A DNA stretch of 50,483 bases from Chloroflexota bacterium. Lineage in GTDB: Bacteria > Chloroflexota > Anaerolineae > J102. The stretch's first letter is position 1; every line of letters starts with the position of its first letter. A program made the position numbers and the translations under genes. Under the pieces are notes generated by a model, which had not been told where the DNA came from, made no database searches, and worked only from the letters and a program-made list of their open reading frames with translations. The stretch covers positions 1-50,483 of the forward strand of contig JAADII010000192.1 in the NCBI GenBank assembly GCA_013151415.1, read 5' to 3'. Positions 1 to 50,483 of this stretch are shown here, in pieces.

Positions 1-1178
1 TCGGGCGCGAGATTGCCGAACAAAATGGCCAGTCCGCCATCCGGGCTATAGGCGTTGTCGATGGTGCGAATGCAGTCGGGGTCTTTGGTGGCCTGACCGG
101 CGATATTCTCGCCCAGCGTCTTACCCGTCACCGTGATCTGGTCGAGATGCAGCGCGCCCGGCTTCTTACTCAGTTCATACAAAATGGCGCTGACGCCGCC
201 GGCCCGGTTCACGTCCTCCACATGATAATGACTGGAAGGAGAGACCTTGCAAATGTTGGGCGTGCGACGGCTGATCTCGTCGATGCGACTCAGAGGATAG
301 TCGATGCCCGCTTCGTAGGCGATGGCCAGGGTGTGCAAAACGGTGTTCGTGCTTCCGCCCATGGCCACATCCAGCGCGATGGCATTGTCGATGCTCTCCT
401 GAGTGACGATCTCCAGGGGGCGAATATCCTGCTCCCAGAGATACATGATTTGCCGCGCGGCCTGGCGGGCCAGTTCCTCGCGTTCGGGACTGAGGGCCAT
501 ATAAGTGCCGTTGCCGGGCAAGGCCATGCCCAACGCCTCGCACAGACAGTTCATGCTGTTGGCCGTGAACATGCCCGAGCACGAGCCGCAGGTGGGGCAG
601 GCCACCCGTTCGATCTCCAGCAATTCCTCTTCGTTCATGGTTCCCGCGGACACCGCGCCCACGGCCTCGAACACCGAGATCAGGTCTACAGTCTTGCCGT
701 CCGCAGTGTGACCCGCGTACATCGGCCCACCCGATACGAAAATGGTGGGAATATTGCAGCGCATCGCGGCCATGAGCATGCCCGGCACGATCTTATCGCA
801 GTTGGGGATGCAGATCAGCGCGTCGAATTGATGCGCTTCGACCATAGTCTCCACCGAATCGGCGATGATCTCGCGGCTGGGCAGACTGTATTTCATGCCG
901 AAGTGGCCCATGGCGATGCCGTCATCCACGCCGATGGTGTTGAAGAGGAAGGGCGCGCCCCCAGCTTCGCGCACGGCCTCTTTCACCAACTGGCCGAATT
1001 TGTCCAGATGAACATGGCCGGGAATGATGTCGATGTAACTGTTGGCAATGGCGATGAAGGGCTTATCGAAGTCCTCATCTTTGAGACCGGTCGCGCGCAA
1101 CAAACTACGGTGCGGCGCTCGCTCAATGCCTTTTTTGATGATGTCCGAACGCATGGGACGACCGTTGGTGGAACTCAT
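1..1178 (-). CDS. ilvD: Dihydroxy-acid dehydratase, C-terminus cut by window edge
   Basis: IlvD dehydrates 2,3-dihydroxy-3-methyl acids to 2-keto acids in valine, isoleucine and leucine synthesis; it is a cytosolic iron-sulfur enzyme. About 392 N-terminal residues are present, of roughly 560 in the family. Visible signatures are [16 protein letters not shown] near residue 53, [20 protein letters not shown] near 80, a first cluster-binding segment [12 protein letters not shown] near 123, and [17 protein letters not shown] near 195. The GHVHL segment is the E. coli-like form, not the TCNMHL form of plant-type enzymes. The start at 1178 ([12 protein letters not shown]) follows an AGGAG ribosome site. 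The reading frame runs off the left edge. The neighbouring toxin-antitoxin genes lie upstream on the same strand but are functionally unrelated. Confidence 0.95.
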
Positions 1179-1218
1179 GATTGCTTGCTCCTCGCGATAA
1201 CGGAAACGATGGGGCGTA

Positions 1219-1524
1219 TCAGGCTGGGCGAGCCCTTACTTTCACTTCAGCCTTGATTCGATCACCAGACATCAGTTGGACTTTTTCGAGATCGTAACGC
1301 GCCTGCAAACGCAACCATACGTCTGGGCTCGTGCCAAAATAACGCGCCAGGCGCAACGCGGTGTCAGGGGTGATGGAACGTTTGCCTTTGACGATTTGAT
1401 TGATGCGGAGCGGGGGAACGCCGATATCCTTCGCCAAACGATATTGACTGAGGCCCAAGGGCTTCATGAAATCCTCAAGCAGCACTTCTCCCGGATGGAT
1501 GGGAGGGAGTCTTTCTTCCATCAT
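1219..1524 (-). CDS. higA: HigA-family antitoxin
   Basis: This 101-aa protein is the antitoxin and autorepressor of a type II HigBA module. It begins with the HigA signature [22 protein letters not shown], split here only by the start of the helix-turn-helix, which runs to about residue 60 ([19 protein letters not shown]). A typical HigA tail follows ([21 protein letters not shown]). It lies 22 bp downstream of higB in the toxin-first order that is characteristic of HigBA and unlike most toxin-antitoxin operons. A GAGGTGAGG ribosome site precedes two adjacent Met codons, so the start is 1524 or 1521. Repression through the palindrome at the higB promoter is inferred from the family and from that site. 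Confidence 0.9.
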
Positions 1525-1546
1525 AACGCCTCACCTCGTGTATGAT

Positions 1547-1831
1547 TCATGAGTGGTAATCAACAATCTCGACGTCAAAAGCGCTATTGTGTCGCCAACG
1601 GAAACAAATGCGCCACTGATCGTTGATGCGAATGCTGAACTGGCCTTCTCGGTCGCCGCGTAACTTTTCCAAGCGATTTCCCGGCGGGGCCAGCAAATCG
1701 TTCAAATCTTCCGCTTCATGTAAGTAAAGGAGTTTGCGCCGAGCCGTTCTTTGAATCTCGCGAGGCAACTTGCGGGACACTTGCCCTCTGAATATCTTTT
1801 CGGTCTCTTTAGAAGCGAACGACTCTATCAT
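1547..1831 (-). CDS. higB: HigB-family mRNA interferase toxin
   Basis: This 94-aa RelE/HigB-superfamily toxin would cleave mRNA on the ribosome. The sequence follows the family pattern: MIESFASKETEKIFRG at the start, a basic helix SRKLPREIQRTARRKLLYL, the LNDLLAPPGNRLEKL loop, and the core strands GQFSIRINDQWRICFRW with the conserved Arg residues of the active site. It is the first gene of the module, followed by higA. The start codon at 1831-1829 lies only about 7 nt from the -10 hexamer, so the transcript appears to be leaderless; no ribosome-binding sequence is available upstream. The length is normal and the frame is intact. Confidence 0.9.
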   Translation of the reverse strand: MIESFASKETEKIFRGQVSRKLPREIQRTARRKLLYLHEAEDLNDLLAPPGNRLEKLRGDREGQFSIRINDQWRICFRWRHNSAFDVEIVDYHS

Positions 1832-1867
1832 GAAACGATGATATCAGGCGATGATTATGATTGTCAA
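1826..1867 (-). promoter_or_regulatory. higBA promoter with overlapping palindromic operator
   Basis: On the minus strand a consensus -35 (TTGACA, 1867-1862) and -10 (TATCAT, 1843-1838) are separated by 18 bp. The -10 hexamer is the upstream arm of a perfect inverted repeat, TATCAT-N6-ATGATA (1843-1826), whose other arm covers the higB start codon. This is where an autorepressor such as HigA would be expected to bind. The predicted transcription start falls on or next to the A of the ATG. Confidence 0.7.
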
Positions 1868-1879
1868 TTCGATGTCATT

Positions 1880-2863
1880 TCAATACCCCATATCCAAATC
1901 CACGCGGTTGGGCAATGGCTCTCCCCGAGTGGCGGCGTTGAGCATGGCCACCAGGGCCGCGATGCGTCGCGCTTCGCTGTCGGGCGTTCCCCAGGCCCCG
2001 GCCAGGTGCGGGGTCATGACCACATTGTCCAGCTCGTGAAAGGGGTGCGCCGAGGGCGGCGTGTGTTGGCGGGCCTCTTTCGTTTCGGGATAATTCCACC
2101 ACACATCCAGGCCCGCGGCCGCCAGCTTGCCCGATTTCAACGCCTCGTACAGCGCGGCCTCGTCCACGATCTCGCCGCGCCCCACATTCACGAAGATGGC
2201 GTTGTCGGGTAGCCGCGCCAGCTCCGCGGCGCGGATCAGCCCTCGGGTTTCAGGCGTGAGGGGCAAGGTGATTATGAGCACATTGGCCCGGGGAAGCAGG
2301 TTGGACAGGGCCTCGGGAGGATGCACCTCAGCCTGTAAATCGTAACGAAGCGCGGCCTGCGGATGACGCCGCGTGGCCAATACATTCATGCCCAGCGCCT
2401 CGCACACGCGCCCCACCCGCTGGCCAATGGCCCCAAACCCCAATATCAGCGCGGTCTTGCCGTCGAGAATTTGCGCGGGCAAAGGCTCGTAGCGCAAAGT
2501 CCAATCGAAGCGCCGGAAGGAGCGGTCGATGGGGATGAGGAAGCGCGTTGCGGCCATGAGCAGGGCAATGGCCATCTCCGCGGTGGGCGCGTCATTGTGG
2601 TGCAGGTTGTGCAGTGTGATATGCGGGTAATCGCGCAGAAGCTCGGCCGTCTCGGGCGGAACCCCGGCCCAGGGAATAATAACCGCGCGTAAATTGGGGC
2701 TGGCCTCGATTTCTTCGCGACTGGGGCTTCCCCTGACCAAAATCTCATATTGCGCGGGATCGGGCGGGGTTTTGCCGGTGGTGATGACAATATCCGGATC
2801 GAGTCCGGCCCGAATCTGGGCCAGCCATTCATCGGAAATGACGTGACTGATGTGGACGTTCAT
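1880..2863 (-). CDS. D-isomer-specific 2-hydroxyacid dehydrogenase family protein
   Basis: This 327-aa NAD(P)-dependent oxidoreductase interconverts a 2-hydroxy acid and its 2-keto acid; the substrate cannot be told from sequence. The central Rossmann domain contains ILGFGAIGQRVG near residue 143. The catalytic Arg lies in NVGRGEIVDEAAL and the catalytic His in MTPHLAGAW near the C-terminus. The stretch after GLDVW, normally EEEP-like, is longer and reads WWNYPETKEARQHTPPSAHP, so the usual Glu context is altered. It is not obviously in an operon: an intergenic hairpin separates it from the penicillin-binding protein gene upstream, and the higBA promoter begins just beyond its 3' end. Confidence 0.85.
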   Translation of the reverse strand: MNVHISHVISDEWLAQIRAGLDPDIVITTGKTPPDPAQYEILVRGSPSREEIEASPNLRAVIIPWAGVPPETAELLRDYPHITLHNLHHNDAPTAEMAIALLMAATRFLIPIDRSFRRFDWTLRYEPLPAQILDGKTALILGFGAIGQRVGRVCEALGMNVLATRRHPQAALRYDLQAEVHPPEALSNLLPRANVLIITLPLTPETRGLIRAAELARLPDNAIFVNVGRGEIVDEAALYEALKSGKLAAAGLDVWWNYPETKEARQHTPPSAHPFHELDNVVMTPHLAGAWGTPDSEARRIAALVAMLNAATRGEPLPNRVDLDMGY

Positions 2864-2927
2864 ATCACTTTGAAAGCAGACCTACAGTGCGCAGGCGCAC
2901 GCCGAAACAGATGAAAATCGCTTCGCC

Positions 2928-3002
2928 GACCAACGTAGACCATAGGACCAAGATAGACGATGGGCCTTTTGGTCTATGTTGGTCCTATGGTCTATGTTGG
3001 TC
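2928..3002. repeat. Long imperfect inverted repeat (32-nt arms)
   Basis: Left arm 2928-2959 and right arm 2971-3002 are complementary apart from about four positions, with an 11-nt loop containing CCTTTT. Each arm is itself made of two copies of a GGTCTATGTTGGTC-like word (right arm) or its complement. It fills the gap between the penicillin-binding protein gene and the dehydrogenase gene, both on the minus strand. It may act as a terminator or be a copy of a palindromic repeat family; the sequence alone does not decide. Confidence 0.8.
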
Positions 3003-3051
3003 TGAGCGCTCATCAAGGCCTGTGCGACCGACATCGTTGGACATTGGACGC

Positions 3052-5115
3052 TTATTTTCGAAGCAGGGCAGTGTCTGAGAATGGCTCTTCTTCAAATGGC
3101 GGAGGCGGTTGATCAGCCTTGAAGAATTCCAGTCGTCGAGTGGGGCAATCGGGGCCGGGCAGGGTTCCGGTTTCCGCGCAGATTTCTATCTCGACCACGC
3201 CTTCGGGGCGGGCGAAATCCATGACAGGCCAGGTTTTGTGGGCCTCGCGCATGAATTGGTTCCAAATAGGCGCAGCCGTGGTTGCCCCACTCATATCATT
3301 AGACATGGGCGAGTTGTCGGCATTGCCCACCCACACGCCCGCGACCAATTGCGGCGTGTAGCCGATGGTCCAACCATCTCGCCAATCGTCGGTGGTGCCG
3401 GTTTTCGCGGCGGCGGGCCGGCCAGGCAATTCCAGACGCTTCGCCAAACGGCCAAATGCAGGGCGTCGAGCTTCGCGGTCGCTGAGAATGGAAGTGATAA
3501 GATAAGCGTGCTCGGGCGTGATGGCGCGGCGCAACACAGGTCGTTCGTGGGTTTCCAAAAGATCGCCCTTTTCATCCTCCACTCGTAAAATGGCATGCGG
3601 CTCCACGCGGTAGCCGCCGTTGGCGAAGGCCGCAAACGCGGCCGTCATCTCCTCTAGGCTCACCTCGCCCCCGCCCAGTGTGAGTGAAAGGCCGTAATCA
3701 GGCCGGGTGAGGGTGGTGATTCCCAGCCGCGAGGCGACATCGAGCAAGGCCGGGATGCCTGCATGTTGGAGCGCTTTGACGGCCGGTATGTTGTAGCTAT
3801 TGGCCAGAGCCGAGCGGACGCTTACGGGGCCATGAAAGCGACCATCGTAGTTTTTGGGCTTGTAGGGCGGCCGGCCTGGGCCATCCGGAAATTCGGTGGG
3901 TTCGTCCAGGATGATGGTGGCTGGGGTCCAGTAATCGTCGGGTTTCTCAAATGTGGCGACATAAGTCAGTGGTTTGATCACGCTGCCGGTTTGGCGCGGC
4001 GAGGTGGCCATGTTCACCTGACCATCGATCTCATCATTTTCAAAATCTGGCGAGCCCACCATAGCCAGAATTTCGCCGGTGGCCGGGTCCAGCGCGACCA
4101 ACGCGGCGTTACGCGCCCGACGCCCCTCCAATTTGGCCATGCCTTCGCGCACCGCGTCTTCGGCCAGTCGTTGCAGCCGCATGTCCAATGTAGTGATCAC
4201 GCGCAGCCCGCCGCGCGCGACCACCTCTTTCCCATACGCATCCTCCAACTGAGCGCGAACCATAAGCGCGAAGTGGGGCGCAATCAACCCCCGCCCGAAC
4301 GGAGCGAGAATATCCTTGGGGTCTTTGCCTTCCCATTCCAACCAGGCCTGATCGGCCTCTTGCGGCGTGACAAAACCATATTGAACCATTAATCGAAGCA
4401 CGTCGGCCTGGCGACCGCGCACGATCTCCCAGTTGGTGTAAGGATCATAAATGGCCGGAGCCTGAGGAATGCCCGCCAAAAGCGAGGCTTCGGCCAGGGT
4501 GAGGTCGGTGGCGGGTTTGCGGAAATACGTTTGAGCCGCGGCCTCGGCGCCATAAGCAAGGTTGCCGTAGTAAATGTGATTGAGATAAATTTCTAAAATT
4601 TCGTCTTTGGTGTATCGACGGCTGACCTCGATGGCGAGAATCGCTTCTTTGAGCTTGCGCGAAAGGGTTTTTTCCGGGCTAAGAAAAGTGAGTTTCACCA
4701 ATTGCTGCGGAATGCCGCTGCCCCCTCGAGGCTGTTCATCCGGCTGCACAATATAATAAAGCGCTCGCAGCACGCCTAAGGGGTCCACTCCGGGGTGGCG
4801 GTAGAAGTTTGGGTCTTCGGTGGCTAATGTGGCGTTGATCAAATAGGGGCTGATGCTGCCTAATGGCTGCACGGTGCGTCGTCCACCCGTTTGAGGGAAG
4901 ATTTCGTATAGTAAATGACCGTTTCGGTCATAAATGCTGGTGGTTTTGAAGGTGTTGGCCCGGTCTTGCAGTTCTTGTGGCGGGGGCAACGACGCGGCTA
5001 TGCGCGCATATGCGAGCAAACCCGCGCCCAGACTGAGCGCGAAGCCCCCCATCGCGATGAGGGTCGCGATGAGCAAATAGTTGAGAAGACGAGAGGAGGC
5101 GCGAGAGCGAGACAT
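3052..5115 (-). CDS. Class A penicillin-binding protein (glycosyltransferase/transpeptidase)
   Basis: This bifunctional peptidoglycan synthase has 687 residues from the chosen start. An N-terminal membrane anchor (about residues 10-35) is followed by the GT51 glycosyltransferase domain, with the catalytic ATEDPNFYRHPGVDP motif and the GGSGIPQQLVK segment. The transpeptidase domain carries SxxK (TGSVIKP), SxN (NSYNIP) and KTG (AAKTGTTDDWRDGW). The tail is Pro/Glu-rich. An in-frame upstream Met at 5175 exists, but that would overlap the preceding DUF402 gene; MSRSRASS at 5115 leaves a 26-nt gap and places the anchor at the usual distance. Neither start has a clear ribosome site. The gene is probably co-transcribed with the DUF402 gene. 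It acts on the outer face of the cytoplasmic membrane. Confidence 0.93.
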   Translation of the reverse strand: MSRSRASSRLLNYLLIATLIAMGGFALSLGAGLLAYARIAASLPPPQELQDRANTFKTTSIYDRNGHLLYEIFPQTGGRRTVQPLGSISPYLINATLATEDPNFYRHPGVDPLGVLRALYYIVQPDEQPRGGSGIPQQLVKLTFLSPEKTLSRKLKEAILAIEVSRRYTKDEILEIYLNHIYYGNLAYGAEAAAQTYFRKPATDLTLAEASLLAGIPQAPAIYDPYTNWEIVRGRQADVLRLMVQYGFVTPQEADQAWLEWEGKDPKDILAPFGRGLIAPHFALMVRAQLEDAYGKEVVARGGLRVITTLDMRLQRLAEDAVREGMAKLEGRRARNAALVALDPATGEILAMVGSPDFENDEIDGQVNMATSPRQTGSVIKPLTYVATFEKPDDYWTPATIILDEPTEFPDGPGRPPYKPKNYDGRFHGPVSVRSALANSYNIPAVKALQHAGIPALLDVASRLGITTLTRPDYGLSLTLGGGEVSLEEMTAAFAAFANGGYRVEPHAILRVEDEKGDLLETHERPVLRRAITPEHAYLITSILSDREARRPAFGRLAKRLELPGRPAAAKTGTTDDWRDGWTIGYTPQLVAGVWVGNADNSPMSNDMSGATTAAPIWNQFMREAHKTWPVMDFARPEGVVEIEICAETGTLPGPDCPTRRLEFFKADQPPPPFEEEPFSDTALLRK

Positions 5116-5141
5116 AAATGGGATTTGAACGACGGACCGGG

Positions 5142-5780
5142 TCAGCTTTTCGGGCTTCCATTCGCTGTCGCCCATTCATTTCCAGGACAAAAGTTTTGCG
5201 GATGGAAGAGGCCGGTGTGCGCGAGCGCGTGGGGCCAGATTTCGGCCAGGGTTTTTTGAACTGCGGCGTGGAGCGCTGGGTGGGTGCGGGCGATGTTCAG
5301 CGTTGCATATTCCTCTTCATCCAGCAGGATGGGTGGCCCCGCGACCGGGACCCACAGGTCCAAGGCTAAATCGATCCAGGTCAGAACGGCTTTGTTCGGA
5401 TGATAATCTACAGGAAGCGTGAAATTGACGTAATGCCCCTTTAAGGGGCAGTCGAAGGAGGCCAGAGCGCAAAACCCTTTGGGCAGGGTCGCCTTATGCT
5501 GAAGACGCCGATAACGAGCGGCAAGTTCCGCCATGTTCAGGCCCGCAGGCGCGGCCCGACCATCGCACAGCGCGAACACATTGAAGTGACGATGACGCGG
5601 AAAACATTCGAAGAGCAGATCGCCTTTGCTGAAAGAGACGAATGGAAGCGAGAGGGTTTCGTAGCGCCAGCGGGCCGCAACGACCAGGGGGTCGCCCTCT
5701 TTCAAGAGCCAGGCCCGATAAATGGCCTGGACATCGCCCCAAAAATCGACCTTTCGGATAGTGATTTCAGATGCAGTCAT
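5142..5780 (-). CDS. DUF402 domain protein
   Basis: This protein of about 212 residues has a C-terminal half with the DUF402 pattern: YVNFTLPVDYHPNKAVLTWI, DLALDLWVPVAGPPILLDEE and EYATLN. Family members fold as a beta barrel and include nucleoside-diphosphate phosphatase-like enzymes that use acidic residues; a precise reaction cannot be assigned here. The start is uncertain: MTASEITIRKVDFWGD at 5780, an adjacent Met at 5783, or a Met at 5852 are all in frame, and none has a strong ribosome site. I prefer 5780 because the conserved domain begins straight after it. It lies 26 nt upstream of the penicillin-binding protein gene and is divergent from lexA. Confidence 0.75.
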   Translation of the reverse strand: MTASEITIRKVDFWGDVQAIYRAWLLKEGDPLVVAARWRYETLSLPFVSFSKGDLLFECFPRHRHFNVFALCDGRAAPAGLNMAELAARYRRLQHKATLPKGFCALASFDCPLKGHYVNFTLPVDYHPNKAVLTWIDLALDLWVPVAGPPILLDEEEYATLNIARTHPALHAAVQKTLAEIWPHALAHTGLFHPQNFCPGNEWATANGSPKS

Positions 5781-5888
5781 CATGCATGGTAATGCGGGAT
5801 AAAGGGAAAAGGCAAAGCGCGCGCGGCTTGGTTTCCCAAATGCGCGCGACATTTTTGATGAATTTTTGGGAAAAGTTGGGAAAAGGGC

Positions 5889-5918
5889 TTGACAAAGAAC
5901 ATATGTTCCGGCTATACT
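5889..5918 (+). promoter_or_regulatory. lexA promoter with SOS box in the spacer
   Basis: A perfect -35 TTGACA (5889-5894) and a -10 TATACT (5913-5918) are 18 bp apart. Inside the spacer is the perfect palindrome GAACATATGTTC (5897-5908), matching the GAAC-N4-GTTC LexA operator of Bacillus and many Gram-positive-type lineages. LexA binding there would occlude RNA polymerase, giving autoregulation. A weaker half-site, GAACATTTGT, lies at 5932. About 140 nt of leader follow before the start codon. Confidence 0.85.
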
Positions 5919-6060
5919 AGGGTTGTCATCCGAACATTTGTGTCATCCGTTTGCTTCATCATCCATGATGGTGAAGCGCGGTTTGCACCGATGGCCTATA
6001 TTGAAAAGGTCTGGCGTTTTCTTTGCGCCTTCTCACGAGTCGAACTTCAGGAGATATGTC

Positions 6061-6708
6061 ATGAAATTACGACCGCGTCAAAAACGCATTCTCGAATTCA
6101 TTCAAGAGTATATCGATGAGCATGATTATCCGCCCACTATTCGGGAGATCGGGGCGGCCGTTGGCATTTCTTCGACGTCGGTCGTCAATTATAACCTGGA
6201 GCGGCTGGAGGAGATGAAACTCATCGAGCGCAATCGCGAGGTCTCGCGCGGGTTGCGTCTGGTGAAGCCCAAAGACAAACGCGGCGGTGAAAGGGTGCGC
6301 GAAATTCCGTTGTATGGCAAGATCGCCGCGGGCAAACCCATCCCCATACCCGATGATCCGGAAACCGTGGCCGAAAACATCGCGGTTCCGGCCAGCTTGC
6401 TGCCCACCAGCGGCGAGGCCTTTGCGCTGCGAGTTGAGGGCCATTCCATGATCGATGCATTGGTCAACGACGGCGATATCATTGTCGTGCGCAGTCAACC
6501 CGAAGTCGAAAATGGTCAGATGGCCGTGGTCGAGGTCTTGGAGCCGGCCGAATTGGCCGGTGTGACTCTGAAACGGTTTTACAGACGAGATGACAAGATC
6601 GAACTCCGACCCGATAATCCTGACCCAAGTTACCAGCCATTTTGGGTCGAAGCCGAACATGTGCGGGTTTATGGTCGGGTGGAAAGCGTCTTGCGCAAAT
6701 ATTCGTAG
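6061..6708 (+). CDS. lexA: LexA repressor
   Basis: LexA represses the SOS DNA-damage regulon and is inactivated by RecA-stimulated self-cleavage. The protein has 215 residues. The N-terminal winged helix is RPRQKRILEFIQEYIDEHDY and onward, with recognition segment TIREIGAAVGISSTSVVNYN. The C-terminal S24 peptidase domain has the scissile Ala90-Gly91 bond in KIAAGKPI, nucleophile Ser129 in EGHSMIDALVNDGD and general base Lys171 in VTLKRFY. The start at 6061 follows AGGAG and matches the family N-terminus; longer in-frame starts back to 5923 lie within the leader and are rejected. The operator in its own promoter is described separately. Confidence 0.96.
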   Translation: MKLRPRQKRILEFIQEYIDEHDYPPTIREIGAAVGISSTSVVNYNLERLEEMKLIERNREVSRGLRLVKPKDKRGGERVREIPLYGKIAAGKPIPIPDDPETVAENIAVPASLLPTSGEAFALRVEGHSMIDALVNDGDIIVVRSQPEVENGQMAVVEVLEPAELAGVTLKRFYRRDDKIELRPDNPDPSYQPFWVEAEHVRVYGRVESVLRKYS

Positions 6709-6780
6709 CGCCCTATTGAGCAATTCGTCAAAGTGGTGAAAAAAGCATAGCTCTTGTACAATCATGTCGCTACAGGTGAC

Positions 6781-8565
6781 ATGATGACCATCGAAGGCCT
6801 GATCGTTCTCCTGATCCTGATCATCGCGGTTGCGCTTTTTGCAAGCGAGCGCTGGCGCGTTGATTTTATCGCTTTGGGCGTGATGGTGTTGTTGATGGCG
6901 TTAGGCGTGGTGACGCCGCGGGAGGGCGTGTCGGGTTTTAGCAATCCAGCCACCGTGACCATCGCCTCGATGTTTGTGTTGAGCGCGGGAATGCAGAGCA
7001 CGGGCGCGTTGGACGCCTTGGGAGAACGCATCGTGCGCATGGCCAGGAACAGCGAGGCTCGCCTGGTGGTGGCGCTGATGTTGGCCGTGGGGTTGTTGAG
7101 CGCGGTGGTGCTCAACACAGCCGTGGTGGCGGTGTTCATCCCCATCACCCTCAAAATTGCTCGCGATAGTCGTCTGTCGCCCGGGCGTCTGCTCATGCCT
7201 CTTTCATTTGGCGCCATGTTGGGCGGCACCATGACCCTTATCGGCACATCGACCAACCTGCTCGTGAGCGGCATCGCCTCCGCCTCGGGCCTGCCCCCGT
7301 TTGGCATGCTCGATTTCGCCCCCCTCGGCGTCATTGTGCTGGTGGTGGGCATTCTTTATATGGTGCTGGTTGGACGGCGCTTGATCCCGGACCGGCTTGT
7401 TGAAGACAGCTTGTTGGATAAATACGGCGTGCGCGAATATTTGAGCGAGGTGGTGGTCTTGCCCAACTCGCGTTTGGTGGGACGCCGGCTAGACGATGCG
7501 CATCTGAGCGAACGTTTGGATATCACCGTGCTCGACATCTTGCGGGATGGTCGAACCATCAAATTGCCGGGTGCGTCTCGGCATATTCGCCCAGGCGATG
7601 TGCTTTTGGTTCGAGCGCCTTTGGAAGCGTTGCTGGCCGTGCGCGATGAGGCCGGGTTGGAAATCCTCCCGGAACTGAAGCTCGCCGCCGACCTTTTCGA
7701 AAATGGCGAAGATGTGGCCCTGGCCGAAGCGGTGGTTGCGGCCGATTCGCCTCTCATTGGTTATTCGCTCAAAGAGCTGAATTTCCGACGACGATATGGC
7801 GCGGTGGCCATTGCCATTCAGCGCAAAGGTGAGCCCATTTACGACAAACTCGGGCACGAAACCTTGATGGCGGGCGATATGCTGCTCTTATTGGGAAGAA
7901 AGAAAACCCTGCGCGAGCTCAAGCGCAATCCCGATTTCTTACTCTTGCTCGATGTGCCCATCCCCTTAAGGCGTCGCCGCGCGCGGTGGGCCAGCGTGAT
8001 CATGATAGGGGTGGTGCTTGTGGCCATGTTGGGCTGGCTGCCTGTCATGACGGTGGCGCTGACCGGCGCTTTTTTGATGGTGGTCACCGGCGTGTTAAGC
8101 CTCGACGAAGCCTACGCGTCTTTGGATACGCGCGTGTTGGTCATGTTGGCGGGAATTTTGTCGCTGGAAGCGGCTATGGAGAATTCCGGCCTGGCCGAGT
8201 GGCTCGCGCACCAGATGCTGCAAGTGGTGGGCGCGAGCTCGCCGATCATTTTGATAGGCGCATTTTATTTGTTGGCCATGTTGCTCACCGAGGCCATGTC
8301 AAATCAGGCCACGGCAGTGGTGTTGGCGCCGCTGGCCATATCCACCGCCGTGGCCATGGGGGCCAGCCCCACGCCTTTCTTGATGGCCGTCACGTTCGCG
8401 GCTTCGGCCAGTTTCATGACGCCGGTGGGTTACCAAACCAACACCATGATCTACGGCGCGGGCGGCTATCGATTTTTTGATTTCACGCGCGTTGGCGCGC
8501 CGCTCAACCTGCTTTTGTGGATCGTTTGTTCGGTGGCCATTCCTTTCATCTGGCCGTTGTGGTGA
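6781..8565 (+). CDS. SLC13-family permease with two RCK_C (TrkA-C) domains
   Basis: This 594-aa membrane carrier belongs to the divalent-anion/Na+ symporter (SLC13/CitMHS-like) group. Two hydrophobic halves of several helices each flank a soluble insert at about residues 210-395. The first half contains NPATVTIASMFVLSAG and GTMTLIGTSTNLLVSG, the Ser-Asn-Thr-type loops typical of the family; the second half contains MSNQATAVVLAPLAI. The insert carries two RCK_C modules, which in relatives bind regulatory ligands. The substrate (sulfate, phosphate or a dicarboxylate) cannot be decided. The start at 6781 (MMTIEGLIVLLILI) was chosen over an upstream Met at 6754 because it begins just before the first helix. 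The gene stands alone, convergent with fmdB. Confidence 0.85.
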   Translation: MMTIEGLIVLLILIIAVALFASERWRVDFIALGVMVLLMALGVVTPREGVSGFSNPATVTIASMFVLSAGMQSTGALDALGERIVRMARNSEARLVVALMLAVGLLSAVVLNTAVVAVFIPITLKIARDSRLSPGRLLMPLSFGAMLGGTMTLIGTSTNLLVSGIASASGLPPFGMLDFAPLGVIVLVVGILYMVLVGRRLIPDRLVEDSLLDKYGVREYLSEVVVLPNSRLVGRRLDDAHLSERLDITVLDILRDGRTIKLPGASRHIRPGDVLLVRAPLEALLAVRDEAGLEILPELKLAADLFENGEDVALAEAVVAADSPLIGYSLKELNFRRRYGAVAIAIQRKGEPIYDKLGHETLMAGDMLLLLGRKKTLRELKRNPDFLLLLDVPIPLRRRRARWASVIMIGVVLVAMLGWLPVMTVALTGAFLMVVTGVLSLDEAYASLDTRVLVMLAGILSLEAAMENSGLAEWLAHQMLQVVGASSPIILIGAFYLLAMLLTEAMSNQATAVVLAPLAISTAVAMGASPTPFLMAVTFAASASFMTPVGYQTNTMIYGAGGYRFFDFTRVGAPLNLLLWIVCSVAIPFIWPLW

Positions 8566-8583
8566 GAACGGGTGCGGCCTTGC

Positions 8584-8979
8584 TCAGATATCTCCAAACT
8601 CGTCGCCCAAACCATCGCCAGCCAGATCGGGCATGGCTTGCTCGATTTCCTCCGGCGACTGCCCCGACTCGAGCCGATCGATCACTTCGTTGAACTCGGG
8701 ATCCATGTCTTCGCCCAACTCCTCGCTCATTTGCCGCATCAAGCGACCCAACGCTCGCGGATCCTCTTCGTCCAATCCGGCCAAAGCCGAGGGATCGGCC
8801 AACGCTTCTAAACGCGCCTCTTCCGAGCGCACCATGGCCACGCGCGAAACCAGCCTTCGCAACCGCCGCCCCTGGCATCGCGGACAGGCCGGATCATGTT
8901 CTGCGGCCGCGGCGATGCTGCGATAAAATATGCTCACCCGTTGTTGGCAATCGAAACAATAATAATCGTAAATCGGCAT
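8584..8979 (-). CDS. FmdB-family zinc-ribbon protein
   Basis: This 131-aa protein starts with an FmdB-type ribbon: MPIYDYYCFDCQQRVSIFY followed by DPACPRCQGRRLRRLVS, giving the two Cys pairs of a zinc site. The rest is acidic and helical, with DEEDPRALGRLMRQMSEELG and DMDPEFNEVIDRLE. FmdB was named as a possible regulator of formamidase genes, but for most members the role is unknown. A strong GGAGGAG ribosome site lies upstream. It is divergent from gmk. Confidence 0.8.
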   Translation of the reverse strand: MPIYDYYCFDCQQRVSIFYRSIAAAAEHDPACPRCQGRRLRRLVSRVAMVRSEEARLEALADPSALAGLDEEDPRALGRLMRQMSEELGEDMDPEFNEVIDRLESGQSPEEIEQAMPDLAGDGLGDEFGDI

Positions 8980-9000
8980 GACGTTCTCCTCCCATGACCA

Positions 9001-9030
9001 TTGACTTTATCTCACACTATCCGCTATTCT
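9001..9030 (+). promoter_or_regulatory. Probable gmk promoter
   Basis: TTGACT (9001-9006) and TATTCT (9025-9030) are separated by 18 bp in the divergent gap between fmdB and gmk. The predicted start would give a leader of about 50 nt. The assignment rests on consensus match and position only. Confidence 0.5.
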
Positions 9031-9089
9031 AAACACACTCTCTCAGTTGGCCAAAAACCAATCAGGTTGAAGATCAAGCCTCCCGCCCT

Positions 9090-9755
9090 ATGAACGCCGC
9101 ATTGCAAACGTCTCTCACCAACGCAAGCGCCTCCTCCGAACACTTTGGCGTGCCCGATGAACCGCGACCTGTGGTCATGATTCTTTCCGGCCCTTCTGGC
9201 GTGGGCAAAGATTCAGCCCTGGACGCGCTCCAGGCCTTGGGCGTGGATTTTCATCGCGTGGTCACGGCCACCACTCGCCCCCCGCGGCCCGGCGAGGTGG
9301 ACGGCAAAGATTACCATTTCGTTAGCCTGACCCGCTTTGCCGAGATGATCGAAAACGATGAGCTGCTGGAATACGCCCTGGTTTATGGCGATTACAAGGG
9401 CGTGCCCAAGAGCGAGATCATCGAGCCATTGGAGGCCGGGCGCGACGTGATCATGCGCCTGGATGTGCAGGGCGCGGCCACCATGGCTCGTAAATTGCCG
9501 GGCGCGATCACCGTCTTCCTCACCACCGCCACCGAGGAGGAGATGGTGCAACGACTGCGCGCCCGCCAAACCGACTCAGACGAACAAATCGCCATTCGCG
9601 TCGCGTATGCTCGCAAAGAATTGGCCCTCTTGCCCCAGTTTCAATACGCGGTTATCAACCGCCACGAACGTTTGCAAGAGACCGCGAGCATTCTTCACGC
9701 GATCATGACGGCTCATCGTCATCGCACCGACTATAAGCGCGTGGAACTGCGTTAA
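9090..9755 (+). CDS. gmk: Guanylate kinase
   Basis: Gmk phosphorylates GMP or dGMP to the diphosphate with ATP, a required step in nucleotide supply. The 221-aa protein has a P-loop, ILSGPSGVGKDSAL, near residue 31, the GMP-binding TATTRPPRPGEVDGKDYHFV segment, YGDYKGVPKSEI, and the lid/base region ending in QFQYAVINRHERLQET. The usual GKST of the P-loop is GKDS here, a variant seen in some homologues. There are about 27 extra N-terminal residues before the conserved core, so a later start is possible, although no better ribosome site is visible. It lies 32 bp upstream of the O-antigen-ligase-like gene. Confidence 0.93.
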   Translation: MNAALQTSLTNASASSEHFGVPDEPRPVVMILSGPSGVGKDSALDALQALGVDFHRVVTATTRPPRPGEVDGKDYHFVSLTRFAEMIENDELLEYALVYGDYKGVPKSEIIEPLEAGRDVIMRLDVQGAATMARKLPGAITVFLTTATEEEMVQRLRARQTDSDEQIAIRVAYARKELALLPQFQYAVINRHERLQETASILHAIMTAHRHRTDYKRVELR

Positions 9756-9787
9756 GCCGATCGCCATCCATAATCCATCCGAGCTTC

Positions 9788-12364
9788 ATGTCCAAAAGCC
9801 GCCGCTCCCCCTCTCGCGCGCGGGTTCGCGAGAAGCCAGGCCGCATCGCCCCTTTCCTCGCGAACGTCTCTCTTGCGGCCTGGCTTCTCGCCCTGGCGGT
9901 TATTCCCGCCTATTTCAATATTCAAAGCAGCGCCAACTTCGAACCGGATAAAGCCGCGTTGATGCGTTGGTTGGCGTTGGCGGCTGCGGGGCCATGGCTA
10001 ATGGCGCGGATGCGAGAAAAGAAACGCATCTCGCGACCGCGTGGCCTTCCCGGCCTTCTGCTGCTTTTGGCTGCAACCGCTGCGGTCTCCACGCTCACGG
10101 GGGTGGACGCAGTCACAGGGTTTTGGGGCAATGCAGACCGGGGCTATGGTTTGCTTTCGATATGGGCTGGTTTGGGCTTGACCTGGGCGGCATACGAACT
10201 GACCCGGCGCGGATTGGGTTGGCGCCTGGTGGACGCAGCCTTATTCGGCTCGGTGATTCCCGCGTTTTACGGTTTGATTCAGGTGTTGGGTTTTGATCCG
10301 GTGCGCGGGAGCGCGACAAGTTTTGTTCTTGGTCAACGCGCCGCGGGCAGCCTGGGCAATCCACTCTTTTTAGGCGATTTTCTTTTGCTGGCCATCATTC
10401 TGGCTGCGGCGCGGGGCTTTGCTGGCCCTCGTCTGCGCGGTTGGTCTCGCTGGGCCTGGCTCGCGCTCATGCTTGTTTTTGTGATGGCTCTGGCCGCGAC
10501 GGGAAGCCGTAGCGCGCTTTTCGGCGCGCTCGCGGCCCTGGCCACGCTGTTTTTTGCCTGGGGACGTCTCTCAGGACGTCGCAACATGCAGTTGCTGGCA
10601 TGGCTCACCATCGCGACGGGCGGCGGCCTTTTGCTCGTCGCCTGGTTTGCTCCTCAGTGGCTCCCCTCGCGATTAGGCGATCTTTTTGCCAGCGGGGGCA
10701 CAGGCGGGCAGCGCTTGCTTTTTTGGCAAGCCGTCATCGACCTCTTTCGCCGCGAACCGCGTTGGCTTTTTCTCGGGTTGGGGCCAGACGCACTCGCATT
10801 TCGCTTGGCGCCCCATCTTCCCGCCGCGATCGCTCATTACGAACCAGATTGGGCTTTTCGCATTCCCGATCGCGCTCACACCCTTCTGCTCGATGGAATC
10901 GCCGTCTGGGGCGTTTTGGGCCAAGTCGTATGGACCGCTTTTTACGCCGCGGTCATGGCTCGGGTCTTGCCTCAATGGCGTATTGGGCGCATGTCTCTTT
11001 CTTGGCTCGCTCCCATGTTGGGCGCCTGGATTTTGGCGCTCGCGGTCGCGCTCTTGGCGGGATGGGCCATGGCGGCTCTGGGCTATGCGGCCGGACTCTT
11101 GCTCGGGGCCTGGCTCGTCTTGTTGTTGGCGCCAAACCATCGCTCAACCACCGGCAAGTCCGGTCAATCGACCAATGCCCTGGGACCTTTCCTCCTTGCC
11201 GCGCTTGCAGGGCATTGGCTGTTGCTCGCGTTTAGTTTCTCCACTCATGCGGCCGACCTTCTCCTGGCTCTGATCCTCGGGCTCGCCTGGGCCGGGCCGG
11301 ATCTCGCCGCGAAAAAAGAGGCCAGCCAGGATGCGCGCCGGATGGAGCCGAAGCTCGGGTTGGGATTGGCTTCTCCACGCGTGGCCGCCGCGGCCGCGGC
11401 CGCGTTCGCGTTCAGTCTTAGCGCGGCCGGAATCTCGGCCCTGCCCCTGTGGTTGGCCGCGGTCGCATTTCTTCTCCTTCTTAGCCTTGCTTACGCGTTC
11501 GCGCCTTCCCGAATGGTCTCTTCTTCGGCCTCTTTTGTTCTCACCTTCGTCCTGCCCATTCTGCTCCTCCTGCCTGCGATCTGGCTCAACCGTTTTCCCG
11601 GGCTTTCGGCCTGGTTGGCCTACGCCTGGTTTTGGCTATGGTTGTGGGCCCAGCTTTTTGCATTGGCTCGCGCCTTTTCCCCCCCCTCCTCGCTCCCTCG
11701 TCCCTCGGCTCGCGTTGCGGTTTTCTCGCTTTCTCTGCTCGCCCTTTCCTCCCTGGCGTTCGCCCTGCCCGTTTTTGGCGACATCGCCTATAAAAGCGCC
11801 ATTCTCTCTCCTTGGAATGCAGCTGCTCGCGAGCGTTATATGAAACGCGCCTTTTTCCTTAGCCCGCATGATCACATCCTGGCTGCGGGCGTCGTCCCCA
11901 CCGAAGAGCTTACGCTGCCCGCCGACGCTTCTCTTGCGCACCCTCAGGCGCAACGCATTATGGCGTTGTACGAACGGGCGATAAATGTTCAGCCTCTGGC
12001 GCCCGAACCGCCAGCCGCTTATGCCGAGTGGTTGCGCGGTCGAACGGCCGTTGATCCCACCGCCGCAGACAAAGCCAGGGCCATGTACGAGCGCGCCCTG
12101 GCTCTTTCTCCCAACAACATCCAGACGCGCAATGGTTTGGCTTTGCTCAAAGCCGCGACCGGAGACCCGGATGGAGCGATCGTCGATCTGCAAGCTTTGC
12201 TTATATTGGACCCCCTCTACGGCCCCACCTATTTGAATCTGGCTCAGCTGCAATGGTTGCAGGGCGATGTGGATGCAGCCCGCGCAACCTTGAAACGAGG
12301 CGCGGAGCGCGTCTTCTGGTGGCCTGATTTGCAAAAAGCGCTTGCAGAGACCCTTTCTCCTTGA
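9788..12364 (+). CDS. O-antigen ligase-like membrane protein with C-terminal TPR repeats
   Basis: This 858-aa multispanning protein has many hydrophobic helices between residues 25 and 670 and a soluble C-terminal part of about 180 residues. The segment RAAGSLGNPLFLGDFLLLA resembles the conserved Wzy/WaaL-type loop of O-antigen ligase-family proteins, and an extracytoplasmic loop with RIPDRAHTLLLDGIAVWG fits the catalytic loop region. The C-terminus contains tetratricopeptide-like units (ALALSPNNIQTRNGLALLKA, DPLYGPTYLNLAQLQWLQGD). Members transfer glycans to lipid or protein acceptors or polymerise glycans; the actual acceptor is unknown. A second run of helices (residues 450-640) makes it longer than the usual 400-600 residues. 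Confidence 0.75.
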   Translation: MSKSRRSPSRARVREKPGRIAPFLANVSLAAWLLALAVIPAYFNIQSSANFEPDKAALMRWLALAAAGPWLMARMREKKRISRPRGLPGLLLLLAATAAVSTLTGVDAVTGFWGNADRGYGLLSIWAGLGLTWAAYELTRRGLGWRLVDAALFGSVIPAFYGLIQVLGFDPVRGSATSFVLGQRAAGSLGNPLFLGDFLLLAIILAAARGFAGPRLRGWSRWAWLALMLVFVMALAATGSRSALFGALAALATLFFAWGRLSGRRNMQLLAWLTIATGGGLLLVAWFAPQWLPSRLGDLFASGGTGGQRLLFWQAVIDLFRREPRWLFLGLGPDALAFRLAPHLPAAIAHYEPDWAFRIPDRAHTLLLDGIAVWGVLGQVVWTAFYAAVMARVLPQWRIGRMSLSWLAPMLGAWILALAVALLAGWAMAALGYAAGLLLGAWLVLLLAPNHRSTTGKSGQSTNALGPFLLAALAGHWLLLAFSFSTHAADLLLALILGLAWAGPDLAAKKEASQDARRMEPKLGLGLASPRVAAAAAAAFAFSLSAAGISALPLWLAAVAFLLLLSLAYAFAPSRMVSSSASFVLTFVLPILLLLPAIWLNRFPGLSAWLAYAWFWLWLWAQLFALARAFSPPSSLPRPSARVAVFSLSLLALSSLAFALPVFGDIAYKSAILSPWNAAARERYMKRAFFLSPHDHILAAGVVPTEELTLPADASLAHPQAQRIMALYERAINVQPLAPEPPAAYAEWLRGRTAVDPTAADKARAMYERALALSPNNIQTRNGLALLKAATGDPDGAIVDLQALLILDPLYGPTYLNLAQLQWLQGDVDAARATLKRGAERVFWWPDLQKALAETLSP

Positions 12365-12370
12365 AGGGCG

Positions 12371-12463
12371 TTGCAAAAATATCAATCTTGTGGTTAAAAA
12401 AATTGAAATTTGGGCAGGAATTTTGCAAAAATATGTTGACAAAATTGAAATTTCTGTTATAAT
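12371..12463 (+). promoter_or_regulatory. Promoter of the DUF2089 gene with duplicated AT-rich sites
   Basis: A strong promoter, TTGACA (12436-12441) with 16 bp to TATAAT (12458-12463), precedes the DUF2089 gene. Two AT-rich words each occur twice: TTGCAAAAATAT at 12371-12382 and 12423-12434, and AAATTGAAATTT at 12400-12411 and 12442-12453. The second AAATTGAAATTT fills the promoter spacer. Duplicated words placed on and upstream of a promoter suggest operator sites; the DNA-binding gene just downstream is the obvious candidate regulator, which is inference. Confidence 0.7.
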
Positions 12464-12508
12464 GGGGTGTGTTGACCCACGCTGGACAACCCATGTGCGA
12501 GGTGAATC

Positions 12509-12910
12509 ATGTCCTATCAAGCTCCGGCTCGTTGCCCCATTTGTGATCGAAATCTCTTTGTCCAGAAGCTCGCTTGCTCCAATTGCGGCTCGGCCATCGA
12601 GGGCGCTTTTCATTTGCCGCGATTGGCCTTGCTTTCTGCCGAGCACCAACGTTTCATCGAATTGTTCATCCGTTCTGAAGGCAAGTTGAATCGGGTGCAA
12701 GAGTCGTTGGGCGTTAGCTATCCCACCGCTCGCGCGCAACTGCATGAGGTGATTCGGGCGTTGGGCTACGAGCCCTCGTCCGCGGATGACGAGCGCGCGT
12801 CGGTGAGCAGTCCTGAACGCCGTCGTCAGATCCTGGCCGATCTCGAGGCGGGTCGCATCACGTCGGAGGAGGCCATCAAGCTGCTGAAAGGCGAATCCAT
12901 CTCCCGTTAG
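12509..12910 (+). CDS. DUF2089-type zinc-ribbon/HTH protein with SHOCT-like C-terminus
   Basis: This 133-aa protein has three parts. An N-terminal zinc ribbon has two Cys pairs (CPICDRNL, then CSNCGSAIEG). The middle is helix-turn-helix-like (FIRSEGKLNRVQESLGVSYP, then TARAQLHEVIRALGY), matching DUF2089. A C-terminal SHOCT-like helix pair reads RRQILADLEAGRITSEEAIK. This layout suggests a small transcription factor. The next gene begins with the same helix pair, so the two products may be functionally paired, perhaps as a regulator and its partner; that is inference. The promoter carries duplicated AT-rich sites consistent with autoregulation. Confidence 0.8.
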   Translation: MSYQAPARCPICDRNLFVQKLACSNCGSAIEGAFHLPRLALLSAEHQRFIELFIRSEGKLNRVQESLGVSYPTARAQLHEVIRALGYEPSSADDERASVSSPERRRQILADLEAGRITSEEAIKLLKGESISR

Positions 12911-13035
12911 CCCAGGATATAGAGGGATGCGGTTATCGGGCCGCGTGGCGAGCGCGGGTCTTGTTTCGGTTGGTTCCTGTTCGTCACTCATTTCATATTT
13001 CAATACTTTAGTCCATGTTTGGAGGTTTCCGAATC

Positions 13036-13434
13036 ATGTCTGATGAACGTCTACGCATCTTGAAAATGTTGGAGGAAGGCAAAATCACCGCAGAAGAGGC
13101 CTCTCAGCTACTGGATGCGCTGGGCTCGACCGACGCCAGCCAAAACGCCGGGCCGGGCGTTCGCCCCGCGATCGCGTCTCGGGGCAAGGCGAAATGGCTG
13201 CGCATCGAGGTCAAAGAGCGGAACGGCAACCAGGTTTATGTTCGTGCGCCGGTGGCCCTTGTGCGCGCCGCGCTTCGTTTGGGAGGACGTTTCAAATGGG
13301 GCGCTTTCGACACCAAGCAGCTGGACTCCAATGTTATGGAAGAGCTTGCAGCCGCACTGACCGAGGGTGAAGCGGGCCTCCTGGTGGATGCGGTCGAGCA
13401 AGACGGCGATCGCGTGAAAATTTTTCTCGAATAA
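13036..13434 (+). CDS. SHOCT-like domain protein
   Basis: This protein of about 132 residues opens with a SHOCT-like helix pair, RLRILKMLEEGKITAEEASQ, followed by a linker. A beta-rich domain follows (KWLRIEVKERNGNQVYVRAP, then VALVRAALRLG and LLVDAVEQDGDRVKIFLE). Similar proteins are found next to DUF4097/YvlB-type genes and cell-envelope stress regulators, but the molecular role is not known. The start at 13036 is preferred to an in-frame Met at 13015 because GGAGG at 13020-13024 is correctly placed for it. It is probably co-transcribed with the DUF2089 gene, 125 nt upstream, and is followed by a strong terminator. Confidence 0.75.
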   Translation: MSDERLRILKMLEEGKITAEEASQLLDALGSTDASQNAGPGVRPAIASRGKAKWLRIEVKERNGNQVYVRAPVALVRAALRLGGRFKWGAFDTKQLDSNVMEELAAALTEGEAGLLVDAVEQDGDRVKIFLE

Positions 13435-13466
13435 ATCGTCGAGCGCGAATCAACAACCGAGACCAA

Positions 13467-13504
13467 GAATAAGCCGCACCGGCAAGTGCGGCTTATTCGT
13501 TTTG
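13467..13504 (+). terminator. Rho-independent terminator
   Basis: A perfect 13-bp stem (GAATAAGCCGCAC at 13467-13479 with GTGCGGCTTATTC at 13486-13498), a 6-nt loop and a following GTTTT run lie 32 nt past the SHOCT-like gene. Confidence 0.85.
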
Positions 13505-13644
13505 GAGCGCCTGAGCTTTGCCCCAAAGTCGATTTGCGAAAGCGTATGACGTTGGGTATCCTTATGCATCTTCGATTCGTCCTGGCTTGGTCGAGTTCGC
13601 CCTGTCCATTCTTGTCGCCATAGGCGATGCACTAAACGATCATC

Positions 13645-14523
13645 ATGCAACTCTGGCGCCATTACCATCTCGCTCAGTCCATCCCCGACGCGCTCCGCGC
13701 ATTGGCCGAGGCCGAGGGCCCGGCCAGCATTATCGCAGGCGGAACCGATCTGCTCCTTGATTTGGAGCAAGGACGGCGCTCGCCGGTGCACACCTTGGTG
13801 GATGTTACGCGCATCGAGGCGATGCGCGTGGTCGAAATTCGCAATGCTTCCCTATTCGTCGGCGCGGCCGCGCCTCTCAATCAGATCGTGGCTTCGCCCC
13901 TCGTTGCGGAGCACGCCCAAGCGCTGAACGAAGCGTGCGCGCTCATTGGCGGCCCGCAAGTGCGCAACGCGGCCACGTTGGGAGGCAATGTGGCCCACGC
14001 GTTGCCCGCAGCCGACGGAACCATCGCCCTGACCGCACTGAACGCTCAGGCCGAGATCGCGACGCAAAACGGACGTCGTCTCACGCCTCTAATAGACCTT
14101 TTTCTCGGCCCCGGTCAATCGGCCCTGAACCCGCAAGAGGAAATGCTCACCGGTTTTCTTCTACCTTTGCGGGCTCGCGGCGAGGCTTCGGCTTTCCGCC
14201 GCGTCATGCGCCCCCAAGGCGTGGCCATCGCCATCTTGAATATGGGCGTGTGGCTTCGACGAGAGGGAGACCGCATAGTGAAAGCGCGTATTTCGGTCGG
14301 GCCGTCTGGCCCCACCCCGAGACGGTTGCGAGCGACCGAACAAGCTCTATGCGGTCGTTCACCAACTTCCCAAGTCTTGGCCGAGGCCGCCCAAACGTTA
14401 TTGCGCGAGGCCAGGTTCCGCACAAGTCGTCACCGCGCCACCACGACCTATCGTCAGCATGTGGCCGCGATCTTGCTGGAGGAAACCCTTCTCACGGCTT
14501 GGGAGCGCGCGGGTGCAGGATAA
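13645..14523 (+). CDS. Molybdopterin dehydrogenase FAD-binding subunit (XdhB/CoxM type)
   Basis: This 292-aa medium subunit would carry FAD and pass electrons from the iron-sulfur clusters to NAD+ or another acceptor. FAD-binding signatures are ASIIAGGTDLLLDLEQG near residue 28 and GGPQVRNAATLGGNVAHALP near 101, followed by ADGTIALTALNAQAEI. The C-terminal FAD-domain segment is FRRVMRPQGVAIAILNMGVW. The gene is directly followed by the fused small-large subunit gene, so the two form one enzyme. A weak promoter candidate (TTGCGA at 13534, 17 bp, TATCCT at 13557) lies upstream. No maturation gene (xdhC) or MoCo gene is adjacent. Confidence 0.9.
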   Translation: MQLWRHYHLAQSIPDALRALAEAEGPASIIAGGTDLLLDLEQGRRSPVHTLVDVTRIEAMRVVEIRNASLFVGAAAPLNQIVASPLVAEHAQALNEACALIGGPQVRNAATLGGNVAHALPAADGTIALTALNAQAEIATQNGRRLTPLIDLFLGPGQSALNPQEEMLTGFLLPLRARGEASAFRRVMRPQGVAIAILNMGVWLRREGDRIVKARISVGPSGPTPRRLRATEQALCGRSPTSQVLAEAAQTLLREARFRTSRHRATTTYRQHVAAILLEETLLTAWERAGAG

Positions 14524-14619
14524 TGGATGCTGAATAAGTGGAAGCTTGATACATGGATAACTCTGACCTTTGGTCGCGACCAGGCCGCCACATGCAACAC
14601 CGCCCATAATAAAACGCCC

Positions 14620-17415
14620 ATGTCTCCACACACGATATCTCTCACCGTCAACAAACAGGCCATCATTGTTGAAGTCGATCCAAGCGAAACATTGGCCCAA
14701 CTGCTCCGAAATCGACTGCGTCTCACCGGAACCAAGATCGGGTGCGAAGAGGCTGAGTGCGGCGCATGCACCGTGTTGGTGGATGACGAACCCATCCTTT
14801 CGTGCGTTTATCCGGCTGTGCGCGCGCAAGGACGCCGCGTGCTCACTATCGAGGGGTTGGCGCCCAACCCGCGCGCGGGCGAATTGCATCCTCTGCAAGA
14901 GGCGTTCGTCACACACGGCGCAGTGCAATGCGGTTTTTGCATTCCGGGCCAGATCATGACAGCCGCGGCTTTGCTGCGCGAAAAGCCGCACCCTACAGGC
15001 GAGGATATTCGCAAAGCCCTTAAGGACACCCTCTGTCGCTGCGCGGGCTACCCCACTATCGAGCGAGCCATTCAGGCCGCGGCTCACGCCCTACGCACAG
15101 GTGAGCCGGTCCCGCCTCCCACATGTCCGCCCTCTTCCGAACCGCTATACGCCGTGGGCAAGTTGCACAAGCGACCCGACGCGCTGGAAAAGGTGACGGG
15201 CGAAGCCAAATACACCGATGATCTTCATTTTCCGGGCATGCTGCACGCCAAAGTCAGGCGGGCCGGCGTTCCCCACGCCATTGTGCAACGGATTGATGTG
15301 AGCAAGGCTCGCGCTTTGCCCGGCGTCGCGGCCGTGCTTACGGCAGAGGATATTCCCGGTGAATGCAATCACGGCCTGGTTGTTTACGATTGGCCCTCGC
15401 TCATCGGCGAAGGGGAGCGCGTGCGCTATGTGGGCGACGCATTGGCCATTGTGGCCGCGGAAACGCCCGAATTGGCCGAGGAGGCGTTGGCGCTGATCGA
15501 GGTGGAGCTCGATCCACAGCCCGTGATCTCAGACCCAGTGCAGGCGCGACGGCCCGATAGCCCCAAACTGCACGAGAACGGCAACCTGCTCAAGCATATC
15601 AAGGTGCGCAAAGGCGATCCGGCCAAAGGGTTCTCAGAGGCCGATATCGTGCTCGAGCGCACCTATCACACGGCCACCACCGACCACGCCTTTCTCGAGC
15701 CGGAATGCGCTATTGCTCGCCCCACCGAGGAGGGGCGCCTCGAGGTGTATGTGGGTTCGCAGATCCCTTATGCAGATCGTCACCAAATCGCGCGTGTGTT
15801 GGGTTGGCCGGAAGAGCGGGTGCGCGTGGTGGGCCAGTTGATGGGCGGCGGGTTTGGCGGCAAAGAAGACATCGCCGGACAGATTCACGCCGCGTTGCTG
15901 GCCGTGGCCACAGGACGCCCGGTCAAATTGCTTTACGATCGTCATGAAAGCCTTATCGCCCATCCCAAACGACACGCCACCCAAATACGCGTCAAGATAG
16001 GCGCCAGGCGCGATGGTTCGCTCATGGCGGTCGAGACCGAGCTCTACGGCGACACAGGCGCGTACGCTTCGTTGGGCGAGAAGGTGATGACCCGCGCCAC
16101 CACGCATTCGGCCGGGCCGTATGAGGTTCCGCATGTGCGGGCCGATTGCTACGCCATGTACACGAACAACCCGCCCGCGGGCGCGTTTCGCGGCTTTGGC
16201 GTGACCCAATCCGCGTTCGCCATCGAGAGCATGATGGACGAACTGGCCGAGCGATTGGGCATGGACCCTGTGGAGCTGCGACGCAAAAACGCGTTGCGCG
16301 TGGGCGGCGTCACCAATACAGGCCAGGTCTTGCGCGAGAGCGTGGGTTTGTTGGAATGCATCGAGAAGGTGGAGGACGAGATGCGACGCCGTGCGGACGG
16401 CGATCCCTTCGAGCCGAAGACGCCGCCGCACGCGCCTCATTTGCGTCGCGCCTGGGGTTTGGCCGTGGCCTACAAAAACACCGGCCTGGGCGGCGGCGCG
16501 CCCGATAAAGCGCGCGCCGAGGTGGAGCTGTTTGAAGACGGCACCCTCGAAGCCCGCACCTCGTCGGCCGAACTGGGGCAGGGCCTGGTCACGGTGATCC
16601 AACTCATCGCGGCCGAAGCGCTGAGCATGCCGCCCGAGCGAGTGCGGGTGCTCGTGATGGACACTGATCTCACGCCCGATGGCGGCCCCACCACGGCTTC
16701 GCGCCAGACCTATGTCACCGGAAATGCCGTGCGCATGGCGGCCACGGTGCTGCGCGAGGGCATGGCTCGCACCCTGGCCGAACGATACGACCGGCCGCCG
16801 CATGAAATTCGGTTCATCGAGGGATTGGCCCATGTGAATGGCCACAAAGTGCCTTTGGGCGAGGTCGCGCGCATGATGAAAGCCGAAGGTCGCGAACCGC
16901 GCGTGCTCTATGAATATTGGGCGCCCGAAACCAAGCCTTTAGGCCAGGGGGGCGACATGCATTTCGCGTTTTCTTTCGCGGCGCAGGCGGCCGAGGTCGA
17001 GGTGAACACGCTCACCGGCGAGGTCAGGGTGCTAACGGTCATCGCGGCCACAGACGCGGGCAAAGTGATCAACCCTTTGGGCTACTTGGGTCAGGTGGAG
17101 GGCGGCGTGATGATGGGGTTGGGCAATGCGCTCACAGAGCATTTCATTTTGGAGCAAGGGCGGCCTTTCACCGACCGTATGGCTCGTTACCGCATCCCTT
17201 CCATTGTGCATGCGCCCGAGATCATCTCCATCCCTGTGGAGCATGTGAGCAAGGATGGCCCTTATGGCGCCAAGGGGATGGGCGAAATTGTGAGCATTCC
17301 CACGACGCCGGCCATCACCAACGCCATCTATCACGCGGTGGGCGTGCGCATCGATCGCTTGCCGGTCGATCAGGAGCAGATCGCGCTGGCCCTGGCTGCG
17401 AGATCGGCGCGCTGA
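14620..17415 (+). CDS. Xanthine dehydrogenase-type molybdoenzyme, fused [2Fe-2S] and molybdenum subunits
   Basis: The 931-aa protein joins the small [2Fe-2S] subunit to the large molybdopterin subunit. Cys42, 47, 50 and 62 (CEEAECGAC and SC) bind the plant-type cluster, and Cys104, 107, 139 and 141 (CGFC, CRC) the second. After a short linker, the large subunit starts near residue 160 (AVGKLHKRPDALEKVTGEAK). It has GGGFGGKED, PPAGAFRGFGVTQ and the catalytic Glu in GAKGMGEIVSIPTTPAI. The AFRGFG loop places it with xanthine/aldehyde oxidases, not with CO dehydrogenases, which carry AYRCSFR. It hydroxylates a purine or aldehyde carbon. The start at 14620 (MSPHTISLTV) fits the family N-terminus; an upstream in-frame ATG at 14527 would add an unrelated extension. 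Confidence 0.92.
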   Translation: MSPHTISLTVNKQAIIVEVDPSETLAQLLRNRLRLTGTKIGCEEAECGACTVLVDDEPILSCVYPAVRAQGRRVLTIEGLAPNPRAGELHPLQEAFVTHGAVQCGFCIPGQIMTAAALLREKPHPTGEDIRKALKDTLCRCAGYPTIERAIQAAAHALRTGEPVPPPTCPPSSEPLYAVGKLHKRPDALEKVTGEAKYTDDLHFPGMLHAKVRRAGVPHAIVQRIDVSKARALPGVAAVLTAEDIPGECNHGLVVYDWPSLIGEGERVRYVGDALAIVAAETPELAEEALALIEVELDPQPVISDPVQARRPDSPKLHENGNLLKHIKVRKGDPAKGFSEADIVLERTYHTATTDHAFLEPECAIARPTEEGRLEVYVGSQIPYADRHQIARVLGWPEERVRVVGQLMGGGFGGKEDIAGQIHAALLAVATGRPVKLLYDRHESLIAHPKRHATQIRVKIGARRDGSLMAVETELYGDTGAYASLGEKVMTRATTHSAGPYEVPHVRADCYAMYTNNPPAGAFRGFGVTQSAFAIESMMDELAERLGMDPVELRRKNALRVGGVTNTGQVLRESVGLLECIEKVEDEMRRRADGDPFEPKTPPHAPHLRRAWGLAVAYKNTGLGGGAPDKARAEVELFEDGTLEARTSSAELGQGLVTVIQLIAAEALSMPPERVRVLVMDTDLTPDGGPTTASRQTYVTGNAVRMAATVLREGMARTLAERYDRPPHEIRFIEGLAHVNGHKVPLGEVARMMKAEGREPRVLYEYWAPETKPLGQGGDMHFAFSFAAQAAEVEVNTLTGEVRVLTVIAATDAGKVINPLGYLGQVEGGVMMGLGNALTEHFILEQGRPFTDRMARYRIPSIVHAPEIISIPVEHVSKDGPYGAKGMGEIVSIPTTPAITNAIYHAVGVRIDRLPVDQEQIALALAARSAR

Positions 17416-17486
17416 TTCGAGTTTGTTATTCGGCTTCAACGTTGTTGGCGCAGCCTCACTTGTCATAATCATTCCGTCGTGCTACG

Positions 17487-19745
17487 ATGGAGATGATGAA
17501 CGCGTCTGCGCCTTGGGTTTCGTTGCCGCGGCGTCGACCTTACGAGATGGAGGAGATGCTGTTCGCGCCCTTCGCGGCCGACATCTTGCAAGAGGTCGGG
17601 GCGGACGCCGCGCGCGATTGGATAGCAATGGCGTTCGGCCTGAGCGATGCCGCTTTGCGCGCCTTCGACAACCCCTGCCTGGGCCTTGATCCCGATCCGT
17701 TGAACCTGCTTTCCCTGGTTGTGGCCATGACCGGCCCCGATGCGGAGACCATCGCCGCGGCTTTCACCCGACTGCTGGATGAGCCCTATCGCGGGCGCGC
17801 TTGGGGACAACATGTGCAAAATCTCTATGTCACCTCTTGTCCGGCTTGTTGGCGTCCTGTCATGGCCAGCGCCTATCGTTGGCAGGGTTTTCCACCGACA
17901 TTGGTTTCGCGTCTCATCGCTTGCAGCCACTGTGGCTACCAAGGCGAAAGCGCCGCCGAGCCCGAAGATCAAGATCGGGCGGCGGAGGTCGAGCCGGGGC
18001 GTTCGCTTCATTGGCAAATGATGGAGCGTTTGGCCCCAGCCAGCGACCCCCTGCGCCAACGAATCGAACAAGTTACGGGCTTCTATAGCCCGCGCAATTT
18101 ATGGGTTTTATGGCAATCATTGCGCATTTTGGAAAGCCTCGATCTTACGGTGGATGAACGCCGCGCGCTCCAGCATTTATTGGCTCTTTCTTTTTGGCGG
18201 GGCAGTCATTTCGCATCACAGCCCGATTTGCTCTGGCAGCCCACGTTGCGTCGCCCGCGACGTTTTCTCGAATACAATCTGTGGGCGGTGATGCATGAAG
18301 CGTTGGCTCATGTGCAGAGACGTTCGAGGAGCCTGGCGTCTCGCAGGCTGGTGCGTCATTTCCCCGAGATCGAATCGGCGTCCGAGAAACTGACCTATCT
18401 GGCCCAGCGGTGGCCCGGTCATTTCCGCACGCGATTGCAAGCCAATAGTTTGGTTCTGGCGCTTTTGCTTCCACCCCCCACCGCGCCCGTATACTGGCTT
18501 CTGCGTTTTGCCTGGAGCGGTTGGCTATTTGGCGAAGATGCAGCCGCATACATGAAAGACTTGCTGGCCCTGCGGCGCGGGGGCGGCTCTTTTTTGGCCG
18601 CATTGGTGTCCGATGCGGTGCGGGTGTTTTATCGTTCGCTCAAGCCCGATGCCGCTTTGATATTGCAGTGGCGTTGGCGAGAGCGAGCGGACCCTTGCGA
18701 TAGCATTTTTTCTGCGTTACCTCCCGCCCTCGTGCGCGTGGCTGTGGCTCAGGTGGCTGAAGGAGAATGGATGGCCGCCGCCCGCTTGCAAAAAACGCCA
18801 TCCTCTCACCCGCCCGCCACGCCCAATTGGCTGGCCGTGGGGCGGGCGGCGATGGTGAACGTATTGCTCGAGCGAGGCGAACCTCTCGAGACCGCGCGTT
18901 TGCGCCCATATATTTTGGCGGCATGGCGCAGCGAGGGCGATCCACCCCCACCCGAAGCGCGCGCTCGCGAACTCGAGGCGCTATTCGATCCGGCCGATCC
19001 ACCATTTCCCTTACAGACGTGGAGCGCCGCCGGAGAGCCCTGGCAGGCTGGCGAGGCTCCCTGGTGGTGGCTGCGCGACCCGCCTGATCCCTGGCTGCCG
19101 GCCAGCGACCGGGCCGAGCGACTCATGCCCCTGCTTTTGCAGCGATTTGCGCCTATCGACGCCGATTTATTGGCCTGGAAGCTTACTCGCGCGCTGCCCC
19201 CCTGCTGCGCCCCTGATCGGCCCTGGCTCGACGCACTCATCGCCTCATATGCCGAAGGCGAGGAAAGACGTTTGCATTTGCGAGAGCAAGACCATCCTGA
19301 CAACCGTGAAAAAGAGTTGCCCAAGCTGACTCGAGCGCTGGTTGAAGCCGGGCGCGCCATGGGCTTCGAAGCCATCGAGTGGGTCGATGATGATGGGGAG
19401 ACGCGGCGGGTGGAGTGGCGTCGCCAAACAGGACGCCGGGCCAGTTTTTGGCTCACCGCATCCACCGCGCTTACGCCGCGCATCTGGCGCAATCGCTTGC
19501 CCATCCGGGGGCTTTCGCGGTTTTTGGTCATCCCGGGCGGTCGGGCCGGGTTGGTGCAATGGCGCATCGATCACCAGCCTTTATGGACATCGGCCGCGTT
19601 GGCTGGCGGCTGGGTGTTCGTCAAGTTCCGGCATCTGCGCCAAATGTTGCATGAGCCGATGCGCGAGCCGGACTATTGGCTTGCGCGACTGGCGTTGGAC
19701 CCCATCACGCCCGCTCGCGCGGAGCAGCTTTCGTTGTTCACCTGA
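17487..19745 (+). CDS. Large protein resembling a catalytically dead adenine-specific DNA methylase
   Basis: No function is certain for this 752-aa protein. Read by eye it follows the layout of DUF1156-like DNA methylases: an N-terminal LFAPFAADILQEVG segment, a strand-loop with NPCLGLDPDPLNLLSLVVAM where the SAM site would be, a zinc ribbon (CPACWRP and CSHCGYQG), YSPRNLWVLWQSLRIL, a central LLLPPPTAPVYWLLRFAWSG, and SLKPDAALILQWRW. The expected catalytic DPPY is PPPT, and the glycine-rich DPFAGSGT loop is absent (RDWIAMAFGLSDAAL). It may be a DNA- or SAM-unrelated scaffold. A possible promoter, TTGTTG-16-CATAAT, ends at 17469. The frame is open throughout, so it is not an obvious pseudogene. 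Confidence 0.5.
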   Translation: MEMMNASAPWVSLPRRRPYEMEEMLFAPFAADILQEVGADAARDWIAMAFGLSDAALRAFDNPCLGLDPDPLNLLSLVVAMTGPDAETIAAAFTRLLDEPYRGRAWGQHVQNLYVTSCPACWRPVMASAYRWQGFPPTLVSRLIACSHCGYQGESAAEPEDQDRAAEVEPGRSLHWQMMERLAPASDPLRQRIEQVTGFYSPRNLWVLWQSLRILESLDLTVDERRALQHLLALSFWRGSHFASQPDLLWQPTLRRPRRFLEYNLWAVMHEALAHVQRRSRSLASRRLVRHFPEIESASEKLTYLAQRWPGHFRTRLQANSLVLALLLPPPTAPVYWLLRFAWSGWLFGEDAAAYMKDLLALRRGGGSFLAALVSDAVRVFYRSLKPDAALILQWRWRERADPCDSIFSALPPALVRVAVAQVAEGEWMAAARLQKTPSSHPPATPNWLAVGRAAMVNVLLERGEPLETARLRPYILAAWRSEGDPPPPEARARELEALFDPADPPFPLQTWSAAGEPWQAGEAPWWWLRDPPDPWLPASDRAERLMPLLLQRFAPIDADLLAWKLTRALPPCCAPDRPWLDALIASYAEGEERRLHLREQDHPDNREKELPKLTRALVEAGRAMGFEAIEWVDDDGETRRVEWRRQTGRRASFWLTASTALTPRIWRNRLPIRGLSRFLVIPGGRAGLVQWRIDHQPLWTSAALAGGWVFVKFRHLRQMLHEPMREPDYWLARLALDPITPARAEQLSLFT

Positions 19746-19878
19746 ATCGCCCTGCGTTGATCCCGCGCTTGCTCAAGCCGAGCCGCATCTTCAAAATGGC
19801 GGGCCGGCTTCTTTGTGCGGCGACCCCTTTTTGCGTCGATGCATTTCTCTGGTTTTTGATTGTGCGTCTTTGTTCTCT

Positions 19879-21639
19879 ATGAAATTTTTGTCTTCTCGGC
19901 GATATTTTCTTGCCATTCTTCTTATCTATTTGTTTCTGGCCACGGCTTTTTCGGTGACGCAGCCGTTGGGCGAAGCGCCCGATGAAGCGGATCATTACGC
20001 CTATTTGCGTTACATCGCCCTGCATCGCGCCTTACCGCAGGGGCCTGCGGTGACTCAAGGCAAGCATCCCCCCCTCTATTATGCTTTGGCCGCAGGGCTA
20101 ACCGCCTGGACGGGCGTGGATTTCGATTTTTTGCGCGCCAATCCCGACGCCTTTCCGCTTGGACCGGACGCGCCGCCCAATTTTTTCGTGCACACCACGC
20201 TGGAGGCGTTTCCCTGGCGGGGAGGCGCTCTGGCCATGCATCTCGCCCGTTTTCTTTCGGTGGCCTTGGGGGCCATCACTCTGTGGGGTGCGTGGCGTCT
20301 GGGTGGTGAAAGCTTTCCCGAACACCCCCAAATTGGGTTGCTGGCCGCGGCGTTCCTGGCCGGACTGCCCGGCTTTCTCTATATTAGTGGCGCCATCAAC
20401 AACGACAACGCGGCGGGCGCTATGGGCGCGTTGGCTCTACTCATGATGGCGCGCATCATCCGCCGCGGCGCGAGTTGGGCGCGCGCGGGTGGTCTGGGCC
20501 TTCTTTTGGGATTGGGTTTGCTTTCCAAAGTGGGCGTGTTATCCCTGTGGCCTTTGGCCGCGTTGGCGTTTGCAGCCGCGTATTGGCCGCAACGGCGTCA
20601 GGCTCGGGCCTGGGCATGGGGCTTGGCGCATCTGGCGCTGACCTGGGGCGTTGGGTTGTTTGTGGCCTCACCCTGGCTTGTGCGCAACTGGCGTCTTTAC
20701 GGCGATTTCTTGGGCTGGTCTTTGGTGCGTCAGACCATCGATCTCCGCGCCGCCCCCCTGAGTTTGCAGGATTACTTCTGGCTGTTCAAGGGGCTTTACA
20801 CTTATTTCTGGGGCAGGTTTGGCCCCATTGGTCAGGTGTGGTTGCCGACATGGGTTTACGCGCTGGGAGGCGGTCTTGTTCTATTGCTGCTTGCGGGCGT
20901 CGTTCATTATGTGCGACGGATGTTCTCCCCAGGGCCGCGCGCCATTTTTTCCCTTTTATTGTTGGCTTTCGCTCCCATGTTGGTTCTTGCCAGCGTTGTG
21001 CGTTATAGCTACCTGGCCTTAGGAACCGATCAAGCTCGTTTGATGTGGCCCGCGGTTTCCGCTCTGGCCGTATGGGTGGGCGTGGGCGTCACCGGGCTAA
21101 CGGACAAGATCGGGCTGGGCCGGCATTGGCCGCGAGTGACTCTGGCGTTTATTGCGCTTTGGCCCGTGGCGGGGCTGTCGGCATGGTTGTTCGTGCTTCG
21201 CCCCGCATTCGCTCCGCCGCGGCCTATAGAGCCGGCCGCGCTTCCCTCTTCTCAAACGTCGATCCTGTTTGGCGACGCTTTCGAGCTGGTCGCCGCTGAG
21301 TGGTCATCTGACCCAATGCTTGAGGATCAGCCGATAGAGGTGAGACTTTACTGGCGCGCAACTGCGCCTTTGGCCCAAGACCTGCGGCCCGTGGTGCGAT
21401 TGGTGCACGAGGATGGTTGGCTCGCGGCCGAGCATGATCATAGCCCTGCACAGGGGCGCTACGCCACCGACCGATGGCGACCAGGCGAGATCATCGCCGA
21501 CGTTGTCGAGCTGGTCCCCAACCCTGCTGGCCAGGGTCGATTTTGGCTTCAGGTGGGCGTGCGCCCATTCCGCGGAGATTGGTTGCCCATTGAGGGTGTG
21601 GATGAATCCTTTTACACCATTGGCGAAGTGAGGCGCTGA
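19879..21639 (+). CDS. GT-C (GT39-like) membrane glycosyltransferase
   Basis: This 586-aa polytopic protein has an N-terminal helix followed by PLGEAPDEADHYAYLRYIAL, an acidic first-loop motif of GT-C enzymes that bind polyprenyl-phosphate sugars, and then GKHPPLYYALAAG, also typical. About ten further helices follow to residue 435. A soluble beta domain of roughly 130 residues closes the protein (ILFGDAFELVAAEWSSD, then IEVRLYWRATAPL). It probably transfers a sugar from a lipid carrier on the outer side of the membrane; the acceptor is unknown. The start at 19879 was chosen because the signal-like helix starts there, although the frame is open back to 19342. It is tightly followed by the metallophosphoesterase gene, 4 nt away. 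Confidence 0.8.
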   Translation: MKFLSSRRYFLAILLIYLFLATAFSVTQPLGEAPDEADHYAYLRYIALHRALPQGPAVTQGKHPPLYYALAAGLTAWTGVDFDFLRANPDAFPLGPDAPPNFFVHTTLEAFPWRGGALAMHLARFLSVALGAITLWGAWRLGGESFPEHPQIGLLAAAFLAGLPGFLYISGAINNDNAAGAMGALALLMMARIIRRGASWARAGGLGLLLGLGLLSKVGVLSLWPLAALAFAAAYWPQRRQARAWAWGLAHLALTWGVGLFVASPWLVRNWRLYGDFLGWSLVRQTIDLRAAPLSLQDYFWLFKGLYTYFWGRFGPIGQVWLPTWVYALGGGLVLLLLAGVVHYVRRMFSPGPRAIFSLLLLAFAPMLVLASVVRYSYLALGTDQARLMWPAVSALAVWVGVGVTGLTDKIGLGRHWPRVTLAFIALWPVAGLSAWLFVLRPAFAPPRPIEPAALPSSQTSILFGDAFELVAAEWSSDPMLEDQPIEVRLYWRATAPLAQDLRPVVRLVHEDGWLAAEHDHSPAQGRYATDRWRPGEIIADVVELVPNPAGQGRFWLQVGVRPFRGDWLPIEGVDESFYTIGEVRR

Positions 21640-21643
21640 CGAC

Positions 21644-22633
21644 ATGAACTGGCGAACATTGTTTGCTTTCACCGCCGCAAGCGCGGCCGGAGCCCTGCTC
21701 TACGCTTGGGCGGGCGAACGACCGCGCATGACGCTGCAAACCTATCGCATTCCCTTGCCTCAGGCCGCAGGATTGCGGATCCTCCACCTGGCTGACCAGC
21801 ATTTTGGTGAAGATAACTGGATTCGTCGTAGCCGATTACGACGCATGAAAGCCATTTTTTCCACCATACAACCCGATCTCATCCTCTTTTCAGGCGATTT
21901 TCTGCACAATGACGCGGGGCTGGACGCGGTGGAAATCCTTTTGCAGATGCTGCCGCCCGCTCGTTTGGGGCGCTACGCGGTGCTGGGCAATCATGATTAT
22001 GTCGAATACTCTTACACCGAATTCATCGGCTCGGCTTGGCGCACGGTGATGGGGCAGCGAACCCCGGCCGAGATGATGGTCGCTCTGGTTTCCGAAGGCC
22101 GTGAAATGGCGAAATTGCTCATGCAAATCTATCGCAACGATCGCCTCCGCTTCGCGTGCGTGCCCAACAACACAAGCGAACTGCGCGCGTTGCTCGAGTT
22201 GTATGATGTGCGTTTGCTGGAAAACGAGGCCCTTCCCCTGCCCGAACATCCACACCTGTGGCTGGCCGGGGTGGATGACCCCATCGAAGGCTCGCCCAAC
22301 CTGGTTCAGGCTCTGACCGCGGCTCCGCCCGACGCCACCATCATTTTGCTCACCCATAATCCCGACCTGGCTTACGCGGCTCCGCCCGGTCGCGTGGCCA
22401 TCGCCATTGCCGGGCACACGCATGGCGGCCAGGTTGTGTTGCCGGGCGTGGGCGCGATTCACACTCAGGGCGCGTTGTTGCCGCGAGCGCATCCGGCCGG
22501 GCTTTTTGATGATCTCCCCGGCGGCGGACGCATGGTTGTTTCGCGCGGCATGGGCGAATCCACCCCCTTTCGTTTTCGCTGCCCGCCCGAGATCGTGGTT
22601 ATTGACTTCACCAAAACCAATAAGATGTTATAA
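21644..22633 (+). CDS. Membrane-anchored metallophosphoesterase (YaeI-like)
   Basis: This 329-aa protein has an N-terminal hydrophobic anchor (residues 5-23). The calcineurin-like core carries the metal motifs in order: LHLADQHFG, LFSGDFLHN, LGNHDYVEYSY, LLTHNPDLAY and AGHTHGGQ. The family includes YaeI-type lipid or UDP-sugar phosphoesterases. Compared with the usual form there is an insert of about 70 residues after GNHDY (TEFIGSAWRTVMGQRTP and onward). The gene starts 4 nt after the glycosyltransferase gene and is likely co-transcribed, which suggests a role in envelope glycolipid metabolism. Confidence 0.85.
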   Translation: MNWRTLFAFTAASAAGALLYAWAGERPRMTLQTYRIPLPQAAGLRILHLADQHFGEDNWIRRSRLRRMKAIFSTIQPDLILFSGDFLHNDAGLDAVEILLQMLPPARLGRYAVLGNHDYVEYSYTEFIGSAWRTVMGQRTPAEMMVALVSEGREMAKLLMQIYRNDRLRFACVPNNTSELRALLELYDVRLLENEALPLPEHPHLWLAGVDDPIEGSPNLVQALTAAPPDATIILLTHNPDLAYAAPPGRVAIAIAGHTHGGQVVLPGVGAIHTQGALLPRAHPAGLFDDLPGGGRMVVSRGMGESTPFRFRCPPEIVVIDFTKTNKML

Positions 22634-22646
22634 GCTGATACAATGT

Positions 22647-22676
22647 TTGCGTGGACAGACAAGGCTTGGGTATAAT
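22647..22676 (+). promoter_or_regulatory. Probable promoter of the CRP-type regulator gene
   Basis: A consensus -10 TATAAT (22671-22676) is preceded at 18 bp by TTGCGT (22647-22652). It lies in the 93-nt gap between the metallophosphoesterase gene and the regulator gene. Confidence 0.5.
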
Positions 22677-22726
22677 TATTCGCGCATTTCTGTCGATTCC
22701 CTCATTTTTCAGGCAGGCTTAAAATC

Positions 22727-23422
22727 GTGGTGCTTTCTCCGACCCAAACCCGCGCTTCGGGTATTGACCTGTTTCAAAGAGTCCCCTATTTCGCGTCGCA
22801 GCCACGCGAGGTTTTGGAAATGCTGGCCGACGCAGCGATTGCCAAGTATTATCCGGCGGGTTCGGTGATTTTTACGGAAGGAGAAATGACCCGAGCGCTC
22901 TATGTGGTGGATTCGGGGATCGTGAAAATATGCCGCATAGGCAAAGATGGGCGCGAGCATATTCTCCACTTCATTTATCCGGGCGACACCTTCAACGACG
23001 TGGCCGCCATGGATGGCCAACCTAACCCGGCCACAGCCATTGCCCACACTGACGCCACCACCTATTGCATCTCTCGCTCCGATTTGCAATGCATCGCCCA
23101 ATGCCATCCTTCGGTGGCCTGGGCTTTGCTCGAAAGCATTGCTCGTCGCACGCGGCATCTCATCGGCGTGGTGGAGGATTTGTCTATGCGCAATGTGCGG
23201 GGACGTTTGGCCCATTTGCTCTTGGAGGAGGCCGAGGCGCAGCGGAGCCACGCCATCCCGCGCATGCTCACTCAGCAAGAAATGGCCAGTCGGCTGGGCA
23301 CGGTGCGCGAAATGGTGGGACGGGCTTTGCGGGGTCTTGCAGCCGATGGCATCATCGAGTTCAATCGCCATCACATTGTCATCCTGGATCCTGAGCGTCT
23401 GGCCGCGGAGGCGGAGGTGTAG
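22727..23422 (+). CDS. CRP/FNR-family transcriptional regulator
   Basis: This 231-aa regulator has a cyclic-nucleotide-like effector domain (YYPAGSVIFTEGEMTRALYV, then GREHILHFIYPGDTFNDVAA) and a C-terminal winged helix with LTQQEMASRLGTVREMVGRA. The recognition helix has Arg-Glu-x-x-x-Arg spacing (VREMVGR), as in E. coli CRP (SRETVGR), rather than the VETISR of FNR, predicting TGTGA-N6-TCACA-like sites. No cluster of N-terminal Cys is present, so a direct FNR-type oxygen sensor is unlikely; heme or another effector, as in DNR/NnrR regulators, is possible. It starts at GTG (22727). Its position just before the nirS block makes it the likely local activator. Confidence 0.88.
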   Translation: MVLSPTQTRASGIDLFQRVPYFASQPREVLEMLADAAIAKYYPAGSVIFTEGEMTRALYVVDSGIVKICRIGKDGREHILHFIYPGDTFNDVAAMDGQPNPATAIAHTDATTYCISRSDLQCIAQCHPSVAWALLESIARRTRHLIGVVEDLSMRNVRGRLAHLLLEEAEAQRSHAIPRMLTQQEMASRLGTVREMVGRALRGLAADGIIEFNRHHIVILDPERLAAEAEV

Positions 23423-23575
23423 AGAGGTCTGAGGGGTCTGGCTGTTCGACCTGGGTGAAATCGATGGCCTTGGGCGTTTTTGGCCTTGAGATCGGGGCTT
23501 TGGGAGGGGTTTGATCACAGGCATTTTCGAGAATGCGTTTCACCGCGCGCGATGTGGTGAAAATTGGCGCAAAAA

Positions 23576-23618
23576 AGAGACTTTTGTCGCAGCGCATTGG
23601 CTCAAAGTATGGCAGAAT
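23576..23618 (+). promoter_or_regulatory. Candidate activator box and -10 upstream of the ferredoxin gene
   Basis: The 14-mer GACTTTTGTCGCAG (23579-23592) matches 13 of 14 bases of a box upstream of the oxidase operon at 25874. In both places a -10-like hexamer starts exactly 34 nt after the box start (here CAGAAT, 23613-23618). The CRP-type half-site reads TCGCA (23587-23591). No good -35 is present, as expected of an activator-dependent promoter. Confidence 0.55.
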
Positions 23619-23669
23619 ACATTGTAAGGAGTCTTCCTGAATGTTCGCCCCGACAAAGCGCAGAAGATC

Positions 23670-23921
23670 ATGCCATCCACCGCACCCCAACCGAGAATCG
23701 ATTCCGGCCTTTGCAATGGCTGTCTACAGTGCGTCGAAGTATGCCCCACCCAAGCGCTGGATATACTCAACGGGAAGGCTTATTTGCGTTATCCCGAACG
23801 CTGCACATATTGCACCGCGTGCGAAGACATTTGCCCAGAAAACGCCATCGCTCTGCCATTTTTGATTGTGATGGCGACTCCAGCAATACAAACGGTGAAC
23901 AATGATGAGACAATGGGGTGA
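23670..23921 (+). CDS. 2[4Fe-4S] ferredoxin
   Basis: This 83-aa electron carrier has two cluster motifs, CNGCLQCVEVCP and CTYCTACEDICP, each with the C-x2-C-x2-C-x3-CP spacing of bacterial ferredoxins. It lies between the CRP-type regulator and nirS and probably supplies electrons to that system or to its cofactor assembly; this is inference from position. The start is unclear: ATG at 23670 has only a weak ribosome site, while an AAGGAG at 23626-23631 points to a CTG at 23637 in the same frame that would add 11 residues. A hairpin overlaps the stop codon. Confidence 0.85.
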   Translation: MPSTAPQPRIDSGLCNGCLQCVEVCPTQALDILNGKAYLRYPERCTYCTACEDICPENAIALPFLIVMATPAIQTVNNDETMG

Positions 23922-23944
23922 TGGCTAACCATCATCCCATTGTC
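23909..23944. repeat. 16-bp hairpin overlapping the ferredoxin stop codon
   Basis: GACAATGGGGTGATGG (23909-23924) pairs with CCATCATCCCATTGTC (23929-23944) with a single G-T wobble and a 4-nt CTAA loop. No T-run follows directly. It may be an attenuator or an mRNA-processing/stability element between the ferredoxin gene and nirS. Its words resemble the GATGG/GACGATGG palindromes found elsewhere in this window. Confidence 0.8.
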
Positions 23945-24006
23945 TGAACTTTTGTTCACGTCCAACTCAAACTCATTTGCGCCTTACTGCAAGGAGGAGG
24001 CCAAAA

Positions 24007-25800
24007 ATGAAACGCACATTTTTTATCATCACCCTGGCGTTGCTGTTCGCGGTGGCGCTTGGCGCGTGCGGCGGTCAAGCCACCCCAACGGAGCCGCCCC
24101 CCACGCCCACCGAGGTTCCGCCAACGCCCACCGAAGTTCCCCCAACCCCAACGGAGGTCCCCCCAACCCCCACCGAGGTTCCTCCCACTCCCACGCCTGA
24201 GCCTGAGCCAACAGCTACGCCCGAAACCGTAGCTGCGGCGCCGGCCGGTCAGGAGGCCCCGCTCTTGAGTGAGGAGGAATTCGAGAAGGCCAAACAGATC
24301 TACTTTGATCGTTGCGCCGGTTGTCATGGCGTGTTGCGCAAAGGCGCGACCGGGCCCGCGCTCACACCCGATAAAACCGAAAGTTTGGGCGAGATGGCCT
24401 TGCAGGTCACCATCTTCAACGGCACCGATGCGGGCATGCCCGACTGGGGCAAACAGGGCGTTCTGACAGAAGAAGACACCGCCATTTTGGCCAAATACCT
24501 GCTCATGGAGCCGCCCGACCCGCCTGAAATGTCCATGGCCCAAATGAAGGAGACCTGGAACGTCATTGTTCCGCCCGAAGAGCGACCCACCGAGCCTCAA
24601 CATGGCCGCAATTGGAAGAATTTCTTCTCCGTCACTCTGCGCGATGCAGGGCAGGTGGCCATTATCGATGGCGACACGAAAGAGGTGGTGAGCACGGTGG
24701 ATACAGGCTACGCGGTGCACATCTCCCGCATGTCGGCCACGGGCCGCTACGTTTACACCATCGGTCGCGATGGCAAGGCCGTGCTCATTGATCTATGGAT
24801 GGAAAAACCCGACAAGGTCGCCGAGGTCCAGGTCTGCTACGACGCTCGCTCCATCGATACGAGTAAATATAAGGGCGAGCTGGGCGATTTCTACGACAAG
24901 TATGCCGTGGTGGGCTGCTATTGGCCGCCTCACTTCGTGATTCTGGATGGCGCCACGCTCGAGCCCATCAAGATTGTGAGCACCCGCAGCTACACCTACG
25001 ACACCGAGGAATTCCATCCCGAACCGCGCGTGGCCAGCATTGTCGCTTCTCGCTTCAAGCCCCAGTGGATTATCAATGTCAAGGAGACGGGGCAGGTCTG
25101 GTTGGTGGATTACTCCGATCCCAACAACCCCACCATCAAGATGATCGAAGCTGAACTGTTCCTGCACGACGGCGGTTGGGATGCAACCGGACGCTACTTC
25201 CTGGTTGCGGCCAATGCTCGCGACAAAGTGGTTGTCATCGACGCCCAAGAGGAGAAGTTGGCCGCGATCGTGCGCACCGGCACGAAGCCGCATCCCGGAC
25301 GCGGGGCCAATTTCGTCGATCCCGAATACGGCCCGGTCTGGTGCACGGTCCACATCGGTCAGGGTTTGGTCTCCTGCATCGGCGCCGATCCTGACGGAAA
25401 CCCCGACAACGCCTGGAAGGTGGTGCGCGAGATCCAGCTTCCCAGCGCGGGTTCGCTCTTCATCAAGACGCATCCCGAAAGCCCCTGGATCTGGGTCGAC
25501 TTGACGCTCAGCACCGACGAAAAGCTCCAGCGCTCGGTTTGCGTCATTCCTAAGAGCGATCCCACCGAGGTCGACAAGTGTTGGGAGATCGGCGACTATG
25601 GCCGTGCAGTGCATTTCGAATACAACGAGGCTGGCGACGAGGTTTGGGTCAGCCTTTGGGGTCGAGCCGATCAACCTGGCCAAACCGGCGAGATCGTAAT
25701 CTACGACGACAAGACCTTGGAAGAGAAGGCTCGAATTCCGGATCTGGTGACTCCCACCGGCAAGTTCAACGTCACCAACACGGTCGGCGATCTCTACTAA
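24007..25800 (+). CDS. nirS: Lipoprotein cytochrome cd1 nitrite reductase
   Basis: NirS reduces nitrite to nitric oxide. The 597-aa protein starts with a lipoprotein signal (lipobox ALGAC, Cys21). A linker of PPTPTEV repeats (residues 28-64) follows, then a cytochrome c domain (CAGCH, Cys103-His107) and the eight-bladed heme d1 propeller from about residue 195. Key d1 features are conserved: FSVTLRDAGQVAIIDGDTKE, the axial His238 in GYAVHISRMSA, and the active-site His429 (KPHPGRGANF) and His449 (WCTVHIGQG). SLFIKTHP and VTPTGKFNV complete the fit. Both active-site histidines argue for a true reductase. Six extra Cys occur in the d1 domain (277, 304, 446, 457, 512, 525). A strong AAGGAGGAGG ribosome site precedes it. 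The d1-heme synthesis genes are not in the window. Confidence 0.93.
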   Translation: MKRTFFIITLALLFAVALGACGGQATPTEPPPTPTEVPPTPTEVPPTPTEVPPTPTEVPPTPTPEPEPTATPETVAAAPAGQEAPLLSEEEFEKAKQIYFDRCAGCHGVLRKGATGPALTPDKTESLGEMALQVTIFNGTDAGMPDWGKQGVLTEEDTAILAKYLLMEPPDPPEMSMAQMKETWNVIVPPEERPTEPQHGRNWKNFFSVTLRDAGQVAIIDGDTKEVVSTVDTGYAVHISRMSATGRYVYTIGRDGKAVLIDLWMEKPDKVAEVQVCYDARSIDTSKYKGELGDFYDKYAVVGCYWPPHFVILDGATLEPIKIVSTRSYTYDTEEFHPEPRVASIVASRFKPQWIINVKETGQVWLVDYSDPNNPTIKMIEAELFLHDGGWDATGRYFLVAANARDKVVVIDAQEEKLAAIVRTGTKPHPGRGANFVDPEYGPVWCTVHIGQGLVSCIGADPDGNPDNAWKVVREIQLPSAGSLFIKTHPESPWIWVDLTLSTDEKLQRSVCVIPKSDPTEVDKCWEIGDYGRAVHFEYNEAGDEVWVSLWGRADQPGQTGEIVIYDDKTLEEKARIPDLVTPTGKFNVTNTVGDLY

Positions 25801-25817
25801 ACGCGCCTGTGCGCAAC

Positions 25818-25860
25818 CTGTCGAGCCTCCGGATGCATTTCGGAGGCTCGACAGTCTCTT
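25818..25860 (+). terminator. Terminator after nirS
   Basis: A perfect 14-bp stem (CTGTCGAGCCTCCG, 25818-25831, with CGGAGGCTCGACAG, 25841-25854) with a 9-nt loop is followed by TCTCTTT. It separates nirS from the oxidase operon, which has its own promoter box. Confidence 0.8.
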
Positions 25861-25870
25861 TGCTTTGAAA

Positions 25871-25913
25871 TGGGACTTTTGTCACAGTCATTGTATTCAT
25901 CTTGTGTCATAAT
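25871..25913 (+). promoter_or_regulatory. CRP-type activator site and -10 upstream of the oxidase operon
   Basis: TGGGA-CTTTTG-TCACA (25871-25886) matches the CRP consensus TGTGA-N6-TCACA at 9 of 10 positions. A -10 CATAAT lies at 25908-25913. With a start about 7 nt further on, the site centre is near -41.5, the classic class II activator position. The core GACTTTTGTCACAG (25874-25887) is nearly the same as the ferredoxin-gene box. The recognition helix of the nearby regulator fits this consensus. Confidence 0.65.
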
Positions 25914-26009
25914 TGCACCGGTGGCTGCGCGCGCGGTTGCAGCCGGTTGGGTGTGATTGATGATATTTATAATTCGTTCCGCAATGCGCTCATTAAGGAG
26001 GTCATCGTC

Positions 26010-26186
26010 ATGACAGAAACGAAAGACATGGATGTCCCGCAGGAGGATTTGGAGGAAATCCCCAAGGGACAGCAGCGTTTTGACAATGTATACCTGCTTC
26101 TCATTTTGTCCTTGATCATTCCCTTCTTGATGTACAACCTGTGGGGCATGATCGAGATCGCGTCGCTCCCCAACTTCGTTCCGTAA
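26010..26186 (+). CDS. Small single-span membrane peptide of the oxidase operon
   Basis: This 58-aa peptide has an acidic N-terminus (MTETKDMDVPQEDLEEIPK) and one hydrophobic helix (VYLLLILSLIIPFLMYNLWG, residues 28-47). The start at 26010 has an AAGGAGG ribosome site; a longer frame back to 25902 is rejected because it crosses the promoter region. It lies 10 nt before the subunit II gene. By position it could be a small accessory subunit, as subunit IIa is in ba3-type oxidases; no family was recognised. Confidence 0.75.
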   Translation: MTETKDMDVPQEDLEEIPKGQQRFDNVYLLLILSLIIPFLMYNLWGMIEIASLPNFVP

Positions 26187-26196
26187 AAAGGAGGCA

Positions 26197-26721
26197 ATGA
26201 TGCTCGCACCCCAACGCGTTTGGTGGCAACCTCTCAGCCGCATGGAAAGAAGCTGGGTGATTGTCGCTTTTGTCTTATGTTTGTTTTTCACCGCGATGAT
26301 GCCCTTCTGGTTTGTCGTAGGGCGGCAAAATGTGCCTGTCACCACGTATCGCGTGGATCCGAAAGTGTATGAACAGGTGGTCAATGATTTCATAGCCGAG
26401 TATAAGGTGGATGAGATCAACGGCATTCCGGTGGTGGAGCCGCCGCCCGGTGGTGAGATTTACATGCTGGCGCGGCAGTGGCAGTGGTCGCCCATTTTGA
26501 AGCTCAAGAAGGGCGAGACATATAAATTGCATCTTTCGTCGACGGACATCTTGCACGGTTTTTCACTGCAACCCACCAACATGAACTTGATGGTGATGCC
26601 CGGTTATGACTATGTCGCCGAGATCACGCCAACGCAGGTTGGCGAGTACGCCATTGTGTGCAATGAATACTGCGGCATTGGGCATCATTTGATGGTCACC
26701 AAACTGATCGTCACCGACTAA
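26197..26721 (+). CDS. CuA-containing heme-copper oxidoreductase subunit II
   Basis: This 174-aa subunit has one N-terminal membrane helix (residues 19-42) and an exported cupredoxin domain. The CuA site is complete: His120 (DILHGF), and C155-N-E-Y-C159-G-I-G-H163-H-L-M166. This is the B-family-like single-helix form, not the two-helix A-family form. It accepts electrons from a cytochrome c or cupredoxin and passes them to subunit I. AAAAAGGAGG precedes two adjacent ATGs (26197, 26200). The gene sits between the 58-aa peptide gene and the subunit I gene in a clear operon. Confidence 0.92.
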   Translation: MMLAPQRVWWQPLSRMERSWVIVAFVLCLFFTAMMPFWFVVGRQNVPVTTYRVDPKVYEQVVNDFIAEYKVDEINGIPVVEPPPGGEIYMLARQWQWSPILKLKKGETYKLHLSSTDILHGFSLQPTNMNLMVMPGYDYVAEITPTQVGEYAIVCNEYCGIGHHLMVTKLIVTD

Positions 26722-26737
26722 AGGAGGAGACTCGATT

Positions 26738-28477
26738 ATGGCTGTTGCTACTATGCCTGCACCCTCCGCCAAAGCGGATTTTCGCACCTGCCCTGTCACG
26801 GGTCTCAAGGTGGACCTGGCGGCCGAGCGGCTGATCATCGTCAATGCGGTGGCGGCAGTGGTGTTTCTGCTCATCGGCGGATTTTACGCGCTGTTGTTGG
26901 CGCTTACGCGCTGGCAAGCGATCCATTTGCTGCCGGCGGATTGGTTCTATCGCGTGCTTACGGGCCATGGGTTCGACATGCTGGTGGCCTGGATCGTCTT
27001 TTTTGAAGTGGCGGGGCTCTATTTTGGCGGAGCCGTCATGCTAAACGCCCGCCTCGTCGCTCCGAAAGTGGCCTGGCTGGCTTATATCTTGATGGTGGTG
27101 GGCGCGGTGTTGGTCAATGTGATGACCCTCGTCGCCCCCTTCGATCAGGGCGCGGTCATGTTCACCTCATATGTGCCCCTCCAGGCTCACCCGCTTTGGT
27201 ATCTGGGCGTCATCCTCTTTGCTGTGGGCGCTCTGGTCGCGGTGTTTATCTTCTTCGCCACCATCATCACGGCCAAGAAAGAACGCACATACGAAGGCTC
27301 TATGCCCTTGGTGGCGTTTGGCCTTATGGCGGCCGCCATTATCGCCGTCTACACATTGCTTTCCGGCGCGGTGGCCTACGTTCCCACATTCTTATGGTCG
27401 ATTGGCATTTTGCCCTCGATTGATCCGGCGTTTTACCGCAACTTTTTCTGGAGTTTTGGCCACCCCGCACAGCAGATCAACCTGGCCGCGATGGTCGCCA
27501 TTTGGTATGGCTTGGCTGCTGTGACTGTGGGCGCAAACCCGGTGAATGAGAAGCTCTCTCGCTTCGCCTTCATTCTCTACCTGTTCTTCATCAACCTGGG
27601 TTCGGCCCACCACCTGTTGGTCGATCCCGGCTATAGCTTCGCCTGGAAAGCGACCAACACCTCCTACGCCATGTACCTGGCCGTGTTGGGCAGCCTCATC
27701 CACGCGTTCTCCATTCCTGCGGCCGTCGAAGTGGCGCAACGCCGTCGAGGCTTCACGAGCGGCCTCTTTGGTTGGTTGAAGAATGCGCCCTGGCGCGAAC
27801 CGGGCTTCTCGACATTGGTCATATCGATGGTCCTGTTCGGCTTTATTGGCGGCACTACGGGCGTGGTCATCGGCACCGAGCAGATCAACCTGTTGGCGCA
27901 CAACACCATGCGCTTGCCCGGCCATTTCCACGCCACTGTGGTTGCGGGCACCACCTTGGCATTCATGGGCTTCAGTTACTACCTCATTCCGCTCATTTTC
28001 CGCCGCAAGTTGCGGTTGGTGAGTTGGGCCAGCTGGCAGCCCTATATTTTTGGCCTGGGCATGGCCCTGGTTTCCATTGGCATGATCGTGAGCGGCCTGC
28101 AGGGCGTTCCTCGCCGCCATTGGGACATCACCTTCTCGGGCGCGCCGATTGATGTGACGTTGCCCGGCGCTACGCAGATCAGCCTGGCCATCATGGGTGT
28201 TGGCGCACTCATCGCCATTGTCGGCGGCATTATGTATCTGGCCGTCATCTTGGCTTCGGTGCTAACAGGCCAGAAAGAAGAGGCCCGGCGCTTGACGCTG
28301 GTGATGTCTGATCAAAACCCCCTGGTGGAGCACGCTTTGCCCAACGTAGGCAAAGAGCCGGAGGGGAAGGAATCTCCTCGCGGCACGCTGGTCATCGGCG
28401 TTATCTTCATCGTCACCTTTATGATATACTATCTCAGCAACTGGTGGTTGCTCGGTCGAGGCTGGTTTATCCGCTAA
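26738..28477 (+). CDS. Heme-copper oxidoreductase subunit I lacking the active-site Tyr; candidate NO reductase
   Basis: The 579-aa catalytic subunit has about 13-14 membrane helices. All metal ligands are visible: His77 (TGHGFD, low-spin heme), His242 (FGHPAQQ), His291-His292 (SAHHLL) for CuB, and His396 and His398 (LPGHFH) for the hemes. Oxygen reductases have H-P-x-V-Y, with the Tyr cross-linked to the CuB His; here the sequence is H242-P-A-Q-Q246, so that Tyr is Gln. Loss of this Tyr is a hallmark of NO-reducing members of the superfamily, including CuA-type enzymes related to the B family. The adjacent nirS supports an NO reductase. Oxygen reduction is not excluded. A C-terminal helix follows residue 545. 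The ribosome site is AAAGGAGGAG. Confidence 0.85.
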   Translation: MAVATMPAPSAKADFRTCPVTGLKVDLAAERLIIVNAVAAVVFLLIGGFYALLLALTRWQAIHLLPADWFYRVLTGHGFDMLVAWIVFFEVAGLYFGGAVMLNARLVAPKVAWLAYILMVVGAVLVNVMTLVAPFDQGAVMFTSYVPLQAHPLWYLGVILFAVGALVAVFIFFATIITAKKERTYEGSMPLVAFGLMAAAIIAVYTLLSGAVAYVPTFLWSIGILPSIDPAFYRNFFWSFGHPAQQINLAAMVAIWYGLAAVTVGANPVNEKLSRFAFILYLFFINLGSAHHLLVDPGYSFAWKATNTSYAMYLAVLGSLIHAFSIPAAVEVAQRRRGFTSGLFGWLKNAPWREPGFSTLVISMVLFGFIGGTTGVVIGTEQINLLAHNTMRLPGHFHATVVAGTTLAFMGFSYYLIPLIFRRKLRLVSWASWQPYIFGLGMALVSIGMIVSGLQGVPRRHWDITFSGAPIDVTLPGATQISLAIMGVGALIAIVGGIMYLAVILASVLTGQKEEARRLTLVMSDQNPLVEHALPNVGKEPEGKESPRGTLVIGVIFIVTFMIYYLSNWWLLGRGWFIR

Positions 28478-28507
28478 ACCCTCGCCACCACACCTCCATG
28501 AATTCTT

Positions 28508-28550
28508 CAGACCCTTCGGGGCGTGAACAAGCCTCGCTCCGGAGGGTCTG
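28508..28550. terminator. 16-bp hairpin after the oxidase operon
   Basis: CAGACCCTTCGGGGCG (28508-28523) pairs with CGCTCCGGAGGGTCTG (28535-28550) at 14 of 16 positions, with an 11-nt loop. A GCCGTTCTCTCT stretch follows. It lies between subunit I and the SafE-like gene and may be a terminator, a processing site or a palindromic repeat copy. Confidence 0.6.
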
Positions 28551-28562
28551 GCCGTTCTCTCT

Positions 28563-29336
28563 ATGTTTGCAGCCTTCTTACTTGGTTTGTTTGGCAGCGT
28601 GGGCCACTGCGTGGGCATGTGCAGCGCAGTGGCCGTTCTGTTGGGGCGCACTGGCGACGCCCGCGGTTGGCGCGTCTTGCTGCTGCACAGCGGTCGTCTG
28701 ACCACCTATGCCTTGCTGGGCGCGGTGGCCGGCGCGTTGGGTTATGCATTGACGGGCATGGCTCAATATAGTGTGATGGGCGAACATCTGCATAAACGTC
28801 TGGAATGGCCAGCATTGCAATGGCTTCAGGGTCTGTTGGCGTTGGCGACCGCCGCCGCCGCCCTCTATCTCGCGGTGGCCTTGCTTGGCCGCGCGCCATC
28901 GCCCGAGCTGTTGTTTTCGCGTATGACTCGGTGGTGGGGAGGCGCAATGCGTCGCGTGCGCGCCGGTGAGCTCGAGCGGGGCGATGGCGCGACTCGCAAA
29001 GGATTGCGCGGGCTGGTTCACGTCTATGCGCTCGGTTTGTTGTGGGGGCTTTTGCCTTGCGGACTGGTGCTCACGGCCTTGCTGTTGGCCGCGGTGGCCG
29101 CCGCACCCATCGCCGGCGCCGCAACCATGTTTGCGTTTGGTTTGGGCACCATACCCATCACTTTGGGCATGAGCGTCGCGCCGCGACACCCGGGCTTGCG
29201 CATGCGGGCCAGCGCCTGGACTCGGCCCCTGGCGGCGGGAATTGTGCTTCTATTTGGCGTGCAGATGGCGCTGCGAGGACTGGCTGCCTGGGGCTGGATA
29301 CCGCATACGAATCTGGGAGGGTTGGCCCTATGGTGA
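28563..29336 (+). CDS. SafE/TauE-type (CcoH/DsbD-like) membrane protein
   Basis: This 257-aa protein has about six membrane helices. The first carries GSVGHCVGMCSAVAVLLG and a later one has LWGLLPCGLVLTALLLA. Paired Cys-containing helices of this type are typical of the SafE branch of sulfite exporter TauE/SafE proteins, often encoded next to CcoI copper ATPases and heme-copper oxidases. The likely role is in copper or thiol handling during oxidase assembly, not sulfite export. No ribosome site is obvious. The stop codon overlaps the start of the ATPase gene by 7 nt, implying translational coupling. Confidence 0.82.
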   Translation: MFAAFLLGLFGSVGHCVGMCSAVAVLLGRTGDARGWRVLLLHSGRLTTYALLGAVAGALGYALTGMAQYSVMGEHLHKRLEWPALQWLQGLLALATAAAALYLAVALLGRAPSPELLFSRMTRWWGGAMRRVRAGELERGDGATRKGLRGLVHVYALGLLWGLLPCGLVLTALLLAAVAAAPIAGAATMFAFGLGTIPITLGMSVAPRHPGLRMRASAWTRPLAAGIVLLFGVQMALRGLAAWGWIPHTNLGGLALW

Positions 29337-31801
29337 AAGAAGCGGTTTCCTGCTCGCTGTGCGGTTTGCCAACCTATCACCCCATTCACGACGACGCGGG
29401 CGTAGCATATTGTTGTCCGGCCTGTCGCGAGGTGAGCGCTTTGCTGGCTACGGACGAAGCAAAACCCAACTCAGCCCCCATCGCCTCGGATCTCGCCAAC
29501 GCGGCCACCGCCTCTATTTCGCTTGGCGGATTGTGGTGCCCTTCCTGTTCGTGGCTCATCGAGGAGTCTTTACAGCGCGCCAATGGCGTGTTGGATGCTG
29601 AAGTCAACTTCATCCAGCGCGAAGCGCGCATCATCTACGATCCCGAGATCATCGATCCCAAACAGGCCGCGAAGCGGGTGAGACGCTTGGGCTATCGGGC
29701 CTGGCTACCCGACGAAAGACCATACGATGAAGAGGAGGGCATGTGGAATCGTCTGCTCATCAACGGCTTGTTGGTGATGCAGATTATGATGATGAGCTTC
29801 TTTATCTACGGTCGCGATTGGCTAGGCCTTTCCTCGCCCGAGACAGAGTGGCTGACCGATTTCTTCAATATCATCTTGTTTGTGACGAGCATTCCCGTGA
29901 TGCTCATGTTGGGTTTGCCCATATTGCGAGCAGGCATGGCCAGCCTGATTCGCGGGCGCCCCAATATTCATACGCTTATCGCCTTGGGCGCTTTTTCCGC
30001 TTTCGCGCTCTCTGTATATCATTTGTGGCTTGGTGAAGGCCGCGTTTATTTCGATACGGCCGCGATCCTGCTTTTCCTGGTGTCGGTTGGACGCTGGCTG
30101 GAGATGCGGGCGCAGAAGACCAGCTCTGAGGCTGTGGAGCGGCTTTACGAGAAGATGCCGGACGAAGCTGTTTTGGTCACGCCCGAAGGCGAACGTCGCG
30201 TGCCCACGCATGAATTGCAGCCCGGCGCGCGGGTGCGAGTGCGCCCAGGTGAGCGTTTTCCGGTCGATGGCATTGTGGCCGCGGGCGGAGGCGATGTGGA
30301 TGAAAGCCTGCTTACGGGCGAACCAGAACCCATGGCGCGCGGGGTGGGTGATCGCGTAATGGCCGGCACTGTGAGCCTGGATGGCGGCTTTGAGGTTATT
30401 GCTTCGGCTGTGGGCGCAGAAACTGTGGCCGGGCAAATTGGCCGGTTGTTGCACCAGGCTTTGTGGCAACAGGCGCCCATTCAACGCCTGGCCGACAGAT
30501 TGGCCGCATGGATGGTTCCTTCGGCCACTGTTTTGGCCCTTCTGGCCTTGGGCTATTGGACTTATGCGGTGGATTTCGAGCGCGGGCTTATTGTGGCGCT
30601 TTCGGTGTTGCTCATCGCCTGCCCTTGCGCTCTGGGCATTGCCACGCCTCTGACCCTTTGGCTCTCCGTGGGTCGCGCCGCGCGTGCGGGCGCGATCTTG
30701 CGCAATGCGGGCGCATTGGAGCGATTGGCGTCGGTGACGCGGGCGGTTTTCGACAAGACCGGCACCCTCACTCGGCTTCCTATCCGGCTTCAAGCCATGG
30801 TTGCTGAGGAGATGGACGAAACCGAGTTTTGGCGACGGGTCGCGGCGGCCGAGTCGTTTTCTGAGCACCCGTTGGCTCAGGCTGTGGTTGCAGGCGTCGC
30901 CCGCCCAACGTCGGCGGCTCGCGAGGAACAGCATCATACGCGCGCGCGCTCGTCGTCAACAGAGACCGAGGAGGCGTCGCCTTCTCTTCCGCAAGTGAGC
31001 GATTTTCGGGCCTTGCCCGGCAAAGGCGTGACCGCGCGCGTGGAGGGGGAGCAAGTTTGGGTGGGAAGCCGAAGATTGATGGTCGAGCAAGAGCTAACGT
31101 TTCCTTCCAGCATCGAGATGAAAGCTCGCGCCTGGCAAGACGCGGGGTTCACGGTGGTGTATGCGGGATGGAATGGCCGCGTCCGGGGAGCGTTGGCTTT
31201 GGGTGAGGATTTACGCCCCGAAGCGGAGGAGGCGTTGGCCGAGCTAAAGGCTTTGGGTCTGACCGTGAGCGCGCTCACGGGTGACGACGCCGCGGCCGGT
31301 CGTCGTTATGAAGCATTGCTGGGCATTCCGGTGTTGGCCGAACAGCGTCCCGAGGATAAGCTGGCTTATCTCGAGGCGGCGGGCGAAGGCGCGTTGATGG
31401 TGGGCGATGGCATCAACGACGGACCGGCCCTTGCCGCGGCCGATGTGGGCGTGGCCGTGCTTCATGGCGCGGATGTGGCTCGCGCCGCAGCCGACGCGGT
31501 GTTGCTCAACGATGATCTTCGTCTGGTTCCGTGGTTGGTGCGCCTCTCGAGAGTGACCATGCGCAAAGTGCGCCAGAATCTGGCCTGGGCCTTTGTCTAC
31601 AATATTTTTGGTTTGGGGTTGGCGGTGAGCGGACATTTGCAACCCGCGATCGCAGCCCTACTCATGGTTCTCAGCAATCTTGTTGTCACCACCAACGCCT
31701 TGCGTTTGCGTCGCTTCGATCCCGACCGTTGGCAGCTGCCTGATGAGGAGGAGCCTTCCTCGCCCGGCGCTGCGCTTTCCCCTGCTCCGAGCAAGGGCTG
31801 A
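29330..31801 (+). CDS. CcoI/CtpA-like copper-translocating P1B-type ATPase
   Basis: The 823-aa pump moves Cu(I) across the membrane, here probably to load the CuA/CuB sites of the neighbouring oxidoreductase. Residues 8-32 carry a Cys-rich segment (CSLCG and CCPAC) like the N-terminus of CcoI/FixI. A heavy-metal domain follows with CPSC (70-73). The transport site CPCALGIATP is near 430, the phosphorylated Asp in DKTGTLT near 475, the ATP-site HP in SEHPLAQAV, and GDGINDGPALAAADVGVAV near the end. TGEPEP is the phosphatase loop. The start at 29330 has GGGAGG and overlaps safE; a much longer frame from 29042 is rejected. The C-terminal tail is Ser/Pro-rich. Confidence 0.93.
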   Translation: MVKEAVSCSLCGLPTYHPIHDDAGVAYCCPACREVSALLATDEAKPNSAPIASDLANAATASISLGGLWCPSCSWLIEESLQRANGVLDAEVNFIQREARIIYDPEIIDPKQAAKRVRRLGYRAWLPDERPYDEEEGMWNRLLINGLLVMQIMMMSFFIYGRDWLGLSSPETEWLTDFFNIILFVTSIPVMLMLGLPILRAGMASLIRGRPNIHTLIALGAFSAFALSVYHLWLGEGRVYFDTAAILLFLVSVGRWLEMRAQKTSSEAVERLYEKMPDEAVLVTPEGERRVPTHELQPGARVRVRPGERFPVDGIVAAGGGDVDESLLTGEPEPMARGVGDRVMAGTVSLDGGFEVIASAVGAETVAGQIGRLLHQALWQQAPIQRLADRLAAWMVPSATVLALLALGYWTYAVDFERGLIVALSVLLIACPCALGIATPLTLWLSVGRAARAGAILRNAGALERLASVTRAVFDKTGTLTRLPIRLQAMVAEEMDETEFWRRVAAAESFSEHPLAQAVVAGVARPTSAAREEQHHTRARSSSTETEEASPSLPQVSDFRALPGKGVTARVEGEQVWVGSRRLMVEQELTFPSSIEMKARAWQDAGFTVVYAGWNGRVRGALALGEDLRPEAEEALAELKALGLTVSALTGDDAAAGRRYEALLGIPVLAEQRPEDKLAYLEAAGEGALMVGDGINDGPALAAADVGVAVLHGADVARAAADAVLLNDDLRLVPWLVRLSRVTMRKVRQNLAWAFVYNIFGLGLAVSGHLQPAIAALLMVLSNLVVTTNALRLRRFDPDRWQLPDEEEPSSPGAALSPAPSKG

Positions 31802-31897
31802 TCCGGCTGATGTTTTCCATTTCATCCGTGAGCCGTCTTCCTCTTGAGCGTTGATCCTCCCGCTCGGACGAGAAGTAGACGCGAATTGAGCGAATGA

Positions 31898-31936
31898 ACA
31901 CGAATTTCTTCGCCTTTTTCTTCGTAGAATTCGTGT
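31898..31936. repeat. Inverted repeat with ACACGAATT arms
   Basis: ACACGAATTTCT (31898-31909) is complementary to AGAATTCGTGT (31926-31936) apart from one base; the loop is rich in CTTT. A GCGAATTGAGCGAAT stretch lies just upstream. It occupies the 252-nt gap between the copper ATPase gene and the cytochrome b fusion gene and looks like an intergenic palindromic repeat. No clear promoter was found in the rest of the gap. Confidence 0.6.
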
Positions 31937-32053
31937 CAAAAAATGTCAACGCCTGACGGGGAGACAACGCACCCGTGCTTATGGCGCAAAATTCCCTGTT
32001 CCAAACGCCACATTCCATCCTCAATCTCCAATTGTCACCTTCTATTCATCAAA

Positions 32054-34219
32054 ATGTCTAAACAACGTCGCATCTACGCAGCTCGTCGTCGTCTGAGAGC
32101 GCTCGAACGCGCCTGGACGGCTGTGGAGCGTCTGGTGGACCGGGCGACGGCCGTGGTCGCGCCCCTGCGTCCTTACAACCCGTTCTATCATCTGGGCACA
32201 CTCACCATTTTCCTGCTCATCTATCTGGCCGTAACCGGGCTTTATCTCACGATTTTCTATCGCCCTGGCAGCGATCGAGCCTATGTCAGCGTAGCGGGCA
32301 TTAGCGCCACATGGTTTGGGTCGCTGATGCGCACCTCGCATCGATACGCGTCCGATATGCTCATTCTGGCCACCTTTCTCCACGCCTTGAAGATGTTTCT
32401 CAGTGATCGATTTTGGGGCAGTCGTTGGTTGGCCTGGACTTCAGGTTGGGTGATGGTGATCGTGTTTTGGCTCATCGGCACGATGGGCTATTTCCTGGTG
32501 TGGGATCAGGCCGCGCAATGGCTGTTGGAATATTCCATCGATTTGGTGAAAGGGCTTTTTGCTCTTTCTTTTATCGAGCCTCAGTCGGTCGCGCGCACCT
32601 TCTCCTTTTTTGTGATCATTCTCTTTTTGCATGTGTTCGTGCCCATCATGCTGATTATTGGCGTGATCGTGCATGTGTTGCGCCTGGCGCGAGCGCGTTA
32701 CTGGTCGCCGCGCTGGTTGATGATCCTGACGGTGATCGCGTTGGTGGCCGTGTCGTTGGCGTGGCCGGCCACGAGCAACCCGCCCGCGGATTTCACCAAA
32801 CTGGTGGAACGCGTGAATCTCGATTGGTGGTATTTGGGTTTCTTGCCCCTTAGCGCCTATTTGGGCAATCCTCTTTTCTGGGGACTTTCCATAGCGCTCA
32901 TCGCCGTGTTGTTGTTCTTGCCCTGGCTCGCGCGCGGCCAGCATCTCGGCCCCGCTCATGTCATCAATCCCAAATGCACAGGTTGCGCTTTGTGCGCGCG
33001 CGAATGTCCGTATAACGCCATTGTGATGGAGCACCGTGATGACGATACGCCATATAGCTCCATCGCCATCATGAAGCCTAGCCTATGCACCGGTTGCGGC
33101 ATCTGCGTGGCGGCCTGTGCATACGACGCCATCGAATTGGAGGCATTGCCCTCGGCCGTGGTGCGGCAAGACCTGCGGCGCACCATGCGTCGCGCCTATA
33201 CGGGACCCGAGTCGCCGGTGGTGATCTACGCCTGCGATCGCCATGTGGCTTTGGGCACCATTCCGCCTCTCGAGGACTCGACGCCGGTCGATTCGGACGC
33301 CGCGGGCGTCTCTCTTATTCAGGCCGCGTTGCCTCCGCGGGTGACGCGCGGCGTGTGGAGAGACGATTCAGGAGAACGCCATCCTGTGATGGTGGCGCAA
33401 ACCCCCTGCATGGGCATGTTGCATCCAACCTGGGCGGCCGAGACCATCGAGGCCGGCGCAGCCGGCGCCATCATGGTGACATGCCCTGTGGATGATTGCG
33501 CTTTCCGCGAAGGACCGCATTGGGTCGAGCATCGGGTGCGCAGCCGGCGCACGTTGCGCAAGGGCAACACGCACTTGTTGGAGATCGCGCCGGGCAGCCG
33601 CAAGGCATTGGTTTCCTTGTGGTCGCAAATGGTGGCCGGCGGCGAACAGGCCGAGGCGTTGCGCCACGCGCCCACGGTGGTTCGTTTGAAGCAAAAGATG
33701 GAGCCCGTAAAGACCACGCTGTTGGGACAGGCGCGTCATTTGTTGCCCGGACTGGCGCTTCTGGTGTTGATTGTGGCGGTCTCGGCGCTTTTCTGGCAAC
33801 CCGCGACTTTCCCCCTGCCCGAACAAGCCCAGATCCGGGTGGGCATCAAGCATAGCGGCAAACGTTTGGCCGCGGCTCAAGACCTGCCGCCCGAGGTGAC
33901 TGCCAAGTTGCCCGAAAATGTCGATCCCTCCACCGTGTTGGGTGGCGAACGTTTCCCGGTGCAGCTGCGTCTTTTTGTGGATGGCGAGCTTGTGTTGGAA
34001 AACACCTATCGACCCAGCGGCTTGCGTCGCGAGGGCTCCAGCGCCGGGTTGGAGACATGGTGGTTGCCCCCCGGCGAACACGATATCGAGATCATGCTCA
34101 ATGACGATGGCGCGAATTGGCGCACGGTGTACTCGCAACGCGTGACCATTCAGCCGGGCGAAGCGTTGATCCTGTATTACGACGATGATAACGATGTGTT
34201 TGTCAAGGTCAAGCCATGA
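32054..34219 (+). CDS. Cytochrome b / 2[4Fe-4S] / FlpD(MvhD)-like fusion protein
   Basis: This 721-aa redox protein has four parts. Residues 40-215 form a cytochrome b core with four heme ligands: His96 (SHRYAS), His110 (LHALK), His193 (LHVFVP) and His207 (VHVLR), spaced 14 residues in both pairs as in bc1. Two or three further helices reach residue 291. A 2[4Fe-4S] domain has Cys308, 311, 314, 318 and Cys345, 348, 351, 355. A FlpD/MvhD-like domain has CDRHV (394), PCMGMLHPTW (452) and TCPVDDCAF (477, 482). A last membrane helix (565-581) carries a C-terminal soluble domain. It probably exchanges electrons between the quinone pool and a soluble partner. The start is MSKQRRIYAA; a longer frame from 31943 is rejected. 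Confidence 0.85.
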   Translation: MSKQRRIYAARRRLRALERAWTAVERLVDRATAVVAPLRPYNPFYHLGTLTIFLLIYLAVTGLYLTIFYRPGSDRAYVSVAGISATWFGSLMRTSHRYASDMLILATFLHALKMFLSDRFWGSRWLAWTSGWVMVIVFWLIGTMGYFLVWDQAAQWLLEYSIDLVKGLFALSFIEPQSVARTFSFFVIILFLHVFVPIMLIIGVIVHVLRLARARYWSPRWLMILTVIALVAVSLAWPATSNPPADFTKLVERVNLDWWYLGFLPLSAYLGNPLFWGLSIALIAVLLFLPWLARGQHLGPAHVINPKCTGCALCARECPYNAIVMEHRDDDTPYSSIAIMKPSLCTGCGICVAACAYDAIELEALPSAVVRQDLRRTMRRAYTGPESPVVIYACDRHVALGTIPPLEDSTPVDSDAAGVSLIQAALPPRVTRGVWRDDSGERHPVMVAQTPCMGMLHPTWAAETIEAGAAGAIMVTCPVDDCAFREGPHWVEHRVRSRRTLRKGNTHLLEIAPGSRKALVSLWSQMVAGGEQAEALRHAPTVVRLKQKMEPVKTTLLGQARHLLPGLALLVLIVAVSALFWQPATFPLPEQAQIRVGIKHSGKRLAAAQDLPPEVTAKLPENVDPSTVLGGERFPVQLRLFVDGELVLENTYRPSGLRREGSSAGLETWWLPPGEHDIEIMLNDDGANWRTVYSQRVTIQPGEALILYYDDDNDVFVKVKP

Positions 34220-34329
34220 CGAAACGCCTTGCCGTCGGCTCATCGACCTCTTTTTCCATCATCTGCGCCGTCGCGCCGGGGCTTCGGCTCTTGCGCGATG
34301 GCGACTATGTCCGGAGGCGATAGGCGCCT

Positions 34330-34575
34330 ATGAAACGCAAGATTATCGGTTATCATCAGGATGAAGTGGGCGACTGGGTGGCCGATTTGGAGTGCGGGCA
34401 CACCCAGCATATTCGTCATAACCCGCCCCTGTCCTTTCGGCCCTGGGTGCTTACGCCCGAGGGCCGAGCCCAGTATCTTGGATTCGAACTAAATTGCAAG
34501 ATATGCGATGGGGAGGACATTCGCGCATTGGCCGCCGAGGATGATGAGCCGCTGCTTCCACCCATGGACTGGTGA
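34330..34575 (+). CDS. DUF3565 family protein
   Basis: This 81-aa protein matches DUF3565: a GYHQDEVGDWVADLECGHTQ start, HIRHNPPLSFRPWVLTPEGR in the middle and LNCKICDGED near the end. Its Cys and His residues could bind a metal. The function is unknown. It has a GGAGGCGA ribosome site and ends the rightward block; a bidirectional terminator follows. About 110 nt separate it from the fusion gene, so it may be part of the same operon. Confidence 0.82.
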   Translation: MKRKIIGYHQDEVGDWVADLECGHTQHIRHNPPLSFRPWVLTPEGRAQYLGFELNCKICDGEDIRALAAEDDEPLLPPMDW

Positions 34576-34648
34576 GCCAGTGTGGCCCCGACGTCGCCCG
34601 GCGGTTGGCGGACGCGTTCCTTCTCATCGGTTTGTTCGTTTTCCACAG

Positions 34649-34685
34649 AAAAGGCCGTCGGAAACCCGGTTTCCGACGGCCTTTT
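34649..34685. terminator. Bidirectional terminator between convergent genes
   Basis: A perfect 16-bp stem, AAAAGGCCGTCGGAAA (34649-34664) and TTTCCGACGGCCTTTT (34670-34685), with a 5-nt loop and A/T runs on both sides, serves the DUF3565 gene on plus and groEL on minus. Confidence 0.9.
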
Positions 34686-34713
34686 TCCTTTTCTATGAGA
34701 GGGCCTTTGGGCT

Positions 34714-36363
<1,650 letters not shown>

Positions 36364-36502
36364 TTACCTCGTTGTAAGATGATGTTTGGTTGCCTCTGAT
36401 GAAACGATTCAGGGGGTGAAAATGGTGAAAAGTTTTTGGGGTTTGACCAAGAACGTTGGATGCACTCTTCTGCAAAAAAGTTGCATGCAGCGTCTGGATG
36501 GT

Positions 36503-36793
36503 TTAGGATTCGACGACAGCGAGGATGTCATTCTCGCGCAAAATCAGATACTTGTTGCCGTTCAACTTGACCTCGGTGCCCGAGTATTTGGCGTAGAGCA
36601 CCACATCATCCACATTGACATCCAGGGCCAGGCGTTCGCCCTTATCGTTGCGGGCGCCGGGGCCAACAGCGATAACTTTGCCTTCTTGAGGCTTTTCCTT
36701 CGCGGTCTCGGGCAAGACGATGCCGGAAGGGGTCGTGGTTTCTTTCTCAATGGGTTCGACCACCACGCGATCGCCCAACGGTCGTAGTTTCAT
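36503..36793 (-). CDS. groS: Co-chaperonin GroES
   Basis: The 96-aa lid of the GroEL chamber starts at [18 protein letters not shown] and ends [16 protein letters not shown]. The mobile loop ([11 protein letters not shown]) and [11 protein letters not shown] are typical. The start at 36793 follows GAAGGAGGT; an in-frame Met at 36811 lies before the ribosome site. It is first in the groESL operon. Confidence 0.97.
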
Positions 36794-36836
36794 ACGGCAT
36801 ACCTCCTTCAATGAGTCGAGATTTCGAACAACGCTA

Positions 36837-36863
36837 TTAGCACTCTTGATGCGAGAGTGCTAA
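36837..36863 (-). promoter_or_regulatory. CIRCE element (HrcA operator)
   Basis: The perfect CIRCE inverted repeat TTAGCACTC-N9-GAGTGCTAA is present, 43 nt upstream of the groES start. It sits at the predicted transcription start, so the HrcA repressor would block groESL until heat shock. Confidence 0.95.
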
Positions 36864-36872
36864 TCTGGTTGC

Positions 36873-36901
36873 ATCTTATTCATCTTTTGCTCCTTTGTCA
36901 A
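36873..36901 (-). promoter_or_regulatory. groESL promoter
   Basis: On the minus strand, TTGACA (36901-36896) and TAAGAT (36878-36873) are 17 bp apart, placing the start a few bases before the CIRCE element. Confidence 0.65.
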
Positions 36902-36991
36902 ATCTCGTCATGGGCGAAAAATGCTCTGCGCGAACAGAATGAAAACCATGATTGCTCCAGGATGCGGGGGCTCCTCGCTTGGCGCGCGAAT

Positions 36992-37015
36992 AGCCCCGCC
37001 CTCGCAGGCGGGGCT
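36992..37015 (-). terminator. GC-rich terminator
   Basis: AGCCCCGCC (36992-37000) and GGCGGGGCT (37007-37015) form a perfect 9-bp stem with a 6-nt loop and flanking GCGAA/TTCGC that extend it. It lies downstream of the repeat lipoprotein gene and upstream of the groESL promoter. Confidence 0.7.
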
Positions 37016-37064
37016 TTCGCGGTGCGCAGTTCATTGAGTGAAAGAAAACGGTGCGCACAAGGCG

Positions 37065-38330
37065 CTAACGTTGCGCTGCGCCGGTGGGAAAGCGCTCGGT
37101 TTGTGTTTCCATCTCTTGCGAGCCATGATCGCCCACATCCTCAATGGTTTCATCAAAGAAGGGCTTGAGTGCAAAGGGCGCGGGACTGGTGTCTGGTTCA
37201 GGCTCGATGGTGATGACAGCCGCATATCCGGTGGTGAGATCGATGGGGGGATCGATAAAGTCTTGACCGGGGAAGCTGGGTCCTGATTTGGGTCCGGCCG
37301 CGGGGCCGTCGCCATCGCTATCGCGCATGTCGCCTCTGGCAAAGCGTCCGGTGGAAATGGGGCCGTCGGGGCCGACCACCCATCCTTCGTAAATCCAACC
37401 AGCGGGCAGGGTTGGCAAATCCAGCCCTGGCCACCAAATGCCCTTTTTGTAATCGGCCGAAGGGGTTGCGCTGCTGGGCGCGCCCAGGATATAAGAGACC
37501 TTCACATCGTCGAAATTCACCCCCAGGGCCAAGGGATGATCCACCGTGAGTTGGGCCGTATCGCCCACAAAGTCGCCGCCGATGATATGGATTGCACTGG
37601 GAGCGGGATCGGGATCAGGGCTGGGTTCGATGGTGAGCACAAACGCATCGGCCTTTTTCAGGGCGTGGGCGTCCACTTCAAACTCGGTGACGCTGAGCAT
37701 GCCCTTCTCGTCCACTGTGAAAACGCCTGTGGCGAGGGGCTCGCCATCCACAATAATCCAGCCCTCGTAAACCCAACCTTCGCCCAGATCAGGCAAACCC
37801 TCAAAGCTCAGGGTGAGCGCCGCCTTTTCCATGGGCATATTGTCAGCCATGTTATCGTCCATGCTTTTCTCGCCCATGTCGTCGTCCTTGCTCATGCCGT
37901 CGTCCATGCTTTTCTCGCTCATGTCGTCGTCCTTGCTCATGTTGTCGTCCATGCTTTTCTCGCCCATGTCATCGTCCTTGCTCATGCCGTCATCCATGCT
38001 TTTCTCGCCCATGTCATCGTCCTTGCTCATGCCGTCGTCCATGCTTTTCTCGCCCATGTCGTCGTCCTTGCTCATGCCGTCGTCCATGTTTTTCTCGCCC
38101 ATGTCATCGTCCTTGCTCATGCTGTCGTCCATGCTTTTCTCGCTCATGTCATCGTCCTTGCTCATGCCGTCGTCCATGTTTTTCTCGCCCATATCATCGT
38201 CCTTGCTCATAGCCTCATCGAGCATGGGCGTGGGTTCGACAGGAGGTTGCGCTTCGCCCGCTTGTGCGCATGCAGATATGACGAATGCAGCGGCCAAGAG
38301 TAAAAGGAAAATCGTCGCCTGTTTTTTCAT
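37065..38330 (-). CDS. Lipoprotein with MSKDD-type 15-residue repeats and two RskA-like sensor domains
   Basis: This 421-aa exported lipoprotein has a signal with lipobox VISAC (Cys21). Residues 41-160 are eight repeats of the form MSKDDDMGEKSMDDG, very acidic and Met-rich, similar to the MXKDX repeat proteins. Two related domains follow: GLPDLGEGWVYEGWIIVDG (about 178) and LPTLPAGWIYEGWVVGPDG (about 315). Each later has an IEPSPDPDPAPSAIHI or IEPEPDTSPAPFALK motif; such YEGW domains resemble extracytoplasmic parts of anti-sigma-K-like proteins. The start at 38330 follows AAGGAG. Methionine- and aspartate-rich repeats could bind metal ions such as copper or calcium; this is inference. Confidence 0.82.
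   Translation of the reverse strand: MKKQATIFLLLLAAAFVISACAQAGEAQPPVEPTPMLDEAMSKDDDMGEKNMDDGMSKDDDMSEKSMDDSMSKDDDMGEKNMDDGMSKDDDMGEKSMDDGMSKDDDMGEKSMDDGMSKDDDMGEKSMDDNMSKDDDMSEKSMDDGMSKDDDMGEKSMDDNMADNMPMEKAALTLSFEGLPDLGEGWVYEGWIIVDGEPLATGVFTVDEKGMLSVTEFEVDAHALKKADAFVLTIEPSPDPDPAPSAIHIIGGDFVGDTAQLTVDHPLALGVNFDDVKVSYILGAPSSATPSADYKKGIWWPGLDLPTLPAGWIYEGWVVGPDGPISTGRFARGDMRDSDGDGPAAGPKSGPSFPGQDFIDPPIDLTTGYAAVITIEPEPDTSPAPFALKPFFDETIEDVGDHGSQEMETQTERFPTGAAQR
37851..38210 (-). repeat. Eight tandem 45-nt in-frame repeats
   Basis: Eight units encode MSKDDDM(G/S)EK(S/N)MDD(G/S/N). The unit length of 45 nt is fixed and the units differ by only a few substitutions, so copy number is likely variable between strains. 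All lie within the lipoprotein gene. Confidence 0.95.
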
Positions 38331-38436
38331 GATTGTTCTCCTTGGGAGTGGCGTTGAGATTGCTGATTTCGCCCCATTTTGGCTCAACGCCCTTACATTG
38401 CGGCGACGAATTTCTTACAAGATTCTTAACGACTTA

Positions 38437-38464
38437 CGCCTCGCGCGTGACAATATGCGAGGCG
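38437..38464 (-). terminator. Possible terminator after the TPR gene
   Basis: CGCCTCGC (38437-38444) and GCGAGGCG (38457-38464) form an 8-bp stem right after the TPR gene stop codon. No T-run follows, so support is moderate. Confidence 0.45.
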
Positions 38465-38467
38465 CTT

Positions 38468-39610
38468 CTATCCTCCGGGCGGCCCCTCAGGGTTCTGAGC
38501 GCATGTGTCCAGGCCCACCAGCGCGGGCTGAGAATAGGGGTTGACCTCCAACGCCCGCTCCAACCAGGGGATGGCTGCGTCGCAATTGCGCGGTTCGCCG
38601 TAAATATAGGCCAGGCCCAAAGTGTAGAAAAAGGCTTCGTTCTCAGCGCCCAATTCAATGCCTTTGGTCAACGGTTCGACCGCGTCTTCATAGCGTTGGC
38701 GTCGGTATAGCGCCATGCCCAAATGAACCCAAGCCTGAGGGTTGGTGGGGTCGATTTCCACAGCTTTCTCGAGTTCGATGATGGCTCGTTCGGGGTCGTC
38801 CTGATAATAATAGGCCCAACCTATGGCGTCGTAAGCCTTGCCATATTTGGGATTGATGCTGATGGCTTGACGAAACGTTTCGATGGCTTCATCGTATTTT
38901 TGCATGGCCACATAGTTTAATCCCATCTCATAATAAAGCCGCGCCAACCGCGGCGCTAGTTGGATGGCCTCCTGATACGCCGATGCGGCTTCTTGATATT
39001 TTCCTTGCACGTTCAGCACATAAGCCAACGCGCGATGCGCGTCCACGCTTTTTGGATTCAGGCGCACCGCTTCGCGCGCCTCTTCATCGGCTCGATTCCA
39101 ATTGCCCAAATCCGCGTAGATTTCGGCCAGGTGGGCTCGCGCTTCGGCCAGTTGCGGGTTCAGATCCACCGCGTGGATGCCGATGGCTATGGCCTCATTG
39201 AGCTCGCCCGTCCAGTCGAGGCCCCAAGCCACCAGCGCGTTGTAGTAGGCGTTGGTTTCGTCCAGTTCGTGCGCCCGTCGCGCGCTGGCCAGTCCATCTT
39301 CGGCCTGATCGTTCCAGATTTGCAAGCGCGCCAGCGCGGCCCAGACGTCCGCGTCCTCGGGTATGAGTTCGAGATAGGCTTTGTACGCGGCGATGGCGTC
39401 GTTCAAACGTCCCTCCTGCGCGGCCAGTTCGGCTTCCACCAAATAGGCGGATGGCGATGGCGTGGGCGTGGGCGTGGGAACGAACGGGTTTGGGATGAGC
39501 CCCGGTTGTTGCGCTAGGAAGAATAAGCTCAAAGCCGCCAACGCCATGAGAAAAAGGATGCGATTGCGTCGTTTGCGTCGCCGGCGCTTGCGACTATCGG
39601 TGATATACAT
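38468..39610 (-). CDS. Membrane-anchored TPR protein
   Basis: This 380-aa protein has a very basic N-terminus (RKRRRRKRRNR), one membrane helix (residues 18-34), a PTPTPTPSPS linker and then about nine tetratricopeptide repeats to the C-terminus. Examples are DAIAAYKAYLELIPEDADVW, YQEAASAYQEAIQLAPRLAR and YDEAIETFRQAISINPKYGK. TPR domains mediate protein contacts; the partner is unknown. The basic residues before the helix suggest that the repeats lie outside the cytoplasm. The start at 39610 lacks a strong ribosome site. Confidence 0.83.
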   Translation of the reverse strand: MYITDSRKRRRRKRRNRILFLMALAALSLFFLAQQPGLIPNPFVPTPTPTPSPSAYLVEAELAAQEGRLNDAIAAYKAYLELIPEDADVWAALARLQIWNDQAEDGLASARRAHELDETNAYYNALVAWGLDWTGELNEAIAIGIHAVDLNPQLAEARAHLAEIYADLGNWNRADEEAREAVRLNPKSVDAHRALAYVLNVQGKYQEAASAYQEAIQLAPRLARLYYEMGLNYVAMQKYDEAIETFRQAISINPKYGKAYDAIGWAYYYQDDPERAIIELEKAVEIDPTNPQAWVHLGMALYRRQRYEDAVEPLTKGIELGAENEAFFYTLGLAYIYGEPRNCDAAIPWLERALEVNPYSQPALVGLDTCAQNPEGPPGG

Positions 39611-39722
39611 GGCCCAATTGGTCGATATGACGCACTCTGATCATAGATTCGTCGCGTCTTGTCGGGTGATTTCTGACGATGAAGAAAGATAGAGCGAAAC
39701 AGCGATGCATTTTGGAATTATA

Positions 39723-40574
39723 TCATGGATGTTCCAATCCCGCCGCGCGCCGCGCGGTTTGAACGGCCTGCAAGAGATGGGGATGCAAATAAGGATTGGC
39801 CGCCACGATGGTGGGTGAATCCAAACGCCAGGGCCGACCGGCGTAGTCGGAGATCACGCCGCCCGCTTCCTGCACCAGCAGCACGCCCGCGGCCCAATCC
39901 CACGATGCAAGGTTGGCCTCCCAATAGCCGTCGAGCCGGCCATCGGCCAGCCAGGCCATATCCAGCGAGGCCGCGCCCGCGCGGCGCACTCCGCGCACGC
40001 GCGGGATAAGATAGTTGAACTCAACCAGGTTGATGTCTTTGGCCGTGGCGCGCGAGTAAGGAAAACCAGTGGCCAGCAGGCTCTGATCCAGGGCCGCGGC
40101 GTCGGATACGCGTAATTTTCGCTCCAGGTCCATCCATGCTCCCTGACCTGCCGCCGCCCAATAGGTCCGCTCGCGCACGACATCTTGGATCACGCCCACC
40201 ACCGGTTCGTGGTCGATCCAGAGAGCGATCGAAACCCCGAACACGGGAAAACGGCTGGCGAAGTTCGTGGTGCCGTCCAACGGGTCCACCAGCCACAAGG
40301 CCCCACCCTGGCTCTGCCGCCGGCCGCCTTCCTCCTCGGCCAAAATGCCGTAATCGGGAAAGCGCGCGGCCAGACCCTCCATGATCATCTCCTGGCTGGC
40401 GATGTCGGCCTCGGTGACCAGGTCGACCTGGGTGCGTTTGCGTTCGATGCGCTGCGGTCCCTGACGATGGACGTCTAGCAGCATGGCTCCGGCCAATCGC
40501 GCCAGTTCGATGGCCGTGAGCAGAGCCTGGCGATGGGGATAATCGGAGGGAATGGGGAGATGGCTTGAGAGCAT
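39723..40574 (-). CDS. Inositol monophosphatase-family phosphatase
   Basis: This 283-aa Mg-dependent phosphatase (IMPase/CysQ/FBPase superfamily) has the metal motifs in order: VDLVTEADIASQEMI, ILAEEEGG, WLVDPLDGTTNFASRFP and, near the end, ASWDWAAGVLLVQEAGG. Substrates could be inositol phosphate, a sugar phosphate or PAP; GTTNFASRFPVFGVSIAL favours the inositol-phosphatase branch. The frame is open to 40730, but MLSSHLPIPSDYPHR at 40574 fits the family start best. It is divergent from the ygeY-like gene. Confidence 0.88.
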   Translation of the reverse strand: MLSSHLPIPSDYPHRQALLTAIELARLAGAMLLDVHRQGPQRIERKRTQVDLVTEADIASQEMIMEGLAARFPDYGILAEEEGGRRQSQGGALWLVDPLDGTTNFASRFPVFGVSIALWIDHEPVVGVIQDVVRERTYWAAAGQGAWMDLERKLRVSDAAALDQSLLATGFPYSRATAKDINLVEFNYLIPRVRGVRRAGAASLDMAWLADGRLDGYWEANLASWDWAAGVLLVQEAGGVISDYAGRPWRLDSPTIVAANPYLHPHLLQAVQTARRAAGLEHP

Positions 40575-40800
40575 AGTCGGGAGTGTTTGGAAAATAAACG
40601 ATGGACCATGGACGAGCAGATGATTCTCTTCATCAAGCGGCGTTCTGCTCAGCATCATGAACCGCTTGAAAGGATTATACGGAAGGTGTGGGCATAATAC
40701 AATCCTGCCATTTGATTTTGCGAATGACATTTCGGTCGGGAACCCGCGCGACGGTCGCGGCTTTTTCTATCTTTTTCAAGTGCTGTATACTGAACGCGGA

Positions 40801-40847
40801 CGATGAGACGACAAGACGATGGTGGCATCGTCCCATCGTCTTAATCG
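40801..40847. repeat. GACGATGG-type palindromic repeat
   Basis: CGATGAGACGACAAGACGATG (split by one indel) at 40801-40821 is complementary to CATCGTCCCATCGTC plus TTAATCG at 40826-40847, with a GTGG loop. It follows a TATACT -10-like element at 40786-40791 in the divergent gap between the phosphatase gene and the M20 hydrolase gene. Confidence 0.65.
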
Positions 40848-40932
40848 TTCTGCTGTCCGATTTCTATGGCATGAAACTGTGGTCCAACAGAGATTTTGCT
40901 CTAACCTTCAAATTCATTTCCCAGAGGTTTCC

Positions 40933-42150
<1,218 letters not shown>

Positions 42151-42154
42151 GGGG

Positions 42155-43021
42155 ATGAGCGGGCCGGTGGATCGGGCGCTTCTGGCCGCGTGGCTGCGGG
42201 CGATTCCGCAAAGTCGGCACGAACCCAAGCCGTTGGAATCGCTTCCGGGCGGCGAGATCATGGGCAAGGGCCTGGCCGCGATGCTCCAGGTGTGGGGCGC
42301 GGTCGAGATCTCGGCCAAGGGTGTGCGCGCGGTCTCGCAACCGGCCTATTATTTCCTCCACAGCCTGGCCGCGTGGGCCGAAGAGCCGGGCGCGGTCATC
42401 ACCGATTGGTCACAGGAGCGGGGCGCGGCGCAAGTGACGGGCCTGGAGCATGGAACAAGCCTGGTCCATTTTCTAGAGCGGGAGCGTCTGGCCCGCAATC
42501 CCAACGCCGCGCCTATTCGTTCGGTCGCGGTGGCGCAGATTCTCATCATCCGGCCCGGTTCGCCGCCGGTTTTTCTTATGCAATGGGACGAACAAGCGCA
42601 GACCTATCAGCTCATCGGCGGACGCCAAAAGTCGGATATTGGCTGGGATGAACCCATTCGCAAGACGGCCATCCGTGAAATGGAGGAGGAGCTGCACGGG
42701 CAGGTCAGTTACGAGGCCGGAGATTTCGACATCGAGATGCTGACCGCGTTTCAGGGGCCGGTGCGGCTCTCGCCTTCGTTTGGCGCGCTCTCGGCTTATC
42801 ATTTCACTTTTTTCCGCGCCTTTCATTTGCCCCCCCTTGCTCTCGGCCCCGGCGATCGTTGGGTGACTCGCGCGGAAATGTTGGCCGGCCGCACCCATGA
42901 CGGCATGAGCGTGCGCGGGGATCATATCCCTCTTCTCGAACAGCGTTTGCAACAGCCCATCGACGCATTGCCATCGTCGTTCAAAGATGACAAAAGCGCC
43001 GCGTCCTCGGCGATGAAATAG
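42155..43021 (+). CDS. Nudix-domain hydrolase-like protein
   Basis: This 288-aa protein has a winged-helix-like N-terminal part (about 1-120) and a Nudix-like C-terminal domain. The Nudix box is recognisable as GGRQKSDIGWDEPIRKTAIR followed by EMEEELHG, but the spacing between the first Gly and the Glu is longer than the standard G-x5-E. Nudix enzymes hydrolyse nucleoside-diphosphate-linked compounds; here the substrate is unknown. The ATG at 42155 follows AAGGGG, 4 nt after the ygeY-like gene, and ygeW lies 59 nt downstream, so the three probably form one operon. Confidence 0.75.
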   Translation: MSGPVDRALLAAWLRAIPQSRHEPKPLESLPGGEIMGKGLAAMLQVWGAVEISAKGVRAVSQPAYYFLHSLAAWAEEPGAVITDWSQERGAAQVTGLEHGTSLVHFLERERLARNPNAAPIRSVAVAQILIIRPGSPPVFLMQWDEQAQTYQLIGGRQKSDIGWDEPIRKTAIREMEEELHGQVSYEAGDFDIEMLTAFQGPVRLSPSFGALSAYHFTFFRAFHLPPLALGPGDRWVTRAEMLAGRTHDGMSVRGDHIPLLEQRLQQPIDALPSSFKDDKSAASSAMK

Positions 43022-43080
43022 ATTTTTTCCGGAGAGTCAATCTTTCATCCTCAATCCGTCCATCATTCTGGAGTATCATC

Positions 43081-44058
43081 ATGCAAACCAATCTACGCGG
43101 ACTCGATCTCATCAGCACACAAGACTGGACAAAGGAGCAGATAGAGACCCTGCTCGATGTGGCCTTTGACCTGAAACGGAAACGGGCTTTGGGCCAGCCT
43201 CACCCTTACCTACGCGACAAGACGCTGGCCATGCTCTTCTTTTTCACCTCGACGCGCACGCGCAGCTCGTTCGAGGCCGGCATGGCGCAGTTGGGCGGCC
43301 ACGCGGCCTTTATCGATAGCACCACCACGCAGATCAGTCACGGCGACACGGCCAAGGAGATCGGCGAAATCTTGGGCCGCTATTACGACGGCATCGCCAT
43401 TCGACAATGCGATTGGGAGATCGGCAATCGCTACATTCGCGATGTGGCCGCGGCCAGCCGCGCGCCCGTGCTCAACATGCAATGCGACGTGTATCACCCT
43501 TTTCAAATTTTGGCCGACCTGATGACCATCATCGAGAAGAAAGGCGATCCGCGCGGTCTCACCATCAACGTAAGTTGGGCCTATGCCAGCAGCTATCAGA
43601 AGCCCATCAGCGTGCCCCAAAGCCTGATCCTGCTCATGACCCGCTTCGGCATGAACGTGCGCCTGACCCATCCGCCCGAATACAAGCTCATGCCCGAGAT
43701 CGTGGAGCAGGCGCAGGAGAACGCGCGGCGTCATGGCGGCACTCTGGAATTTCTGGACGATTTCGACGCCGGGTTCAAGGATGCGGATGTGGTTTATCCC
43801 AAGAGCTGGGGCGCGCTGCTCACCACATCCGATCCCGAAGAAAGCGCGGCCATCGGTCGCAAATACACGGATTGGATCACCGACGACCGCCGCATGGCTC
43901 TGGCCAAGCCCGACGCCATCTATATGCACTGTTTGCCTGCGGACCGCAACATCGAGGTGACGGATAGCGTTATCGACGGCCCGCAAAGCGTGGTCTATGA
44001 CGAGGCCGAAAACCGCCTGCATGTGCAAAAGGCGGCCATGGCCCTGACTATGACGTAA
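43081..44058 (+). CDS. ygeW: YgeW-type knotted carbamoyltransferase
   Basis: This 325-aa member of the aspartate/ornithine carbamoyltransferase superfamily has the phosphate-binding motif FTSTRTRSSFEAGMAQLGG, where most relatives have STRTR followed by F/E. It also has NMQCDVYHPFQILADLMTI, SWAYASSYQKPISVPQSLIL, DVVYPKSWGALL and MHCLPADRNIEV. The middle part resembles E. coli YgeW (SYGKPLSVPQ, YPKSW). YgeW is proposed to act on a carbamoylated intermediate of purine breakdown; the exact reaction is not fixed. It is the last gene of the ygeY-Nudix-ygeW group and ends at a hairpin shared with the convergent bcp gene. Confidence 0.88.
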   Translation: MQTNLRGLDLISTQDWTKEQIETLLDVAFDLKRKRALGQPHPYLRDKTLAMLFFFTSTRTRSSFEAGMAQLGGHAAFIDSTTTQISHGDTAKEIGEILGRYYDGIAIRQCDWEIGNRYIRDVAAASRAPVLNMQCDVYHPFQILADLMTIIEKKGDPRGLTINVSWAYASSYQKPISVPQSLILLMTRFGMNVRLTHPPEYKLMPEIVEQAQENARRHGGTLEFLDDFDAGFKDADVVYPKSWGALLTTSDPEESAAIGRKYTDWITDDRRMALAKPDAIYMHCLPADRNIEVTDSVIDGPQSVVYDEAENRLHVQKAAMALTMT

Positions 44059-44064
44059 CCACAC

Positions 44065-44112
44065 CGGCGGACGATGGAAGCGATAAGGACTACATCGTTC
44101 CATCGTCCGCCG
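44065..44112. terminator. Bidirectional hairpin of the GACGATGG type
   Basis: CGGCGGACGATGGAAGCGAT (44065-44084) pairs with ATCGTTCCATCGTCCGCCG (44094-44112) with one bulged G; the loop is 9 nt. It lies between the convergent ygeW and bcp genes, ending 2 nt before the bcp stop codon, so it can terminate both. It shares words with other palindromes in this window. Confidence 0.75.
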
Positions 44113-44114
44113 TC

Positions 44115-44600
44115 TTATAGACCTTGGATAATGTCTGATTTTTCCAGCGCTTTGAGCGCGCGCTCCACGCTCTTGGCGGGGCTGACTTTGTATTGCACGT
44201 CCGCGATGCGGCCCTCTTCGTCGATGACGAAATGGCTGCGGATTATGCCCATGTAGGTGCGACCGTACATTTTCTTCTCACCCCACACGCCATAAAGCTC
44301 GGCGATTTTGTGGTCGGGATCCACGAGAAGGGTGAAGGGGAGATTGTGTTTGCTCTTGAATTTCTGATGCGAGGCCACGCTATCCGGGCTGACGCCCAAC
44401 ACCACCGCGTTTTTCTCTTCGATCACATCGTAATGGTCGCGGAATCCGCAGGCCTGTTTGGTGCAGCCGCTGGTGTTGTCCTTGGGATAGAAATAAAGCA
44501 CCACGCGCTTGCCGCGAAAGTCGGAAAGGCGCACGGTGTCGCCTGAGTCGGTCACGGCCTCGAAATCAGGCGCCATGTCACCGATTTGCAACTTAGTCAT
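44115..44600 (-). CDS. bcp: Bcp/PrxQ-type thioredoxin-dependent peroxidase
   Basis: This 161-aa peroxiredoxin reduces hydrogen and organic peroxides with thioredoxin. The active site reads YFYPKDNTSGCTKQACGFRD: the peroxidatic Cys and the resolving Cys are five residues apart, as in the Bcp/PrxQ class. The rest (GVSPDSVASHQKFKSKHNLP, then FTLLVDPDHKIAELYGVWG) is typical. The start at 44600 (MTKLQIGDMAP) follows GGAGG; a Met at 44651 is further upstream and unsupported. It is divergent from the MaoC gene. Confidence 0.94.
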   Translation of the reverse strand: MTKLQIGDMAPDFEAVTDSGDTVRLSDFRGKRVVLYFYPKDNTSGCTKQACGFRDHYDVIEEKNAVVLGVSPDSVASHQKFKSKHNLPFTLLVDPDHKIAELYGVWGEKKMYGRTYMGIIRSHFVIDEEGRIADVQYKVSPAKSVERALKALEKSDIIQGL

Positions 44601-44705
44601 TGTAGTCAATCCTCCAGTTTTTTGGTAGAATGATGACGACATGCTTGGCATGGTTCATTTCGCACAAAATTAACTTTTATTCTACCACACCTTTCATAAA
44701 AACCT

Positions 44706-45176
44706 ATGGCTGGGAAATACTACGACGATCTCGAAGTGGGTCAACGCATCCACCATCGTTTGGGCCGCACCGTCACCGAAATGGACAATGTGCTCTTTTC
44801 GGCCCTGACCATGAACACGCAACCGCTGCATCTCAATGAAGATTTTGCGGGGAAAACGCAATTTGGTCGTCGTATCGTCAACGGCATTTTCACACTGGGT
44901 TTGGCCGTAGGCATCACCGTGCCCGATCTGACCGAAGGCACCATTGTGGCCAATCTTGGCTACGAATCGGTGCGGCATCCGCATCCCATGTTTCACGGTG
45001 ATACGCTTTATGTGGAAACCGAAGTGCTGGAAAAGCGCGTGTCCCGCTCCAATCCCGGCCGCGGCATCGTCAAATTGAAACACATCGGCCGCAATCAGGA
45101 TGGCGTGGTCGTCATCGAAGTGGTGCGCACAGTGCTTTTCTTACGCCGAGAGGAGCAAAACCTCTCTTCAGCATAG
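44706..45176 (+). CDS. MaoC-family acyl-CoA hydratase
   Basis: This 156-aa hot-dog-fold hydratase adds water to an enoyl-CoA. The catalytic loop is MNTQPLHLNEDFA, with Asn in place of the usual Asp and the His kept, followed by FGRRIVNGIFTLGLAVG. The length and the sequence around YESVRHPHPMFHGDTLYVET resemble itaconyl-CoA and mesaconyl-CoA hydratases. It precedes a CitE-type lyase gene, which fits a hydratase-lyase pair acting on C5 dicarboxyl-CoA compounds. The substrate is inference. The ribosome site is weak. Confidence 0.85.
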   Translation: MAGKYYDDLEVGQRIHHRLGRTVTEMDNVLFSALTMNTQPLHLNEDFAGKTQFGRRIVNGIFTLGLAVGITVPDLTEGTIVANLGYESVRHPHPMFHGDTLYVETEVLEKRVSRSNPGRGIVKLKHIGRNQDGVVVIEVVRTVLFLRREEQNLSSA

Positions 45177-45212
45177 GCTTCACGACCGACGGCCCGTTGA
45201 TAGCGCTGAAAG

Positions 45213-45269
45213 CGATGATGGGATGATGGACGATGGCAGCCGTCAACCCTATCGTCTTATCGTCCATCG
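45213..45269. repeat. GACGATGG-type imperfect palindrome
   Basis: CGATGATGGGATGATGGACG plus ATGG (45213-45236) is partly complementary to CCCTATCGTCTTATCGTCC plus ATCG (45247-45269). It lies in the 165-nt gap between the MaoC and CitE-like genes; the pairing has several mismatches. The rest of the gap holds the AAGGAG of the next gene. Confidence 0.5.
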
Positions 45270-45341
45270 AATGGCGTCGGATAGGAACCGATCCGCGTAT
45301 CCGTGGTTTATTTTCAAAACAATCACCCATAAGGAGCCATT

Positions 45342-46205
45342 ATGCGTCCTCGACGCGCCCTACTTTTTATGCCCGGTGACAGCGAACGGAAAATCCGTAA
45401 GGCGGCCGCGCTCGATGTAGACGTGGTGATCATGGATTTGGAGGATGGGGTGGCGTGGAATCGAAAGGAAGCCGCGCGGGAAACCGTGGTTGAAGCGTTA
45501 AACGCGCTCGATTTTGGGCGCAGCGAGCGGGCTGTGCGCCTAAATCCGGCCGGGTCTGGGCTTGAGGCGGATGATCTGAAAGCCACCATCGAGGGCAGGC
45601 CAGACGCCTACGTGTTGCCCAAGGTCGAATCGCCGGGCCAGCTGATCTGGCTGGATGATATTCTCAATCAGATCGAGACCCGAAACGGTTGGACGCGCGG
45701 CGGCATCCGCATTCTGGCTATTGTGGAGACCGCGTTGGGGATCATGAATCTGACCGAGATCGCCCAGGCCAGCCGGCGAGTGGACGCGCTCATGTTCGGA
45801 GCCGAAGACCTCATCGGCGATATCGGTGGAGTGCGCACGCGGGCCGGTTGGGAGGTGTTCTACGCGCGTAGCAAGCTGGTGACCACGGCCGCGGCCTACA
45901 ATTTGCAGGCCATCGACATGGTGTTCGTCGATTTGCACGATCTGGCCGGATTGGAGATCGAGTGCAGGCAGGCGGTCGAGATGGGGTATCAGGGCAAAAT
46001 GGCCATCCATCCCCGCCAGGTGCCCGTCATCCAACAGGCGTTCTCCCCCTCGGCCGAACAGGTCGAGACCGCGCGGCGCTTGATCGAAGCGTATCGTCAA
46101 TATCAGCGTAGCGGCAGCGGCGTTTTCGTGCTCGACGGCAAAATGGTGGACGCGCCTATGATTCGCGCGGCCGAGCGCATCCTCGAAAAAGTGGAATCGA
46201 AGTGA
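45342..46205 (+). CDS. CitE/HpcH-type acyl-CoA lyase
   Basis: This 287-aa TIM-barrel lyase of the citrate lyase beta-like family cleaves 3-hydroxyacyl-CoA thioesters such as malyl-CoA or citramalyl-CoA. Motifs are RALLFMPGDSERKIRKAAAL, IMDLEDGVA (metal ligands), VRLNPAGSG, YVLPKVESP, IVETALGI, FGAEDLIGDIGG, KMAIHPRQV and VDAPM at the end. The C-terminal VDAPM is the conserved Asp-containing lid. The start at 45342 follows AAGGAGCC. The MaoC partner upstream suggests (S)-citramalyl-CoA or methylmalyl-CoA as substrate, but malyl-CoA cannot be excluded. Confidence 0.87.
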   Translation: MRPRRALLFMPGDSERKIRKAAALDVDVVIMDLEDGVAWNRKEAARETVVEALNALDFGRSERAVRLNPAGSGLEADDLKATIEGRPDAYVLPKVESPGQLIWLDDILNQIETRNGWTRGGIRILAIVETALGIMNLTEIAQASRRVDALMFGAEDLIGDIGGVRTRAGWEVFYARSKLVTTAAAYNLQAIDMVFVDLHDLAGLEIECRQAVEMGYQGKMAIHPRQVPVIQQAFSPSAEQVETARRLIEAYRQYQRSGSGVFVLDGKMVDAPMIRAAERILEKVESK

Positions 46206-46369
46206 GGGGTTGGGTTTCCTCCCAAATCGAATTCCGGGTATAATTGACGGTTACTGCGCTATAGGCGTAGCGAAGTTTCGCTTTGTCACCATTCTTGACT
46301 TTGAAAGGCTCGTGGTGATGGGACGCCATTCTCATCCCGCTTATTATCAAACGCCATCTCTCTTTGCTC

Positions 46370-48172
46370 ATGCGCATCGAAAATATCCGCAATTTCTCCA
46401 TCATAGCCCATATCGATCACGGCAAATCCACACTGGCCGACCGTCTGCTGCAACTAACGCACACCGTATCCGAGCGCAAGTTGCAGGAGCAAATGCTGGA
46501 CAGCATGGATTTGGAGCGGGAAAAGGGCGTCACCATCAAAGCGTCGGCCGTGCGGATGACGTATGAAGCCGAGGATGGCGAGGTCTACGAACTGAATCTC
46601 ATCGACACGCCGGGGCATGTGGATTTTAGCTACGAGGTGTCGCGAGCGCTGAAAGCCTGCGAAGGCGCGCTGCTGGTGGTGGACGCCACTCAAGGCGTCG
46701 AAGCTCAAACCCTGGCCAATCTCTACCTCGCGCTGGAGCAAGACCTGGAGATCGTGCCCGTGATCAACAAGATCGACCTGGCGGCCGCGCAACCCGACGA
46801 GGTGGCGCAGGAATTGGAAGACCTCATCGGCATCGACGCGCTGGACATCCCGCGCGTCTCGGCCAAAGAGGGCACGAACGTGGAGCAAGTGCTGGAGGCC
46901 ATCGTCCGGCAAATGCCGCCGCCCAAGGGCGATCCCGACGCGCCCCTGCGCGCGCTCATCTTCGATAGCCATTACGATCCTTACAAAGGCGTGGTGGCCT
47001 ATGTGCGAGTGTTCGACGGTCGCATCGGCCCGCGTGATCGGCTGTTGCTGATGTCCACAGGAGCGGTCACCGAGCCGCTGGAAATCGGCGTCTTTCGCCC
47101 GGATATGACGCCGGTGAAGGAGTTGCAGGCGGGCGAGGTGGGTTATGTGGCCACGGGCCTGAAAAGTGTGCGCGAATGTCGCGTGGGCGACACATTCACC
47201 CTGGCCGCGAATCCGGCTGCGGAGCCGTTGCCGGGCTTCCAGCCGCTGAAGCCCATGGTGTTCGCGGGCGTCTATCCCGCGGTGGCCGAGGACTATAATT
47301 TGCTGCGCGATGCGTTGGAGAAGCTGCAACTCAACGACGCGTCACTGGTGTTCCAGCCCGAAACCTCGCAGGCGTTGGGATTCGGCTTTCGCTGCGGATT
47401 TCTGGGTCTTTTCCACATGGAGATCATTCAAGAGCGGTTGGAGCGAGAATACGATCTCGATCTGGTGTTCACCTCGCCTTCGGTGGAATATCAGGTCACG
47501 CTCATCGACGGCTCCGAGATCATCATCGACAGCCCGGCCGAACTGCCCACCCCGGACCAGATCGAGGAAATCCGCGAACCGTGGATGGAGATTGTGGTGT
47601 TCACGCCCTCGGATTACATCGGCGCGGTCATGGACCTGGTCACCCGCCGCCGAGGGGAGTTCAAGAACCAGGAGTATCTGGACGAACGCCGCGTGCTCCT
47701 CACTTATTACATCCCCCTCAGCGAAATCCTCACCGATTTTTACAACGAACTCAAGGCGCGCACCCGCGGCTACGCGTCGCTGGATTACTCGTTCCACGAA
47801 TACCGCGCCGCGGACATGGTCAAGCTGGATCTGCTGGTGGCCGGGCAGCCCGTGGACGCGCTTTCCATTATCGTCCACGCGGACCAGGCCTACGCGAAGG
47901 GCCAGAAGCTGGTCTCGAAGATGAAAAAGGTCATCCCCCGCCAGCAATTCGATGTGGCCATTCAGGCCGCGATCGGCAAGCGCGTCATTTCCCGCGCCAA
48001 TGTGAAGGCCCTGCGAAAGAACGTCCTGGCCAAGTGCTACGGCGGCGACGTGACCCGCAAGCGCAAGTTGCTGGAAAAGCAGAAAAAGGGCAAGAAACGC
48101 ATGAAGATGATCGGCTCGGTGGAGATTCCGCAAGAGGCTTTCATGTCGGTGTTGCAGTTGGAGGAGGATTGA
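46370..48172 (+). CDS. lepA: Elongation factor 4 (LepA)
   Basis: The 600-aa translation GTPase (back-translocase) acts on the ribosome. G motifs are [10 protein letters not shown] (G1), DTPGHVDF (G3) and NKIDLA (G4). The EF4-specific C-terminal domain is present with [20 protein letters not shown], then [20 protein letters not shown], as in the family. The frame begins at a TTG (46364), but [14 protein letters not shown] at 46370 is the standard start. A TATAAT (46239-46244) in the upstream gap may be its promoter, though without a convincing -35. Confidence 0.97.
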
Positions 48173-48177
48173 GCTCG

Positions 48178-48205
48178 CTGACGATGGGACGATGAACGTC
48201 GTCAG
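48178..48205 (+). repeat. GACGATGG-type hairpin after lepA
   Basis: CTGACGA (48178-48184) pairs with TCGTCAG (48199-48205) around TGGGACGATGAACG. A GTCGTTTTCG stretch follows, so it may be a terminator. It contains the GACGATGG word seen at other intergenic palindromes in this window. Confidence 0.55.
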
Positions 48206-48247
48206 GTCGTTTTCGACAAAAGCCCTGAAGAGGGAAATAGCTGGAGC

Positions 48248-50053
48248 ATGATCCGGAACGGTCTCTCTCTCGATTCTTTGCCGGCCGGACGCGAAAGCGT
48301 GCGGGGATGGCGCCGCGCGGTGGGCTGGCGCGGCGCGTTGGTCGCGGCCATCGTGACCCTGGCCGCGTTGCTGGCCCTGGCTCGGCTGGACCCGTTTGTG
48401 GCCGCGTATGGAGACGAGGCCCGTTTTCTCATGGTGGGGCAATCGCTGCGGTTCGAGGGGCGTTACGAAATCGGCGGCTATATCGGCTCGCCGGCCGAGA
48501 CGCAATACCCGCCCGGCATGCCTGTGCTCGATGCGCTGGCCATGTGGCTCACGGGAACCGGCCAGCCCCTGGTTACGGCCATTGTCCCGGCCAAGATCCT
48601 GGTTCTCCTACTTTATTTGCTCTCTCTCCCCTTTCTTTACGATTTGCTGAGACGATATGGGCCGGAGTGGATGGCCTTCGCCACATTGCTCTTTGTGGCC
48701 GTGCATCCTCTGATCAGCGATCTGGCCACGCAGCCCATGACCGACGTCCCCTTCCTTGCATTCAGCATTTTGGCGCTGTGGATGCTGGAGCGAGCGAGCG
48801 ATAAAGGGGGGGAACAGCGAGAGCGTATTGGAAGCGGCATGGGCTGGGCCGCGGCCGCGGGGTTGATGGCGGCCGCGGCCATCAATTTCCGGCTGGCCGG
48901 GGTGATGTTGGTGGCCGCGGGGGGGCTTTTCCTATTGCTAAGACGGCGTTGGCTTGCGTCCGCCTTGTTCGTCCTCATTCCGGTTCTCAGTCTCGCGCCC
49001 TGGCTTCTTTTTGCGCAGGCCGTGCTCGCGGCCGAGGGCGAGACCGAACGCGAGGCCGGCGGCTCTATTGCCCGCTATGCGGGCGCGCTGGTGCAAAACG
49101 ATCTCTATGAGGGAGAGGCGAGCCGTTCGGACTTCAAGGATATGCTCATTCGCTGGTCCATCGCCACGCGCACCTACACCATTGGTTTGAGCAAATTCCT
49201 GTTCGAGCAACCTTGGCGCCGAATCGAGGCGCTTTCGGCCTGGCACGGCAAGATAGACGCCCTTGTGGGTTTGCTGTTGGCGCCTCTCATCCTGCTGGGT
49301 GCGATTCTCGGCGCCAGGGGTCGGCGTTGGTTGCCGGTGATTTATTTCGTGGGCGCACAGCTCATGCTCTTGGCCTGGCCCTTTTTCCAGACGCGACACG
49401 TGTTGCCGGTGTTGCCGTTTTATTTCTTCTTCCTGTTGCTGGCGTTGGATGGGTTGCGGAAATGGGGCGTTTTGTGGAATGACGGTAGGACGATAGGACG
49501 AAGGGACGATAGAGGTCATCGTCCTATCTCCCCTTTGTCTCATGGTCTGGAGTCAAGGCGAACAAGACGTTGGGAGCGTCCTGTTTGGCTTGCCATGATC
49601 GTCCTGACCGCGTTCACAATTTTCTCACTGGCCGCGGTCAATATCGAGCAGGGCGTGCGGCGTTTCGCCTTGCGCGACGCGCCCAACCCTCAAACCTATT
49701 ACGAAGCCCTCAATCCTGAATGGGCGCGTTATTTCGAGGCCGCGGCCTGGGTGTCGGAACGCATGGCCTCTGATGAGGTCTTGATGGCGCGCAAGCCCTA
49801 CCTGGTTTTTTTGTATTACAATGTCCCGGCCATGGCCCCGCTTTGGTCGCCGGATCCCGACCAATGGCCGCCCTATTTGCGGGAAAAGGGGGTGGATTAC
49901 CTCATCGAGGACGCGTTCACCTGGAGCGACGCCACCGATCGCTTTTTGCGACCGGCCTTGCGCGCGTATGAAGATCAGTTCGAATTGCTATACGAAACCA
50001 GTCCTCCCATCACCCGTGTGTGGCGGTATGTGGGGGAGCAAAACGCGAAATAA
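48248..50053 (+). CDS. GT-C (GT39-like) glycosyltransferase carrying a repeat-derived insert
   Basis: This 601-aa polytopic protein has a first helix (residues 29-47) followed by the GT-C acidic motif AAYGDEARFLMVGQSL and, later, AETQYPPGMPVLDALAMW. About ten helices follow. It should transfer sugar from a polyprenyl-phosphate donor to an unknown acceptor. Residues about 413-441 are a hydrophilic, Arg-rich stretch (NDGRTIGRRDDRGHRPIS and onward) between two helices; the DNA there is a GACGATAGG palindrome, so the stretch looks like an in-frame repeat insertion. The C-terminal part (VDYLIEDAFTWSDATDRF) is soluble. It lies 75 nt downstream of lepA. Confidence 0.78.
   Translation: MIRNGLSLDSLPAGRESVRGWRRAVGWRGALVAAIVTLAALLALARLDPFVAAYGDEARFLMVGQSLRFEGRYEIGGYIGSPAETQYPPGMPVLDALAMWLTGTGQPLVTAIVPAKILVLLLYLLSLPFLYDLLRRYGPEWMAFATLLFVAVHPLISDLATQPMTDVPFLAFSILALWMLERASDKGGEQRERIGSGMGWAAAAGLMAAAAINFRLAGVMLVAAGGLFLLLRRRWLASALFVLIPVLSLAPWLLFAQAVLAAEGETEREAGGSIARYAGALVQNDLYEGEASRSDFKDMLIRWSIATRTYTIGLSKFLFEQPWRRIEALSAWHGKIDALVGLLLAPLILLGAILGARGRRWLPVIYFVGAQLMLLAWPFFQTRHVLPVLPFYFFFLLLALDGLRKWGVLWNDGRTIGRRDDRGHRPISPLSHGLESRRTRRWERPVWLAMIVLTAFTIFSLAAVNIEQGVRRFALRDAPNPQTYYEALNPEWARYFEAAAWVSERMASDEVLMARKPYLVFLYYNVPAMAPLWSPDPDQWPPYLREKGVDYLIEDAFTWSDATDRFLRPALRAYEDQFELLYETSPPITRVWRYVGEQNAK
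49484..49528. repeat. Palindromic repeat inside a coding sequence
   Basis: GATAGGACGA (49492-49501) is complementary to TCGTCCTATC (49519-49528), with GGTAGGACGATAGGACG and GGGACGATAG words between and before. It resembles the intergenic palindromes and is translated in frame within the glycosyltransferase gene, between two predicted helices. Confidence 0.65.
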
Positions 50054-50058
50054 GCATC

Positions 50059-50306
50059 CGCCGGGGGTTGAAAACCGCCCGGCAGTGGAAATGACAACGA
50101 ATTTTGGGATGAAACGAACGACGCTCGCTGGAACGATGGAGGCGGGCAAGGATGATGGGGTTGGAGAGGTGAGTTGCACCTCGCAGGTGCGACTCACCTG
50201 GGTGCGCGAGACCGCCGGGGGTTGAAAACCGCCCGACTCCCCAATGGAAGCCCTGCGGGCTATTCGCCCGCGCCGCGCGCCAGGAACTCTATTCGTTGTC
50301 ATTTCC
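50059..50306. repeat. Repeat cluster with 16-bp terminal inverted repeats
   Basis: GGAAATGACAACGAAT (50087-50102) and ATTCGTTGTCATTTCC (50291-50306) are perfect inverted repeats spanning 220 bp, as in a MITE. Inside, AGGTGAGTTGCACCT (50167-50181) and AGGTGCGACTCACCT (50185-50199) form a 15-bp stem. A 23-bp direct repeat containing GGGGGTTGAAAACCGCCC occurs at 50059-50081 and 50213-50235. No convincing gene is present between 50054 and 50343; the remainder is unremarkable. Confidence 0.6.
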
Positions 50307-50343
50307 CCAACTAACAGAACCCTGGGGGCATTCCTTATTGCTT

Positions 50344-50483
50344 TCATTGGGGACGCCACACCGGATTGACTGCGTTGCGCTCCCTTTCCGCGGTCAGATT
50401 CACCCAGGCGACGCCATCGACCGTCACGACATAAATGTCCGACTCGCCGCCATGATTGGAACTGAAGGCCAAGTAGTTTCCAT
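50344..50483 (-). CDS. C-terminal end of a TolB/PD40-like beta-propeller protein, partial
   Basis: Reading from the right edge toward a TGA at 50346-50344, the frame gives YLAFSSNHGGESDIYVV followed by TVDGVAWVNLT and a final NPVWRPQ. FSSNHGGESDIYVV and the NPVWRP end are typical of PD40/WD40-like propeller repeats of exported TolB-type proteins. Only about 45 residues are inside the window, so the function cannot be stated. Confidence 0.7.
   Translation of the reverse strand, partial: GNYLAFSSNHGGESDIYVVTVDGVAWVNLTAERERNAVNPVWRPQ

Follow-up and report, generated by a model that had tools for sequence, protein, structure and literature searches.

Gene content of the locus

The window, by which we mean the whole stretch of 50,483 nucleotides that was analysed, comprises positions 1-50,483 of the forward strand of contig JAADII010000192.1, from the genome of a Chloroflexota bacterium (Anaerolineae; J102) that is 97.7% complete (GCA_013151415.1; labelled G000). 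All features of the window described here lie on this strand. Pfam and alignment identify a nirS gene at 24007-25800 (ATG at 24007, stop at 25800), whose product, a cytochrome cd1 nitrite reductase, carries a signal/lipobox sequence (LGAC) and a Pro-Thr linker. The protein matches Pfam Cytochrom_D1 (PF02239) with an E value of 5e-129 (430 bits) and P. aeruginosa NirS (1bl9/1nir) with 613 bits, contains both the d1 and the heme c domains, and keeps the heme c histidine, the d1 proximal histidine and both distal histidines; judging by these residues and matches, it is a true cytochrome cd1. It has a single CxxCH heme c motif and is without a C1 domain.

Upstream of nirS lie a gene for a Crp/FNR-family transcription regulator (22727-23422; Pfam cNMP_binding and HTH_Crp_2), which is a candidate regulator of the cluster, and, between it and nirS, an open reading frame for a small 2x[4Fe-4S] ferredoxin (23670-23921; Pfam Fer4, E 1.6e-15). 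A perfect palindrome, TGAAC-N4-GTTCA (23945-23958), is the sole exact match to this motif in the window and is a weak candidate for a Crp/FNR-type operator 5' of nirS. It is not kept 5' of nirS in seven other loci, and TTGAT-N4-ATCAA does not occur at the promoters, and a conserved FNR/NNR-type operator was rejected on these grounds. The palindrome (TGAACTTTTGTTCA) is overlapped by a long inverted repeat (23901-23952), the 24-nt arms of which are 83% complementary.

Downstream of nirS, we found three genes for a putative heme-copper enzyme: subunit IIa (26010-26186; 58 aa, with one transmembrane helix, recognised from its sequence and by tblastn in related loci), subunit II (26197-26721; one N-terminal transmembrane helix) and subunit I (26738-28477; 579 aa), spaced 10 and 16 bases apart in this order. 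The spacing between nirS and the gene for subunit IIa is 209 bp and contains a strong hairpin (25818-25854; 16-bp stem, weak T tail, folding z -6.2) that is terminator-like or may stabilise the mRNA. Comparable hairpins lie 3' of nirS in four related loci (L063, L092, L105 and L109). Because this terminator-like hairpin separates nirS from the nor genes, a single nirS-nor transcript is not established. The earlier note, which had missed both the hairpin and subunit IIa, spoke of one operon, a description that the window does not support, though in another locus (L104) the gap between nirS and the nor genes is only 15 bp.

The three subunit genes are followed by genes for a DsbD_2-type membrane protein (28563-29336; Pfam PF13386), a copper-type P1B ATPase of the CopA/CcoI kind (29330-31801, with the start as read from the open reading frame; TIGR01511 and TIGR01525 above cut-off) and a fusion, assigned by Pfam, of cytochrome b, 2x[4Fe-4S] and FlpD (MvhD)-like domains (31943-34219). 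The order IIa, II, I, DsbD_2, CopA and cytochrome b/Fe-S/FlpD is repeated in most Chloroflexota loci of this kind, with all three of the accessory genes kept, and in the majority of related loci tblastn finds subunit IIa 5' of subunit II. The DsbD_2-type protein is probably a maturation factor or one for copper or cytochrome assembly, and the ATPase is probably the copper source for CuA and CuB.

Active-site residues of subunits I and II

Subunit I retains six metal-binding histidines (77, 242, 291, 292, 396 and 398), and its residues 242-246 read HPAQQ in place of HPxVY, with Gln245-Gln246 replacing Val-Tyr and Gln246 encoded by CAG at 27473-27475. Subunit II, aligned to Thermus ba3 subunit II by phmmer, has the complete CuA set of H120, C155, C159, H163 and M166 (C-x3-C-x3-H-x2-M). 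The histidines, the altered motif and the codon had been given in the earlier note and are all exact, and it had rightly described the CuA site as complete and the pair as lying downstream of a cytochrome cd1 nitrite reductase. As the HPxVY motif with its cross-linked tyrosine is absent, we rejected a straightforward identity as a B-family (ba3) O2 reductase.

The Gln245-Gln246 pair is invariant in all 108 aligned homologues of subunit I, from more than nine phyla; these were collected by similarity to the subunit I of the window, and the invariance is to be read as a description of the clade and not as an independent test. Since it extends to 108 homologues, Gln246 is not a chance substitution. 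The bins with the pair are labelled Chloroflexota, Acidobacteriota, Aquificota, Nitrospinota, Myxococcota, Pseudomonadota, Verrucomicrobiota, Actinomycetota, Hydrothermarchaeota and others, some of which are possibly binning errors. Further residues specific to the clade, including E90, N248, E271, Y281, N307, Y310 and H322, are different in seven Tyr-bearing B-family enzymes. Tyr257 is invariant in the clade and aligns with Tyr248 of Thermus thermophilus ba3, a proton path residue.

An enzyme that has lost the cross-linked tyrosine could still be a divergent B-family (ba3-like) O2 reductase, working without this residue or with a tyrosine from another helix, in which case the adjacency of nirS would be incidental or would serve microaerobic respiration. 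The retention of the CuA site and of the six histidines is compatible with this, as are Y281 (helix VII) and Y310 (helix VIII), two tyrosines that are unique to the clade and invariant in 108 of 108 sequences. Against it, the position of the C-family tyrosine (285 in subunit I) is occupied by Ile or Leu in every one of the 108 sequences, by which an identity as a C-family (cbb3) O2 reductase was also rejected. The cbb3 tyrosine lies in helix VII, six residues ahead of the histidine pair, and thus corresponds to Ile285. For a tyrosine supplied from another helix, which the earlier note had named as grounds for refutation, the answer is therefore partial: there is none at the C-family position, but Tyr281 and Tyr310 are invariant. 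The AlphaFold model, which includes residues 246, 281 and 310, has a mean pLDDT of 80.

Homologues and phylogeny of subunit I

Of 301 Chloroflexota genomes searched, 21 contain a close homologue of subunit I, and 80 further loci came to light when 84,980 species genomes were scanned; homologues also occur in named plasmid records of Thermus thermophilus, Thermomicrobium roseum and Defluviimonas. The best NCBIfam matches of subunit I, CtaD_CoxA and QoxB, are both far under cut-off. Among solved structures, the closest by sequence are ba3-type oxidases, to which the fold is near as well, a resemblance that speaks for the O2 reductase reading; in the comparison with solved structures, A- and B-family oxidases tie, and the families are not separated by it. 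The trees point the other way. In a 68-row tree, a branch with an SH-aLRT value of 99 sets the Gln-Gln rows apart from the B- and A-family O2 reductases, and in a 33-row tree from which columns 245-246 had been removed, the Gln-Gln group received bootstrap/SH-aLRT values of 100/99 and the Tyr-bearing B-family values of 99/97; these placements are relative to references that include no named bNOR, gNOR or nNOR sequence, nor the Ardenticatena and Natronomonas reference sequences by name. Moreover, joining the Gln-Gln group with the Geobacillus b(o/a)3 sequence was rejected by the AU test (p 0.0135). The two trees rule out a placement among O2 reductases, and the comparison proposed in the earlier note thus came out with the clade outside the Tyr-bearing B-family.

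A glutamine at the site of the cross-linked tyrosine is the published diagnostic of the eNOR family, Chloroflexi included (PMC8756737), and because of this we regard the enzyme of the window as a new member of eNOR. The family itself is already described and has already been reported in Chloroflexi. The suggestion of a non-canonical NO reductase is therefore supported by the Gln-Gln clade and by this diagnostic, and is narrowed to a known family. The name bNOR/sNOR was considered and set aside, since an asparagine would be expected at the tyrosine position (PMC3475470) where Gln246 is found.

Other heme-copper genes were seen beside eNOR genes. In eleven loci (L116, L120, L121, L122, L124, L126, L127 and L130-L133), a second heme-copper-like subunit I (Pfam COX1; for example L127:4304-5785 and L121:10732-12315) adjoins eNOR, with the heme histidines kept and the CuB histidine pair replaced by LF, PY or IY at 291-292. 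In the tree, this CuB-less paralogue branches as the sister group of eNOR, a position that is unsure given the long branches. At L055:1725-3344 (minus strand), a subunit I with HTLVN, that is with Asn for Tyr, adjoins an eNOR and shares 57% identity with a relative encoded on the plasmid of Thermomicrobium roseum; going by this motif, it is probably an Asn-type NO reductase, and two NOR types would hence share one locus. In the source genome, two adjacent small open reading frames of 138 and 152 aa (G000:C1:24739-25417; L164:7710-8583) give sub-cut-off matches to different parts of Pfam COX1, in swapped order.

Association with nitrite reductases and genome content

The source genome encodes one A-family and two B-family oxidases, all Tyr-bearing and located away from eNOR, which can serve O2 reduction. 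No cNOR/qNOR (norB), nirK or nosZ was found in the genome, and no narG above cut-off, which extends to the whole genome the earlier note's remark that nirK and norBC are missing nearby. Across loci, nirS is found directly upstream of eNOR in L063, L092, L104, L105, L109, L132 and L133 and downstream of it in L122; L132 and L133 are archaeal bins labelled Hydrothermarchaeota. The two genes also share a locus on Thermus thermophilus plasmid pTF24b, and in genome G088 about 1 kb separates nirK from eNOR. Among the 301 Chloroflexota genomes, nirS or nirK is present in 15 of the 21 with eNOR and in 34 of the 280 without it (Fisher p 5e-9, uncorrected for shared descent). Such repeated pairing with nirS or nirK, the presence of Tyr-bearing oxidases elsewhere in the genome and the report of eNOR enzymes, which are B-family-related, among the biochemically characterised NO reductases (PMC11388526) all argue against O2 as the substrate, and together with the separate clade they leave the O2 reductase reading very improbable. 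At the same time, the fact that nirS and eNOR are immediate neighbours in Chloroflexota as well as in archaeal bins lends genomic support to NO as the substrate.

Where the NO comes from is less firmly indicated. The enzyme might reduce NO as a detoxifying or aerobic scavenger uncoupled from NirS, with NirS lacking heme d1 or having another task. This would suit the hairpin between nirS and the nor genes, the lack of an adjoining nirS in most Chloroflexota eNOR loci, and the 6 of 21 Chloroflexota eNOR genomes that have neither nirS nor nirK. It would also suit the complement of heme d1 genes: in the source genome there is no NirF-like match besides NirS itself, no PF17805 match and only a weak, sub-threshold PF22451 match for NirDLGH, and a NirJ match under its cut-off only. 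Similarly, no strong NirDLGH match was found in the nirS genomes of L063, L092, L104, L105, L109, L132, L133 and L082. Given that neither NirF nor NirDLGH, the canonical genes for heme d1, was detected, we cannot be sure that NirS delivers NO, and we place less confidence in the activity of NirS than in the reduction of NO. However, NirS has all its catalytic histidines, the adjacency of nirS and eNOR is repeated in several lineages, and the source genome contains a TIGR04053 radical SAM gene, which adjoins nirS in Thermus. Weighing these points, we consider an uncoupled scavenger unlikely, and we favour an enzyme supplied by the adjoining NirS.

Proposed function of the cluster

The three genes at 26010-28477 thus very probably specify an eNOR made up of IIa, CuA subunit II and catalytic subunit I, a B-family-related NO reductase that is fed NO by the adjoining NirS. 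The cluster probably turns nitrite to NO and then to N2O, which is the best reading because cNOR/qNOR, nirK and nosZ were not found in the genome. While the sequence features, the clade, the gene neighbourhood and the content of the genome are observed directly, we infer NO as the substrate, the electron route, coupled expression and the physiological reduction of nitrite to N2O. In this scheme, NirS would make NO from nitrite, and electrons would enter the reductase at CuA, probably from a periplasmic cytochrome c or a cupredoxin, pass to the low-spin heme (His77/His398) and reach the high-spin heme (His396) and CuB (His242/291/292), where two NO would be converted to N2O, with Gln246 in place of the cross-linked tyrosine of O2 reductases. 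The DsbD_2-type protein and the copper ATPase may mature the metal sites. The cytochrome b/2x[4Fe-4S]/FlpD fusion is kept beside the eNOR genes of Chloroflexota and is a candidate electron donor or input protein; less similar relatives of it accompany the eNOR of archaea and Gammaproteobacteria. We hypothesise, as a speculative and rather improbable extension, that the fusion serves eNOR as a dedicated module for electron input, which would make the cluster a self-contained, quinol- or ferredoxin-fed respiratory unit for nitrite-to-N2O reduction, joined in other lineages by the CuB-less paralogue.

Enzymes of the eNOR family are usually misannotated as cytochrome oxidases. Because standard profiles call subunit I a cytochrome c oxidase, producers of N2O, a greenhouse gas, that are of the eNOR kind are missed in surveys.

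Comparison with known systems

The closest known counterparts are the eNOR enzymes of Chloroflexi SURF MAG 42 (PMC8756737) and of Ardenticatena maritima (PMC4653789), which come from the same phylum and share with the window the glutamine in place of the active-site tyrosine and the CuA subunit II directly 5' of subunit I. In Ardenticatena maritima the eNOR is likewise paired with a nitrite reductase, which there is nirK in the same operon (PMC4653789), whereas for SURF MAG 42 no further denitrification gene is reported near eNOR or nirS, and in the window nirS lies directly upstream of eNOR. The bNOR/sNOR enzyme of Bacillus azotoformans (qCuANOR; PMC3475470) is also ba3-related, with a CuA subunit and, encoded next to subunit II, a small membrane peptide, but in it an asparagine and not a glutamine replaces the tyrosine. 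T. thermophilus ba3 (1EHK) shares the fold, the six histidines and the CuA site, and differs from the enzyme of the window in having the cross-linking Tyr237 for Gln246, Trp for Asn248 and Thr312 for His322; moreover, the enzyme of the window has an extra conserved Glu90.

As for the nitrite reductase, the C1-C2-NirS proteins of Chloroflexi (PMC8756737) have the same cytochrome cd1 core and C2 heme c domain as NirS of the window, which, unlike them, has no C1 heme domain. The survey of Chloroflexi NirS reported no C2-NirS that lacks the C1 domain, and the NirS genes that it examined had no further denitrification gene as a neighbour (PMC8756737). Both statements are corrected here: the window shows that the C1 fusion is not always present in Chloroflexi NirS, and its nirS, together with several C1-bearing nirS genes, directly adjoins eNOR.
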